Below are positions 1 to 52,521 of a DNA stretch of 52,521 nt, piece after piece. Position 1 is the first letter of the stretch; the number at the start of each line of letters is the position of its first letter. The stretch comes from Candidatus Sysuiplasma acidicola (lineage in GTDB: Archaea; Thermoplasmatota; Thermoplasmata; Sysuiplasmatales; Sysuiplasmataceae), in contig JAHEAA010000014.1 of NCBI GenBank assembly GCA_019721035.1, forward strand, positions 1-52,521, given 5' to 3'. The position numbers and the translations under genes were made by a program. The notes below the pieces were generated by a model. The model saw nothing but the letters and a program-made list of their open reading frames with translations, was not told where the DNA came from and ran no database searches.

Positions 1-408
1 AAGCCAGTTACGGTATGTCCACGCACCGAGACTACGTCGCATATTTTTAGACACGCGACGCTGTGTCTTCCTTCCATGAGAAAGGAGCGTAAGATCCTCG
101 GTGACCAGCACCGAGGGATTTGTGGCGACTAATTCCTTTGCCACCTCCGCCATCCGTTGTTTGATGGCACGGCGGGCAGTCTTCTGCCAGTTCGAACCGT
201 GTTTGCATCTCTTGATACGTTCAACCATTGGCTTGATGTCGGTGCCGAACTGACTGCCATCCGACAGCGAGGCGAGGGCGTTGATTCCCGTGTCAAGTCC
301 GTAGGCTTCTCCCTCATCGGAAGGATCACCTGTATCTACCTCGAAGGCGAAAATGATGTCGATCCGGCACTTCAGGCCAGCACCCGTGTAATCTTCAGAT
401 GCTTCAGG
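1..408 (-). pseudogene. Truncated TnpB (IS200/IS605 OrfB) remnant
   Basis: The minus strand encodes an open frame that begins directly after the TAG stop of the neighbouring deacetylase gene, in the same frame, and runs off the left edge of the window. It has no start codon of its own. The translation contains GLDTGINALASLSDG (RuvC-I-like, with the catalytic Asp), a basic helix with KHGS and ARRAIKQRM, VLVTEDL (RuvC-II-like, with the catalytic Glu) and then RRSLGAWTYRNWL. This order matches TnpB/OrfB of IS200/IS605-type elements. Only about 55 residues precede RuvC-I, whereas full TnpB proteins have well over 100, so the N-terminal half is missing. I infer a decayed element whose 5' part was lost at the junction with the deacetylase gene. 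The C-terminal zinc finger and RuvC-III would lie outside the window, so their integrity is unknown. Confidence 0.8.
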
Positions 409-1476
409 CTAAATGCTTTTCCAGTACTCCGAGCAAAATCTCGCTGCCTCCTCTACCGCCTCTCTGCCCGTACAACCAGTATCTGAAACTTCTGTGAATC
501 TTGCATCATACTCCATTCCGTCAAGAGTGTGCACCGTCCCGAGAACCACATCCGTAAGGGCATCGAGGTCGTAGCCACCTTCGAGAACGGCAGAGACTGG
601 TCTTTTGAGTGATGCGAGTCTTCCAATGCAACGCACATATCCGGAAGTCGAAAGCGTCAACGATGCCAGAGGATCCCTGTAATGCGCGTCCGCACCCAGG
701 CTCACGAGCACGCAATCAGGGCGATACTCCGTCAGAACGGGCATGATTATTCTTTCAAAAATCATATCAAATGTGGCATCTCCAGAACCCGCTGGAAGCG
801 GGATATTAACATTGTGCCACTCACCTTCTCCTCCACCCGTCTCGGTCAGCTTGCCTGTTCCCGGATAAATGCCCTTTTGATGAGTGGAAATGTACAGGGT
901 GGACCGATCATCATAGAAAATCTCGCTCGTGCCATTGCCATGGTGCACATCTAAATCCACGATCGCAGTCCTTCTGTCCGCCTGAGAGCGCCTGGCGATG
1001 GCAACATTGTTGAAATAACAGAAACCGCCCCCTCTTCCGGAAGAAGCGTGGTGACCCGGCGGTCTGACAAGAGCAAGGGACGGTTTTCCCCTTTTTACAG
1101 AACTGTTCAATGCTGAAACGGCAGCGCCGGCAGACAGAGAAGCGATCGTAAATGTGCTGTTATAGACAGGTGTTTCCTCGTCCACTTCATGCAACTTCCT
1201 CTGCAATATACCTTCAACATAAGATCTGTCGTGTACCGAACACAATTGAGCCATTGTGGCAGGAGCTGCCCTGAGAAACCCGTCTGGATATCCGTACTGT
1301 GAAAGTCCTGTCAGCACCGCCTGCAATCTCCGGGGCGACTCGGGATGACCTGGAGAGTGCCTGTGCGAGAGAAATTCATCGGCGTAGAATATCGTCGTGT
1401 CGAATGTCATTGACGGCCAAAGCCAATACATGGGCACAGTAAAAACATATCCCTTTCCCTCAAAACATTCATTCAC
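409..1476 (-). CDS. HDAC/AcuC/AphA-family deacetylase
   Basis: This is a class I/II histone-deacetylase-fold hydrolase (acetoin-utilization/acetylpolyamine amidohydrolase superfamily) that removes acetyl groups from lysine or amine substrates using zinc. Numbered from the GTG at 1476, the 355-residue product shows HPESPRR (44-50), RPPGHHA with the tandem catalytic histidines 142-143, the zinc ligands D176 and H178 in DLDVHHGNGT, D263 in LGADAH, and the transition-state tyrosine Y302 in EGGYD. All catalytic residues are therefore present. The N-terminal 22 residues look atypical; an ATG at 1410 (MTFDTTIFYADEF) is a credible alternative start. The gene overlaps the upstream cytidylyltransferase by 8 nt, so it is probably translated from the coxG-mocA transcript. 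Its substrate is unknown: homologs act on proteins, polyamines or small amides. Its stop abuts a transposase remnant. Confidence 0.9.
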   Translation of the reverse strand: MNECFEGKGYVFTVPMYWLWPSMTFDTTIFYADEFLSHRHSPGHPESPRRLQAVLTGLSQYGYPDGFLRAAPATMAQLCSVHDRSYVEGILQRKLHEVDEETPVYNSTFTIASLSAGAAVSALNSSVKRGKPSLALVRPPGHHASSGRGGGFCYFNNVAIARRSQADRRTAIVDLDVHHGNGTSEIFYDDRSTLYISTHQKGIYPGTGKLTETGGGEGEWHNVNIPLPAGSGDATFDMIFERIIMPVLTEYRPDCVLVSLGADAHYRDPLASLTLSTSGYVRCIGRLASLKRPVSAVLEGGYDLDALTDVVLGTVHTLDGMEYDARFTEVSDTGCTGREAVEEAARFCSEYWKSI

Positions 1477-2080
1477 GGTCGCACATTATTGAGCGAATGC
1501 GTTCCAGATCCTGGACGGTATCGACATCCAGAAGCTGATACTCATCCTCCGGCTCCACCTTCCTGACATTTCCGGCGTGCCTTTCGACTATTGACTTCGC
1601 ACCTTTATCACCGCTGAGACCTTTCAGTTCCTCATAATATCTGGAGGGAAAGAGCACCGGATTCCGGGGTACGCCGCGTATGCTTGATGCGACGATGCTG
1701 TTCTGATGAAGCATGCCTTCCTGCAGTATGCTGTCGATGAGTGCTGATGTGACAAGCGGCTGATCTGCGGCAATCAGCAATACCGCGTCGCTACCCACGG
1801 AACTGCTCACACCGCGTACTATACTGGAACAGATACCTTCACCGGCAGCCTCGTTGAGGACGACTTCCACGCGTTCGGATAATACGGGCAGCTCGTCCAG
1901 TATATAGCGGTTTACAACAAGTATTGTTTTCCGGCATCCTGAGCGGGACACTGCATCAAGCGCATACTTAATCAGAGGTTTGCCGCACAGCTGTGAAAGG
2001 AGTTTTCTATCACCAAACCTTGCTGCACTTCCTGCTGCCAGCACAATTCCGTCAACGTGACGGACCCGCTGGTCAGCCAT
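1469..2080 (-). CDS. mocA: Molybdenum cofactor cytidylyltransferase-like (MocA/MobA superfamily)
   Basis: This 203-residue nucleotidyltransferase-fold protein most likely transfers CMP (or GMP) to molybdopterin, making the dinucleotide cofactor needed by xanthine-dehydrogenase-family enzymes. The P-loop-like nucleotide signature LAAGSAARFGDRKLL (residues 14-28) fits the LAAGxSxRMG pattern of MobA/MocA. AADQP (104-108) replaces the GDxP metal-binding motif, as in MocA-type proteins. The C-terminal VDTVQDLE matches the usual nucleotidyltransferase ending. It lies between coxG and the deacetylase, overlapping each by 8 nt, and is divergent from the coxMSL structural genes, which supports a cofactor role. 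Cytidine rather than guanosine specificity is inferred from the hydroxylase context and is not readable from the motifs alone. Confidence 0.85.
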   Translation of the reverse strand: MADQRVRHVDGIVLAAGSAARFGDRKLLSQLCGKPLIKYALDAVSRSGCRKTILVVNRYILDELPVLSERVEVVLNEAAGEGICSSIVRGVSSSVGSDAVLLIAADQPLVTSALIDSILQEGMLHQNSIVASSIRGVPRNPVLFPSRYYEELKGLSGDKGAKSIVERHAGNVRKVEPEDEYQLLDVDTVQDLERIRSIMCDRE

Positions 2081-2522
2081 CCCGCTTACCTTCTACGATT
2101 GCATCCCTGAACGTCTGTATGAGTTCAGTGATGTATTTCTCGGAAGCGCCCTGAACCATCCTGCTGCCCATGGTGGCCGCAAGCCCCCCTATGGTCAGTT
2201 CAACGTTCCAGTTTACAATCGACGAACCGCCATTTCCTGTTATATCACAGATGCCTTTGAAATCCACGGTGCTTCCGGAACCCGAGCCGTTTCCAGCAAT
2301 TTCAGCATGTGAAAAAGGTATCTTGTTCATGACGGCCATTTTGAGATTAAATCTGCCCCTTATGAACGACAGGCCAACTCTCACTGTCATGCGTATGTTG
2401 CCATCATCAATGTGCATGTTCTCGACATCCTTTATCAGCGATGCCATCTTCGACGCGTCGGTTATGAAGTCGAACACCTGTTTGTCAGTTGCAGGCACCT
2501 CAAAACTCCCTTCGAATTTCAT
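2073..2522 (-). CDS. coxG: CoxG-like SRPBCC protein
   Basis: The 149-residue product belongs to the SRPBCC/START-like fold, CoxG subfamily. It opens with MKFEGSFEVPATDKQVFDFI, the standard N-terminal strand and helix of carbon monoxide dehydrogenase subunit G proteins, and ends with a long amphipathic helix (GSRMVQGASEKYITELIQTF). In aerobic CO dehydrogenase systems CoxG helps recruit the mature enzyme to the membrane; here that role is inferred from family and context. It is the first gene of a leftward coxG-mocA-deacetylase unit. A TATA-like box at 2553-2561 lies about 34 nt upstream of the ATG, giving a very short leader. The divergent structural operon starts about 130 bp away. Confidence 0.85.
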   Translation of the reverse strand: MKFEGSFEVPATDKQVFDFITDASKMASLIKDVENMHIDDGNIRMTVRVGLSFIRGRFNLKMAVMNKIPFSHAEIAGNGSGSGSTVDFKGICDITGNGGSSIVNWNVELTIGGLAATMGSRMVQGASEKYITELIQTFRDAIVEGKRDG

Positions 2523-2552
2523 GATTACAACCGATTACTCCAGTAACCAATA

Positions 2553-2561
2553 TGGTGATAT
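2553..2561 (-). promoter_or_regulatory. TATA-like box for coxG operon
   Basis: On the minus strand this reads as TTATATCAC. Its centre lies about 34 nt upstream of the coxG ATG (2522). It fits an archaeal TATA element giving a leader of under 10 nt. The intergenic space holds two TATA-like boxes facing opposite ways, so the maturation and structural genes may be co-regulated from one divergent region. Confidence 0.5.
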
Positions 2562-2618
2562 AATTTGCGTGATCGGATTTCATACACTATGCGGAAAACG
2601 ACTCTCGGGAACAAACAG

Positions 2619-2626
2619 TTTATAAT
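2619..2626 (+). promoter_or_regulatory. TATA-like box for xdhC
   Basis: The sequence TTTATAAT is centred about 27 nt upstream of the ATG at 2650. That spacing predicts transcription starting at or next to the start codon (leaderless mRNA), and it favours 2650 over the in-frame TTG at 2626, which would lie inside the promoter. Confidence 0.6.
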
Positions 2627-2649
2627 TGCCTGGAACGATAGACGCCGCG

Positions 2650-3483
2650 ATGAAGACACTAGACTTTGCAAGACGGCTCAAAGAACTTGCAGAAGGAGGC
2701 AAGCCTTTCGCAGTGGCGACAGTGGTGAGGATCGAGGGGTCGTCACTGGGCAAGCCCGGATTCAAGACAATCGTTGATGGACAGAACGTTCTCTACGGCA
2801 GCCTCGGAGGCGTCTGCCCCGAATCTGCCATAATTTCAACTGCTGAACAGGTCATAGGGTCGGGCAAGCCGAAAACGGTGAAAATTTTCCTTGAAGAGGC
2901 GGGTAGAGCCATTGCAGGGATGATCAAAAGCAACAATCCGGACGAGATTTATGTTGAAACGTTTTGTGGAGGCATGATGGAAGTGTATGTTGAACCATAT
3001 TTGCCATCAGACAGGCTTGTTCTGATAGGACAGGGGGGAAAAGATGACATTGAAGACGCACTTGTAAGACTTGGGAAATTTCTGGACCTTGAAGTAGTTG
3101 TCATCGACAGAACGCCTGTGCTTACAGAGCAGCCTGACATGATTGTGCGGGATGCGGCCGAGGACCTTTCAAACTTCGAATTCAAGGAAGGCGATTCGGT
3201 CGTTCTGCTAACGAAGGGGGCTTATGACATACCAGCCATTCGCGGGCTGTCTTCACGAAAAATCAGATATGTTGGAATGCTTGCGAGCAGGAAAAGGATC
3301 AAGGAGGATTTCGATAGATTGAAGGCAGAAGGTGTATCTGATCTGTTCCTGAACAGCATCCGCACTCCGATAGGATTGAACATAGGTGCAATTTCTCCCG
3401 AGGAAATCGCACTGAGCATAGCAGCAGAAATAATAAGCGTAAGGAGATTGGAAGGGAACAGGGATAAGAAACGGCAGGAATGA
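2650..3483 (+). CDS. XdhC/CoxI-family molybdenum hydroxylase maturation protein
   Basis: This 277-residue protein belongs to the XdhC/CoxI family, which binds molybdenum cofactor and inserts its sulfurated form into xanthine-dehydrogenase-type enzymes. The N-terminal XdhC_CoxI domain has EGSSLGKPG (29-37) and SLGGVCPE (51-58). The cysteine (C56) sits where CoxI/XdhC proteins carry GSIGGGCVE, although the motif is diverged here. The C-terminal Rossmann domain shows GMLASRKRIKEDFDRL, then RTPIGLNIGAISPEEIALSI, the most diagnostic motif of the family. The start is placed at ATG 2650 because of the TATA box 27 nt upstream. The gene precedes coxM by about 118 bp with a separate TATA box between, so it may be transcribed both alone and through. 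Confidence 0.9.
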   Translation: MKTLDFARRLKELAEGGKPFAVATVVRIEGSSLGKPGFKTIVDGQNVLYGSLGGVCPESAIISTAEQVIGSGKPKTVKIFLEEAGRAIAGMIKSNNPDEIYVETFCGGMMEVYVEPYLPSDRLVLIGQGGKDDIEDALVRLGKFLDLEVVVIDRTPVLTEQPDMIVRDAAEDLSNFEFKEGDSVVLLTKGAYDIPAIRGLSSRKIRYVGMLASRKRIKEDFDRLKAEGVSDLFLNSIRTPIGLNIGAISPEEIALSIAAEIISVRRLEGNRDKKRQE

Positions 3484-3571
3484 AGAACCGGAATTGGCCT
3501 CGTGCAAAAGCTCCGCCTGCACGGTCAGTAAGGCGTCCAGAATTTTCAGATGGAGTCACGAAAAAATCTCC

Positions 3572-3579
3572 TTAAATAT
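3572..3579 (+). promoter_or_regulatory. TATA-like box for coxMSL
   Basis: TTAAATAT is centred about 27 nt upstream of the coxM ATG at 3602, predicting a leaderless coxMSL transcript separate from xdhC. Confidence 0.6.
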
Positions 3580-3601
3580 TTGAGACACATAGTGTCCGAA
3601 C

Positions 3602-4483
3602 ATGACACCCGGCTTATTCGAGTACATGGCACCGACAACGCTTTCAGAAGCGCTTGAGTCTATGGAAAGACTTGGAGATGACGCGAAAGTCCTAGCAGGC
3701 GGACAGAGTCTTATACCGCTTATGAAGCTCAGATTTGCTTCGTTTCCGAACATCATAGACATATCGAGAATAAATGGTCTGAAATTTATCCGCTACGAAG
3801 GCGGCATGCTGAGATTAGGTCCAATGACCACGACAGCCGAGCTGGAGGGTTCGGCTGAAGTCGCAAAATACTTTCCGGCCATAGCAGACGCGGCAAAACA
3901 CATAGCAGACCCGTTGATCCGGAACATGGGAACAGTCGGAGGGAATGTCTGTCATGCAGATCCGGGCAACGATCTGCCTGCAGTCATGATTTCACTGGGG
4001 GCAGAATTCCACATAAAATCAAAAAAAGGCACAAGAAAAGTGAATGCGGCGGACTTCTTTGTGGATACATTTGTCACGTCTATCGGCAGGGGTGAATTGC
4101 TTGCCGAGATTTCCATTCCAGCGGGCGATCATCTGACTGGAAGCGCATATATCAAACACAAGAGACGGGCCGGAGACTTTTCCGTGGCCGGCGTCGCAGT
4201 GTGTCTGTCCTTCAGCGAAGACCACAAATGCATGTCCGCAGGCATCGGTTTGACATCTGTGGGACCAAAGGCAATAAAAGCCAGGAAAGCAGAGGATGAA
4301 CTGACAGGCAGAGTGATTGACGGTAATGCTCTGAAGGAAGCTGCGGAAGCGGCTGTAGAGGAATCCGACCCGGCTGACGATTTCTACGGGACAAGGGAAT
4401 TCAAAAGGCATGTTCTGCTGGGCATAACCGCCGAGGCGATTACTCTGGCAGCTTCAAGAGCGGGAGTGAAGGTGATGCAATGA
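3602..4483 (+). CDS. coxM: Molybdenum hydroxylase FAD subunit (CoxM-like)
   Basis: This is the medium, FAD-binding subunit of a three-subunit xanthine dehydrogenase/aerobic CO dehydrogenase-type enzyme. It carries electrons from the iron-sulfur subunit to FAD and on to quinone or another acceptor. At 293 residues it has normal family length (about 285-295). The two flavin-binding motifs are intact: AGGQSLIPLMKLR (32-44) and TVGGNVCHADPGND (111-124). The C-terminal CO_deh_flav_C domain follows (KHKRRAGDFSVAGVAV). The ATG at 3602 is preceded by a TATA box at leaderless spacing. Its stop overlaps the coxS start by 4 nt (ATGA), indicating translational coupling. The substrate of the complex cannot be read from this subunit. 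Confidence 0.93.
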   Translation: MTPGLFEYMAPTTLSEALESMERLGDDAKVLAGGQSLIPLMKLRFASFPNIIDISRINGLKFIRYEGGMLRLGPMTTTAELEGSAEVAKYFPAIADAAKHIADPLIRNMGTVGGNVCHADPGNDLPAVMISLGAEFHIKSKKGTRKVNAADFFVDTFVTSIGRGELLAEISIPAGDHLTGSAYIKHKRRAGDFSVAGVAVCLSFSEDHKCMSAGIGLTSVGPKAIKARKAEDELTGRVIDGNALKEAAEAAVEESDPADDFYGTREFKRHVLLGITAEAITLAASRAGVKVMQ

Positions 4484-4965
4484 GCAATGTCAGGCTTACA
4501 GTCGACGTGAATGGAGAGAACCGGACTGAAGAGATTGAGCCCAGGACGCTCCTTGTGCACTTTCTGAGGGATCATCTCGGCTTGACAGGGACACACATAG
4601 GTTGTGACACATCCAATTGCGGTGCATGCACGGTGCTGCTTGACGGAAAGGCGGTCAAATCCTGCACTGTACTCGCGCTTCAGACACAGGGGAAGAAGGT
4701 TGTCACGATTGAGGGTATAAGTGAAGACGGAACGCACCCCATCCAGGAGGCTTTCGTCGAACGTTTTGGCCTGCAATGCGGTTATTGCACCCCTGGCATG
4801 ATAATGACATCATTGTGGTTATTGAACGAAAAGCAGTATCCGACGGAAGATGAAATAAAGAATGCTCTCGGCGGAAACCTGTGCAGGTGCACAGGCTACA
4901 GGAGCATTATTGATTCTGTGATGCTGGCAGCCGAAAAGATGCATGAAAGCAGGAAAGGCAGGTGA
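4480..4965 (+). CDS. coxS: Molybdenum hydroxylase 2Fe-2S subunit (CoxS-like)
   Basis: This is the small iron-sulfur subunit, 161 residues. The N-terminal plant-ferredoxin-like domain has C42, C47, C50 and C62 (GCDTSNCGAC then SC). The C-terminal four-helix domain has C100, C103, C135 and C137 (QCGYCTPGM and LCRCTGY). These eight cysteines hold the two 2Fe-2S clusters that relay electrons from the molybdenum site to FAD. The protein overlaps coxM by 4 nt and coxL by up to 23 nt, so the three subunits are tightly coupled. The C-terminus after the last cluster helix is short and basic (ESRKGR). Cluster ligands and order match the family exactly. Confidence 0.95.
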   Translation: MSNVRLTVDVNGENRTEEIEPRTLLVHFLRDHLGLTGTHIGCDTSNCGACTVLLDGKAVKSCTVLALQTQGKKVVTIEGISEDGTHPIQEAFVERFGLQCGYCTPGMIMTSLWLLNEKQYPTEDEIKNALGGNLCRCTGYRSIIDSVMLAAEKMHESRKGR

Positions 4966-6994
4966 TGTTTCAGTGACAAGTATGGAAAGTTTCGCGGCGG
5001 GCAAGGGCAGGTTTGTCGACGACATAAATCTCCCCGACATGGTCAGAATGGTGATAGTCAGGAGCCCTTATGCAAGGGCGAAAATTGCAAAGATTGAGGG
5101 AGGTTTAAACGGAAAGGAACTCAGCGGCACCATGAGTTCGGTAGGAGAAGGTGCAACGGAAGGTTCGCAGGAACTGCTGCAGCCCATTCTTTCATCTGGC
5201 TACGTCAATTATGTCGGTCAGCCTGTGGCCGCTGTTTTTGGAAAGAATCTGTATGAGGCTGAGGATGCCGTAGATACTGTGGAAGTGGAATATGAACCGC
5301 TGAAACCGGTGATGACCATAGAGGACGCACTGTCTGCAGCACCGATCCACGCGGTTGCAAAAAGCAATGTTGCAGTGGACAAATGGCTCGGCAAAGAATT
5401 CGACATAGACGCGCCAATCGTTCTTGAGGACAGTTTCTTTAACCGGAGGGTCGCCACAAACCCGCTCGAGACGCGTGGTGTTATAGCAGATTACAGGGAC
5501 GGAAGACTGACGCTGCACATTTCGACACAGTCGGTTAGCAGCATCAAGGAGGGAATATGCGAAGCACTGCATCTTCAGGAAGACAAAGTGAGGGTCATTC
5601 AGGCAGACACGGGAGGCGCGTTCGGACTGAAAGGCGGCCTATACCCCGAATATGTAATTGCTGCATACGCCTCAATGAAATTAAAGAAGCCTGTCAAATG
5701 GATTGAGACTAGACGGGAACATCTTTCAGCCAGCGGGCCAGGAAGAGGTGCACGCGGAAAGATGAAGATCTATGCCGACAGAAGCGGAAAGGTACTGGGT
5801 CTGAAAGGAGAGGTGGTCGTGGACGCTGGAGCGTATGCGGGTGGCATGGGAGAATTTGCACCAGGATTCATAGCTTACCAGCTCACCGGCCCTTATGCAA
5901 TAGAGAAGGCGCACGTCAGATCCATGGCAGTATTCACCAACAAGCCGCCGCACGGACCATACAGGGGCGCCGGAAGGCCTGAAGCCGCATTCTTCATGGA
6001 AAGAATGATGGACATGCTTGCGGACGAGCTCAAGATGGACGCAGCGGAGCTCAGGATCATGAATGCAACAACAGAGAGCTTCAAATCTCCGCTGGGCATG
6101 AGCATCGGAGCGTCGAGACCGTTCATCGAGCACGCGGTGAAAGAGCTGAATTACGGGGCAGATTCGAAAAGCGCCAGAGCAGGTCTGAGCTGTTTTGTGC
6201 TCGTTCCGGCAACGCAACCCGGGGAGAGCGCGAGGATCGTTGTTAAAGGAGGAAAGATCCTTGTCTGGATCGGGGGAAACACGCATGGCCAGCATCACGA
6301 AGTGTTTGTCAGAAAACTGCTCAAAGAAGAGCTGGGTGTCCCCGGAGAGGTCGTGGAACTGCAGAGAGGAGACACCGACATGCTGAAGTCTGGCGTGGGT
6401 GCCTGGGGAAGCAGATCGGCAATGATGGCCGGCCTTGCTGTGATTTTGGTCGCGAGAAAAATAAGAGATCAGACGGAAAAGGAATTTGGCAAGTATACGC
6501 CGGAACTCCTGCTGTCCAATGAATATGACGAATTCCATTATGAGAATTACAGGAGCTCAATCAACTCATTCGGTGCCAACCTCGCAATAGTGGACATAGA
6601 CGGGTATGGAGAGGTGAGTGTCCGGGAGATGAGGAGCTACTATGATGTGGGCAACGCACTTAACATGGACATGGTCGTTGGCCAGACCATAGGCGGCATG
6701 GTGCAGGGTATAGGACAGACGCTTTCCGAAGAAATTGCCTACAACGAAGATGGACAACTGCTCACAGCAAGCATTTCGGATGCCGGACTGCAAACGGCAA
6801 GGACGATACCGAAATTCGTGGTCAAAGTTGCCGAGGAGCGTTCATCCCTGCCTCATGGTGCCAAGGGTCTCGGCGAAAGTCCCACGATTGGAACACCGAG
6901 CGCACTCGCAAGGGCAATAGAAAGAGTGAGCGGAAAGAGAATCAGGGAGACGCCCGTAAGACCGGAATTACTCTACGACAAAAAACAGCGCTGA
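4943..6994 (+). CDS. coxL: Molybdenum hydroxylase large subunit (CoxL-like, compact)
   Basis: This is the catalytic molybdopterin subunit of a xanthine-dehydrogenase-family hydroxylase. Numbered from ATG 4943, landmarks are GKGRFVDDINLPDM (20-33), NPLETRG (173-179), DTGGAFGLKGG (222-232), PYRGAGR (339-345), GQHHEV (449-454), WGSRSAMMAG, and GLGE with the presumed catalytic base near residue 640. PYRGAGR resembles form-II (BMS) CoxL-like proteins rather than the AYxCSFR loop of true CO dehydrogenase, so CO as substrate is unlikely. Two oddities stand out. The protein is about 100 residues shorter than usual, and GQGHET is replaced by GQHHEV. A GTG at 4973 with AGGTG 8 nt upstream, or an ATG at 4982, are alternative starts. 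The chemistry is probably hydroxylation of an unidentified small organic molecule. Confidence 0.88.
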   Translation: MKAGKAGDVSVTSMESFAAGKGRFVDDINLPDMVRMVIVRSPYARAKIAKIEGGLNGKELSGTMSSVGEGATEGSQELLQPILSSGYVNYVGQPVAAVFGKNLYEAEDAVDTVEVEYEPLKPVMTIEDALSAAPIHAVAKSNVAVDKWLGKEFDIDAPIVLEDSFFNRRVATNPLETRGVIADYRDGRLTLHISTQSVSSIKEGICEALHLQEDKVRVIQADTGGAFGLKGGLYPEYVIAAYASMKLKKPVKWIETRREHLSASGPGRGARGKMKIYADRSGKVLGLKGEVVVDAGAYAGGMGEFAPGFIAYQLTGPYAIEKAHVRSMAVFTNKPPHGPYRGAGRPEAAFFMERMMDMLADELKMDAAELRIMNATTESFKSPLGMSIGASRPFIEHAVKELNYGADSKSARAGLSCFVLVPATQPGESARIVVKGGKILVWIGGNTHGQHHEVFVRKLLKEELGVPGEVVELQRGDTDMLKSGVGAWGSRSAMMAGLAVILVARKIRDQTEKEFGKYTPELLLSNEYDEFHYENYRSSINSFGANLAIVDIDGYGEVSVREMRSYYDVGNALNMDMVVGQTIGGMVQGIGQTLSEEIAYNEDGQLLTASISDAGLQTARTIPKFVVKVAEERSSLPHGAKGLGESPTIGTPSALARAIERVSGKRIRETPVRPELLYDKKQR

Positions 6995-7137
6995 AATGCT
7001 TACCGCGACTGAATTGCAGGGGACAGACTTGCGAAAGAATTAGGTTAAGCTTAGCCATAATGCCTCTTCGGTGAGCGCCCAATGAATGCCTTGAGCTGTG
7101 AGTTGGAAGGGATATCATGAGAGGGGGAAAGGAGGGC

Positions 7138-8112
7138 ATGATCATGTCCAGAACACCGTTGAGGATCAGTTTCCTCGGCGGCGGCACGGACATAAAGGAA
7201 TACTACGCGATAGACGGCGGAGCGGTGGTTTCTGCAGCCATAGACAGATACATACACATCATGGTGAACAAGAAATTCGACGACAAGATAAGGGCGTCGT
7301 ATTCCAGGACGGAAATAGTGTCATCTGTAGAGGAACTCAGGCATCCGCTCATCAGGGAAGCACTGAGACTCCTTGATATCAGGAACGGAGTGGAGATAGT
7401 CAGCATATCCGACATACCGTCCGAGGGAACGGGGCTCGGCTCTTCCAGCAGTTTCACCGTCGGACTGCTGAATGCACTTCACGCATGGATTGGCGAACAT
7501 GTTTCTGCGAAGCAACTTGCTGAAGAAGCATGCAGGATAGAGAGGGATATTGTCAATGACCCCGGCGGAAAGCAGGATCAGTACATAGCTGCGTTCGGCG
7601 GCATCAGGCTTTTGGAATTCCTTCCAAATGACGATGTTCACGTCAAGTATGTGCTCATGCCCAACGGTGGAAAGAAGATTCTCGATGACAACCTCATGCT
7701 GTTCTACACGGGCATTACCAGGAGTTCATCTTCAATACTTTCGGGTCAGATAGGCGGCATGGCAGGAAAGCTGGATTACTATAGCAGCATGCGGCAGATG
7801 GCTTATCAGTGCGCCTCTCTTCTGGAGAAGTCCGACATAAGCGCCGTTGGTGAGCTGCTGGACAAAGGATGGCATATCAAAAAGTCGCTCGGCAACGGCA
7901 TATCAAACGAGCAGATAGATGAGATATATCAGAGAGCCCGGAGCGCTGGAGCTTACGGCGGCAAGATTACAGGCGCAGGGGGTGGCGGCTTTCTGCTGCT
8001 CCTGGCACCTCCAGAGAGGCAGGCAGGCATTGAGAAAGGGCTTGCGCCGCTGAAGCAGGAAAAAGTGTCAATAGACATGCTTGGGAGCAGAATCGTGTAC
8101 GTTGGGGAATGA
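7138..8112 (+). CDS. GHMP sugar kinase (HddA-like)
   Basis: This GHMP-superfamily kinase resembles D-glycero-D-manno-heptose-7-phosphate 1-kinase (HddA) and related sugar kinases, which phosphorylate a sugar at C1. Motifs in order are RTPLRISFLGGGTD at the N-terminus (first GHMP motif), EGTGLGSSSS (ATP-binding glycine/serine loop) and GGKITGAGGGGF (third motif near the C-terminus). Start choice: an in-frame ATG at 7117 precedes a strong GGAGG (7131-7135). The ATG at 7138 aligns with family N-termini (MIxSRTPLR), and the ATG at 7144 has the better SD spacing (8 nt), so either could be used. A sugar-1-phosphate nucleotidyltransferase follows one gene later. Together they suggest synthesis of a nucleotide sugar for glycan or surface-layer modification. 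The exact sugar is unknown. Confidence 0.82.
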   Translation: MIMSRTPLRISFLGGGTDIKEYYAIDGGAVVSAAIDRYIHIMVNKKFDDKIRASYSRTEIVSSVEELRHPLIREALRLLDIRNGVEIVSISDIPSEGTGLGSSSSFTVGLLNALHAWIGEHVSAKQLAEEACRIERDIVNDPGGKQDQYIAAFGGIRLLEFLPNDDVHVKYVLMPNGGKKILDDNLMLFYTGITRSSSSILSGQIGGMAGKLDYYSSMRQMAYQCASLLEKSDISAVGELLDKGWHIKKSLGNGISNEQIDEIYQRARSAGAYGGKITGAGGGGFLLLLAPPERQAGIEKGLAPLKQEKVSIDMLGSRIVYVGE

Positions 8113-8170
8113 TTGAACGCATGCATGCCTTCCTTAAACCGGGCCTTCCTCAACCCACCCTTCCTGCTGA

Positions 8171-8180
8171 TTATATATAT
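8171..8180 (+). promoter_or_regulatory. TATA-like box in front of coiled-coil gene
   Basis: TTATATATAT is a strong TATA-like element. Transcription would begin around 8202-8207, leaving a leader of about 105 nt before the ATG at 8310. That is long for this window, where leaders are usually absent or very short. Confidence 0.55.
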
Positions 8181-8206
8181 GGCAGTAGTATCGGTTGAGC
8201 GCACAC

Positions 8207-8260
8207 ATGCGCATTGTGCTGATCCAGGCGGTGCCTGCAGACGGCCTGCACGATGGCTAA
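8207..8260 (+). CDS. Possible 17-codon leader peptide
   Basis: A short frame (starting MRIVLIQAVPADG, 17 residues) begins with an ATG about 31 nt downstream of the TATA-like box at 8171-8180. It could be translated leaderless, ahead of the coiled-coil gene at 8310. It contains a small inverted repeat (TGCAG-ACGGC-CTGCA). No homolog is recognised and chance is a real possibility. It is listed because the leader is otherwise unexplained. Confidence 0.2.
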   Translation: MRIVLIQAVPADGLHDG

Positions 8261-8309
8261 TGGGCTGCATCCGCGCGGTCCGGCTGATTGAGATTGAAGG
8301 GGAATCCTG

Positions 8310-9179
8310 ATGCCGAAGAGAACGATTAACGAGCTGGAAAGGGCCGAGGAAAAGTTTGATGCCCTGATTTCGAAGAGAAACAAGCTCAACGATGAAGCGG
8401 GTGAACTCAGAAATGTCAGGGACATGCTGAACGACCAGAAGAGAAAACTGCTGGACGAAACGCTTGAAATCAAAAAGGTCAAGGATGAAAAGGCAGCCGC
8501 AATGTCTGCCCACAAACGTGCAAGGAATGAGCTCAATGCAAAGGCGAAGGAGCTCATCCAGCTAAAGAGGGAGCTGCACAGAAATGCACCTGACACTGAA
8601 GTGTACAGGGAAATTGACAGGTTGAACAGGGAGTTCGAATTTCTGGAGATGAAGCAGCAGACTGACACGCTTTCAGTGCAGGAAGAGAACGAAGTCATAT
8701 TGAAAATGAGAGCCAACCTGGCTGAGAGAAACAGGTTGATGACTGTCACTAGAAAGGGAGAGGAGATCGTAGGCAAGCTCGAAGACATGAATCAAAAGAT
8801 AGATGATTTATTCGGTGCCGCCGCCAGGGAGCATGAAGCGGTGACCTCGCTGTACGCAGAAGTCCGTGCCCTCGGCGAACAGATGAACGCAAAGTTGAAT
8901 GAAGCTTCAATACTCATCAATGAGGCAGACAGGAAACACAAAGAGTTTATTGGAAAGAGGGAAGAGGCGGATGCATGCCATCATGAAGCCATGGAGATGC
9001 GTTCGTTCATACTGGAGCGCAGGAAGGAAAGGAGAGAAAAAGCGGTCGAGAGCAGGAAGGCCATTCAGGACCAGAATTTCTCCGTGAGGAAGACCCTGTT
9101 CGACAAGAAGGCAAGCGAAGAAGAGGCAGAGAAGCAATTACAGGAACTCATGAAACGCGGCAAGATCAGTCTGAGGTAA
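8310..9179 (+). CDS. Coiled-coil protein, COG1340-like
   Basis: The 289-residue product is almost entirely charged heptad-type helix (for example KFDALISKRNKLNDEAGELR and LDETLEIKKVKDEKAAAMSA). It has no signal peptide or membrane segment. Length, composition and C-terminal half (HHEAMEMRSFILERRKERR) resemble the archaeal family of uncharacterized coiled-coil proteins called COG1340, sometimes misannotated as phosphoserine phosphatase. The molecular function of the family is not established. An SD-like GGGGA lies about 7 nt before the ATG. The nucleotidyltransferase gene starts only 6 nt after its stop, and a GHMP kinase lies upstream, so co-transcription with nucleotide-sugar genes is likely. 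The link may be positional only. Confidence 0.8.
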   Translation: MPKRTINELERAEEKFDALISKRNKLNDEAGELRNVRDMLNDQKRKLLDETLEIKKVKDEKAAAMSAHKRARNELNAKAKELIQLKRELHRNAPDTEVYREIDRLNREFEFLEMKQQTDTLSVQEENEVILKMRANLAERNRLMTVTRKGEEIVGKLEDMNQKIDDLFGAAAREHEAVTSLYAEVRALGEQMNAKLNEASILINEADRKHKEFIGKREEADACHHEAMEMRSFILERRKERREKAVESRKAIQDQNFSVRKTLFDKKASEEEAEKQLQELMKRGKISLR

Positions 9180-9185
9180 AGTTGC

Positions 9186-10274
9186 ATGAAGGCTGTGGTA
9201 CTGGCAGGCGGAGAAGGAACGAGGCTGAGGCCGCTGACGGAGAACATTCCCAAACCGCTAATACCTGTGGCGGGAAGACCCTGCGTTGAATACGCGCTGC
9301 GCTCTCTCGTCAGGGGAGGGTTCAGAGACATCGTCATAACCACCGGCTACCTTTCCGACAGGCTGGTGCGAAGTATCGGCGACGGAAGAACCATCGGCGC
9401 CTCCGTGCTGTATTCTTTTGAAAGCGTGCCCGCAGGAACCGCCGGAGCCGTCAGAATGGTCCACTCCTCGATGGTATCACCCTTTATAGTCATGAGTGGA
9501 GACCAGCTCATAGACATCGATACGAGAAAACTGTATGAGGAGCACGTCAGGAGCGGCGCAGACGTGACCATGGCCCTGACTGAGGTCGGCGACACATCCG
9601 AATTCGGGGTTGTCGCGACAGACGAAGACGGGTTTGTCACCAGATTCCAGGAGAAACCGAAGAACGACGAGGCTTTTTCACACCTCATAAATGCAGGTGC
9701 TTATGTGATAAACTCGGACGTGATGGCACTGATTCCCGAGGGAAAACCGTATGATTTTTCCAGGCAGCTTTTTCCGGATATGCTTCGCAGGAAAATGAAG
9801 ATCGGAACGTACCGGATGGATGGAATTTGGCTTGACATCGGACGACCCTCCGATCTGCTTCAGGCAAATGCAGCGATTGTTGCGAAAGAAGGAAAGGAAG
9901 CTGCAATAGCAGGATGCATGGTTTCCGGCAGGATGATTATGGCGGAGAAGCCAGTATGCGGCAACGACGTGGAGTTCAGCGGAAACTGTTACATCGGGAA
10001 AGGCGTAGTCATCGAGGACAGGAACACCATAATGAATTCCGCTCTTCACGACGGTGTCACTCTCGGCAGCGAGACGAGAGTTGTAGACAGCCTCCTGCTT
10101 GATGGCGCCAGAACCGGGAAGAACTGCGACATCAGGGAATCCATACTGTCACCAAATTGCAGACTGGGCGACAACGTGAAACTCGAAAAGTCTGTCATCG
10201 GCGAACATGTGTTCATAAAAGGCAACTCGAGCCTGATAGGCGCGAATATTTCACCCCACGGACACCACACATAG
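9186..10274 (+). CDS. Sugar-1-phosphate nucleotidyltransferase
   Basis: This 362-residue nucleotidyltransferase joins a sugar 1-phosphate to an NTP. The catalytic N-terminal domain has LAGGEGTRLRPLTENIPKPL (6-25), the signature of the glucose/mannose-1-phosphate nucleotidyl transferase family. Further on are MSGDQLIDID (metal site), the acceptor-binding FQEKPKN and INAGAYVI, and GIWLDIGRP. The C-terminal third is a left-handed beta-helix-like hexapeptide region (NCYIGKGVVIEDRNTIM; SCxIG-like repeats), as in GDP-mannose pyrophosphorylase and archaeal GlmU-like enzymes. Base specificity (GTP, UTP or dTTP) cannot be decided by eye. Pairing with the upstream HddA-like kinase favours GDP-heptose- or GDP-mannose-type product formation. 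A TTTTT run at 10310 between this gene and top6A may end transcription. Confidence 0.88.
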   Translation: MKAVVLAGGEGTRLRPLTENIPKPLIPVAGRPCVEYALRSLVRGGFRDIVITTGYLSDRLVRSIGDGRTIGASVLYSFESVPAGTAGAVRMVHSSMVSPFIVMSGDQLIDIDTRKLYEEHVRSGADVTMALTEVGDTSEFGVVATDEDGFVTRFQEKPKNDEAFSHLINAGAYVINSDVMALIPEGKPYDFSRQLFPDMLRRKMKIGTYRMDGIWLDIGRPSDLLQANAAIVAKEGKEAAIAGCMVSGRMIMAEKPVCGNDVEFSGNCYIGKGVVIEDRNTIMNSALHDGVTLGSETRVVDSLLLDGARTGKNCDIRESILSPNCRLGDNVKLEKSVIGEHVFIKGNSSLIGANISPHGHHT

Positions 10275-10309
10275 TGTGCCCGCGTCCACGCATCAGCGAG
10301 ACAACGGCC

Positions 10310-10314
10310 GTTTT
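10310..10314 (+). terminator. Short oligo-T after nucleotidyltransferase gene
   Basis: A TTTTT run lies 36 nt after the stop at 10274, in the 40-nt convergent gap before the top6A stop. Archaeal termination often needs only a T-run, but five T is weak evidence. Confidence 0.3.
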
Positions 10315-11436
10315 TCAGATAATGCCTGCCTGCTTGAGTTTTTCAGGCAGATATGTATCTGTAACATAATCCAGACCATATTTTGCCAGTGCCTGCTGTT
10401 CCGCCTTCTTCTTGTTATCGAGCATGGTTTCAATCTCGGCCTTCCAGAACGGATCGTTAAACCTCGGATCAGTAAGCTCCGCCTCCAGCGCCTTTATGTC
10501 GACATCAGAAAGCTTGTCCGTCGGCAGATCGTAATTGAGTATGTCCGAAGCCGTTATTCCTATGAACTCTGCCGTAGGCGTGGCGAGATACTCTGAAATG
10601 TGTGCCGTCTTTATGGCGCCATAAGCTATCGAGGCATGTATCCTGAATGACCATGGATCACCATCTGTGAATGTGACAACAGGCAGTTTGAGTTCTTCGT
10701 TCAGCCGCTTTATGAAACGTCTCGTGCTCCTTGCAGGCTGTCCCTTCAGATGAACGAGTATTGCCCTGAAATTTTCGTCGAAACCGTTCTCAACGAGTCT
10801 GTCGAACATACCGCCCGTTTCAATGGCAATCACGAAGTCCGCATCGCCTGAAAGCAGCTTGACCTTCTCCTTTTCAACATTGTACGGGACGCTGTAACCG
10901 GAGTCCCCGACGTCATCCCTGCAGTTGATCTTCTTCTTCTTTCCCTTCCTGTCCATCTCCTCAATGGTCAGGTTCCCCATCACTCTTGCTCCGTCTTCTT
11001 CCGGCCTGAGCTTGAAATCCTCCCTCAGGCATCGCGTTATTATTTCCAGATCTTCTGCGAGCTTGTCCGACTCGTCCTGCGATCCGAATTTCGCCTTTCC
11101 CCATCCCTCGGAAATATAGTACATTTCCCTCAGCGTGGACGATTTTGAATCGGATATCATCTGTTCGATAAACTCCAGCATATATACGGTTCTCAGCAGC
11201 ATGTATGCCCCCACTGCCTTTTTCGCACTCCTTATTCCCTGGGCCCTGCCGTACTTCCACACATTACTCTTGTTGTCGAACCGTATATTTGCCTTCGTCC
11301 TGAGAGGCAGGACCATATTGGGTATGTCTCCCTTCTCGAATTGCGAATAGATGGTTTCGGCGATTTCTATTAGTTTTTCCTTCGCAATACCAATCTGCCC
11401 GTCTTCACTCTTCACTGAGTTCACCGCCCTCTTCAT
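10315..11436 (-). CDS. top6A: DNA topoisomerase VI subunit A
   Basis: This is the DNA-cleaving subunit of the type IIB topoisomerase that relaxes and decatenates DNA in archaea (Spo11 relative). From ATG 11436 it has 373 residues, the normal family size. The winged-helix/5Y-CAP domain carries the active-site tyrosine within [12 protein letters not shown] (Y106 or Y107). The Toprim domain has the metal-binding Glu in IETGGM and the DxD-type acidic pair in FTDGDPWS. The open frame extends further upstream to 11487, but that extra stretch ([14 protein letters not shown]) overlaps top6B coding and looks unlike the family N-terminus. A GTG at 11415 is another possible start. It overlaps the end of top6B by about 30 nt, consistent with stoichiometric co-translation of the A2B2 enzyme. 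Confidence 0.95.
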
Positions 11437-13396
11437 CGTAATCAGCCGCGTCCGGATCGGTCTCCTGCTCTTCTGTCTCAAATTCAAAAGTCTTGATGCC
11501 CCAGTCTCCTGGCAACTGTTCCGCGCCGATCACAATAGCCGGATTTATGTCGCTTATATATATCTCATTTTCAGTATAATCGTCCTTATCCAGTCCGCCG
11601 AGCTCGAAGCGGAATTCCATCACTTCGAGCGGCTGAATCTTGAGTATTTCCCAGGTCAGCTTCCCGTCCAGCGTAAGCTCGGTGGGGGAAGGGGTAATGT
11701 TGCCGGCAACTATGTGCTCTGCGGGCACCAGCGCATGGAGCTTCAGAGCCTGCTTTCTGGAAGTATAGTTCCTGATCCTCACAAATCCCTTAGCAGACTT
11801 CTTCTTTGGCTCATAGTCGACGCCGTCTTCGATGTAAACAACATTCATTATTTTCGTAATCGTGCGCGATATATCCGGCACGGGTCGCTCAAGCACAGCG
11901 GATGTCTTTTCGGCAATCTTCGGCACGATCTCGGTTACTATGTCGAATTTTATAGCCGCTTTGTTCCTTGTCTCCTTCTTGTTCAGATGTGACTTAAGAT
12001 TCCTCGCACTTATCTTCAGAGCAAGATCAATTTCCTGCATGATTTCGGGAATAGCCGCTATCGCTTCCTTGGATTCCGATGTGAAGGGGAGTTTAGTCGA
12101 CAGGACATGGACGAGTATTATTGCAGGCCCGAACGGTATGCCGGAACCGCCTCTTTGTTCCAGCCCGTATCTGCGCCAGTCGACACTCTCGATGGACTGC
12201 GTTATGGCGCATGCGCCCTGCTGATAGAGTAACGGTACCCTGTTGGCATAACGCATTATCGTTACCTGCTGATCCGGCTGCAATTCCCCTCCGTACACTA
12301 TTCCTACTTCGACCTGGAAGGGGTTACCGCCGTAAACTGCGGGCTGTCTTGTCACGGGCTGGGCGTAAAACTCAGGACGAAGGCTTCCTAGCACATTTTT
12401 CAAGCCCCGTTTTATGAGCGTTTCACCTATGGGACTGAGACAATCCGTTTGCGGCGCCATTATTTTCGTCTGTGAAATCGCATTCAGCAGAGACTTTGCC
12501 TGTTCCAGCGTTATGTCGCGCGGCCTCTTGTCCTGCGATATCATTGCGCGCTCGCAAATCTCCCTGGCCACTCTGTCGCTGATTCTGGAGAATCCGTCCC
12601 TGAGGAATATTGAAAGTTTTTTATGCTCCGTGTAAGAGAGCATGTTGATCAAGGTGCCTATCTCGAGTCCATACGGATGTGGTTTAATCTCAATCGCCTT
12701 TGGAGGCATCGTCTGTGTGGCTCTTTCGAAAACGAAAGTCCTGCCATCGGGATCTGTGTACCTGATGGTTGCGTGTGGATTGACTACAGCTGTGCTTTTC
12801 AGATATTCGAGAACGGACTGTTTTCCCGTGACGTATCTGCCAACCATTGAGAACTCAAGTTTCGTGCCGTGCTCGACGCGAGATCCGCCCTCTTCCCACA
12901 TGATGTGGTCCTCTTTGAGAACGACCGGTTTGTTCTTCTTTGTGTCAATCGTAAGAAGAATGTCGTTTGTGACATCCGATTCTGCAACCTTGGACCATAT
13001 GTGTGTCGCCTGTCCCGTAGTAATCTGGGAGTACATGACTACTGCAGATATGCCTATGCCCTGCTGACCTCTCGATTGTCTAATAGCATGGAATCTTGAT
13101 CCGTAAAGGAGCCTGCCGAAGACGTTTGGTATCTGCGTTCGCACGACACCTGGACCGTTGTCTCTCACAACAACCCTGTACTCGTTCTGGCTGATCTTGG
13201 AGATGGAGACATCGAGTTCTGGAAGAATCATAGCTTCTTCGCAAGCGTCAAGGGAATTGTCGACTGCCTCCTTGACTGCGACAATCAGTGCCTTCACAGT
13301 AGAATCGAAACCGAGAATCTGTCTGTTTCTTTCAAAAAACTCCGAGACAGATATCTCCTTCTGCTTTCTGGCCATCTCCTCTGCTATTGTTGCCAT
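11405..13396 (-). CDS. top6B: DNA topoisomerase VI subunit B
   Basis: This is the ATPase subunit of topoisomerase VI, a GHKL-fold protein that dimerises on ATP binding and gates strand passage. From ATG 13396 it has 663 residues. GHKL motifs are [11 protein letters not shown] (N-box, metal-binding Asn about residue 47), DNGPGV (G1 box) and GQQGIGISA (G2 lid). The H2TH region and transducer domain follow, with the switch-lysine area [12 protein letters not shown]. The C-terminus adds an Ig-fold-like region and an acidic tail ([17 protein letters not shown]). The frame reaches a TTG at 13432, but the ATG and following sequence [20 protein letters not shown] fit better. A TATA-like box at 13471-13480 implies a leader of about 50 nt. 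top6A follows in the same transcript. Confidence 0.96.
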
Positions 13397-13470
13397 CCCA
13401 TCCGACCTGTTCGAAATGCGGCGCCGATTCAAACCGGCCGCATCCTGTCTGGAAGTAGATTAACACACAG

Positions 13471-13480
13471 TATTTATATC
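13471..13480 (-). promoter_or_regulatory. TATA-like box for top6BA
   Basis: On the minus strand this reads GATATAAATA. Its centre lies about 79 nt upstream of the top6B ATG (13396), predicting a start near 13448 and a leader of about 50 nt. Confidence 0.55.
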
Positions 13481-13511
13481 ACACTGAGAGGGGACCACAA
13501 ATGCATACAAT

Positions 13512-14507
13512 TCAGTCGAACTTTTCGCCACAGCTGCTGCACTTCTCTGAGTTGGCGTCGACTTCAGCCCCGCAGGAACTGCATTCCCACTTTTCCTTTT
13601 TTACTGTTTTTCCCGCAGTGGGCGGAGTTTTTGTTTCTTTCCTTGGAATCTGGCCCGGCGGTCTGGTCCTTCCTGCGAGTATCGCATCACGCCTCGCGTT
13701 GTTCTTCCGCAGCAGAACGAATACAAGTACAACTCCGAAGTAGAATGCACCGACGAAAACGAAGATGACAAGTGTACTCAGACCTATGTTGTAGGCCATG
13801 AGTCCCATGAATGTTTGTGTTTGAGAGGAAGTGGATACCACAGACGCGGAAGTGCTGATCCAGCTCCCGGAAATGTTCGCGCCGAAGTGATAAATATATA
13901 CCTGATTAGGGGACAGTGTAGTATTCAAACCATATTCGGTGAGAGTTTCACCGCTGCCGGCACTGATGTTGGTCAGAGGAACCATTGAAGAGTTCAATCG
14001 GATGGTGGATGTTGACGTTGAAAAAAGGACAACAACAATCTGCGGTGTGCCGGTTGCATTTGACGGATGGTAGAAACCGGTCCGAAACGAAAAATGCGTG
14101 GCTGCGCCGCCAATGGAAGGTTTCACATTCCCGCTCTTGAAATAAAAGCCGGGTGTGTTCACCGGACTGGCCTGAGTTACTGAAGCGTTGCTGTACAGCG
14201 CCGAAGAAAAACTCGCGTCAAATATCACTGAGATGACAACAAGGAAAAGCAATCCTGCGATCACTATGTGCTTGAGCCTCTTGTTTCCCATATAGTAAGG
14301 AAGAGCGAATGCAGCTACCGGTATGATCAAATATGTCAATATAGACTCCGGCAGCAGAAACAGCAGAACAACAGAAAGGATGCCCACAAGCACATAGGCT
14401 ATGATTATACCCTCTCGTTTTCCCTTCACTTTGCCTATCTGTGCCCTGAATAAAGACCTGAGCGCTACGACCAGCCCTCCTGCGCCAGGCTCCTTTTGAT
14501 CCTGCAT
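13512..14507 (-). CDS. Membrane protein with C-terminal zinc ribbon
   Basis: I do not recognise a family for the 331-residue whole. Visible parts: a basic cytosolic N-terminus; three hydrophobic segments around residues 33-95 (IIIAYVLVGILSVVLLFLLP, LIIPVAAFALPYYM, IVIAGLLFLVVISVIF); an extracytoplasmic Ser/Thr/Asn-rich domain of about 140 residues with many N-x-S/T sequons; a last transmembrane helix (LSTLVIFVFVGAFYFGVVLV); and a cytosolic tail ending in a CxxC-CxxC zinc ribbon (WECSSCGAEVDANSEKCSSC). Such zinc-ribbon-tailed membrane proteins are common in Thermoplasmata, usually without assigned function. A TATA-like TTATATCG near 14547-14553 on the minus strand would give a short leader. 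Neighbouring genes do not suggest a role. Confidence 0.75.
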   Translation of the reverse strand: MQDQKEPGAGGLVVALRSLFRAQIGKVKGKREGIIIAYVLVGILSVVLLFLLPESILTYLIIPVAAFALPYYMGNKRLKHIVIAGLLFLVVISVIFDASFSSALYSNASVTQASPVNTPGFYFKSGNVKPSIGGAATHFSFRTGFYHPSNATGTPQIVVVLFSTSTSTIRLNSSMVPLTNISAGSGETLTEYGLNTTLSPNQVYIYHFGANISGSWISTSASVVSTSSQTQTFMGLMAYNIGLSTLVIFVFVGAFYFGVVLVFVLLRKNNARRDAILAGRTRPPGQIPRKETKTPPTAGKTVKKEKWECSSCGAEVDANSEKCSSCGEKFD

Positions 14508-14718
14508 CTGTATGTTTCCTGAAGGTTGAAATTCATTATCGATATAACTCTTTGCTGATGGAGCCGCATTGACTTAAAGGGCCGAATTGCGCATACTGCC
14601 TCACTTTCCAGCCAGGATTCCTGCGATTTAGACAATTCTGGAGCAAAGCTACACTAATCATTTTGAACTCGATACATCTACACCCGCACTGTAATGGAAT
14701 ACACGGACAGCTGAAAAG

Positions 14719-15819
14719 ATGCCTAACGTAGAGGAGCAGATCAGGGAGACTGAAGAGGAAATCAAGAAGACCACGTACAACAAGAAGACTCAACACCACA
14801 TAGGTCTCCTCAAGGCAAAACTCGCAAGACTCAGGATGGAGTCAGAGAAGAGAAAATCTGCCGGAGGTGTGAGCGAAGGTTATGCCGTCAGGAAAAGCGG
14901 TAATGCGACCGTAGCGCTTGTGGGTTTTCCGAGTGTCGGCAAATCCACAGTACTGAACAGGATAACGAATGCGGAGAGCGAGGTGGCGGCATACGCGTTC
15001 ACAACACTCACAGTCATCCCCGGACTGATGGAATTCAAGGGCGCCAAGATACAGATCCTCGATCTTCCCGGTCTCATCAAGGACGCATCAAAAGGAAAGG
15101 GCCGAGGCAGGGAAGTGATTTCTGTGGTGAGGACTGCCGATCTTGTCCTGCTCATGGTCGACGTGTTCGAAAACAACATTTCAATACTGCTCAATGAACT
15201 CCACGGCAGCGGCATCAGGATCAATACATCGAAACCCAACATCTCGATAAGCAAGAGGAGCAGAGGAGGCGTCAGCGTCAGCTTCACTGTCTCGAATCCG
15301 CACCTTTCGGAGAGGGACGTAAAGTCGATGCTCGCAGAGTTTCAGATATACAACGCGGATGTCGTGATCAGGGAGAATGCAGATGAGGACAGGCTCATAG
15401 ATGCGATTACCGACAACAGAGTCTACCTGCCGGCTTTCGCATGCATTAACAAGCTGGATCTCGCGTCAGCTGAGGCGGTGGAGAGGCTGATGAAGAAACT
15501 CAAGGAGTTTGATCCGATAGCCATATCGGCCGAGAAAGGAATTGGACTGGACAAGCTCAAGGACAAGATTTACGAAAAACTGAGGTTCGTAAGAGTGTAT
15601 ATGAAGCCGCCTGGCAAAGAAGCGGACATGAAAGTCCCGCTGCTGGTGAAGGGCGGATGCACCGTAGGCGACGTATGCGATATGCTGCACAGAGACCTGA
15701 AGAAGAGATTCAGGTACGCGCTGATATGGGGTCCAAGCTCGAGGTTTCCGGGACAGACCGTTGGTGTCGACCACGTCATGGAAGACAATGACATAATTAC
15801 AATCGTTGCAAGACGGTAG
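14719..15819 (+). CDS. DRG-family GTPase with TGS domain
   Basis: This 366-residue Obg/DRG-type GTPase is equivalent to archaeal/eukaryotic DRG (Rbg) proteins, which associate with ribosomes. An N-terminal helical segment (EEQIRETEEEIKKTTYNKKT) precedes the G domain. G1 is GFPSVGKST (69-77), followed by G2 around AYAFTTLT, G3 DLPGLI, G4 NKLD (about 238-241) and G5 ISAEKGIG. The S5D2L insertion typical of DRG lies between G3 and G4. The C-terminal TGS domain (VPLLVKGGCTVGDVC to ITIVARR) completes the protein. Length matches the family. It is flanked by a divergent zinc-ribbon membrane protein and a convergent permease gene, so it is probably monocistronic. No strong TATA box was found at the expected position. 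Confidence 0.95.
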   Translation: MPNVEEQIRETEEEIKKTTYNKKTQHHIGLLKAKLARLRMESEKRKSAGGVSEGYAVRKSGNATVALVGFPSVGKSTVLNRITNAESEVAAYAFTTLTVIPGLMEFKGAKIQILDLPGLIKDASKGKGRGREVISVVRTADLVLLMVDVFENNISILLNELHGSGIRINTSKPNISISKRSRGGVSVSFTVSNPHLSERDVKSMLAEFQIYNADVVIRENADEDRLIDAITDNRVYLPAFACINKLDLASAEAVERLMKKLKEFDPIAISAEKGIGLDKLKDKIYEKLRFVRVYMKPPGKEADMKVPLLVKGGCTVGDVCDMLHRDLKKRFRYALIWGPSSRFPGQTVGVDHVMEDNDIITIVARR

Positions 15820-15833
15820 GCGTCAGCGCCACC

Positions 15834-17096
15834 TCACACCGTGGTCAGGAACAGTATGGCGAATAACAGCGAAACGGCCGTTATGGGAAGACCATATCTG
15901 GAAAATTCTGCAAGCGTAATTCTGATGTTCTGTCTGGCCGCAGCTCTGATGACTATCACGTTTGCAGCAGCGCCTATTATAGTAGCATTTCCGGCAAATG
16001 TCGAACTCAGCGCGAGGGCGACCCAGAGTCTGGTGGAAGGAAGATGCTGGACGACAGGAGCAAGCAGCAGAACAGCAGGCACGTTACTCGTCACGTTTGA
16101 CAGAACGGCCGATAGAACCGATATTCCGCCAACCGTGTCCACGGCTCCTCCTGAAAGGCGCTGGAAGTTGACGACCAGGGTATTGAGCAGGCCGGAAGAC
16201 TCGACGCCGGCTATGAGTACAAACAGCCCGACAAAAAACATTATTATGCCCCAGTCAACCTTCTGCAGAACATCCTGGTTTGAACTGTCGGAAACGAAAG
16301 GCACGGCCACTAGAGATGCAATACCGCCGATAAGCGCAATGACCGATATCGGGAAGTGCGTAAAGTAGGATGTGTAAAAACCTATAAACACGGCCGACAC
16401 AAGTAAGGCCATGAATATTAGCGGTCCGCGCCTTACCTGCCGGTCGGGTGACGGAGTGGCTGAAACAGGGTTGAAAGCCTTGCTGAAATGCCTCCTTCCT
16501 ACGAAGAAGGCAATCAGAATCGCTGCAGCCAGCGAGAGCAGGGTAGGGATGAGAGCCAGAGCTGTGTAACTGTGAAAAGGCACGCCGGATATGCTGGCTA
16601 TGTATGCGTTCTGAGGATTGCCGACTTCTGTCGCAGCGCTACCGATGTTCGAACTCACGGCTTCCATGATGAGATAGGGAATGGCCGAGACTCCTATCCT
16701 CCTTGCAGTCATTATGATGACCGGCGTGAATATGAGCACAACGGCGTCGTTGAGTATGAGCGCGGAAAGAAACGCAGTTATAGCGCTTACGAGAAGAAGC
16801 AGATGCGCCGGATTTGAAACCTTCACTATTTTAGTCGAAATCCAGACGAAAAAGCCGACCGCCTCCATTGAGGATGCAATAAGCATCATGCCAAGTATCA
16901 GCAAAATTGTGTTCCAGTTTATGTATGCAAGAGCACGTTCCGGACTCACGACTCCTGAGAGGAGCATCAACGCACCTCCGGCGAGCGCAGCGGCAGGGAG
17001 GTCTATGCGATTTCTACCGCTCCTGTTAACAGAGATGAGCGAGTAAGTGAAAATGAGTATTATGAGTGCCATGAATTCCTGTGCTACCGGCTGCAT
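15834..17096 (-). CDS. ArsB/NhaD-type ion transporter permease
   Basis: The product (420 residues from ATG 17096) has about 11 hydrophobic segments and belongs to the IT superfamily, ArsB/NhaD/P-protein type. Supporting stretches are LNDAVVLIFTPVIIMTARRI and SNIGSAATEVGNPQNAYIA, the first-repeat NPQN motif typical of the family, with the second repeat NVTSNVPAVLLLAP and GNATIIGAAANVIVI. Substrates in this family include arsenite, Na+/H+ exchange, and dicarboxylates; the sequence alone does not decide. No arsR, arsA or arsC gene is nearby, which weakens an arsenite-efflux role. The start at ATG 17096 is preferred over the GTG at 17102, because a TATA-like box at 17121-17128 gives leaderless spacing. 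It converges with the DRG gene, 14 nt apart. Confidence 0.85.
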   Translation of the reverse strand: MQPVAQEFMALIILIFTYSLISVNRSGRNRIDLPAAALAGGALMLLSGVVSPERALAYINWNTILLILGMMLIASSMEAVGFFVWISTKIVKVSNPAHLLLLVSAITAFLSALILNDAVVLIFTPVIIMTARRIGVSAIPYLIMEAVSSNIGSAATEVGNPQNAYIASISGVPFHSYTALALIPTLLSLAAAILIAFFVGRRHFSKAFNPVSATPSPDRQVRRGPLIFMALLVSAVFIGFYTSYFTHFPISVIALIGGIASLVAVPFVSDSSNQDVLQKVDWGIIMFFVGLFVLIAGVESSGLLNTLVVNFQRLSGGAVDTVGGISVLSAVLSNVTSNVPAVLLLAPVVQHLPSTRLWVALALSSTFAGNATIIGAAANVIVIRAAARQNIRITLAEFSRYGLPITAVSLLFAILFLTTV

Positions 17097-17120
17097 TGAC
17101 ACAAGGCATTCATGACGGTC

Positions 17121-17128
17121 TAATTAAT
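17121..17128 (-). promoter_or_regulatory. TATA-like box for permease
   Basis: TTAATTA on the minus strand lies about 27 nt upstream of the ATG at 17096. The rest of 17103-17246 shows no convincing gene; a 25-codon frame starting at 17162 lacks an SD and was not called. Confidence 0.5.
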
Positions 17129-17246
17129 CTGAATGGTCCGGGGACAGGCATCCGTCCTGCAATGAAAAAAGGTGTTGCAATGGCGCTGGACAGGCACAGA
17201 ATGGTATTGTGCAGCGGCGATCGAGAACAAGAAAGCTAGCTGTGGC

Positions 17247-18122
17247 TCACAATCTGAAATTCGCCTTTCCGACAGTCCTGAAAAAATCCGGGCCTTTCTC
17301 GCTGACTATAGTCCGCGCAAGTTCACGTGCAGCCTGGCTGGCACCAAAAGGCATCTCGACTCCGATTGCTCTGCCTATGCTCTCCATCTCTTTCACAAAT
17401 CTGGCAGATGCGACAACAGATGCGGCTGCGACAGCGATTTCTCTTTCGCCGCCAGTAATTGCGTGGAGCTCCATTCCCGGCAAAGCCTTCTTCATTCTGT
17501 CAACAGCCCTGTCAGTCGAAAATTTATCGACAACCGCTGCCGTACAGGCATTTCTGGAGGAAACATTGGAGATAGCCTTCTGATGTGCCCATGCCAGTAT
17601 ATCGTTCATATTCTGCATCCTGTCATACAGACTGTTGAACGTTGCGGGGGACAAGCAGATAACGTCAATGCAGTTCTTTCCGACAATCTCAAACGTTCTT
17701 TCGCTAAGTCTGTCGAGTTCCAGTCTTGAGAGGCGCTTTGAATCTGTGATTCCAGAAATAAAAAGCTCCCTTGCGGTATCGTTGTCAACACAAACGGCCG
17801 CTACGACGAGCGGGCCAAAGTAATCTCCCTTTCCTGCCTCATCGCTTCCGGTCCAGCGGTCGGGAAGCGACAGGCCCAGTTGACTTCGCGCATACTCTCC
17901 ATAGTTGAAGGGCAGGGAAACAAAATAATCCCTGGCAAGGTCTGAATATACGTCTCCGGAAAGTTCGCAAATTACCGTTCCGGTAGCGTAAACAGAAATG
18001 CCAGACTTCCCTCTCTTAAGGTTCATCACTGTCTTGTTTCCGGACACGGAAAAACCAATGCCGGCGAAAAAATCTATTGTCTTCTGCACTTCGTGTTCGG
18101 GTATCCTGAAACGATATCGCAC
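17247..18122 (-). CDS. rnhC: Ribonuclease HIII
   Basis: This 291-residue type-2 RNase H removes RNA from RNA-DNA hybrids. Residues 1-80 form an N-terminal domain absent from RNase HII, as expected for RNase HIII's TBP-like substrate-binding domain. The catalytic motif is GSDEAGKGDYFGPLVVAAV (92-110), with D94 and E95. The KGD(Y/F)FGPLVV form is the RNase HIII version; RNase HII has DEAGRGPVxGPxV. Further acidic residues lie in VVDKF and in the GGEREIAVAAASVVASA helix. The start codon is GTG at 18122. RNase HIII is best known from Firmicutes and is patchy in archaea, so its presence is worth noting. The gene is downstream of the EamA-type gene on the same strand, 91 bp away. Confidence 0.9.
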   Translation of the reverse strand: MRYRFRIPEHEVQKTIDFFAGIGFSVSGNKTVMNLKRGKSGISVYATGTVICELSGDVYSDLARDYFVSLPFNYGEYARSQLGLSLPDRWTGSDEAGKGDYFGPLVVAAVCVDNDTARELFISGITDSKRLSRLELDRLSERTFEIVGKNCIDVICLSPATFNSLYDRMQNMNDILAWAHQKAISNVSSRNACTAAVVDKFSTDRAVDRMKKALPGMELHAITGGEREIAVAAASVVASARFVKEMESIGRAIGVEMPFGASQAARELARTIVSEKGPDFFRTVGKANFRL

Positions 18123-18213
18123 AGATGTGAATTGGAATGCACATCATCAATGTTGCCGTTCGATTTCAGGCAGGTTGCGACGAAGTGCCGGTGCCAGTCC
18201 ATATGAGGCACAT

Positions 18214-19131
18214 TTACATCGAAGACAAACTCCGATCCTTCTTCTTCCCTTCGCCGAACGCGATTGTGCACATGCTAGCACCGGACACCGCTCCAATTAC
18301 CAGAGCCACTGATACAGGTGTAAGACTGAAGCCAATCAGGGAGACGCTCAGAAGCAGAGTAAACACGGGAATCATACACATGAGTATGGATGTCAGTGTA
18401 AAGCCGGTTAGTTTGGAAGCGGCAAAGAATAGCAAGTAGCCGGCGAACATGGACGTGGCACCTATCACGAAGAGTATGAGCATATCGCTGAAGTTCGGGA
18501 TAATCAATGCAACAGGGTCCTGAATGAGCAGGGCCGGGAGAATCACAATAGCCGATGATGCGAAAAATGTCGGCGTAAGTATCCTGGCCATACCATCCAC
18601 CATTATCCTCTCATTTGTATATACAAAGAAAACTGCAATGAGCACTGGCACTATTGATACCAGCAGCAGGCCGTATAACGAGTGCACGCCAAACTGGCCG
18701 CCGAACAGCGATAGCGTTGCGGAAGAGATAACGAGAATGGCTATGCCGGGGAAGAACAGTGAAAAATTTGGAATGAATCTGTTTCTTCCAATCGAGTAGA
18801 TTATTGCAGGAGAAAGTATTGCATCGCCGATAAGAACGAAAGTCGCGGTTATGACGCCACCGTTGATCTCTGTTGAAAATATTATCATAAACTGAGATGA
18901 CAGATACCCGAGCGCCGGTAATACAATATCCAGTTTTCTGGATGGGAGGGAGAAATGTCCCCCTTTGACAGCACCGTACACCAGGAAAAGCATACCGCCC
19001 ACGAGAGACGGATATAGAAAAACCGAAAAATATGACAATGTTCCGAGCATATGAAGGAATATGTAATACGTGGACCAGACAAAGGCAGAAAGAACTGCAA
19101 CTGAAGAGCCTGCCGCGACTTCGCGTTTCAC
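18214..19131 (-). CDS. EamA/DMT-superfamily transporter
   Basis: The 305-residue protein has about ten hydrophobic helices in two five-helix repeats, with few charges in the membrane (for example VAVLSAFVWSTYYIFLHML and IVPVLIAVFFVYTNERIM). This is the arrangement of EamA-type drug/metabolite transporters, which move small metabolites across the cytoplasmic membrane. The substrate cannot be predicted. It ends in a short basic cytosolic tail (EGKKKDRSL). A TATA-like box at 19152-19160 lies about 25 nt upstream of the ATG, so the transcript is probably leaderless. It sits downstream of, and on the same strand as, the lysine-biosynthesis operon. Amino-acid export is one speculation from position only. 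Confidence 0.8.
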   Translation of the reverse strand: MKREVAAGSSVAVLSAFVWSTYYIFLHMLGTLSYFSVFLYPSLVGGMLFLVYGAVKGGHFSLPSRKLDIVLPALGYLSSQFMIIFSTEINGGVITATFVLIGDAILSPAIIYSIGRNRFIPNFSLFFPGIAILVISSATLSLFGGQFGVHSLYGLLLVSIVPVLIAVFFVYTNERIMVDGMARILTPTFFASSAIVILPALLIQDPVALIIPNFSDMLILFVIGATSMFAGYLLFFAASKLTGFTLTSILMCMIPVFTLLLSVSLIGFSLTPVSVALVIGAVSGASMCTIAFGEGKKKDRSLSSM

Positions 19132-19151
19132 GGCGTTGACTTCCGCTTCTG

Positions 19152-19160
19152 ATTAAAAAT
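19152..19160 (-). promoter_or_regulatory. TATA-like box for EamA-type gene
   Basis: ATTTTTAAT on the minus strand is centred about 25 nt upstream of the ATG at 19131. Confidence 0.45.
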
Positions 19161-19192
19161 CTTTTGTCGTAGCCGTCTGTGTCCTGAATCCA

Positions 19193-20362
19193 TTATCCTG
19201 GCAGATAGCTTTCGACACCCGGCATACTGCCGATGAGTTCAGCAGCTCTCCGGATGCGCTCGATGCCCGTCGTCACCGAAAAACGCACGTAATGTTCGCC
19301 TGCCCGACCGAATGCTATTCCCGGTACTGCCACAACACCGACATTCAGCATATGCCTCACGAATTCGGCCCCGGAACCGTTCACTTTTAGCCACAGATAG
19401 AAAGTCCCTTTAGGCATTACCGCATCGAATCCTACAGATTTCAATCCCTCGACAAGCGCATGCATTCTGCTCCTGAATGTGTTGACGCAGGAGGTAACTT
19501 CTTCGGGTCTGTTTGCTCCGGAGTACATTGCCAGCGCCGCCGATCCTGCCCTCTGTATGAATCTGGGAACGCCGGAGTCTGTCTGGGACTTTATCTTCTT
19601 CAGCGAAGAGATGACCGAACTGTCTCCAACCGCGAAGCCTGCCCTGAAGCCTGTCATGTTGAATGTCTTGCTCAGTGAGTGCATTTCAACTATGCCGTCC
19701 ATGGAGCGGGATGACTGAAGTACCGACGGCGGCGCATCTCCGTCGAAATAATGCTCTGAATATGCATTGTCGTAACACAAAACTGATTCCGACATCCTGG
19801 CGGATTCTGTGATTCTACGCAAATCTGCGAGCGTTGCGAATGAGGATGTGGGATTGTTCGGATGATTGACATAAATGAGGGGACAACCGTGTCTGAAGGG
19901 GAGAGACGGTAGAAAGTGCTCATCAAGGGGATAGAACTCAGGCAATGCATCTGAAAGGAGAGCGCCCCCCTGCGAGTAGACCGGATATCCGGGATCCGGA
20001 CACAGGACGCGGTCACCGGGATCGACGATACCCCTGGCGAGATTTGCCAGTCCCTCCTTTGAACCGATTAGCACGCAGACTTCAGTTTCCGGGTCGACAG
20101 ACACACCGAATCTGTTCCTGTACCAGTCTGATATAGCCTCCCTGAAATATGACTCGCCGGCACTAGAAGAATATCTGTGCGCGTCTTCCTCATTCAGCGA
20201 AGAAATGATCGTCTCCGTGACTATCTCCGGCGGAGGCAAGTCTGGATCGCCTATGCCGAGAGAAATGACCTCATCGCCCCTTCGTTTCCTCTCTGACTCT
20301 ATCCTCTCCAGATCTGAGAAGATATAGGGGGGTATGGACAGCAATCTCCTTGATTTCTTCAT
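19193..20362 (-). CDS. dapL: LL-diaminopimelate aminotransferase-type enzyme
   Basis: This fold-type I PLP aminotransferase of 389 residues most likely converts tetrahydrodipicolinate directly to LL-diaminopimelate (DapL). The N-terminus SIPPYIFSDLERIESERKR, then ISLGIGDPDLPPP (33-45), matches DapL-type proteins. The PLP lysine is K232 in SLSKTFNMTGFR, the phosphate-binding region has GSKEGL, and NHPNNPT (166-172) and YDNAYSE are present. The last gene of a dapA-dapB-lysA-dapL operon, it starts 9 nt after the lysA stop and has a good SD (GAGGTGG) before its ATG. No dapD, dapE or dapF genes are seen here, consistent with the one-step DapL bypass plus an epimerase elsewhere. Motifs alone would also allow a general aspartate-family aminotransferase; context decides. 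Confidence 0.87.
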   Translation of the reverse strand: MKKSRRLLSIPPYIFSDLERIESERKRRGDEVISLGIGDPDLPPPEIVTETIISSLNEEDAHRYSSSAGESYFREAISDWYRNRFGVSVDPETEVCVLIGSKEGLANLARGIVDPGDRVLCPDPGYPVYSQGGALLSDALPEFYPLDEHFLPSLPFRHGCPLIYVNHPNNPTSSFATLADLRRITESARMSESVLCYDNAYSEHYFDGDAPPSVLQSSRSMDGIVEMHSLSKTFNMTGFRAGFAVGDSSVISSLKKIKSQTDSGVPRFIQRAGSAALAMYSGANRPEEVTSCVNTFRSRMHALVEGLKSVGFDAVMPKGTFYLWLKVNGSGAEFVRHMLNVGVVAVPGIAFGRAGEHYVRFSVTTGIERIRRAAELIGSMPGVESYLPG

Positions 20363-20371
20363 CGTACCACC

Positions 20372-21691
20372 TCAAAGAAGATGCGGCGGTATCTTCTGTC
20401 TCTGCACAAGATCTGTAAAGTCTTCCCTTTCCCTGATTGCCTCGACTTTCCCGCCGCTGACTAGCGCTTCGGCGGCCATTGGACGTGTGTTGTACCTACT
20501 GGACATCGAAAAGCCGTATGCACCCGCGTCGAGGAAAGCGAGCAGGTCTCCTGCAGACGCTTCTGGCATGCTGCGGTCTTTTGCCATCATGTCGCTGTTC
20601 TCGCATATCTGCCCGGTGACGTTGGCAACTATGTTCTTTTCGGTGCCGAGCCTGTTGGCCAGCAGCACTTCATGGTATGCACCATACAGTGCCGGGCGAA
20701 GAAGCGTATTCATACCAGCGTCGCAGCCGATGAAAGTCTTATACGATCTCTTAACATGTGTCACCGTCGCCAGAAGAACTGTAGAATCACAGACAAGATA
20801 TCTCCCTGGCTCAACGACCAGTGTGGGGTCTCCAATTTTCCTGTTGCTGTTCAGGGCTTCCTCGAAAACGCTGACGACAGATGCCGCTATCTCTTCTATC
20901 GGCAGGGCCACCTCGTCCGGCTGATAGGGAACACCGAAACCGCCGCCGATATCGATGAACTCGAAGGATATGCCCAGCTCTTTTGAAATGCGCGAAGCAA
21001 TTCCCATCAGTTTCTCAGAAACAACAGGAAAGTATTCCGCATCCAGCACATTCGAGCCGGTCATCATGTGCATGCCGAAACGTCTGATGCCGGACTTTAT
21101 GGCATGCCTGTAGGCCGATACAGCCTCCTGTTCCCTCATGCCGAACTTGGCATCGGGGCCTGCAGTGACTATGCCTTCGTATTTTCCCTTTCCCACGCCC
21201 GGGTTTATTCTGAATGAAATGATCGAAGGATCGCCGTACGCAAGGAGTCTGCCGAGAAGCGGCGCGTCGTCGAGATTTATGACACAGCCTGAGCTGAATG
21301 CATATTCCAGTTCGCTGTCGGAGTTGAAATTTCCACTATAAAGAATCTCTTCCGGGCTGAAGCCGGAAAGCCTCGCGAGGAATATTTCCGCAGGGCTGGA
21401 GCAGTCCGCGCCTGCTCCCTCGCTCCTGAGTATGCGTATTATTGATAGATTGTTGTTGGCCTTGAGCGCATAATGCAGACGGAATTTCTTCCGGTTCGAA
21501 GCGAACGCACTGTGAATTCTTCTGTAATTCTCCCTTATGCGGCGTTCCGAAGTGACAAAGACCGGGGTTCCGAACTTCTCAGCAATCTCGGAGGAGCTGA
21601 TCCCGTCTATGTGCAGAACACCGTCACGGTCGGTAAGATGGTCGCAGCCAGCCACAATAGGATGTGATTCCCGCAATAAATTCACCTGCAC
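20372..21691 (-). CDS. lysA: Diaminopimelate decarboxylase
   Basis: This fold-type III PLP decarboxylase of 439 residues makes lysine from meso-diaminopimelate, the last step. The PLP lysine is K77 in HYALKANNN. The barrel shows HMMTGSNVLD where most LysA proteins have HIGSQ, then IDIGGGFGVPY (phosphate loop) and VEPGRYLV. The second-domain catalytic cysteine is in GQICENSD, and the substrate-binding tyrosine is in SSRYNTRP. These residues favour DAP over ornithine or carboxynorspermidine decarboxylase, and the neighbouring dap genes support this. It starts within 1 nt of the dapB stop (overlapping stop/start) and is followed by dapL after 9 nt. The length is slightly above the family mean (about 420). 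Confidence 0.93.
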   Translation of the reverse strand: MQVNLLRESHPIVAGCDHLTDRDGVLHIDGISSSEIAEKFGTPVFVTSERRIRENYRRIHSAFASNRKKFRLHYALKANNNLSIIRILRSEGAGADCSSPAEIFLARLSGFSPEEILYSGNFNSDSELEYAFSSGCVINLDDAPLLGRLLAYGDPSIISFRINPGVGKGKYEGIVTAGPDAKFGMREQEAVSAYRHAIKSGIRRFGMHMMTGSNVLDAEYFPVVSEKLMGIASRISKELGISFEFIDIGGGFGVPYQPDEVALPIEEIAASVVSVFEEALNSNRKIGDPTLVVEPGRYLVCDSTVLLATVTHVKRSYKTFIGCDAGMNTLLRPALYGAYHEVLLANRLGTEKNIVANVTGQICENSDMMAKDRSMPEASAGDLLAFLDAGAYGFSMSSRYNTRPMAAEALVSGGKVEAIREREDFTDLVQRQKIPPHLL

Positions 21692-22473
21692 TACGCTTTG
21701 CTTTGGGCGAGTATGTCATGCATTGAATATAAACCGGGCTGTCTTTCCTCTTCGTTCAGCCACTTCACCGCATGGGCTATGCCGGCGGCATATGCGCGGC
21801 CGTCAGTAACCGTATGCCTGAACTCCAGTTCTTCAAAGGTGTCGTGAAGGAAAATTCTGTGTTCCGATCCAGGTGCGGATCCTGCGCGGATTGAAACTAC
21901 CTCAATATCACGCTGCTTTCTTGGCCCTGCTTCCGTTTTGATGCGCATGTCCCCGTAGAGGGCAGAAATTTCGCTCGCAAGCTGTTTTGCTGTCCCGCTT
22001 GGAAAGTCCTTCTTTTCTGCCCTGTGTCTTTCCAGGATGGTTACGTCAAATCCTTCCGGGGCAGGAAACAGCACTGGGAGGATGCTCCTCAGCATCGCGA
22101 TTCCGCGGGAAAAATTACTGTCCATCACGATTGGAACGTTTTCAGCCGCCGAGGCGATTGCGTTCTGCTGACGTGCGTCGTGCCCTGTTGTGGCAACAAC
22201 CAGAGGAGACTGGGTCTCAACAGATAGAGCCGTTGCAGCTTCTGTTCCAGACGGGGATGAAGCGTCAATGACGGTCCTGCCCCTTGCGAGCTCGGTCGGG
22301 AAGGCATGAACCTGATAAACCGAAACAGGTTCCCCTCCTGTCACTATTTCAAACCCGGCGGTAACAGAATCAGATATGCCGGCCGCAACTGTAAATTCGC
22401 CACCGCTGTGCCGTGCAATGGCACTGCCAAGCCTGCCGTTGATCCCGAAGATTATGACTTCAGTATGCTTCAT
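21691..22473 (-). CDS. dapB: 4-hydroxy-tetrahydrodipicolinate reductase
   Basis: The 260-residue protein reduces hydroxy-tetrahydrodipicolinate with NAD(P)H. The Rossmann motif GINGRLGSAIARH is near the N-terminus. VVATTGHD marks the nucleotide-binding middle. The substrate-binding and catalytic stretch is ERHRAEKKDFPSGTAK. Compared with the common E-x-HH-R-H-K-V-D-APSGTA, the first catalytic His and the Lys are kept, but the second His is Arg. VMDSNFSRGIAMLR corresponds to the SNFSxG motif. The C-terminal RAYAAGIAHAVKWL helix is typical. It overlaps dapA by 14 nt and touches lysA by 1 nt. Coenzyme preference cannot be judged. Confidence 0.92.
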   Translation of the reverse strand: MKHTEVIIFGINGRLGSAIARHSGGEFTVAAGISDSVTAGFEIVTGGEPVSVYQVHAFPTELARGRTVIDASSPSGTEAATALSVETQSPLVVATTGHDARQQNAIASAAENVPIVMDSNFSRGIAMLRSILPVLFPAPEGFDVTILERHRAEKKDFPSGTAKQLASEISALYGDMRIKTEAGPRKQRDIEVVSIRAGSAPGSEHRIFLHDTFEELEFRHTVTDGRAYAAGIAHAVKWLNEEERQPGLYSMHDILAQSKA

Positions 22474-23506
22474 ACGATATCTCCTTGATTAGGTCAGGGT
22501 TAAGAATTCTTTCTCCTATGTCAATGTCAAAAAAGTCTTCTATACTGTCAAAGAGCTCCGGATGCTTCGCATACTGCTCACGTGCGAGTTCCAGCAGCGA
22601 TAATGCGGCGTTTGGACCAAGTCTTCCAAGGGGTTGTCTGCAAAAACCTGACGGCATTCCAAACAGATGCATGAGGCTCTTGACGGGTACCGGATTTCGA
22701 TACTTCAGCGACACATTTCCTTGTGGCGCACTTTCCGTCGATCTGACTGTTACTGCTTCAAACCACGGTGACAGCATATCTCTGAGTCTTGATGCCTCAG
22801 CGGCGTCGCCGTCAAGCAGTGATTTCACCATCCCGGTGACCGCTTGGGGAAATATGTTTGAAATGACAGAAATCACACCGTTCGCAGCAATATGGTCATC
22901 AGTCATAGCGCCATAGGTCAGCGCGTCGTCACCCGACATTATCGAAAGGGAACTGCCGCAGTATTTCCTGACCTCCTTCATATTATCCAGGCTGCCTGTG
23001 GCTTCCTTCACGGAACTGATGTTGGGAAAGTTACTGTGAAGAATCGCAACATCCTGAGGCAGCAGCTGCGTCCCTGTTCTTCCCGGTATGATATAGGGAA
23101 TGATCGATACGTCGGGGAGGGATCTGCATATTGGTTCAACATATTCTCTCCGTATTTCGAGCGAACTCGGCGCGTTGTAGTAAGGGTCGACAAGCAGTAG
23201 TGACTCGAAACCCATCTTCGCCGCCACCGCAGACATCTCCATTGCTTCCCGTGTGCTGTTCTTGCCGGTGCTTGCCACAGGAACCGCTTTGCCTGCCGAG
23301 CAGGCCGCGAGACACTGCTCAAGCACTTCATGATATTCTATCGAAGACAGCGTGGACGCCTCGCCCGTTGTGCCGGCAGCCACGATGCCGTCAACGCCGC
23401 TCTCCAACTGGAAGGAGAGCATGTCAGAGAGGCCGTCTCTGTCCAGTGAGCCGTCCCGGCAAAATGGACTCACGACGGCCGTGAATGCGCCTCGGATTTT
23501 GGTCAT
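22460..23506 (-). CDS. dapA: 4-hydroxy-tetrahydrodipicolinate synthase
   Basis: This class I aldolase condenses pyruvate with aspartate semialdehyde and is the entry to lysine synthesis. Motifs: GTTGEASTL (45-53), DPYYNAPS (107-114), the tyrosine Y138 in PYIIPGRTG, and the Schiff-base lysine K167 in SVKEATG. At 348 residues it is about 50 longer than most DapA proteins. The extra part is a C-terminal tail after residue about 295 (EDFFDIDIGERILNPDLIKE). Related N-acetylneuraminate lyase/KDG aldolase-family members share the fold, but the dapB-lysA-dapL context makes DapA the best call. It is the first gene of the operon. The TATA box at 23531-23539 is about 28 nt upstream of the ATG, so the mRNA is probably leaderless. 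Confidence 0.9.
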   Translation of the reverse strand: MTKIRGAFTAVVSPFCRDGSLDRDGLSDMLSFQLESGVDGIVAAGTTGEASTLSSIEYHEVLEQCLAACSAGKAVPVASTGKNSTREAMEMSAVAAKMGFESLLLVDPYYNAPSSLEIRREYVEPICRSLPDVSIIPYIIPGRTGTQLLPQDVAILHSNFPNISSVKEATGSLDNMKEVRKYCGSSLSIMSGDDALTYGAMTDDHIAANGVISVISNIFPQAVTGMVKSLLDGDAAEASRLRDMLSPWFEAVTVRSTESAPQGNVSLKYRNPVPVKSLMHLFGMPSGFCRQPLGRLGPNAALSLLELAREQYAKHPELFDSIEDFFDIDIGERILNPDLIKEISYEAY

Positions 23507-23530
23507 GGCTGGCGCGTAAACCGGTACCTT

Positions 23531-23539
23531 ATTTAAATA
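23531..23539 (-). promoter_or_regulatory. TATA-like box for dap/lys operon
   Basis: ATTTAAAT-type element centred about 28 nt upstream of the dapA ATG. Upstream of it (23540-23573) lie partial inverted repeats (GATAG-N10-CTATC and TTACGA/TCGTAA) and then a perfect palindrome, which may be regulator sites. Confidence 0.6.
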
Positions 23540-23592
23540 TTACGATAGCATCACTTTACTATCTAAATTCGTAATCATAAATAATATGTCAA

Positions 23593-23611
23593 CCTGTCAA
23601 TATTTGACAGG
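23593..23611. promoter_or_regulatory. Perfect palindrome upstream of dapA
   Basis: CCTGTCAA-TAT-TTGACAGG: 8-bp perfect arms with a 3-bp centre, preceded by another TGTCAA half-site at 23588. It lies about 55 bp upstream of the dapA TATA box. The size and symmetry suggest an operator for a dimeric regulator, possibly lysine-responsive (inference). It is not followed by a T-run, so a terminator is unlikely. Confidence 0.45.
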
Positions 23612-23907
23612 CAATATCGCTTAGTCAGGCATAGCTCAACGTGCGGCCGGAAGACAATGCATGTGAGATGCGCGCCAAAATGACAGATTGTGTCGTCATG
23701 GCAATTTTTCAGGGGGTCGTTAGAAAAACCGCCCTGTTCAGTGGGCGATGCAATGTGAATGGGAGCGAAATATTGCCATGGCCATACGGGTCCTTGAGCG
23801 CCGTGAAATAAAGGCAGAAGGAATGGCAGGCCCGATTGAAACCGAAAATCACCGGCACGAAATCACCGGACAGGACAGTTGCCAAAGACAGCATCATACT
23901 CAAGAAG
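23612..23907. other. Intergenic stretch with no recognised gene
   Basis: This roughly 300-bp stretch between the dapA control region and the ribosomal operon promoter holds only short frames without SD or family resemblance (a 61-codon plus-strand frame near 23748 and a 64-codon minus-strand frame near 23709). No tRNA cloverleaf or repeat was found. Confidence 0.5.
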
Positions 23908-23916
23908 CTTTATATC
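23908..23916 (+). promoter_or_regulatory. TATA-like box for ribosomal/translation operon
   Basis: CTTTATATC precedes rpl7ae. Transcription would begin near 23938, leaving a leader of about 54 nt that contains a hairpin and an SD (GAGGT at 23981-23985, 6 nt before the ATG). Confidence 0.6.
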
Positions 23917-23955
23917 GAGGAAGGGTTCTGTGAAATAAATACAGGTGCCCGTGAA

Positions 23956-23985
23956 TGATGAAGATGCATGGCATCCGAATGAGGT
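23956..23985 (+). promoter_or_regulatory. Hairpin with TGATGA in rpl7ae leader
   Basis: TGATGA (23956-23961) is followed by a perfect hairpin GATGC-ATG-GCATC (23963-23975) and then CGAATGAGG, which includes the SD. A box-C-like TGATGA against a stem, with GA on the other side, is reminiscent of the kink-turn that L7Ae binds. L7Ae autoregulation through a leader kink-turn is known in other archaea. The box-D side (CGA, not CTGA) is imperfect, so this is tentative. Confidence 0.3.
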
Positions 23986-23991
23986 ATTAAA

Positions 23992-24363
23992 ATGACAAAA
24001 CCGATATATGTAAGATTCGAGGTTCCGTCCGAACTTTCGGAGAAAGTTTACCAGATTGTCGAGCTTTCACGCGAAGGCGGGAAGCTCAGGAAAGGCACGA
24101 ACGAAGTGACTAAGGTCATCGAGCGCGGCGAAACGGGTCTTATCGTTATGGCCGAAGATGTTGACCCGCCTGAGATACTTGCCCACCTACCCCTTCTGTG
24201 TGAGGAGAAGAACATTCCTTATGCATATGTTCCCAAGAAAACTGAACTTGGAACTGCTGCCGGACTCGACAAGCCGACTGCCTCCGTTGCCATTGTTGAT
24301 GCCGGAAAGGCAAAACAGATGATGGACTCTGTCCTGGAAGAATTGCGGAAGCTGAAGAAGTAG
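23992..24363 (+). CDS. rpl7ae: Ribosomal protein L7Ae
   Basis: This 123-residue kink-turn-binding protein is part of the large ribosomal subunit and, in archaea, of box C/D and H/ACA RNPs and RNase P. The family core is visible: GGKLRKGTNEVTKVIERG (RNA-binding strand and helix), LIVMAEDVDPPEILAHLP, then the loop IPYAYVPKKTELGTAAGLDK with the conserved specificity region. The length is standard. First gene of the conserved archaeal block L7Ae-S28e-L24e-NDK-aIF5B. The leader carries a hairpin with kink-turn-like features that could let L7Ae control its own operon. Confidence 0.97.
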   Translation: MTKPIYVRFEVPSELSEKVYQIVELSREGGKLRKGTNEVTKVIERGETGLIVMAEDVDPPEILAHLPLLCEEKNIPYAYVPKKTELGTAAGLDKPTASVAIVDAGKAKQMMDSVLEELRKLKK

Positions 24364-24373
24364 GTGGTAGCAA

Positions 24374-24583
24374 TTGCCAGACGACAGTATTCCAGCAGAA
24401 GTTGTTGAGATCATAGGGCGTACGGGAATGACCGGCGAAGCGACGCAGGTCAAGGTCCGGGTGCTGGACGGTAAAGACAAGGGCCGGATTATAACGAGAA
24501 ACGTTATGGGTCCGCTTCGGGTCGGCGATATTCTTATGCTGCGTGAAACAGCAAGGGAAGCAAGAAAGCTGTCCATCAGGTGA
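24374..24583 (+). CDS. rps28e: Ribosomal protein S28e
   Basis: This is a small-subunit ribosomal protein with an OB fold, 69 residues. The sequence [20 protein letters not shown] followed by [19 protein letters not shown] and the C-terminal ETAREARKL is nearly invariant in archaeal and eukaryotic S28e. The start codon is TTG at 24374, supported by AGGTGG six nt upstream and by alignment with the family N-terminus; no ATG is available. It lies 10 nt after rpl7ae. Confidence 0.97.
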
Positions 24584-24596
24584 GAGGTGTTTCCAG

Positions 24597-24992
24597 ATGG
24601 TTGACAGAAGAAATTGCACTTTTTGCGGTAACGGCATAGAGCCCGGGACTGGAAAGATGTACATCAGAATAGACGGTTCGGTCTTTTATTTCGACAGGCA
24701 CAAGTGTTTTGTCAATTTTGTGGAATTGAAACGCGTGCCAAGAGAAACGCGGTGGTCTTCGCTGAGCTCGAGCGCCTCAAAGTGGAAAGACAGGGAAAAG
24801 AAGAGCAGGCCCGCAGTCGCGAAAAAATATGTGCCGAAGGATCTTGCGTCCAGACTTAAGAGAGAAGAACAGAGACGTCACGCTGAAGAAGCCGGGGAGA
24901 AACATACGGAGCAAGCGCCGGAAACACCCGAGGCTCCAGCAGAACAGACGGCATCTGCTGCTGCGGATTCGGAAGAGAAAAAGGAACAGTGA
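24597..24992 (+). CDS. rpl24e: Ribosomal protein L24e with C-terminal extension
   Basis: The first about 55 residues are L24e: RRNCTFCGNGIEPGTGKMYI then HKCFVNFVELKRVPRETRW. Most archaeal L24e proteins bind zinc with CxxC...CxxxC. Here the third cysteine position is Asp (FDRHKC), leaving three cysteines plus a nearby His, so the zinc site may be altered. The rest, to residue 131, is a low-complexity tail: a basic segment (KDREKKSRPAVAKKY) and an acidic, Ala/Pro/Glu-rich end (APETPEAPAEQTASAAADSE). Archaeal L24e is usually 55-70 residues, so the tail is unusual. The ATG at 24597 follows a GAGGTG SD. The upstream in-frame ATG at 24543 lies inside rps28e and is rejected. Confidence 0.9.
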   Translation: MVDRRNCTFCGNGIEPGTGKMYIRIDGSVFYFDRHKCFVNFVELKRVPRETRWSSLSSSASKWKDREKKSRPAVAKKYVPKDLASRLKREEQRRHAEEAGEKHTEQAPETPEAPAEQTASAAADSEEKKEQ

Positions 24993-24998
24993 TGTTCG

Positions 24999-25448
24999 AT
25001 GGAAAAGACCTTTGTCATGGTAAAACCTGACGGAGTCCAGAGAGCACTTATCGGTGAAATAGTGTCCAGACTGGAGCGGAAAGGGCTCAGAGTGGTTGCC
25101 CTGAAGATTTACAGGATCCCGAGAGATATTGCGGAACGGTTTTATGCAGAGCACAAGGGAAAGCAGTTTTACGAAGGACTGATTAACTACATCACCTCGG
25201 GCCCGGCAGTATGCATGGTATGGGAGGGTCACGAGGCAGTGTCGGTTGTCAGAGCAATGATGGGAAAGACAAATCCTGCAGAGGCGCAGGCTGGAACGAT
25301 CAGGGGTGACTTTGCACTTCACCCGGGCAGGAATGTCATACATGGTTCAGATTCCCAGGCGTCAGCCAAAAGAGAAATAAACCTATTGTTCAATGATTAT
25401 GAGCTCATAGATTACAGGAGAATAGATGCCGAGTGGTTAATAGAATGA
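24999..25448 (+). CDS. ndk: Nucleoside diphosphate kinase
   Basis: This 149-residue enzyme passes phosphate from ATP to other NDPs through a phosphohistidine. The catalytic histidine is H115 in NVIHGSDS. Other family hallmarks are FVMVKPDGVQRALIGEI (5-21), the Kpn-loop region, RAMMGKTNPAEAQAGTIRGD and the C-terminal EWLIE. The start is 6 nt after the rpl24e stop. The position between L24e and aIF5B is typical for Euryarchaeota. Confidence 0.97.
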   Translation: MEKTFVMVKPDGVQRALIGEIVSRLERKGLRVVALKIYRIPRDIAERFYAEHKGKQFYEGLINYITSGPAVCMVWEGHEAVSVVRAMMGKTNPAEAQAGTIRGDFALHPGRNVIHGSDSQASAKREINLLFNDYELIDYRRIDAEWLIE

Positions 25449-25457
25449 GGGTTTACA

Positions 25458-27206
25458 ATGCCTGTCAGACAGCCTATCGTGACTGTAATGGGTCACGTGG
25501 ATCACGGAAAAACAACCATACTTGACAGCATCAGAGGAAGCTACGTCGCGGCGGGGGAGTCCGGGGGCATAACTCAGGGCATCGGCGCCACTGAGGTGCC
25601 GATGGACAGGGTAATGAAGCTCTGCGAAAAGATACTGAAGGACAGCACGTTCACCATTCCTGGTCTGCTCTTCATAGATACACCGGGACATCATGCATTT
25701 GTGTCGATGAGGGCGAGAGGAAGCGCCCTGTCTGACCTTGCAGTTGTTGTTATCGACATCAGGGAAGGCATAATGCCTCAGACAGTAGAATCTCTGCGGC
25801 TGCTGCGCAGGTACAGGACACCTTTTGTCATTGCGGCAAACAAGGTTGATCTGATAGACGGATGGAGAAGCAGGAGCTTTGAACCGTTCGTACTGCTCAT
25901 GAACGAGCAGCGTGAGGATGTCCTTCAGAAACTCGATGAGGCACTATACAAGATTATAGGGGATCTGACCGGACTGGGTTTTTCTGCAGACAGATATGAC
26001 AGGATAAAGGATTTTACAAAGAATGTCGCGATCGTGCCTCTGAGCGCCAAAACGAAAGACGGTATTCCTGACCTTTTGCTCGTGCTCACAGGACTCGCAC
26101 AGCGATACCTGGAACAGAGACTCGATACCGAGGACGGCCCTGCCGAGGGAACAATAATCGAAGTAAAGGAGGAAAAAGGATTCGGCGTAACAGCCGACAC
26201 GATAATTTATGCCGGCACGCTGAGCGTCGGCGACACTGTCGCAGTGGGCACCAGGGACGGTATACTTGCAACCAGAGTAAGAGGCATATTCAAGGCAAGA
26301 CCGCTGCGTGAGACCAAGGATCCAAAAGAACGATTCAAGCCGTTCGACAGTGTCTCGGCTGCAGCAGGTGTAAAGCTGCTTCTGCACAGCACCGACGGCG
26401 TTGCTGCAGGCTCTCCAATTTATGCCTACCGTAAGGATCCTTCAGAGGTGGAGGACAGGATATCAAAGGAGAGCGAAGTAAGCGTCAGTTTTGACGAGAG
26501 TGGCATCCTTGTGAAGACAGATGCCATAGGTTCGCTTGAAGCACTCCTGCTTGAGGCTAAAGACAGGGGAATTGAGATTGAAAACGGATATGTTGGCCCG
26601 GTCACGAGGCGCGACATAATTGATCGTGAATCAAAACAGAATGTACTGGAAAAGGCGATACTTGCGTTCAATGTACCGCTACTGCCGGAAGCCTCCGAGG
26701 CGCTGGTAAAGACGGATGTCAAGGTCATAAGCGGCGACGTGATTTACACCCTGCTGGACAATTTTGCGAAGTGGAAGGAGCAGAAGAGCGAAGAAGACCT
26801 TGAGAAAAAGAGAAAAGATGTGGTTTTCCCCGGAAAGATGCTTCTCATGCCCAATCACGTTTTCAGACTAAGCAAACCTGCCATAGTAGGTGTGAGGGTT
26901 CTGGCCGGCAAGGTCATGCAGGGTACAAAACTGATCAGGAGCGACGGGAGGGAAGCCGGAAGACTCAAGAGCATTCGTGCCGGTGAACAGGCGAAAACCG
27001 TGGCAATCGCCGGGGACGAGGTCGCTATGGCAATAGAGGGACCAACAGTTGGAAGGCAGATTTCCGAGGGAGATGTGCTCTACTCGGACATACCTGAGTC
27101 TGATGTTACGAAACTGTTGCCTGAGGACATAAACTTCGATGAAAGCCAGGTTCTGGACGAATTCCTGAAGATTAAGAGGAAAACAGATCCTTTCTGGGGA
27201 AAGTGA
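25458..27206 (+). CDS. infB: Translation initiation factor aIF5B
   Basis: This archaeal IF2/eIF5B GTPase (582 residues) promotes subunit joining and initiator tRNA positioning. The G domain has G1 GHVDHGKT (12-19), a switch I region with GGITQGIGATEVP, G3 DTPGHHAF, G4 NKVD and G5 LSAKT. It is followed by domain II (GTIIEVKEEKGFGVTADTII), domain III (DAIGSLEALLLEAK) and domain IV with the tRNA-binding C-terminus. Like other archaeal aIF5B it lacks the long N-terminal extension of bacterial IF2 or eukaryotic eIF5B. No intein is present. It lies 9 nt after ndk and is the last gene of the translation operon. Confidence 0.97.
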   Translation: MPVRQPIVTVMGHVDHGKTTILDSIRGSYVAAGESGGITQGIGATEVPMDRVMKLCEKILKDSTFTIPGLLFIDTPGHHAFVSMRARGSALSDLAVVVIDIREGIMPQTVESLRLLRRYRTPFVIAANKVDLIDGWRSRSFEPFVLLMNEQREDVLQKLDEALYKIIGDLTGLGFSADRYDRIKDFTKNVAIVPLSAKTKDGIPDLLLVLTGLAQRYLEQRLDTEDGPAEGTIIEVKEEKGFGVTADTIIYAGTLSVGDTVAVGTRDGILATRVRGIFKARPLRETKDPKERFKPFDSVSAAAGVKLLLHSTDGVAAGSPIYAYRKDPSEVEDRISKESEVSVSFDESGILVKTDAIGSLEALLLEAKDRGIEIENGYVGPVTRRDIIDRESKQNVLEKAILAFNVPLLPEASEALVKTDVKVISGDVIYTLLDNFAKWKEQKSEEDLEKKRKDVVFPGKMLLMPNHVFRLSKPAIVGVRVLAGKVMQGTKLIRSDGREAGRLKSIRAGEQAKTVAIAGDEVAMAIEGPTVGRQISEGDVLYSDIPESDVTKLLPEDINFDESQVLDEFLKIKRKTDPFWGK

Positions 27207-27269
27207 CACGACAGAACGGCAGTGCCGACTGTACCCTAGAAAGGTTAATAGAGCTTTTCAAAGGTAACT

Positions 27270-27650
27270 GTGCTGATGCATCTACCTTCAGAGCTTGAGG
27301 CGATTGCGGTTATTCCAGCGCTGCGCTCAATGCTGGCGCGGGAACTCGTGAACAACGGCCGCATGAGCCAGACGCAGGTTGCATCTCTTCTGGGCGTTAC
27401 ACAGGCCGCGGTGAGCAATTATATCACTGGAAGCAGGGGAAAGGAAGCAAGATATCTGGAGGACCCGGCAATAAGGAGAGCGATTTCGGAACTCGCGTTG
27501 AACATTGACGAGAAGCGAGACAGGATGTTAGTGGTCAGGGGTCTATTCGATCTTACGGAATTTATACGCAAGAACAGGCTCATGTGTAACATTCACGGGG
27601 CGCTGGATCAGGGTCTTGACGTGGACTCATGCCACATCTGCGATGACTGA
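27270..27650 (+). CDS. HTH transcriptional regulator (COG2522-like)
   Basis: The 126-residue protein has an N-terminal helix-turn-helix (MSQTQVASLLGVTQAAVSNYITG, read in parts). It ends with a cysteine/histidine motif: MCNIHGAL followed by SCHICDD, that is C-x2-H and C-x2-C. This arrangement is characteristic of a group of archaeal XRE-type predicted regulators (COG2522), probably with a metal or thiol-sensing site. The target is unknown. Start: GTG at 27270 with AAAGGT 4-5 nt upstream is preferred; the ATG at 27276 is possible. Its last 24 nt overlap the 3' end of the convergent Rossmann-protein gene. Confidence 0.82.
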   Translation: MLMHLPSELEAIAVIPALRSMLARELVNNGRMSQTQVASLLGVTQAAVSNYITGSRGKEARYLEDPAIRRAISELALNIDEKRDRMLVVRGLFDLTEFIRKNRLMCNIHGALDQGLDVDSCHICDD

Positions 27651-28394
27651 TTTCCTGTCCTGCGGCCTAACTGCATGCCCTGCTGCATCCGGGCAGGGCG
27701 TTATCTTCATCAGTCCAACAGCTCCATGGCAATTGCTGGTCGTCGCGACAACAGCAGTTAGCCCTCCGTCTCCTGAAGCCAGAGCGCGTTTCAGCAGTGA
27801 TTCGCAGGACTCGAATACACTGTCCGATGAAATGCTGCTCACACCCCATGCATAATGGGTGGTTTTAAAAACGATTGTCATGTCCGCAGACCTTCCGACC
27901 CTGGCAGGCACCAGCGTGCTGAGATCCCACGTTCTCTCCCCCTTTATTGCGGGACAGACGGATGGCTCGATGCATGAAAAGGGGCAGAGCCAGGCTGCAG
28001 CACTGATGTACTTCGTTGTGCCATTGCTCTTTTCAAAAGGTAAATCGAATGTTGTTACGACGGGTATAAATTCAACGGCATGACCTCCACGAACGCGAAG
28101 GTAGTTTGAACACACGTCAAACAACAGATGTGGTGCAATATGAGCAGGTATGAGCTGATCGCCTCTGCCGGCAGAATAGCTGAGAACGTAATCAGACAGG
28201 AAAGAGGACCAGTCAGATTTTGCGAACACAACCCGACCGTTATCTCCGAATTCTGTTCTGGCCGGCGGCGATTCATTCCTGTCGACGATGACGATCCTTG
28301 CGTTGCCGCCGATCCTGCCGGCCCCGATTGCCTTCAGCAAACGTCTCGTCTGAAACGTTCCATAACATCCTCCGCCAATGACTATGATGTCCAC
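27627..28394 (-). CDS. Rossmann-fold protein with cysteine cluster, function unknown
   Basis: From GTG 28394 the product has 255 residues and begins MDIIVIGGGCYGTFQTRRLL, a dinucleotide-binding GxGxxG-like fold, followed by a second strand ARIVIVDRNE. In the middle is a cysteine group, WLCPFSCIEPSVCPAIKGER (C-x3-C-x5-C), which could bind metal or an iron-sulfur cluster. I do not recognise a characterized family. The frame continues upstream to 28520, but the GTG has an AGGTG SD (AGGTAAAGGTG) and lies about 27 nt from a TATA-like box at 28417-28425, which decides the start. The last 24 nt overlap the convergent HTH gene. An oxidoreductase or FAD/NAD-binding role is a guess. Confidence 0.7.
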   Translation of the reverse strand: MDIIVIGGGCYGTFQTRRLLKAIGAGRIGGNARIVIVDRNESPPARTEFGDNGRVVFAKSDWSSFLSDYVLSYSAGRGDQLIPAHIAPHLLFDVCSNYLRVRGGHAVEFIPVVTTFDLPFEKSNGTTKYISAAAWLCPFSCIEPSVCPAIKGERTWDLSTLVPARVGRSADMTIVFKTTHYAWGVSSISSDSVFESCESLLKRALASGDGGLTAVVATTSNCHGAVGLMKITPCPDAAGHAVRPQDRKSVIADVA

Positions 28395-28416
28395 GGCACC
28401 TTTACCTGCTGAATGT

Positions 28417-28425
28417 CTATATATC
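28417..28425. promoter_or_regulatory. Near-symmetric TATA-like box between divergent genes
   Basis: CTATATATC reads as a TATA box on both strands. It lies 27 nt upstream of the GTG of the leftward Rossmann gene and 63 nt upstream of the ATG of the rightward DUF4129 gene. It is the only good TATA element in the 89-bp gap. Confidence 0.5.
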
Positions 28426-28483
28426 GTTGCGCTGTTTAGCTTCCTGACGATAACGAGCCTCAACAGTGAGAACCGGGGGATCG

Positions 28484-29398
28484 ATGAGAAAAGGAAGCAG
28501 TGTCTTGACTGCAGGCACATTCAGGCTGTTGCTTGTATTTGCGGCACTGGTGCTTTCATCAGTAATGATTGCATCCGTATCCGGTAATGCCGGCTTCCTG
28601 TCGAATCTCGGCCGGCCGGTGCAACTGGGACCTGCCGTAGGGTATACGCTCTTATTCCTGATCATTGTCTTTTTCATAGCCGTCCTCATCATGGAAGTGA
28701 TCCTCTTCTTCATACACGTGAGGACTTCGAAGAAGGGCATCCTGGTCGGAGGCGGCAGCAGAAGTTCCTTTGTGACCAACAGCATAATCGCTCTCGCTTT
28801 CATTTTTTCACTTGTGGGACTCTATTTTCTGCTTAACTCAGCACATCTCTCTTCGAGTATTCTCAACAGGTCAGCGCGCCCTGTGACAGGCAATTCGACG
28901 GCGCCCGTAATAGGCTTCGACGGCGGCTCGCAGTTTTCTTCAGCAATAGGACTTGTGCTTTCAGTAACCATTGCATTGATACTGGCTCTGGCTGCAATCT
29001 ACGTCATCGTTGCTATCAGGCCAACCGGGATGCATGAGAACGAAGATGAAGCGCACGAAATGATCTCACAGAGCATAGGACAGGAGATAGAAAAGATAAG
29101 AGACAGCGCGGATCCGCGCGCCGCAATACTCGATTCGTACAGAAAGATGTGCTCTTTCCTCTCCAGCAGGGGTGCCGAGGACAAAGGATGGTGGACGGCA
29201 AGGGAATTTGAGAAAAGAATAACGGAACGGTTCGGGTTGCAAGGGAAAACTGTAGCAGAAATCACATCTCTTTTCGAGGAAGCCAAATACAGCATGCATC
29301 CGCTTGGCGGACTAGAGAGAGACAGAGCCGTAAGTCTGCTCGAGGAAATCAGAAAAGAGATAAAGGAGGCAGCGCCCGGGAGCTTGACAGTACAATGA
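28484..29398 (+). CDS. Membrane protein with C-terminal DUF4129-like domain
   Basis: The 304-residue product has four hydrophobic segments: LLLVFAALVLSSVMIASVSG, YTLLFLIIVFFIAVLIMEVI, SIIALAFIFSLVGLYFLL and GLVLSVTIALILALAAIYVI. A cytosolic C-terminal domain of about 110 residues follows, with ILDSYRKMCSFLSSRG, WTAREFEKRI and SLFEEAKYSMHPL, typical of DUF4129. DUF4129 proteins commonly accompany MoxR ATPases and DUF58 proteins, as here, and may act in assembly or maturation of membrane or secreted complexes; the biochemical role is unproven. The ATG at 28484 has a GGGGGA SD. It overlaps the next gene by 4 nt (ATGA). Confidence 0.82.
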   Translation: MRKGSSVLTAGTFRLLLVFAALVLSSVMIASVSGNAGFLSNLGRPVQLGPAVGYTLLFLIIVFFIAVLIMEVILFFIHVRTSKKGILVGGGSRSSFVTNSIIALAFIFSLVGLYFLLNSAHLSSSILNRSARPVTGNSTAPVIGFDGGSQFSSAIGLVLSVTIALILALAAIYVIVAIRPTGMHENEDEAHEMISQSIGQEIEKIRDSADPRAAILDSYRKMCSFLSSRGAEDKGWWTAREFEKRITERFGLQGKTVAEITSLFEEAKYSMHPLGGLERDRAVSLLEEIRKEIKEAAPGSLTVQ

Positions 29399-29952
29399 AC
29401 AGCATGACCTTGCCGGAAGCAGGAACGGGCAGAACGACGGCCCGTCACATTGCACTAATATCGCTTGCAACTATTGCCGCGTACGCTGTTGTGAGATTAA
29501 CCGGTGTTCCGCCACTTTACCTGTTGCCAGTCGCCATTGTTGCCGCTGGTGGAATGGAATACATGCTTATCACGTGGGCATTGGGACTCCTTGAAGCTAC
29601 ACCAGTTACGTCGAAAATGCCTGCATCCACAGAAAGAGAAAGCGGATTCGCGAGAAAGTCGAGAATTGCCGGCATGGCGCTTGACGGCAGGGTCTACAGT
29701 CAGCAGATCATCCTTGCAGAGCTGAGGGCCCTGCTAGTTGAGAGGGCTGCGGCCAGAAACCAGGTTGGTTACAGGCAACTGACAGCAATTATTGACGAGA
29801 AAGGAGCATTTGGATTCTTCGGAAACAAGCCGCTTGCTGAATTGTATAAGAGCTCCTTTTCCGGGAAGGTCGAGAACGCCAAGATGCCTGCTTCGAAAAA
29901 GGAATTCGCCGAAAAGATTGAAAACGCGATTGAATGCCTCGAAGATTTTTGA
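29395..29952 (+). CDS. Small membrane protein in MoxR operon
   Basis: I do not recognise this 185-residue protein. It has two adjacent hydrophobic segments near the N-terminus (HIALISLATIAAYAVVRL and LYLLPVAIVAAGGMEYMLI). A cytosolic helical domain of about 120 residues follows, with RVYSQQIILAELRALLVERA and a Lys/Glu-rich C-terminus. It overlaps the upstream DUF4129 gene by 4 nt and is followed at once by moxR, so it is probably a fixed partner of the module. Similar two-helix proteins occupy this position in other archaeal MoxR-DUF58 operons, as far as I recall, but I cannot verify it. Confidence 0.65.
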   Translation: MNSMTLPEAGTGRTTARHIALISLATIAAYAVVRLTGVPPLYLLPVAIVAAGGMEYMLITWALGLLEATPVTSKMPASTERESGFARKSRIAGMALDGRVYSQQIILAELRALLVERAAARNQVGYRQLTAIIDEKGAFGFFGNKPLAELYKSSFSGKVENAKMPASKKEFAEKIENAIECLEDF

Positions 29953-30914
29953 AGGTGATCAAGCTGAATGCCCAGGAAGTTAACGGAAAAGCAAAGCTTA
30001 TCTTGTCTGAGATGAACAAGGTGGTCGTAGGCAAGAATGATGTCGTCATGAAGATGCTGGCGGCCATTTTTGCAAACGGCCACATACTCATTGAGGATTT
30101 TCCCGGACTGGCCAAGACACTGATTGCGAGAAGTTTCGCAGCAGTTATAGGCTGCGACTTCCGCAGAATCCAATTCACACCGGACCTCCTTCCTTCCGAT
30201 GTCACCGGCTCAAGCATACTGAACAGGAAGAGCAACGAGTTCGAATTAAGAAAGGGACCCGTATTCACAAACATTCTCCTCGCCGACGAAATAAACAGGG
30301 CGCCGCCGAAAACGCAATCCGCCCTGCTCGAGGCGATGCAGGAAAGACAGGCGACAATAGAGGGCAAGACGTACGGCATTGAGAAGCCCTTCATCGTAAT
30401 GGCAACTCAGAATCCCATTGAATATGAAGGCACGTATCCGTTGCCTGAAGCACAGCTTGACAGGTTCATGATGAAGATATCCGTCGGATACCCTACGAAG
30501 GATGAGGAAGCTTCGGTATTGAGCAGAAGGAGAGAGCGGAAAATTGAAGGTTTCGAAATCTCCCCCGCAATAGATCGGGAAACACTGCTGTCGATACAGA
30601 GAGAGACAGAGGAAGTGCACGTATCGCGGGAGATTGAACAGTACATCGTGGATGTCGTCAGAGCGACAAGGATGCACCGTTCGGTCGAGATTGGTGCGTC
30701 GCCTAGAGGATCGCTTTCACTCATGAGACTTAGCATGGCCGGCGCGTGTGTCAGGGGGAGAGATTTCGTGACGCCCGACGACGTTAAAGAATATGCGGTG
30801 AACGCTCTGGCACACAGGCTTATACTCAAACCAGATCCTTGGCTCAGAGGTGTGAAGTCGGAACAAATCGTTTCAGAGCTACTGGAACAGGTGAACGTAC
30901 CGAAGGTGGATTGA
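29934..30914 (+). CDS. MoxR-family AAA+ ATPase
   Basis: This AAA+ chaperone of the MoxR family (326 residues from 29934) remodels or activates partner complexes and typically works with VWA or DUF58 proteins. Walker A is IEDFPGLAKT, the ED-x-PG-x-x-KT form common in MoxR. Walker B is LLADEINRAPPKTQSALLEA. Sensor I is MATQNPIEYEG, the arginine finger region is LPEAQLDRFMMK, and the lid domain has GASPRGSLSLMRL. The start is uncertain: ATG 29934 overlaps the preceding gene by 19 nt without a clear SD, while the GTG at 29955 gives a product starting VIKLNAQEVNG. The DUF58 gene follows in the same reading frame, just after the stop. Confidence 0.93.
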   Translation: MPRRFLKVIKLNAQEVNGKAKLILSEMNKVVVGKNDVVMKMLAAIFANGHILIEDFPGLAKTLIARSFAAVIGCDFRRIQFTPDLLPSDVTGSSILNRKSNEFELRKGPVFTNILLADEINRAPPKTQSALLEAMQERQATIEGKTYGIEKPFIVMATQNPIEYEGTYPLPEAQLDRFMMKISVGYPTKDEEASVLSRRRERKIEGFEISPAIDRETLLSIQRETEEVHVSREIEQYIVDVVRATRMHRSVEIGASPRGSLSLMRLSMAGACVRGRDFVTPDDVKEYAVNALAHRLILKPDPWLRGVKSEQIVSELLEQVNVPKVD

Positions 30915-32162
30915 CTGACCGGTCCGGGATTTGCGCCTGCAGTACTGCTCTCCTCGTTTTTACTCATCCTGTCGGTGATCACACGAAATCCTGTTCCGGC
31001 TGCAATGTTCCTGTCTGTCATTATCCTGATTGTCATGGAGAGCGACCTAAGAGATGCCGGCGGAGATTTCAGCAGCATACAGGAATGCGATACAGGCACG
31101 ACCATTGTCGGTGAGAAGCTTCACCTCAGCTACACATTTGAAAACGCCGGAAGACTTCTGCTCGTTTCGCTGGTGCAGGATTTTCCTGAAGGTTTCCACA
31201 ATCCAGCGGCTCGCCGCACGTTTCTTTTGCATAGAACGAGAAGCGTCAGCATTTCCATTACGATGGACGAAGGAGGAATGTTTTCGATCCCGCGGCCCCG
31301 CGTCTTCATATCAGACCTGTTCAGAATAAGCGCCAGGAGTATTGACTTCGGTGAAGTCAGAGAAATTACTGTCCTGAGCGGTGTTGCCAGGATGAGAACT
31401 GAACTGTTCAGACCAAAGAACTACAGAATGCTTCCGGGAAACATTGCTTCGAGATATGCCGGAAGCGGCTACGAGTTTCACTCAATACGCCAATATGACG
31501 AAGGACAGCCGCTGCATCATGTCAACTGGAAGACATCCGCTCGCCTCGATGAATTATGGGTGAATGATTTTGTCAGCGAACGCAGCGGCACGATGCTGAT
31601 CATACTTGACGTAAAAATGATAGATTCGGACGAGGATTTGACGAAGCGCTATGCAGGACGTGCGGCATTCGCTGCATCTTCTATGGCGTATTCAGCAATA
31701 ATGGAAAGAAATTCGGTTGGAATGATTGTTCTGGGCGAAAGACCGTTCAGGGTTAAGCCGGACTACGGCATAAGGCAGTTCCAGAGGATTTCCCACCTCC
31801 TGGCATCGATCGGCGTCTCCAGACATCCGTCTCCGGCTCAAATCGACAAGGCAGCTGAAGTGTACGGCAAGGCTTTTGCACAGCATGTTGTTATTTCACC
31901 GCTCGCCGATGACGAGACGCTTGACTCGGTAGCCACGTTGGCCATGAATTTCAGAGATGTGTGGACGATTGTACCCATCATATTCGAAAGAACGTCTACG
32001 CGCACCGGAGAGGATGTGGCGCGTGAGCTTCTCAGGCTCTCGCAGCAGAACAATGCAATACGGCTGTCGAAGGTGTGCAGAACAATCACTTGGGACAGGA
32101 GTGAAGCGTTGCAGAGCGTGATAGAAATTGCAGGAAAGGCGATGACAAGGGGGCCCAGATGA
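30915..32162 (+). CDS. DUF58 membrane protein, probable CTG start
   Basis: This DUF58 protein is the usual partner of MoxR. It has N-terminal membrane helices, an extended beta domain, then the DUF58 core (YEFHSIRQYDEGQPLHHVNW, the GxEF-x-x-x-R-x-Y-x-x-GD-like motif, with DVKMIDSDEDL as the VWA-like strand). The first canonical start is GTG 30975, but it has no SD and cuts off the first of two expected membrane helices. The frame is open back to the MoxR stop, where CTG 30915 sits 6 nt after AGGTGG and adds 20 residues, including VLLSSFLLILSV. I therefore place the start at CTG 30915 and treat 30975 as the fallback. It overlaps the next gene by 4 nt. Confidence 0.85.
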   Translation: MTGPGFAPAVLLSSFLLILSVITRNPVPAAMFLSVIILIVMESDLRDAGGDFSSIQECDTGTTIVGEKLHLSYTFENAGRLLLVSLVQDFPEGFHNPAARRTFLLHRTRSVSISITMDEGGMFSIPRPRVFISDLFRISARSIDFGEVREITVLSGVARMRTELFRPKNYRMLPGNIASRYAGSGYEFHSIRQYDEGQPLHHVNWKTSARLDELWVNDFVSERSGTMLIILDVKMIDSDEDLTKRYAGRAAFAASSMAYSAIMERNSVGMIVLGERPFRVKPDYGIRQFQRISHLLASIGVSRHPSPAQIDKAAEVYGKAFAQHVVISPLADDETLDSVATLAMNFRDVWTIVPIIFERTSTRTGEDVARELLRLSQQNNAIRLSKVCRTITWDRSEALQSVIEIAGKAMTRGPR

Positions 32163-32683
32163 TGGTCTGGCAGCCTGCAGTTTCCAAATACGAAATGACA
32201 GCCTTGCTAACAGTATCGATATTGGCAATGATGTTGGTGGACAGTCACGCTTACATGCTTTTTACTGTGGCATTGCTGATCATCATATTACTTGCTGTAG
32301 CAGGCGCCATGCAGGGTGTTTGCATAGCGTATGCGGCTACTGTAGTGGTGTTCATCTCGTTTGCGCGGGGCACGCTGATTTCGGAAGCGTTCGACGTTTT
32401 GCTCATAATAATTGCGCTCACATCATACAGTTTTCTGCGCCCGTCCACCGCGGAGCATAAACACATGACTGTTGCGGTGTCTTCGGAAAAGAATGTAGCT
32501 CTGAGCGGTGTGCTCAGACTTGCACTGCTCTTCATTATAATGCTGACCGCAGTTATGCTCGCAAATCTACTTTCCTGGCTGCTGGGAATAAGGGTGACAA
32601 ATATTCTCATTCTGCTCCCTATGCTGGGTTTCGGCTTCCTGATCATAGTAATGGCGGGCCGCTTGGCAATACGGGCCGGATAG
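32159..32683 (+). CDS. Multi-spanning membrane protein, MoxR module
   Basis: Unrecognised 174-residue protein with four or five hydrophobic helices (LLTVSILAMMLVDSHAYML, LLIIILLAVAGAMQGV, LLIIIALTSYSFL, LALLFIIMLTAVMLANLLSW, ILILLPMLGFGFLIIVMAG). It overlaps DUF58 by 4 nt (ATGA) and ends the first MoxR operon. Comparable modules often end with a membrane protein; no enzymatic motif is visible. Confidence 0.65.
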   Translation: MMVWQPAVSKYEMTALLTVSILAMMLVDSHAYMLFTVALLIIILLAVAGAMQGVCIAYAATVVVFISFARGTLISEAFDVLLIIIALTSYSFLRPSTAEHKHMTVAVSSEKNVALSGVLRLALLFIIMLTAVMLANLLSWLLGIRVTNILILLPMLGFGFLIIVMAGRLAIRAG

Positions 32684-32817
32684 CCAGGCGCTAAACGTGA
32701 GAGGGCCGCTCTGTGTCTGAACTATCAGGCATAGCATGATCGTGCGACAATTTAATTAATGCAAAGGCATAGACTGAATTGAAAATACCTGCAAGAAGAC
32801 AGGCAGAATAATCAGGT

Positions 32818-33783
32818 GTGACTGAATTGCGAGAACTTACCCTAGACCGGGAATCACTTGACAGAGCCGTTGGAGGCATAAAGACAAAGCACTCCATAAT
32901 CGGAAGGGAAGTGGAACTGAGGAAGGCCCTGATATGCGCAAATGCGCAAAGGCACATACTTATTGAGGGACCCGTGGGAGTGGGAAAGACCGTCCTTGCG
33001 ACAGCAATAGCAGACTATCTGCAGAGACCGATTTTGCGCGTAGATGGGGATGAGCGGTACACAGAGCAGAAACTGACTGGATGGTTCGATCCGCCGATTG
33101 TCATGCAGAAGGGGTACAGCGAGGAGTCATTCATCAGCGGTCCCCTGACGCAATCCATGAACGCCGGGGGGATACTTTTCATCAACGAACTCAACAGGCT
33201 GAATGAAGGAGTGCAGAATGTTCTCCTGCCGGCGATGGACGAAGGGAAGATTGAGATACCGAGAATCGGCACAGTCTATGCGAAGGAAGGTTTTCTCATA
33301 ATTGCAACTCAGAATCCCAGGGAGTTCATTGCCACGAGCTCCCTGTCGGAGGCGCTATCCGACAGGTTCGAACTTCTCCCTCTGACGTATCAGGACGAGG
33401 AAGAGGAGCGCAGCATTGTGGAAACGCGCACAGGTCTCCACGACGAACACGCGACGCGCATTATAACAGCAATAATCAGGGAAACGAGGGTGCACCCGTT
33501 TGTAAGGCGGGGAGCATCAATCAGAGCTGCGACCAGCATGGCAACCATCATGTCATTCACAGAAAGGGACATAGAGGACTTCAGGAATGCTGCATATCTG
33601 TCTCTTCCCACAAGAATGGAGCTGCGCGAAGATTCTAAGAAGAATGTCTACGAGGTAATCGACGAGATCATAGACAAGGTTGTCAGCAGGACACCTGTTT
33701 CCGAACGCGAGAAGGAGGAAAACAGTAACCCTGAAGACACTACGGAAGGGAAGGCCGGGGAAAAAAAAACGATCGGGATCTGA
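32818..33783 (+). CDS. Second MoxR/ChlI-type AAA+ ATPase
   Basis: This 321-residue AAA+ protein is distinct from the upstream MoxR and closer to ChlI/CoxD/NorQ-like ATPases. Walker A is EGPVGVGKT, and the Walker B region is GILFINELNRLNEGVQ, in which the usual Asp is Asn (FINE rather than FIDE) while the catalytic Glu remains. Sensor I is IATQNPREFIATS, and the sensor II/lid has RRGASIRAATS. A Glu/Lys-rich tail of about 30 residues ends in a nine-A run that encodes KK. Start GTG 32818. The VWA protein gene follows in the -1 frame and can be read continuously from the A-run, so a fused AAA-VWA product by slippage is possible. AAA and VWA pairs act together, like BchI/BchD. Confidence 0.88.
   Translation: MTELRELTLDRESLDRAVGGIKTKHSIIGREVELRKALICANAQRHILIEGPVGVGKTVLATAIADYLQRPILRVDGDERYTEQKLTGWFDPPIVMQKGYSEESFISGPLTQSMNAGGILFINELNRLNEGVQNVLLPAMDEGKIEIPRIGTVYAKEGFLIIATQNPREFIATSSLSEALSDRFELLPLTYQDEEEERSIVETRTGLHDEHATRIITAIIRETRVHPFVRRGASIRAATSMATIMSFTERDIEDFRNAAYLSLPTRMELREDSKKNVYEVIDEIIDKVVSRTPVSEREKEENSNPEDTTEGKAGEKKTIGI
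33760..33770 (+). promoter_or_regulatory. Nine-A slippery run at end of AAA+ gene
   Basis: A G-A9-C run sits near the 3' end of the AAA+ gene, 15 nt before its stop. A -1 shift here (A AAA AAA type heptamer) enters the VWA frame, which is open from this point through the ATG at 33813. It is a candidate frameshift or transcriptional slippage site. A sequencing or assembly error in the homopolymer cannot be excluded. Confidence 0.4.
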
Positions 33784-33812
33784 ATCAGGAACCTGAAAGC
33801 GCCCTGGAGATA

Positions 33813-34682
33813 ATGGAGAGGCTGCGGGGAATCGTGGATATTCCGTCCGGAACAAGCGACGAAGTGGTATGGTCGATTGCCAAGAACTACCAGAAGATAA
33901 GGCTCAAGGCAAAGGACCCGTCGCTGGTCAGGGCGGCCAGAAGAATTGCAATCAGGGCAATAATAGACAGGACACTTGAGGAGCTTGGCCCGACGAGAAT
34001 GCCGATGGTTAGGAGACTGATAGACTACTCCCCCGGCATCGAAGGTGAAATAGACATATCCAGCACACTTGACAACATGTCTTCTCCGTCCTCAAATGAT
34101 GCCACCCAGATTGTGATGGAGAGAAAAGAGCTTAAGCACATCGCTTGTGTCCTCATCATAGATGCCAGTCTTTCTATGACTGGCGAAAAACTTGCAATGG
34201 CAACCAGCTCGATTGCGGTCCTGGCTCAGAGGCTCAAAGGCATAGAATATGCAGTGATCCTGTTTGAGAACAGGGCGAATGTGATAAAGAAAATGGACAG
34301 GGATGTGGACCTTGAAAAGCTCATAGGGGACCTGCTTGACCTGAATGCCATGGGGTACACGAATATCGAGTCTGGCCTGAACGCAGGCATAACGGAGCTT
34401 GAGAAGGCGAAGACGCCAAACAGAATAGGCATAATAATCACGGATGGAAACTATACCATGGGACACGATCCGAGAACGTCAGCATCGCTCTTTCCCAAGC
34501 TGCATGTAATGATGACGACCGGACTGGATGCCAGAGAGGACATATGCGCAGGGATGGCGCAGCAGGGCAAGGGAAAGATGTTTGAGATAAGCAATTACGA
34601 GCAGATGCCCGGAGTGCTGTACAACATCATCAAGACATTTCATTTCAGGCTTTCGACAGGCGGAGGGAACGCAAATAGATGA
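33813..34682 (+). CDS. VWA-domain protein, partner of AAA+ ATPase
   Basis: The 289-residue protein has a helical N-terminal domain (residues 1-105) and a von Willebrand A domain. The MIDAS metal site is complete: D117-x-S119-x-S121 in IIDASLSMTG, the threonine in GYTNIESG (about 184), and the aspartate in IITDGNYT (about 211). Such VWA proteins are adaptors or substrate-recognition subunits for MoxR/ChlI-type ATPases. The ATG has GGAG only 3 nt upstream, a weak start. The frame remains open upstream (NQEPESALEI before the Met) to the A-run of the AAA+ gene, so the true N-terminus may lie upstream or the protein may also be made as a fusion. No membrane segment is visible. Confidence 0.88.
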   Translation: MERLRGIVDIPSGTSDEVVWSIAKNYQKIRLKAKDPSLVRAARRIAIRAIIDRTLEELGPTRMPMVRRLIDYSPGIEGEIDISSTLDNMSSPSSNDATQIVMERKELKHIACVLIIDASLSMTGEKLAMATSSIAVLAQRLKGIEYAVILFENRANVIKKMDRDVDLEKLIGDLLDLNAMGYTNIESGLNAGITELEKAKTPNRIGIIITDGNYTMGHDPRTSASLFPKLHVMMTTGLDAREDICAGMAQQGKGKMFEISNYEQMPGVLYNIIKTFHFRLSTGGGNANR

Positions 34683-34781
34683 AGCGGCCTGGATGCCGCA
34701 GAGACATAGCGCCTTAACCGCGAAATAGATTAATCATTAATACAGCCACGTAGCTACTCTTGTCATTAAGAAGTGGTTATA

Positions 34782-35828
34782 ATGAGTTCCTACCGTGTTA
34801 CTTTGATTCCCGGAGACGGCATCGGGCCTGAAGTTACGGATGCAACGGTGAAGGTTCTTGAGGCCACCGGGGTCAATTTCGACTGGGATGTAGTGGAAGC
34901 AGGAGAGAGAGCGCTGAAGAAGGAGGGCACACCGCTTCCTCAGGCCGTACTTGACAGCATGAAGAAGAACAGGATCGCGCTCAAGGGCCCGCTGACCACG
35001 CCGATTGGCGGCGGCTACAGAAGCGTGAACGTGGCACTGAGACAGATGCTCAACCTGTATGCAAGCGTGAGGCCGTCACGATCGATTGCAGGGGTAGGAA
35101 CGCTATATTCCGACATAGATCTCGTTGTCGTAAGAGAGGCTACTGAAGAGCTTTATTCAGGCATCGAGCACTGGATCGACAGGGATCATTCCGCAGCCGA
35201 GACGATATCTGTCGTCACCAGAAAGGCGTCTGAAAGGATTGTAAATTACGCCTTCGACTACGCAGTGAGGGAGAAAAGGAAGAAAGTTACTGCTGTTCAC
35301 AAGGCCAACATAATGAAGACCACTGGCGCGCTGTTCCAGGAAGTTTCGCAGCAAGTCGCCAAGAATTACCCGACGATTGAATTTGAAGAGAGACTCATAG
35401 ACAACATGGCAATGCAACTGGTGAAGAAACCGCAGGCATACGACGTAATAGTTACCACGAATCTATTCGGCGACATACTCTCGGATCTGTGCGCAGGACT
35501 CGCCGGCGGTCTTGGCATAACGCCGGGTGCAATCATCGGTGACGAGATAGCGCTGTTCGAGCCGGTCCACGGTTCTGCACCGAAATATGCAGGGCAGGAC
35601 AAAGTCAACCCTGTTGCGACGATACTGTCAGGCGAAATGATGCTGAAGCATCTAGGCGAAAGGGAGGCCGCGGAGAATGTATGGAACGCGGTCTTCGACA
35701 CTATAAAGGAGAGGAAAGTCATAACATACGATCTCATAGATGGCGGATATGCGAATAATGCCCCGAGTCCATCCAGGTGTTCGCAGATGGCAGATGAAAT
35801 AGCGAGAAAGGTCAGGGAGTCTGCCTGA
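34782..35828 (+). CDS. icd: Isocitrate dehydrogenase (NAD/NADP-IDH family)
   Basis: This 348-residue beta-decarboxylating dehydrogenase of the isocitrate/isopropylmalate family probably converts isocitrate to 2-oxoglutarate. Motifs: TLIPGDGIGPEVTDA (N-terminal), KGPLTTPIGGGYRSVNVALR with the substrate-binding serine and arginines, VVVREATEELYSGIEH, AVHKANIMKTTGALF with the catalytic lysine, and NLFGDILSDLCAGLAGGLG with the metal-binding aspartates. TPIGGGYRSVNVALR and AAETISVVTRKASERI are typical of the IDH branch; IPMDH and homoisocitrate dehydrogenase are alternatives. Start ATG 34782 is chosen over the GTG at 34773, which belongs to the SD-like region (AAGTGGT). A TATA-like TTAATCATTAATA lies near 34730-34742. 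The stop codon is adjacent to that of the convergent nuclease gene. Confidence 0.87.
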   Translation: MSSYRVTLIPGDGIGPEVTDATVKVLEATGVNFDWDVVEAGERALKKEGTPLPQAVLDSMKKNRIALKGPLTTPIGGGYRSVNVALRQMLNLYASVRPSRSIAGVGTLYSDIDLVVVREATEELYSGIEHWIDRDHSAAETISVVTRKASERIVNYAFDYAVREKRKKVTAVHKANIMKTTGALFQEVSQQVAKNYPTIEFEERLIDNMAMQLVKKPQAYDVIVTTNLFGDILSDLCAGLAGGLGITPGAIIGDEIALFEPVHGSAPKYAGQDKVNPVATILSGEMMLKHLGEREAAENVWNAVFDTIKERKVITYDLIDGGYANNAPSPSRCSQMADEIARKVRESA

Positions 35829-37058
35829 TCACAGTTCCAGACTCTCTCCCTTCTTGGGCATAAACACTTTTCTTCCATCGAACTCGTCGGCCAGCATCTT
35901 CCTCTTGTCCCCGTCTCCGTGCACGAGTATCACCGTTTCGGGATCGCATCTGTTCACAAACGAGACGATCTCACTGTGGCCTGCATGTGCCGAAAGGTCG
36001 AATCTTGACACTTCGCAGTTTATCTTCTCCAGAACGCCGTTGATCTCCAGCTGCCCTGTGCTGAGGAGCCTGTAACCATTGGACTCCTCGACCTGGAAGC
36101 CGCTTATGAGTATACCGCTCTTCGGATCGTTTTTTATCCTTTCGATGTAACTTAGCGCCGGCCCGCCGTCCAGCATCCCGCTCGTTGTGACAATCACGTC
36201 GGCCCTGTCGCTGTGATATCTGTCCTCGTTTGTCTGGACTTCGAACGCGCTGACGCATGCCTTTCTGAGTTCTGTTGCAGAAGAGACGTAATCCTTCGAA
36301 CGGTTGTAGATTGAATTGACTTTCCTGCCCATTCCATCGACCCAGATGTTCAACCCGGTTTTTCCGAGTATCATGAGCAGTTCCTGCGTTCTTCCCACGG
36401 CAAAGGCAGGCAGTATGGCCTGTCCTCCTCTGCCAACAATATCGTTGACCTTGTCGATGAGCTCAGCCTCGGTTTTCTTTCGGTCAGGATGTTCCCTTCC
36501 CGCATATGTCGACTCTACGACCATGATGTCCGTCTTGACTTCCTCGGCACCCTGCACCAGTCTCGTTTCGGCCGTATGTATATCGCCTGTGAAAAGCACA
36601 TTTCTGTCTGCCCTTATCTCGTGCATTGCAGCCCCCGGTATATGTCCTGCCATGCGCGGAATGAATTCTGTTCCTCCAATCTCAAAGGCATGTCCGAACC
36701 GTTCGACCTGAAAAAGCTTCATTGCGTCGTCGACGTCTCCCGGGTCATACGGCTCAGGAAAGCCTTCCATCTTAGCGACTTTTATACTGTCCAGCATAAG
36801 CAGCCTGCCGACATCCTTAGTCGGCATCGTACCATGGACGGGAACCGGATAGCGCGATGTGAGCCATGGAATCATACCCGAGTGATCAACATGGGCATGT
36901 GTGAGCACTATCTCATCCACCGGAGGAGCCTGAAGGGGATATACAGGCGGATCCCTCGGGATTAAACCGTAGTCGAACATTACCTTTCCAAAACCGTCTT
37001 CCAGCATTACTGCAAGGCCGCCGACTTCATCGGCACCTCCAAAAAATCTGAATTTCAA
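35829..37058 (-). CDS. Beta-CASP metallo-beta-lactamase nuclease (aCPSF2-like)
   Basis: The product (409 residues from TTG 37058) is an archaeal CPSF73-like nuclease without KH domains, likely acting in RNA 3'-end processing or decay. Motif 2, THAHVDHSG, holds the zinc ligands (H-x-H-x-DH). Later come the motif around AGHIPGAAMHEI, FTGDIHTAETRL, the beta-CASP region with VESTYAGREHP (motif A-like), ILPAFAVGRTQELLMIL, VTTSGMLDGGPA and the final HAGHSEI plus LVHGD. Start choice: the frame opens with GTG 37079, but TTG 37058 has GGGTG 8 nt upstream and gives the family-like N-terminus KFRFFGGADEVGG. It converges with the icd-like gene with no intergenic space. Confidence 0.9.
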   Translation of the reverse strand: MKFRFFGGADEVGGLAVMLEDGFGKVMFDYGLIPRDPPVYPLQAPPVDEIVLTHAHVDHSGMIPWLTSRYPVPVHGTMPTKDVGRLLMLDSIKVAKMEGFPEPYDPGDVDDAMKLFQVERFGHAFEIGGTEFIPRMAGHIPGAAMHEIRADRNVLFTGDIHTAETRLVQGAEEVKTDIMVVESTYAGREHPDRKKTEAELIDKVNDIVGRGGQAILPAFAVGRTQELLMILGKTGLNIWVDGMGRKVNSIYNRSKDYVSSATELRKACVSAFEVQTNEDRYHSDRADVIVTTSGMLDGGPALSYIERIKNDPKSGILISGFQVEESNGYRLLSTGQLEINGVLEKINCEVSRFDLSAHAGHSEIVSFVNRCDPETVILVHGDGDKRKMLADEFDGRKVFMPKKGESLEL

Positions 37059-37079
37059 AGAACTTTCACCCGCAAGCAC

Positions 37080-37212
37080 GAAACCTGTAATTGCAATACC
37101 AATATGGTCTTCAATTGCACCGTAACGTTATTTTCAATGCCATGTTACATCAATCAATATATGAATGTTTGTGAGAAAAGAGGGTTTTCAGGGGCGAATC
37201 GTCAACCGTGCA
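37080..37212. other. Intergenic region, nothing firm
   Basis: AT-rich spacer between the start of the nuclease gene and the end of the peptide permease gene. AATTGCA occurs twice (about 37091 and 37116), flanking CCAATATGG. No gene, hairpin with T-run or tRNA was seen. Confidence 0.4.
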
Positions 37213-38172
37213 TCATCTTCTCATGCGCGGATCGAGTATATCCCTGAGACCATCTCCAAGCAGATTCAGACCCAGTGAGTACATGAGTATCGCGAGGCCG
37301 GGGACAATGAATGTCCACGGATACTGAAGCGCCTGCGTAATGCCCACACTCTTGTATTGAAAATAGGTTGCCAGATTACCCCATTCTGGAAGATAAATGA
37401 AGTTTATGCCGATATTGATGTAATCGAGCGCAGCGAGCAGCAAAACCACGGATCCTACATCGAGAGACATCTGGACGAAAACCGGGTATACGGAATTGGG
37501 AATTATGTGCCGGAAGACCACCCTGAGAGTGCCTGCACCGGAGGCTTTTGCAGCCTCTATATATTTCAGCTCTCTGACAGAAAGCACCTGCCCCCTGACG
37601 AGTCTTGCGTATGTGGGCCACCAGATGATGATGAGTGACAATACCAGCAGTGTCATGACGCCGCCTGCCACATGCGCAAAGTCTTCGCGGAACACGACGA
37701 TCATCGCAATTGCCAGCACTATGAATGGTATGGAGAAAAAGATGTCCGTCACGCGCATCAGTATGTCGTCAACCACGCCGCCTTTGTATCCGGCGAATGC
37801 GCCTAAGAGTATTCCAACGGTGGCACCGGCCGAGACGACGGCGAGCGATATGGCAAGATCAACCCTGGCTGCCTTAATTATTGCCGGCAGCAGGTTCACG
37901 CCGAAGTATGTTGTGCCGAGAGGGTACCTCCATGTCTGGAACCATGGTATATAGTCGTTGAGCAGTTTCCGGTTGGATTCCAGCACGTAAGGGTTGCCCG
38001 AGGTCAGCACAGGTGAAAAAATTGCGAGGAAGACGAACAGCGAGGTTATGATGAGTCCTGCGAGAGCCAGAGGACTCTGCTTGAAATAATAAAATTGTCT
38101 TCTGAACTGCGCGATCCTTGGAAGTATGCTGCTCGGTTTAAAACGCTGTGCTTTACCAAAAGACGTGGTCAT
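37213..38172 (-). CDS. Oligopeptide ABC transporter permease, DppC/OppC type
   Basis: This 319-residue inner-membrane permease has an N-terminal cytosolic stretch and a first helix LAGLIITSLFVFLAIFSPVL. A normal-sized extracytoplasmic loop of about 50 residues, ending in the family motif YPLGTTYFGVNLL (usually HPLGTDxxGRDxLS), comes next, then five further helices. The EAA loop contacting the ATPase is YIEAAKASGAGTLRVVFRHI. The C-terminal GDGLRDILDPRMRR is typical of DppC. It is the last gene of the binding protein, DppD, DppF, DppB, DppC set, 12 nt after dppB. It contrasts with the second-locus permease at 50560, whose loop is expanded. The exact peptide substrate is unknown. Confidence 0.93.
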   Translation of the reverse strand: MTTSFGKAQRFKPSSILPRIAQFRRQFYYFKQSPLALAGLIITSLFVFLAIFSPVLTSGNPYVLESNRKLLNDYIPWFQTWRYPLGTTYFGVNLLPAIIKAARVDLAISLAVVSAGATVGILLGAFAGYKGGVVDDILMRVTDIFFSIPFIVLAIAMIVVFREDFAHVAGGVMTLLVLSLIIIWWPTYARLVRGQVLSVRELKYIEAAKASGAGTLRVVFRHIIPNSVYPVFVQMSLDVGSVVLLLAALDYINIGINFIYLPEWGNLATYFQYKSVGITQALQYPWTFIVPGLAILMYSLGLNLLGDGLRDILDPRMRR

Positions 38173-38184
38173 CGATTCAGCTCC

Positions 38185-39270
38185 TCACCCCAGCCTGACT
38201 CTGGGGTCAAGATACGCGTACACTATATCCACAATCAGATTCGCCACAACGATTATTATAGCGAACACGAAGACAGATGCCATGATGGATGCAAAATCAT
38301 TGACAATCGCAGCTTCGGCGAGCCAGTAACCTATGCCCGGCCATGAAAATATCTCTTCGGTAATCACTACGCCGCCCATGAGGGAGGCAAGCAGGAGCCC
38401 GAGTATTGTAACGGTGGCAGAATATGCATTTCTCTTTACATGTTTGTTGATAACGCGCTTCTGAGGCAACCCCTTTGCCTTTGCAGTCCTGACATAATCC
38501 TGACCCATGGCATCCAGCATACTGGACCTGAGAAAGCGCACTATAGCACCCATGCTCGTCAAGGCTACGGTAATCGCTGGCAGTATGATATGCTCAATGC
38601 TATTGAAGAATGCCGGGAAGTCTCCATAAATGAGGGTGTCTATAATCAGGAAGCCCGTGGGTCTGGTGCCGAGGATCAACCCGCCCTGATGCACGACCCA
38701 TGGTTCGAAACCGCCATTTGGCGAAAAGTAATAGGAAATGCCAATCGAGTTGGAAATGCTGGTAATTGGCACATACGGAGAAATGGCAAAAAGTATCAGG
38801 AGGCCGAGCCAGAATGTAGGGGTGGAGTAACTTATCATCGCCCAGAGCCTTGATGCATGATCAGGGAGTTTATCACGTTTGACTGCCGATATAACTCCGA
38901 GCGGAATCGAGAAAAGCACAACAAGAATTATTGAAGCAACGGCCAGTTCAATTGTGTTAGGAAGACGCTCCTGCATTACCTGGAAAACCGGCCTGTAAGT
39001 GCCGACGAGAGTATCAAACCCGCTTGTGAATCCCCAGTTGCCGGAGAGAAGTCCCTGCATGTAATAAAAGTATTGAAGGTAGATTGGCGCATTAAGATGA
39101 TATTCTGCAATGATGTGCGCTTTTGCTGCCGGTGTCCTTATGCGGCCCATGAGCGAGCTAATCCAGAGACCTATATTCACGCGCGTGAGTATGAATGTGA
39201 ATGCCGTTACTCCTAAAATGACAGGAATCAGAAGCAAAAGTCTCCTTATTATGTAGGTTGTCATTTTCAT
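38185..39270 (-). CDS. Oligopeptide ABC transporter permease, DppB/OppB type
   Basis: This 361-residue permease starts MKMTTYIIRRLLLLIPVILG, the standard DppB N-terminus. It has a large extracytoplasmic segment, then TMs with the EAA motif around YVRTAKAKGLPQKRVINKHV and the C-terminal LIVDIVYAYLDPRVRL. The open frame extends upstream to 39303, but the ATG at 39270 has GGTG 8-9 nt before it and fits the family start. A TATA-like box at 39340-39347 implies a separate transcript for dppB-dppC with a leader of about 45 nt. The loop between TM3 and TM4 (SISNSIGISYYFSPNGGFEP) is a little longer than average. Confidence 0.92.
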   Translation of the reverse strand: MKMTTYIIRRLLLLIPVILGVTAFTFILTRVNIGLWISSLMGRIRTPAAKAHIIAEYHLNAPIYLQYFYYMQGLLSGNWGFTSGFDTLVGTYRPVFQVMQERLPNTIELAVASIILVVLFSIPLGVISAVKRDKLPDHASRLWAMISYSTPTFWLGLLILFAISPYVPITSISNSIGISYYFSPNGGFEPWVVHQGGLILGTRPTGFLIIDTLIYGDFPAFFNSIEHIILPAITVALTSMGAIVRFLRSSMLDAMGQDYVRTAKAKGLPQKRVINKHVKRNAYSATVTILGLLLASLMGGVVITEEIFSWPGIGYWLAEAAIVNDFASIMASVFVFAIIIVVANLIVDIVYAYLDPRVRLG

Positions 39271-39339
39271 TGAGCACAACACCATTTGCCGGTGGACTGC
39301 CAATCTGACGTGTCCTTATCCAGCGTACATTTCTTGGAG

Positions 39340-39347
39340 TATTTAAC
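39340..39347 (-). promoter_or_regulatory. TATA-like box for dppBC
   Basis: GTTAAATA on the minus strand is about 73 nt upstream of the dppB ATG at 39270. It lies in a 160-bp gap between dppF and dppB, suggesting that the permease pair has its own promoter. Confidence 0.45.
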
Positions 39348-39467
39348 CGTTGATTCACCGGTATACAAATGGTCTCCTTCTGCTTGTCTGCCGCATATCG
39401 GTCCAACCGGTGTCAAAACCGTCAAACTCAGTTCGTATTCCGGCTGCATAACCATGGTATTCCAACC

Positions 39468-40727
39468 CTAATTTGCCTTCGATAGAACGGACTCGTCGAA
39501 ATGTTCCCCTGCGATAACGCTTGCCTTTTCGGCAGCATCAATAATTCTACTGTCCATTTTGTGTATGAGATGACAGGCAACCTGATGTCCTGTGTTGTTC
39601 CAGTCCCGGAGCTTCGGTTCCTCATCCCTGCATATCTGCTCAGCATAGGGGCATCTGGTTCTGAACCTGCATCCGCTGGGAGGCGACGCCGCGCTCGGCA
39701 CATCGCCGGAAAGGATTATTCTCTCCCTCCTAAGAAGAGGATCTGGTATAGGTATCGCGGAAATGAGAGCCTGAGTATACGGATGCAGAGGATGAACAAA
39801 CAGCTCCTCAGTTTCAGACACTTCGACGATCTTTCCCAAATACATGACCAGAACGCGGTTGCACATTGCCCTGATAACGCTCAGATGATGTGAGATGAAA
39901 AGATAGGACATATTGTTCTTCTGCTGAAGATTCCTCAGAAGATTGAGTATCTGTGCCTGAACTGAAACATCGAGAGCAGAAGTGGGTTCATCGAGCACTA
40001 TGAATCTTGGATCCAGTGCAAGTGCTCTTGCCACGCATATTCTCTGTCTCTGACCGCCGCTGAATTCATGCGGAAAGCGGTACAGATGCTCTTCATTCAA
40101 TCCAACGTCCTTAATCAGAGACAAAACACGTTCGTCGATTTCCTTTTTTGTCATCCTGCCATTACCTGAAACAGTGTTCGAATCCTTTTCCGGCAAAGAG
40201 TTATCTGAATTGCCGGTCTCGGTTATGCGCCTGTGAATACGCAACGGTTCGGAGAGAATCTCCTTTACAAGCATCCTTGGATCCAGCGATGCAAACGGAT
40301 CCTGAAAAACAATCTGCATTGTCTTTCTGATTTCTCTGAGACGCCTCCTCTTCGCTTTGAAAATCGAATACTGCTCTGCAATTTTGCGTATTCGTTCTAG
40401 TGTTTCTTCACTGTTCTTTGCATCCGCGCCTTCAGTTTCAAGAGAACTGTAGAGCGCATCTAATTCGGCCGAAACAGAGTCTGGCGGATCTATGAAAGCC
40501 TGGCCTGAGGTGGGTTCGAGAAGCCGCAGCAATGTTCTGCCTGTCGTTGTCTTGCCGCACCCGCTCTCACCAACCAAACCAACGGTCTCCCCCTGATATA
40601 TCTGGAAGGAGACGTCGTCAACCGCATGAACGTAACCAACGCTTCTCGACATCACGCCTGCTTTAATCGGAAAGTACTGTTTAAGATGCCTTATATCCAT
40701 GTAAAGGTTATTTTTAATTGTCAACAC
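39468..40727 (-). CDS. Oligopeptide ABC transporter ATPase, DppF/OppF type
   Basis: This 419-residue ATPase has Walker A GESGCGKTT (53-61), Q-loop FQDPFASLDP (141-150), signature FSGGQRQR (222-229, Phe instead of the usual Leu), Walker B RFIVLDEPTSALDVS and H-loop FISHHLS. The C-terminal oligo/dipeptide domain carries cysteines in GCRFRTRCPYAEQIC, which in this family can bind an iron-sulfur cluster. There are about 50 extra residues between Walker A and the Q-loop (ELDALYSS to KAKRRRL) and a short polar linker around 170-190. The start is GTG 40727, overlapping dppD by 14 nt; ATG 40700 is an alternative. Confidence 0.92.
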   Translation of the reverse strand: MLTIKNNLYMDIRHLKQYFPIKAGVMSRSVGYVHAVDDVSFQIYQGETVGLVGESGCGKTTTGRTLLRLLEPTSGQAFIDPPDSVSAELDALYSSLETEGADAKNSEETLERIRKIAEQYSIFKAKRRRLREIRKTMQIVFQDPFASLDPRMLVKEILSEPLRIHRRITETGNSDNSLPEKDSNTVSGNGRMTKKEIDERVLSLIKDVGLNEEHLYRFPHEFSGGQRQRICVARALALDPRFIVLDEPTSALDVSVQAQILNLLRNLQQKNNMSYLFISHHLSVIRAMCNRVLVMYLGKIVEVSETEELFVHPLHPYTQALISAIPIPDPLLRRERIILSGDVPSAASPPSGCRFRTRCPYAEQICRDEEPKLRDWNNTGHQVACHLIHKMDSRIIDAAEKASVIAGEHFDESVLSKAN

Positions 40728-42243
40728 CTCCGAAGAGGAAGCAGCTGACCGTGTGGCCCTTTGAAACTTCTACCGTAACAGGCACGGTCGTCTTGCATAC
40801 GTCCATGACATACGGACATCTGGGATGGAACCTGCATCCGGCTGGCGGCCGTAGCAGGTTTGGCACTGAGCCGGGAATGGTAGTAAGCTTCTTCCCTGGC
40901 ATATCCAGCCTTGGTATGGCTGAGAGCAGACCCTTTGTATACGGGTGCAGCGGGTTCTTGAAAATCTCAGTTACAGTTCCGGTTTCCGCCACGACTCCGG
41001 CATACATGACCGCCACGCGGTCACACACTTCAGATATCACACCAAGGTCGTGAGTTATAAGCATGACAGAGGCGTTTGTTGTCTTCTTGAGCTTCTTCAT
41101 CAGATCCAGTATTTGTGCCTGAATCGTCACATCCAGAGCGGTGGTGGGTTCATCGGCAATCAGAAGTGACGGATTGCACGAAAGAGCCATGGAAATCATG
41201 ACACGCTGCTGCATGCCGCCGCTCAGTTCATGTGGGTAGCTGCTTAGAACTTTGTGGGCATCCTGAATGCTGACCTGCTTGAGCAGTTCTTCAACCCAGC
41301 CGGAAGTTTCGGTGTTTATCGATCTGCTGCACTCCCTCCTTGCGATCAAATTCAGCTTACTGAGCGCGATCTTCCACCTGCATCGTCTCACCTCAATAGA
41401 AATTTTTTTGATAGCGCGCAGGTCGCTGCCTGCCAATATGGCATTCCTCTCACTCTTCAAAAGCGTGTCAAGTTGTTTTTCGAGCTGAAGGATACCCCTG
41501 GCAGCCTTTGAAAGCGAGCCTATTTTTGCCACACGTAATGCTTCCTTCAGCCTTTTGCTTCGCTTCTGGCCCCTTGATGTTATCACATCATAAACCTGAA
41601 TCTGCTGACGCTGATCCTTCACGTGATTGGATATTGTTAGCATGGCGGTCTTTCTGAAATCATCTCTGTTCGTTCCCGAGACATCAAAATCATCGATGAG
41701 TGACCTGATGCCGGATGCATAACCAGAGAGACTGGCCACTTCCTTGCGTAGAATGGAATCTATGATTTCAGACTTCCTGTGCATCAGTAGCGCTTCACCC
41801 ACCTGCCTTTCGACAGTCAGTACAGGGTTCAGAGCCGTTGTAGGTTCCTGGAAAATCATGGATATTTCCCTTCCTCTTATGCCCTGAAATATCCTTTCTG
41901 TAAGTTTTATAACTCTCTTGTTCCTCTTTATCCGAACTCTTTTCCCTTTCTTGTTCACATATTTGACTTCATAAGGAAGATAGCGTGTCAGATCTGCGCC
42001 CTTGTAAATTATTCGTCCGGAGACGATTCTGCCCGGAGGATCCTGAATCAGTTTCAAAACAGAAAAAGCCGTAACGCTCTTTCCGCATCCTGTTTCGCCG
42101 ACGATGCCAAGTGTTTCACCCTTTCTGACGTAAAGAGTGACCCCGTCAAGTGCCTTAACAATACCATCATAAACAAAAAAATATGTCTTCAGATCCTCAA
42201 CTCTGAGCAAAATGTCCGGATCCTGTTCAATGGTGGTGCTCAT
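40714..42243 (-). CDS. Oligopeptide ABC transporter ATPase, DppD/OppD type, with large insertion
   Basis: This 509-residue DppD-type ATPase is well over the usual 320-340. Walker A is GETGCGKS (49-56), Q-loop [10 protein letters not shown] (131-140), signature LSGGMQQR (340-347), Walker [15 protein letters not shown]-loop ITHDLG, and the C-terminal cysteine motif [15 protein letters not shown]. The spacing from Q-loop to signature is about 208 residues, where 60-70 is normal. The extra about 150 residues (roughly 155-312) are helical and basic ([32 protein letters not shown]). A second basic insert ([13 protein letters not shown]) precedes the Q-loop. All ATP-binding residues are kept, so the protein is likely active. 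A TATA-like box lies at 42276-42283. Confidence 0.92.
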
Positions 42244-42456
42244 AACGGATGCAAAGAGTGCTTAATCGGACACCGTATTTAATTATTTTCAGCTCTAACA
42301 GCAGCCATGCGTTAAAGTCTTCACCAGATCAGAACACCAAATCAGAATGGACTTAGGGCAACAGCAAAACGAAGAACACTCTTGGCACGTCAGTCAAAAT
42401 TGAAATAATAAAATGTTTGAGTAAAGGGTTTAGAGTGTGCCTTGTCTACCGGCTCA
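42244..42456. other. Spacer between binding-protein gene and dppD
   Basis: About 210 bp. The minus strand holds a TATA-like ATTAAATA (42276-42283) for dppD and, just after the binding-protein stop, a T-rich tract (TTTTATTATTTCAATTTTG near 42395-42415) that may end transcription of the binding-protein mRNA. No gene was seen. Confidence 0.45.
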
Positions 42457-45402
42457 TCACTTGGTTACCGGGAACAGTATCAGGAAGGTCAGCGATGCAG
42501 ATAGTGATGTGGACCATGCAAGCGATGATGGGGTGATCCACGATCTGTAGAACGTTATGCCTATCGGCTGGAATACTCCGACGAGCATATCCAGTTTAAC
42601 GGACAGCGAGTCTGACAGATAGTAATCGTGCGCCCTCTGGCTTGTGTTGAGCTCGCCTGCACCTGCTGCACTTGCGTTCCACATGGCGTTTATCATCTGC
42701 CACTGGTGTGGATTGGTGGTCGAATTGAATCCCGGCCCTGGCATCCAGCCGTCAGGGAATGAATATATTCCAAATGGCTGTACAAATGGTGCGGCGAAGT
42801 CCGTCGGGTCTGGATAATCAGCTATCCAGCCCAGGAAATACAGAGGCAAGGGATTCTGCGCAGCCGGGACTGCAGTCACGGAAAGCAGTGTCGCGAAGTT
42901 GATGTCCTGAAGGAACGGTTTGACTGCACCATTGGTCGCATTCTCGATGGCTGGTATCCAGTACGACTGGATCATTGAGTCCTGTATCGGACTGCCTGCG
43001 ATAGAGAATATTGGGAAGGTTATGGAGCCTGAAGCAGCACTCGAGTAAGGCGAATGACTCCAGTAGTACTTTGCAAGTGACATGTTGTAATAGGGAGCCA
43101 TCGAATCGTTGGAAATGTTGCTGGGATAATCTGCAAGTCCGACCGGAATGTAACCTGTCAGATTCGTTGCGACCGATATTCCACTATTCGTGTTCATAGA
43201 CATATACTGTGCCTGGTCGAATGCGTAAGTGAACGCCCTTCTCACACTCAGGTTACCGAAGAATGTGGACACCTGCCAGCCACCCGGAACATTCGCGGAA
43301 GTCGAATTTGCGCCTGTGGCGTTTTCATATATCAGGCTGGAGCTGGGGAATTTAACGGTCTGGGATGAAAGAGCGTTGAGCGCAGTAACGTTTATCTGAG
43401 TTACGAAGAACCATGTGAACAGTGCAAGCTCAGGTGATGTTATGGCATTGGCCTGTCCGGCGTGGACCATTTTCATCACCAGCGGGAATGCGCTTGGCGG
43501 AAATGCACCCTCGGCGAAATCTGCCGCACCGGTCTGGAATGCCTCCTGGGCAACGGATTCGGAGGTGTAATAGTAGATTGTTATGCTTGGCTGCATTGCC
43601 GATACAGGAGGATAATCCTGTGTCTGGGTGAAGTTCTGGTTAGGAACAAACCTGATCATCTGACCGGGAACTACCGCTTGAACAATATACGGACCGGTTC
43701 CCATCGTGCCGAACTGGAGCTTTGTGTTCCACGATACAGCGTTGCCGTACTGCTGGTAACTGTAAAATGCCGAGGAAGACGCCGCATTCGGCGAGAACGA
43801 ACCTATACCAGCTCCGCTCGAATTCGCCCATGAAGCATCCATGACAAAGGCTATGGGCTGCGTCAGGAGCTGCATGAAATAAACAGCAGAGCCGAATGAA
43901 GAATACTGACCAACTGAAAGGCCTGCGGCAGATGCCGCTGTCGCATTCTCAGGTGTCCCGGTTATCATGTATGCCGAGTTTGTTCCATTCTGCGGAGTTA
44001 CACCAAACAGCGACTGATTTGTTGTAGGAAGTATGTGGAAGGTTATGGAAGTCGAGTTATAGGTCATTGCGTGGTCAACCCAGAACGGACTTACATTGTA
44101 CGGACCGTAAATTGAGTCGCCGGGTATCAAAGCATGCGCCATTAACCATCCTGGTCTGCCGGGATCGTTGGCAAACAGCAGGCCACGGAGAACTGAGAAG
44201 TAGACATCATAGCCAGTGACAGGCTGACCATTTGCGAACTTAGCCGATGGATTCAGATTGAATGTGTAGTTAACATATGTGACACCATTAGAAGTGTTTG
44301 TGGCAATGAGCCCGTTTGCAACTGTTGGCACGGCGGTTGCCAAAACAGGCATGAAGGACGATGAAGTGCCTCCCGGGGCATACTGCACAAGGGGTTCATA
44401 GAGATTGTATATGGCTTCGTAGCTGACTGTGTCGTAGGCTATCGCAGGATCAAGCGATGCAAACCCGCCGGGTATCCATGTTGCATCAACAATGCCGCTG
44501 TGAGTTGATGGCGAACTGGAATGCCTCGGGGCGAATGCGCCTACTGCCGCTGTTTCCACAAAGGTCCAGCTTGAGGTCTGGGACGATTTGTTAGTAACAG
44601 CTGTCAGTGTCATCGCATATATTCCAGAAGACATCGAAGTCGCATTGAGATAGTTTACACCATTAGCTACATCTGTCGCATTAAAACTCGGTGAAACTGT
44701 CTTTCCAACTTTGAACGACATAGACTGTAGCGCCCAGCCGGACGTCAGCGGATAGCTGGAGAAACTTGAAGGCAGAAGGCTGGAGATATTGACATACCCG
44801 CCAACAGGGACCACGTTGGGGAAACCTGCTGAAAGATTCTGGCTATTCGCCGAACTCCCCATAACCTGTATAGCCACAGGGAACTGATTCGCTATTGCCG
44901 TCGAGGTTACACTCGGCGTAATAGATACAGGTACGAGACTCAAGCTGTTGTCATAAGCAACGTTGGAAGTCGTTATGACCCGATCAAAAACAAGGTAATT
45001 ACCCGGATTGGGATAAACATACTTAACAGTTAAGCCTGCAGATCCGGAGATTGTCTTTGTGACACCGTTACCAAAATTCCATGTCACCGAACTGACGGAA
45101 GATGGAGAAACACTCGAACCAGAATAAAATGTGATGCTGCTGCCCTGACTGCCTACGCTGTAACTTGCATAGGATGGCAACGTTCCAGACTTCACCTTCG
45201 CAGGTGGTTTCGAGATTGACAGATAAATGCCCAAACCAGCGACAATCAGGATGATTACGACCACTACCGCAACAATCATAGTTCTAGATTTTCCTCCGGT
45301 AGGCGGCGGAGGAGTTATTCCCTGTGAACCGACAGGAACTGAACTTCCGCTTGAAGGGGTGTTCGCCGATCCATTCAGTGCTGAAAATATCTTTACATTC
45401 AT
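42457..45402 (-). CDS. Membrane-anchored peptide-binding protein with PKD-like domain
   Basis: This 981-residue solute-binding protein of family SBP_bac_5 is much larger than usual (520-600). The order is: a short cytosolic N-terminus with PPPPTGGKS; one transmembrane anchor (MIVAVVVVIILIVAGLGIYL, about 45-65); a PKD-like beta domain (VTWNFGNGVTKTISG to YPNPGNYLVF, about 100-150); a further beta-rich Ser/Asn-rich region (about 150-300); then the SBP domain from about residue 305 (DATWIPGGFASLDPAIAYDT, NLYEPLVQY) to the C-terminus (PLYFLGWIADYPDPTDF near 860). No lipobox is seen; an N-terminal helix tethers it to the membrane. Many N-x-S/T sequons suggest glycosylation. A C-terminal hydrophobic stretch (SASLTFLILFPV) is weak. 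It leads the dpp locus and probably captures peptides outside the cell. Confidence 0.92.
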   Translation of the reverse strand: MNVKIFSALNGSANTPSSGSSVPVGSQGITPPPPTGGKSRTMIVAVVVVIILIVAGLGIYLSISKPPAKVKSGTLPSYASYSVGSQGSSITFYSGSSVSPSSVSSVTWNFGNGVTKTISGSAGLTVKYVYPNPGNYLVFDRVITTSNVAYDNSLSLVPVSITPSVTSTAIANQFPVAIQVMGSSANSQNLSAGFPNVVPVGGYVNISSLLPSSFSSYPLTSGWALQSMSFKVGKTVSPSFNATDVANGVNYLNATSMSSGIYAMTLTAVTNKSSQTSSWTFVETAAVGAFAPRHSSSPSTHSGIVDATWIPGGFASLDPAIAYDTVSYEAIYNLYEPLVQYAPGGTSSSFMPVLATAVPTVANGLIATNTSNGVTYVNYTFNLNPSAKFANGQPVTGYDVYFSVLRGLLFANDPGRPGWLMAHALIPGDSIYGPYNVSPFWVDHAMTYNSTSITFHILPTTNQSLFGVTPQNGTNSAYMITGTPENATAASAAGLSVGQYSSFGSAVYFMQLLTQPIAFVMDASWANSSGAGIGSFSPNAASSSAFYSYQQYGNAVSWNTKLQFGTMGTGPYIVQAVVPGQMIRFVPNQNFTQTQDYPPVSAMQPSITIYYYTSESVAQEAFQTGAADFAEGAFPPSAFPLVMKMVHAGQANAITSPELALFTWFFVTQINVTALNALSSQTVKFPSSSLIYENATGANSTSANVPGGWQVSTFFGNLSVRRAFTYAFDQAQYMSMNTNSGISVATNLTGYIPVGLADYPSNISNDSMAPYYNMSLAKYYWSHSPYSSAASGSITFPIFSIAGSPIQDSMIQSYWIPAIENATNGAVKPFLQDINFATLLSVTAVPAAQNPLPLYFLGWIADYPDPTDFAAPFVQPFGIYSFPDGWMPGPGFNSTTNPHQWQMINAMWNASAAGAGELNTSQRAHDYYLSDSLSVKLDMLVGVFQPIGITFYRSWITPSSLAWSTSLSASLTFLILFPVTK

Positions 45403-45416
45403 TTTCGTTCTACTCC

Positions 45417-45435
45417 CTTGATTTATCCAATCAAG
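45417..45435 (-). promoter_or_regulatory. Perfect inverted repeat in binding-protein leader
   Basis: CTTGATT-(5 nt)-AATCAAG: 7-bp perfect arms 15 nt upstream of the ATG at 45402. It falls between the TATA-like box (45460-45467) and the SD (GGGAG), near the predicted transcription start. It could be an operator overlapping the start site or an mRNA hairpin. Confidence 0.45.
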
Positions 45436-45459
45436 TTTAACATCGATAAGAATTATGCG

Positions 45460-45467
45460 ATTTAAAG
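45460..45467 (-). promoter_or_regulatory. TATA-like box for peptide-binding protein gene
   Basis: CTTTAAAT on the minus strand, about 60 nt upstream of the ATG, implies a leader of about 35 nt containing the inverted repeat and a GGGAG SD. Confidence 0.5.
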
Positions 45468-45571
45468 CTTACTGAAGCCTTCCTTGCCATTTTTTATGTC
45501 GATCGTACCAGGGATAGGAGACATTTATGATGCATGACCATTTCCAGCGAGAATAACACTCAATGAGCCGT

Positions 45572-45607
45572 TGGCAAAAGGTGGAGTTGACCTTTGCCAC
45601 AGGTCAA
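45572..45607. promoter_or_regulatory. Overlapping inverted repeats upstream of antiporter gene
   Basis: Two inverted repeats share bases. The first pairs TGGCAAAAGGT (45572-45582) with ACCTTTGCCA (45590-45599, one base shorter). The second pairs TTGACCT (45587-45593) with AGGTCAA (45601-45607), a perfect 7-bp match. They cannot form at the same time as hairpins. They lie 41 bp upstream of the TATA-like box at 45648, so a double operator is the simpler reading. Confidence 0.4.
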
Positions 45608-45647
45608 TCAGACAGAAACACGATTAGGATAGGTTTTTACTCAAATG

Positions 45648-45655
45648 TTATAAAT
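45648..45655 (+). promoter_or_regulatory. TATA-like box for antiporter gene
   Basis: TTATAAAT is centred about 33 nt upstream of ATG 45685 but only 18 nt from ATG 45670. The spacing supports 45685 as the translation start. Confidence 0.5.
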
Positions 45656-45684
45656 CAACGAATCCTAACATGTTCGGGAATAAA

Positions 45685-46845
45685 ATGGACATCATCACTG
45701 CGATGCTTCTGTTACTCGGAGTAGGCCTCGTACTGGGCCAGCTCTTCGAGCACTTCAGGGTCGTCGCAATTGCAGGTGAAATTATCGGCGGCATCCTGCT
45801 TGGTCCGGCAGTATTCAACATTGTCACACCGGATGCAATACTTTACAGCATATCGGAAATTTCGCTTTTCTTCATCATGCTGCTTCTCGGAATCGAAATG
45901 ACAGTTGACTTGCTGAGGAAACCGTACCGCCGTGCTCTTCCGCTTACGATGACGAGCTTCGTTATTCCTGCAATAATGATGTTTCTGCTGCTATACTTCG
46001 CCGTGAGATACAGCCTCGCCGCGTCGGTGATCGTTTCCATATCGATAGGTGTGCCGTCGATATCAATCATATCCGTGCTTGTGAGAAACTACGGGTTGCT
46101 CCAGAAGGATGCGGGTTTAACCATGCTATCCAGTGTTGTACTGTCAGACCTTATCGCATTCCTTCTGCTTTCTGCGTTCCTCGGTACCAGACAATTAATT
46201 CCGGAAGTGTTCATTTTCCTGATATTCATTATCGTGATATATTACCTTGACAAGTTCATAACCAGCCATTCAGAGGCCATCATCAAGGCATTCGGGCGGC
46301 TGCATGCAACTGAACATGGTGAAAAGATCATATTCGGGGCGATCATATTCGGCGGACTCCTGGTTTCAACCATTTTTCAGTCAATAGGCATCACGTTCGT
46401 TCTCGGCGCATTCTTTTCCGGAATGCTTATCAGTGAAGTTGTGGTGGGCAAGGATCTACTGGGCATACTGACGAGGACGCTCAACAGAATGAACGAGAGT
46501 TTCTTCATTCCAGTTTACTTTACCATTGCCGGTTTGAGCATGCTCATACCCGGCGCGAGTTATGTCGCGACTCTTCTTGCTTTGCTGCTTCTGACTGGTG
46601 TTGTCGCCGCATATATGAATTTCAGGATGAGCAGAAAACTCTCCATTGACATCAGCCCCAGGAGCACGGTGGGATTCCTTGGCGCGAGAGGAGCAGTCGG
46701 AGTCGTTATTGCAGGCACTGCCCTGAGTTACTCATTGATAAATCATGAGATGTATTCGGTAATACTGTTCGGCACTGTCGCAATGGCATCTTTTTTCCCC
46801 GTGCTGATAAGCGAGGGAAAGAACAAACCTGAAACTTCAACCTGA
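45685..46845 (+). CDS. Kef/CPA2-type cation:proton antiporter
   Basis: This 386-residue membrane protein has about 12-13 helices of the monovalent cation:proton antiporter-2 type. The N-terminal GQLFEHFRVVAIAGEIIGGI followed by LLGPAVFNIV resembles Kef/NhaP2-like transporters, as do ISLFFIMLLLGIEM, SIGVPSISIISVL, the central LSDLIAFLLLSAFL with the conserved Asp of the transport site, and VLGAFFSGMLIS. It lacks the C-terminal RCK (TrkA-N) domain of full KefB/C, so regulation would need a partner. The substrate is Na+ or K+. ATG 45685 is preferred over 45670 for promoter spacing. It is divergent from the peptide-binding protein gene across a 280-bp region with palindromes. Confidence 0.85.
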   Translation: MDIITAMLLLLGVGLVLGQLFEHFRVVAIAGEIIGGILLGPAVFNIVTPDAILYSISEISLFFIMLLLGIEMTVDLLRKPYRRALPLTMTSFVIPAIMMFLLLYFAVRYSLAASVIVSISIGVPSISIISVLVRNYGLLQKDAGLTMLSSVVLSDLIAFLLLSAFLGTRQLIPEVFIFLIFIIVIYYLDKFITSHSEAIIKAFGRLHATEHGEKIIFGAIIFGGLLVSTIFQSIGITFVLGAFFSGMLISEVVVGKDLLGILTRTLNRMNESFFIPVYFTIAGLSMLIPGASYVATLLALLLLTGVVAAYMNFRMSRKLSIDISPRSTVGFLGARGAVGVVIAGTALSYSLINHEMYSVILFGTVAMASFFPVLISEGKNKPETST

Positions 46846-46901
46846 CAGGTGTGAAAAACAACAGCAGGCTGCAGTATTTGCGACGCCGGGATACAGTTGA
46901 T

Positions 46902-47216
46902 TCAGACTACATACGTCGCGAAACCATTTGATCTCAGTGCCGTGGAATTCTGCTCATTAGCAAGGCGCTGCGACGTTACTTCGTAATTCAATATTTCCTT
47001 CATATCGAGGCTCAGGAAATCGGCGAGTTTCTCGAGCCTGTCGTACGGAAATGGCTGTCTGCCTACCAGTATCTGTCTCAGGGGCCATGCCGGATGTATC
47101 CTTGAGCGGTAGCCGATAACCCGCGCAAGCCTGTTGATACCGTCTGCCTTCTCTATGCCCTCACGTATGAGTGCGATGCGAAACCGTGCGAGCAGCCATA
47201 TCTTTCTCCTTTGCAT
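46902..47216 (-). CDS. Small HTH-like protein
   Basis: The 104-residue product (from ATG 47216) contains IEKADGINRLARVIGY, a helix-turn-helix-like stretch. It is followed by HPAWPLRQILVGRQPFPYDR and LEKLADFLSLDMKEILNYEV, which resembles the tail of XRE-type domains where a helix contacts DNA. I do not recognise a specific family. The C-terminal 25 residues are polar and perhaps disordered. The frame extends upstream to a TTG at 47243, but a TATA-like box (CTTAAATAT, 47249-47257) supports 47216. It converges with the antiporter gene, 56 bp apart, and may regulate neighbours; that is only a guess. Confidence 0.6.
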   Translation of the reverse strand: MQRRKIWLLARFRIALIREGIEKADGINRLARVIGYRSRIHPAWPLRQILVGRQPFPYDRLEKLADFLSLDMKEILNYEVTSQRLANEQNSTALRSNGFATYVV

Positions 47217-47248
47217 CCTTAGCTCACGATATAACCATCTCAAAGAAC

Positions 47249-47257
47249 ATATTTAAG
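47249..47257 (-). promoter_or_regulatory. TATA-like box for small HTH gene
   Basis: CTTAAATAT on the minus strand lies about 37 nt upstream of ATG 47216, implying a leader of about 10 nt. Confidence 0.45.
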
Positions 47258-47364
47258 ACGTTGCTTCACGACAAGGATCGTTGGTAAAAGAGAAACTGCC
47301 TGTTGCTTTTCCAACGGATGTACAGAAACGGTGCAAGCAATAAGTTATTAGCAGTGCTGATCGC

Positions 47365-47925
47365 ATGAGGAAAATCAAAATGAGAGTTAACCATTATTTC
47401 AGGAGGGATATTTTCATTGTTGGCATGTCGCTGTTTCTTGTGGGTGTGCTTGTCTTCCTCATTCCGCTCACATCAACTTCAGTACTGACAGATAACGGTT
47501 TCACTTACAGCGGCAGGGCTGACTGGTACCAGTCCGGCCAGCTCTACCTGCCTCGGGGATATTCCATTTCAATGAAGCTGATTTCTGCAGATCGTATAAC
47601 CCTTGGTTTTGCAGCAGACAGTAACTGGTATCAATTTCTGAGCACAAACATAAGCGAGCCTTTGCTGCTGAAAATGTTTGCCGGAAGTTCCGGAACACTG
47701 GGTTTCACGGCGAAGTCTGACATCCTGTTTTTCATAGTGATAAGCGCCGGCAACGCAACATCTCTTCCCCTGATTGAGCTTATTATCAGCGCAACAAACC
47801 CGCATGGTTTCGCGGACTATTCATACATTGCAGTCGCTCCGGGAATTGTCCTGATTGCTCTTTCGCCTGTCTACGAGGTAGCGAAGCACAGGGTGGACAG
47901 AATGAGAATCAGACGATATAAATGA
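47365..47925 (+). CDS. Two-helix membrane protein, unknown
   Basis: Unrecognised 186-residue protein. The N-terminal helix is IFIVGMSLFLVGVLVFLIPL. An extracytoplasmic beta-rich domain of about 110 residues follows (GYSISMKLISADRITLGFAA, KSDILFFIVISAGN). Then comes a C-terminal helix YIAVAPGIVLIALSPVYEV and a basic cytosolic tail (HRVDRMRIRRYK). The topology suggests a membrane-tethered surface protein. ATG 47380 is an alternative start. Its last 17 nt overlap the convergent gene at 47909. Confidence 0.6.
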   Translation: MRKIKMRVNHYFRRDIFIVGMSLFLVGVLVFLIPLTSTSVLTDNGFTYSGRADWYQSGQLYLPRGYSISMKLISADRITLGFAADSNWYQFLSTNISEPLLLKMFAGSSGTLGFTAKSDILFFIVISAGNATSLPLIELIISATNPHGFADYSYIAVAPGIVLIALSPVYEVAKHRVDRMRIRRYK

Positions 47926-48283
47926 TGACAGCCGCAAGTATGTAAAGAGCAGCAACACCCATGTATATTGCAGTCAAAACGAATTGCTGTTTGTAAACGT
48001 AATTGAGATCGCTTTCACCGAAGGGCAGGTTATTGTCCACGATTTCCCTCAGGTACATCTTCGCGCCGAAATCCCAGAAAGCGCCTACGAACATGACACA
48101 CACACCGAAGATGAAAAGAAGGACAGGCATAACCTGGATATAATTGAAGAGACCGAAGAAGTAAAGCGGCAGAGGCACTGAAATTATCAAAATCAATGCT
48201 AAAACAGGGAACAGGGCATAAGTGAGCCGCGCTTTCGTTATAGAGCGGCGCAGGGCCAGTGTTTCAGCATCATGTTGCATCAT
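47909..48283 (-). CDS. Small three-helix membrane protein
   Basis: The 124-residue product has three hydrophobic helices (ALFPVLALILIISVPLPLYF, VMPVLLFIFGVCVMFVGAFW, FVLTAIYMGVAALYILAAVI) with a charged N-terminus and no recognised motif. It follows the fused peptide ATPase gene by 24 nt on the same strand, so it may be the last gene of the second oligopeptide-transport operon. A function in transport is not implied by the sequence itself. It starts with tandem ATG codons (48283 and 48280). Confidence 0.6.
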   Translation of the reverse strand: MMQHDAETLALRRSITKARLTYALFPVLALILIISVPLPLYFFGLFNYIQVMPVLLFIFGVCVMFVGAFWDFGAKMYLREIVDNNLPFGESDLNYVYKQQFVLTAIYMGVAALYILAAVIIYIV

Positions 48284-48307
48284 ATTGTGATTATCAAAAC
48301 ACGCAGG

Positions 48308-50563
48308 TCAATCATTAAACTTGTCTTTGCGCATCTTCAGGAGCTGCTCCGGATTGAAATGACAGAGGTACCAGTGGGAGCCGGCCTCCTGCCTGGGCGG
48401 CGGAATTGCATTACACATATCCTCTCTGTAAGGGCAGCGGCGATAGAACCTGCATCCCTTCGGAACGTTAACGGGACTGCCAATCTCCCCTTCAATTTCG
48501 AGTTTGCCCGGATTCCAGTTGGGAGCCGGTATCGGCACTGCCTGGAGGAGCGCTATTGTGTAAGGATGCAGAGGATTCCGGATCACTTCCTCCGTCTCAC
48601 CCACTTCAACCGCGACGCCGAGATACATAACGAGAATCCTGTCTGCGAGATAACGTGCCGACGCAATGTCGTGCGTTATGTAGATTATGGTGATGCCGAA
48701 TTCACTTCTCAGGCGCAGCAGCAGATTCATGAAGCCTGCGCGAAGAGAAACATCCAGCATGGATATTGGCTCGTCGGCAATGAGCATTTCCGGCCTCAAT
48801 ACCAGCGCCCTTGCAGCAGCCACCCTTTGTCGCTCACCCCCGCTGAGTTCATGCGGAAACCTTTCAAGATAATTCTCAGGCGGTGTCAGATTCACCGTAT
48901 AAAGTGCCTCGTTTACCAGACTCACAATCTTGTTTGGATTCCTGCTTAGCTTGTGCGCAATAACAGGCTCCTGAACAATGTCAAATATGGTCATCTTGGG
49001 GTCAAGAGAGTCATACGGATCCTGGAATATCATCTGTGTCTGCCTCCTGAAGATATCGTACATTCTGTCGCTCTCTCTCAGCGAACTCAGATCGATAGGT
49101 GGCAGATTTTCAATTTCCGGCGAACCGTTGTTGGGGGTGCCGGTGTATTCAGACGTTGTGTCTTTATCAGAGAACGTGTTCGTAACCGGACCGGGAAGAT
49201 ACATCAGCTTTCCGCTAGTGGGCTTCAGTAAACCCAGCGCCGTTTTACCAAGGGTTGTTTTACCGCTTCCGCTTTCGCCGACGATGGCAAATATCTCATT
49301 TCGCCATATATCTACAGAGATGTGGTCAACAGCCCTTACCAGCCTTCCTTCAGTGGACCTGCTGAACACTGATCCAAAAAGTGTTCCTCTGATATCAAAA
49401 TACTTTGAAAGTTCTTCAGCTTTGACAACATCAGATGTATGTTCCGGCTTAAAAGAGTGAAATGATCCAGCCAGACCGGCAGTGGAAATATTTGATTTAA
49501 GTTTTCCTGAAACGAACTCGTTTGCAAAATGACACAGGCTGAGATGATCTTCTGAAATTTTTACGAGCGGAGGTTCCTGCCGGCTGCAAATATCCTGGGC
49601 GTAAAGGCACCTGGGTGCAAATCTGCATCCTGCAGGCGGGGACATCGGATCTGGTGGTGAGCCGGGTATACCGATTATTGGCTCCCTTGCTTTAGCAAGC
49701 GATGGATAGCTGTCCAGCAGGGATCGCGTGTATGGATTGCCCGGCTTCAGGTAAATTTCGTCCAGACTGCCAATTTCCATAATCCTTCCCGCGTACATCA
49801 CCGCGATTCTGTCTGCGAGCTGGGCTATCACGCCGATGTCGTGGGAAATCACCATCATTGACTCGATCTCCGACTTCCTCAATTCCTTGAGTTCGGAAAT
49901 AATTCTGGCCTGTGTAATGACGTCGAGGCCCGTGGTTGGCTCATCGGCAATGACAAGCTTCGGCTTCAGCGCCAAAGCCATGGCGATTACCGCCCTCTGT
50001 TTCATTCCGCCGCTCAGTTCGTGTGGAAAGGAATCCAGAACGCCGGGATTCAGCCCTGCATGTATCACAGATTCCGTGACGCGCTTCGATATCTCCTCTT
50101 CAGAGTATGAGGTGTGGAATCTGAAAACCTCGGAAATCTGCTTGCGAATGGTATATGCAGGATTAAATGCGTTCATCGAGCCCTGAAATACTATCGAAAT
50201 ACCCTTCCACCTTATTCTGGATAATTTCTCGGTAAGCACTTTGCGCTGCCTTCTCTTCAGCTTGACGCTCGCCTTGCCGGAAAATTCTGGCGCAGTGACG
50301 GTTTCACCCATGAATTTGACCTCACCCGATATTAGCGCATTGTCCGGGAGCATCGAGATTATCGCGTTCGCAAGCGTCGACTTTCCGCTTCCACTCTCAC
50401 CGAGTATTCCAACCGTTTCGCCTTTTCTGATGTTCAGATGCACGCGGTCGAGAGCCATTACTGTACCTTCATCGGTTTCAAAATTCACCGAAAGGTTGTC
50501 TATACCGATGACAGCGTCGGTATCTGCGTTACTGTTAAACGTATGTTGAATCTGCATGGTCAT
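48308..50563 (-). CDS. Fused DppD-DppF oligopeptide ABC ATPase
   Basis: This 751-residue protein contains two complete nucleotide-binding domains. In NBD1 (about 1-340), Walker A is GESGSGKST, Q-loop FQGSMNAFNP, signature LSGGMKQR, Walker B LVIADEPTTGLDV, H-loop ISHDIG and the cysteine motif GCRFAPRCLYAQDIC. NBD2 (about 380-751) has GESGSGKTT, FQDPYDSLDPK, LSGGERQR, MLIADEPISMLDVS, ITHDIA and GCRFYRRCPYREDMC. The DppD-like half comes first. A 25-residue insert (TNTFSDKDTTSEYTG) lies after Walker A of NBD2. The fusion supplies both ATPases of a peptide importer as one chain. It overlaps the permease gene by 4 nt. DppB and a binding protein for this locus are probably to the right of the window. 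Confidence 0.93.
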   Translation of the reverse strand: MTMQIQHTFNSNADTDAVIGIDNLSVNFETDEGTVMALDRVHLNIRKGETVGILGESGSGKSTLANAIISMLPDNALISGEVKFMGETVTAPEFSGKASVKLKRRQRKVLTEKLSRIRWKGISIVFQGSMNAFNPAYTIRKQISEVFRFHTSYSEEEISKRVTESVIHAGLNPGVLDSFPHELSGGMKQRAVIAMALALKPKLVIADEPTTGLDVITQARIISELKELRKSEIESMMVISHDIGVIAQLADRIAVMYAGRIMEIGSLDEIYLKPGNPYTRSLLDSYPSLAKAREPIIGIPGSPPDPMSPPAGCRFAPRCLYAQDICSRQEPPLVKISEDHLSLCHFANEFVSGKLKSNISTAGLAGSFHSFKPEHTSDVVKAEELSKYFDIRGTLFGSVFSRSTEGRLVRAVDHISVDIWRNEIFAIVGESGSGKTTLGKTALGLLKPTSGKLMYLPGPVTNTFSDKDTTSEYTGTPNNGSPEIENLPPIDLSSLRESDRMYDIFRRQTQMIFQDPYDSLDPKMTIFDIVQEPVIAHKLSRNPNKIVSLVNEALYTVNLTPPENYLERFPHELSGGERQRVAAARALVLRPEMLIADEPISMLDVSLRAGFMNLLLRLRSEFGITIIYITHDIASARYLADRILVMYLGVAVEVGETEEVIRNPLHPYTIALLQAVPIPAPNWNPGKLEIEGEIGSPVNVPKGCRFYRRCPYREDMCNAIPPPRQEAGSHWYLCHFNPEQLLKMRKDKFND

Positions 50564-52521
50564 CTCCTCCTCAGCCTCGGATTGACAACCTCATCCAGAC
50601 CCCTGGAAACGAATACGAATGCGAATATGAAGGCGGTAAGCGCGATTGACGGCGGTAGAATCCACCAGGGTGCCCTTGCTGCGAGGAAGAAATTGGAAAG
50701 CGTCGCATTCAGCATTGCTCCCCACGTGGATATAGCAAGTGGAGCTACGCCAAGAAACTGTAGTGTTGAAACACCTGCGACTGCACCGCCGATTCCGACG
50801 GCCGTAAAATATGCAAGCAAGGGAGTCATATTGGAGAGGAAGTGCCTGCGGAGTATCTGCATACTTCCGGCTCCTGAAACTTTTGCGGCCTCAATGAAAG
50901 CATGTGTCCTGATGGAACGCACCACTCCAATAAGCGTAAAGGTGGTAAACGGCCAGCCCACTAGAGTTAACACTAATATGATATTGAAAAGCGACGGCCC
51001 AAGCACGGCTGACATCACAATCAGCAAGGCGATGAACGGGATAAGGAAAATGACAAGCGATACAGTTTCCACAACAGAACCGATGAAACCGCCGACGTAG
51101 CCGACAATCATTGCGAAAACTACAGATATTAAAATTATGCCTAGCGCAACGAATATGCCAATTTCCCAGTCATAAACGAAGCTCGCAACCCATTGACTCC
51201 ACACGTCCTGGCCGTAGATGTTTGTTCCCATAAGGTAAACGTTGCCTGAAGGAGCATGCAGTGTCGGCGGAATCGGGTTGATATCAACGCCATTGGTAGA
51301 ATAAAGCACGAGATAATGATTGTTTGTGATAAAAGCAATTGTGTCTGCCCCTGAAAAGGAGTCCCTGACGAGTATGGGTGACGATGTTTGCAAAGATGAG
51401 GAGTACCTCGCATGCCACTGAAATGGCTGTTTTCCGCCCAGTGCTGAAACAGACGTGAGAAATCCACGGTCTGTAGACAATATAAATGCCGAGGAGTCCG
51501 GAGCATATATTATGTTTCCAAACATCGTGCCTTCTCCAGTCGGTGTTGACACGATTGAATTACCGTTCACCAGCTTGTTAACATTGCTAACCAGATACAG
51601 ACGTGATGGCGTGGACACAACCGAGTATGCTGGAAAACCGGAGCTTCCGTAAGAAGACGAATATCCTATAATCTGCTCAGGAGTCTGATAGACTTTTACC
51701 GCCGTTCCATTATTGAGCATTATGCCATAATAACCGGTGCCGTCAGAAACAAACGCCATACTGCCGGGAACAGTGCTTAACTGGTAGTCGTATGGAATAT
51801 GTATGGGCAGATTAACATTTATGGGGGATGAGAGATTCGACTGCCAGTTCAGTTTGCCCGAAAATGCTTTGATTGAATACATCGTATTTCCCTGAGCGAT
51901 GAGAACCTGTGTCTGAGAGGTGTGTCCGGGCTGATAATTTGCCCCGACAAATGCGGGCTGGGAAGGTGTCTGGTTGCCTGCAAGCCTGAAGTGCCAGAGC
52001 TGAGTCAGGGGACTTGTATAATACGATGCGAGGTAAACGCCTGTACTGTTGCGGTAAACAGCGAACAGCATTCCGGGGATAAAGCCTGAAGACAGCGATG
52101 TTGAACTGCGGAAAGGGACCCACGCCGGTAGTGAAGAGGCAGTTGACTGCGAGTCTGAGACGACTGGCATCAACAAAGATTCATTGATCATTACAGTCTC
52201 ATTGTCCGTCAGAAAAGGCTCGCCGCTACCCGGACCATGATTGCCTGACCATTGAATTTTGCTCAGAGAAATTGTGCCATTGTTCGTCGAGAGAAGCAGA
52301 AAATTATTGTAAGACAGCGAGGAGTAACCACTGCCGACAAATGTAGAATAACTGGAAAGAGGAAATACAGAGGGGGGAAATGCGATTGTGCCGGAGGAAA
52401 GCTGGAGCTTAAGCAACGGATAAATTGTTCCATTGGTCGTTGTCGGACTGCCTCCAAGACCCACCCCATAAACCTGGCCTGAAGGAGTGCCTGCATAAAC
52501 GAGATAACTTCCCGCTGCTCC
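50560..52521 (-). CDS. DppC-type permease with large beta-propeller-like extracytoplasmic domain (partial)
   Basis: The gene is open to the right edge, so its N-terminus is missing; the first in-frame GTG in the window (52464) is inside coding sequence. The last about 220 residues are a DppC-type permease. They begin with YLMGTNIYGQDVWSQW, matching the family motif HPLGTDxxGRDVLSR, then five helices, the EAA loop AFIEAAKVSGAGSMQILRRH and the C-terminal GLDEVVNPRLRRR. In ordinary DppC this motif follows TM1 by about 50 residues. Here at least about 430 residues precede it. They are Ser/Thr/Asn/Gly-rich, with repeated strands and PQQ/YWTD-like propeller blades (VLIAQGNTMYSIKAFSGKLN, AFILSTDRGFLTSVSALGGK, AFITNNHYLVLYSTNG). 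TM1 is expected beyond the edge. I infer a propeller inserted in the TM1-TM2 loop, on the cell exterior. Confidence 0.85.
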   Translation of the reverse strand, partial: GAAGSYLVYAGTPSGQVYGVGLGGSPTTTNGTIYPLLKLQLSSGTIAFPPSVFPLSSYSTFVGSGYSSLSYNNFLLLSTNNGTISLSKIQWSGNHGPGSGEPFLTDNETVMINESLLMPVVSDSQSTASSLPAWVPFRSSTSLSSGFIPGMLFAVYRNSTGVYLASYYTSPLTQLWHFRLAGNQTPSQPAFVGANYQPGHTSQTQVLIAQGNTMYSIKAFSGKLNWQSNLSSPINVNLPIHIPYDYQLSTVPGSMAFVSDGTGYYGIMLNNGTAVKVYQTPEQIIGYSSSYGSSGFPAYSVVSTPSRLYLVSNVNKLVNGNSIVSTPTGEGTMFGNIIYAPDSSAFILSTDRGFLTSVSALGGKQPFQWHARYSSSLQTSSPILVRDSFSGADTIAFITNNHYLVLYSTNGVDINPIPPTLHAPSGNVYLMGTNIYGQDVWSQWVASFVYDWEIGIFVALGIILISVVFAMIVGYVGGFIGSVVETVSLVIFLIPFIALLIVMSAVLGPSLFNIILVLTLVGWPFTTFTLIGVVRSIRTHAFIEAAKVSGAGSMQILRRHFLSNMTPLLAYFTAVGIGGAVAGVSTLQFLGVAPLAISTWGAMLNATLSNFFLAARAPWWILPPSIALTAFIFAFVFVSRGLDEVVNPRLRRR

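Follow-up and report, generated by a model that had tools for sequence, protein, structure and literature searches.

A DppC-type permease with a predicted extracytoplasmic beta-propeller is widespread among Thermoplasmata

Large folded inserts in the permease subunits of ABC importers have a precedent in the P2 loop of MalF in the E. coli MalFGK2-E system, a periplasmic domain that helps hold the binding protein. Among peptide importers, the scoop between TM1 and TM2 of E. coli DppB inserts into the cleft of the substrate-binding protein (SBP) DppA (PMC12136057), and residues 31-278 of pneumococcal AmiC form two extracellular domains that an AlphaFold-based proposal has clamping the peptide-binding protein (PMC11192437). 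Here we describe a DppC-type permease of Candidatus Sysuiplasma acidicola in which the corresponding loop holds a much larger domain, predicted to be a beta-propeller; a search of the open literature, with subscription papers lying outside its scope, returned no description of a propeller-bearing permease. The window, by which we mean the whole stretch of DNA analyzed (52,521 nucleotides), is a complete contig of this genome (G000:C14), and the features of the permease gene are as follows.

50560..52521, minus strand: dppC-type permease gene with a predicted extracytoplasmic beta-propeller insert; its 3' 653 codons lie within the window
51256..52521, minus strand: extracytoplasmic TM1-TM2 insert, a predicted PQQ/BamB-like beta-propeller plus the conserved linker GVDINPIPPTLHAPSGNVYL to the permease (AF2 models, Foldseek against PDB, weak match to Pfam PF13570)
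50560..51255, minus strand: TM2-TM6 permease domain, beginning at the GTNIYGQDVW motif (PF00528)
50866..50898, minus strand: EAA coupling loop FIEAAKVSGAG..., sequence FIEAAKVSGAGSMQILRRHFLSN, intact in the window sequence and kept in orthologs
G000:C18:87-392, minus strand: N-terminus and TM1, the first ~105 codons of the same gene, on contig C18

The open reading frame at 50560-52521 (minus strand) encodes 653 amino acids, with its 5' end open at the contig edge. A preliminary description of this DNA had recognized a DppC-type permease in its C-terminal part, and residues ~423-652 bear this out: BPD_transp_1 (PF00528) matches residues 467-652 at 57.8 bits (cut-off, 26.4) and the EAA loop is intact. 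The long polar stretch claimed to precede the GTxxxGxDV motif is likewise there, comprising at least 422 Ser/Thr/Asn-rich, polar and beta-rich residues without a stop ahead of GTNIYGQDVW. None of the named DppC/OppC equivalogs of NCBIfam is reached, the best being Opp4C at 108.4 bits against a threshold of 350, so the protein is a member of the class and not an equivalog of a named transporter. Orthologs in four other genomes (G007, G005, G006, and G001; frames of 757-771 aa) encode TM1, an insert and the permease without a break; full-length orthologs from Ca. Sysuiplasma superficiale and other Thermoplasmata have 754-771 aa and an insert of ~465 residues. In the four genomes there is no interruption, and the window protein shares 77 to 46% identity with them over its whole length, the closest being that of Ca. 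Sysuiplasma superficiale (G007; 77%). These full-length orthologs carry TM1 ahead of the insert, which places the insert in the TM1-TM2 loop, as had been proposed from the truncated gene. TM1 is clear by hydropathy (residues 39-57 of the full-length ortholog L034). The OppC_N model (PF12911) is missing from the window, where the contig ends first; it scores 13.1-17.8 bits in the close orthologs against a cut-off of 23.9 and exceeds the cut-off in six homologs of the same clade (L089, L090, L095, L097, L103, and L105).

The missing N-terminus and TM1, which the preliminary description had suggested seeking beyond the contig end, were located on contig C18 (87-392, minus strand), whose product is 73% identical to ortholog residues 10-111; C18 also has 26 bases, GGAGCAGCGGGAAGTTATCTCGTTTA, that are identical to the end of C14 and keep the frame. 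Its outermost ~90 bases (L060:1-90) stand where the continuation of dppC is expected and do not continue into C14; they are single-copy in the genome, contain a short open frame and are probably a chimeric contig end, or else a strain variant. The truncation at the contig end and these noncontinuing bases are what one would point to if two proteins had been joined through an assembly error or a missed stop. We assign that reading a vanishingly small probability, since the identical unbroken architecture recurs in many independent genomes, including the single-contig genomes G209, G081, G067, G038, and G054, and since unbroken frames with TM1 in the four orthologs above rule out both a frame fusion and an assembly join.

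A second peptide operon in the same window provides an internal comparison.

37213..38172, minus strand: ordinary DppC with a short loop (OppC_N at 22-62, BPD_transp_1 from 120)
42457..45402, minus strand: SBP of 981 aa with a PKD domain near its N-terminus and SBP_bac_5, in the same operon as the ordinary DppC

The contrast in loop length with this ordinary DppC, drawn in the preliminary description, thus holds, with OppC_N and BPD_transp_1 lying close together in the shorter protein. The ABC ATPase of this operon (40714-42243) has a feature of its own, an ABC_tran match that spans 337 residues (32-368) against a model of 137 positions, which indicates a large insertion within the nucleotide-binding domain.

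Structure prediction points to a propeller fold for the insert. An AlphaFold model of the full-length ortholog L034 with nine rows had a pLDDT of 54.5, too weak to place the propeller over the membrane, with the insert as its best-modelled part, and a model of the insert alone with ten rows reached a mean pLDDT of 70.7 and a pTM of 0.73; the latter is all-beta, with repeated antiparallel strands. Foldseek matched the insert to beta-propellers in the PDB at probability 1.00, the nearest matches of similar size being the PQQ-like propellers BamB and YxaL (TMt, 0.50-0.59), followed by WD40 propellers, and the modelled insert appears to have seven or eight blades. A search of the insert sequence profile against PDB sequences gave no match. 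The window protein itself has only weak Pfam propeller matches (PF13570, E = 4.5e-4; PQQ_2 [PF13360], 13.1 bits against a cut-off of 27.6), so of the propeller-family profile search that had been suggested, the part concerning this protein falls below cut-off, while its diverged homologs pass: 11 of the 30 large permeases scanned exceed the cut-off for PQQ_2 or Kelch. PQQ_2 does so in nine homologs of the same clade (L089, L090, L093, L096, L097, L101, L102, L104, and L105) and Kelch in L091, L093, and L094; L093 has Kelch followed by PQQ_2 and therefore probably carries two propellers. The linker between insert and permease is strongly conserved among orthologs. Together the structure prediction, the Foldseek matches and the above-cut-off homologs favor the propeller that had been claimed, and we regard the insert as a predicted PQQ/BamB-like beta-propeller.

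The insert lies outside the cell, judging from the basic N-terminus ahead of TM1 and from a composition (3% K+R, 32-35% S/T/N/Q) that resembles the secreted SBP and is unlike the cytosolic DppDF ATPase (11% K+R). We argue the location from composition because N-glycosylation sequons are not enriched in the window insert (8 versus 6.0 by shuffling); the SBP of the operon is strongly enriched (56 versus 25.7 by shuffling).

The partners of the permease are encoded alongside it.

48308..50563, minus strand: fused DppD-DppF ATPase, 751 aa, with two ABC_tran and two oligo_HPY domains; it overlaps the permease stop by 4 bases
C18 430-1413: dppB, upstream of the propeller dppC
L060:1544-6544 (G000:C18): SBP_bac_5 protein, 1667 aa, upstream of dppB

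The operon thus has the DppB, DppD/F (oligo_HPY) and SBP_bac_5 components that a Dpp/Opp-class importer requires, and the order giant SBP, DppB, propeller DppC, fused DppDF is recurrent, with the position of the SBP rearranged in some Thermoplasmatales-like genomes. On sequence grounds, the system is a type I Dpp/Opp-class ABC importer with a family-5 SBP in which the TM1-TM2 loop of DppC is replaced by a putative propeller and linker of ~465 residues. Peptide cargo is presumed from family membership, and sugars, too, can be substrates of archaeal Opp-class importers. The preliminary description had raised the option that the propeller replaces the binding protein; this is disfavored, as a family-5 SBP is kept and is enlarged, and 26 of 28 cases have an SBP within the operon or close to it. 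In most relatives the SBP of the same operon has 1240-1670 aa, and that of Ca. Sysuiplasma acidicola has hydrophobic segments at both ends, including a C-terminal TM anchor, an extension with Ig-like domains and a YVTN propeller at ~1000-1220 (TIGR02276, 45.8 bits versus 27.85), meaning that in this genome both halves of the importer bear propellers.

To compare SBP lengths we matched every DppC in 25 genomes to its closest SBP, a few pairings being imperfect at contig ends. SBPs next to a propeller DppC had a median length of 1330 aa (n = 26), whereas the median next to an ordinary DppC was 632 aa (n = 47; p = 3e-9 by Mann-Whitney test), a difference that, given the common lineage of the operon, is to be read as an association and not as repeated coevolution or many independent events. 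Some large SBPs also occur beside ordinary DppC (1003 aa beside 323 aa in this window; 1782 and 1282 aa in G032); the SBP at 42457..45402 shows that an ordinary DppC can have a fairly large partner.

What the propeller does can be approached by analogy with Dpp and Ami. It occupies a site equivalent to the DppB scoop and the AmiC domains, on the partner subunit, and occurs together with enlarged, tethered SBPs, which makes an extracellular docking platform for the SBP the most economical reading; we would give it about an even chance. The propeller would form a rigid platform beside the channel mouth and hold the long, C-terminally membrane-anchored SBP above the DppB/DppC entrance, so that it is not lost from cells most of which have no rigid wall. 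In other respects transport would run as in the standard DppABCDF cycle, in which the SBP captures peptides and ATP-driven opening and import ensue.

The variety of the inserts raises another reading. Adhesion modules of the beta-propeller, PKD and CARDB-like types commonly form part of archaeal surface proteins, and reports describe them from genomes of Thermoplasmatales and the ARMAN associated with these (PMC10354927, PMC5498576). The insert type differs by lineage (PQQ-like, Kelch or both), as would fit an interchangeable surface module. The propeller might thus be an anchoring or spacing module that binds surface glycoproteins, the S-layer, glycans or neighboring transporters, positioning the importer in the envelope and leaving the transport cycle untouched. 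We consider this unlikely, if still deserving of some weight: the insert lies within the TM1-TM2 loop, where the SBP docks in the homologous Ami and Dpp systems; the operons to which it is confined mostly encode an enlarged SBP; and a strongly conserved linker joins it to the permease.

The same lineage differences speak against one conserved ligand, and so against the propeller as an extra substrate-capture domain that would bind peptides or peptide-bearing polymers and pass them to the SBP or the channel. Propellers often bind ligands and peptides, related inserts match PQQ/BamB-like models, and the fusion holds the propeller next to the channel; but the operon already has a full SBP, and the nearest folds, BamB and YxaL, are to our knowledge not known as solute receptors of importers, so we hold capture to be rather improbable. 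The rigid joining of a large extracytoplasmic domain to both TM1 and TM2 is the sole observation favoring a transceptor-like propeller that would monitor load state or the condition of the envelope and control the importer. The operon is without a signalling partner and the sequence offers no pointer to this role, which we regard as very improbable. The docking platform remains our preferred account of the propeller.

DppB is also enlarged in some relatives (476-680 aa in L092, L093, L094, L096, L097, L100-L102, L107, and L108), apparently through a TM1-TM2 insert of ~300 residues that is weakly Ig-like in places. Separately, L098:1541-6694 is a single open frame of 1718 aa covering DppB and a propeller-type DppC; either the two permease subunits are fused there or the frame is an artefact. 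A more speculative view, which we hold doubtful, is that Thermoplasmata evolved a distinct importer class with an extracellular superstructure. The propeller on DppC, the Ig-like DppB insert of some lineages, and a giant tethered SBP with Ig-like or YVTN-propeller domains would jointly enclose a chamber above the channel, in which wall-less acidophiles would trap large or unusual substrates at their surface.

The propeller DppC is widespread in Thermoplasmata and not peculiar to the source genome: across 400 genomes of the class, more than 20 groups at family level have DppC-type frames of ~700-1100 aa, single-contig genomes included, and one more case (G435, 768 aa) lies outside the class in the same phylum. 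In one genome the frame of the propeller permease (G221:C4:554075-556316) is broken by a TAG in frame and by a shift to another frame; it may be a pseudogene or an assembly error. Two further long frames, of 609 aa (L012 in G002) and 565 aa (L046, actinobacterial), proved to be ordinary DppC with an out-of-frame upstream extension. Among plasmid records, 1148 had DppC-like matches, none covering 80% of the query, so these records yielded no example of the fusion. We built a maximum-likelihood tree from nothing but the permease domain of 36 large-insert and 34 ordinary DppC; all 36 lie on one side of a single branch and all 34 on the other (100/100 support, 100% of bootstraps). The ordinary side includes bacterial and paralogous DppC, and this single split suggests, in a tree that is unrooted and has long branches, that the propeller insert was gained once. 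A Clostridia OppC (L051:5155-6684) has a genuine TM1-TM2 loop of ~230 residues with no propeller signal, indicating that growth of this loop also happened in bacteria.

Although the family-5 ABC importers rank with the best-known transporters, an entire class of archaea, some of its groups with finished genomes, relies on a propeller-permease version in which the propeller exceeds the permease's own membrane part in size. The variant is common in its clade and structurally striking, and its mechanism is something we infer. Its carriers appear to be many acid-loving, mostly wall-less archaea, and the channel, by its sequence relationships, one used for peptide import. The propeller DppC offers a natural test of the role of the TM1-TM2 loop in SBP docking and bears on how importers function where a cell has neither wall nor outer membrane. 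It further illustrates that the annotation "ABC transporter permease" can conceal a major domain.

Compared with known systems, the importer is closest in plan to E. coli DppABCDF, with which it shares the DppB/DppC pair, the EAA loops, DppD/DppF with oligo_HPY, and a family-5 SBP, as well as, by analogy, a permease-subunit TM1-TM2 region that in E. coli touches the SBP (PMC12136057). The E. coli system has a short DppC loop and its scoop in DppB, whereas here a DppC insert of ~465 residues carries the predicted propeller, a single protein combines D and F, and the membrane-anchored SBP has about three times the length. In AmiC, too, a permease of a peptide importer has a large extracellular region, ECD1/ECD2, between its TM1 and TM2 (PMC11192437), but AmiC is an OppB-type subunit whose ~250 residues form two small domains with no propeller described, and the likeness is one of position. 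The MalF P2 loop differs in lying between TM3 and TM4, in its ~180 residues and other fold, and in belonging to a maltose transporter. OpuA and GlnPQ, which are SBP-TMD fusions, also join an extracellular domain covalently to the permease, but there the fused domain is the binding protein, whereas the present system keeps its SBP separate and has the putative propeller fused instead. BamB and YxaL resemble the insert most in fold, as the best Foldseek matches and through PQQ_2, the Pfam model of BamB, which passes in nine diverged homologs; at ~10-12% identity, they are free-standing secreted proteins or lipoproteins and not part of a transporter.
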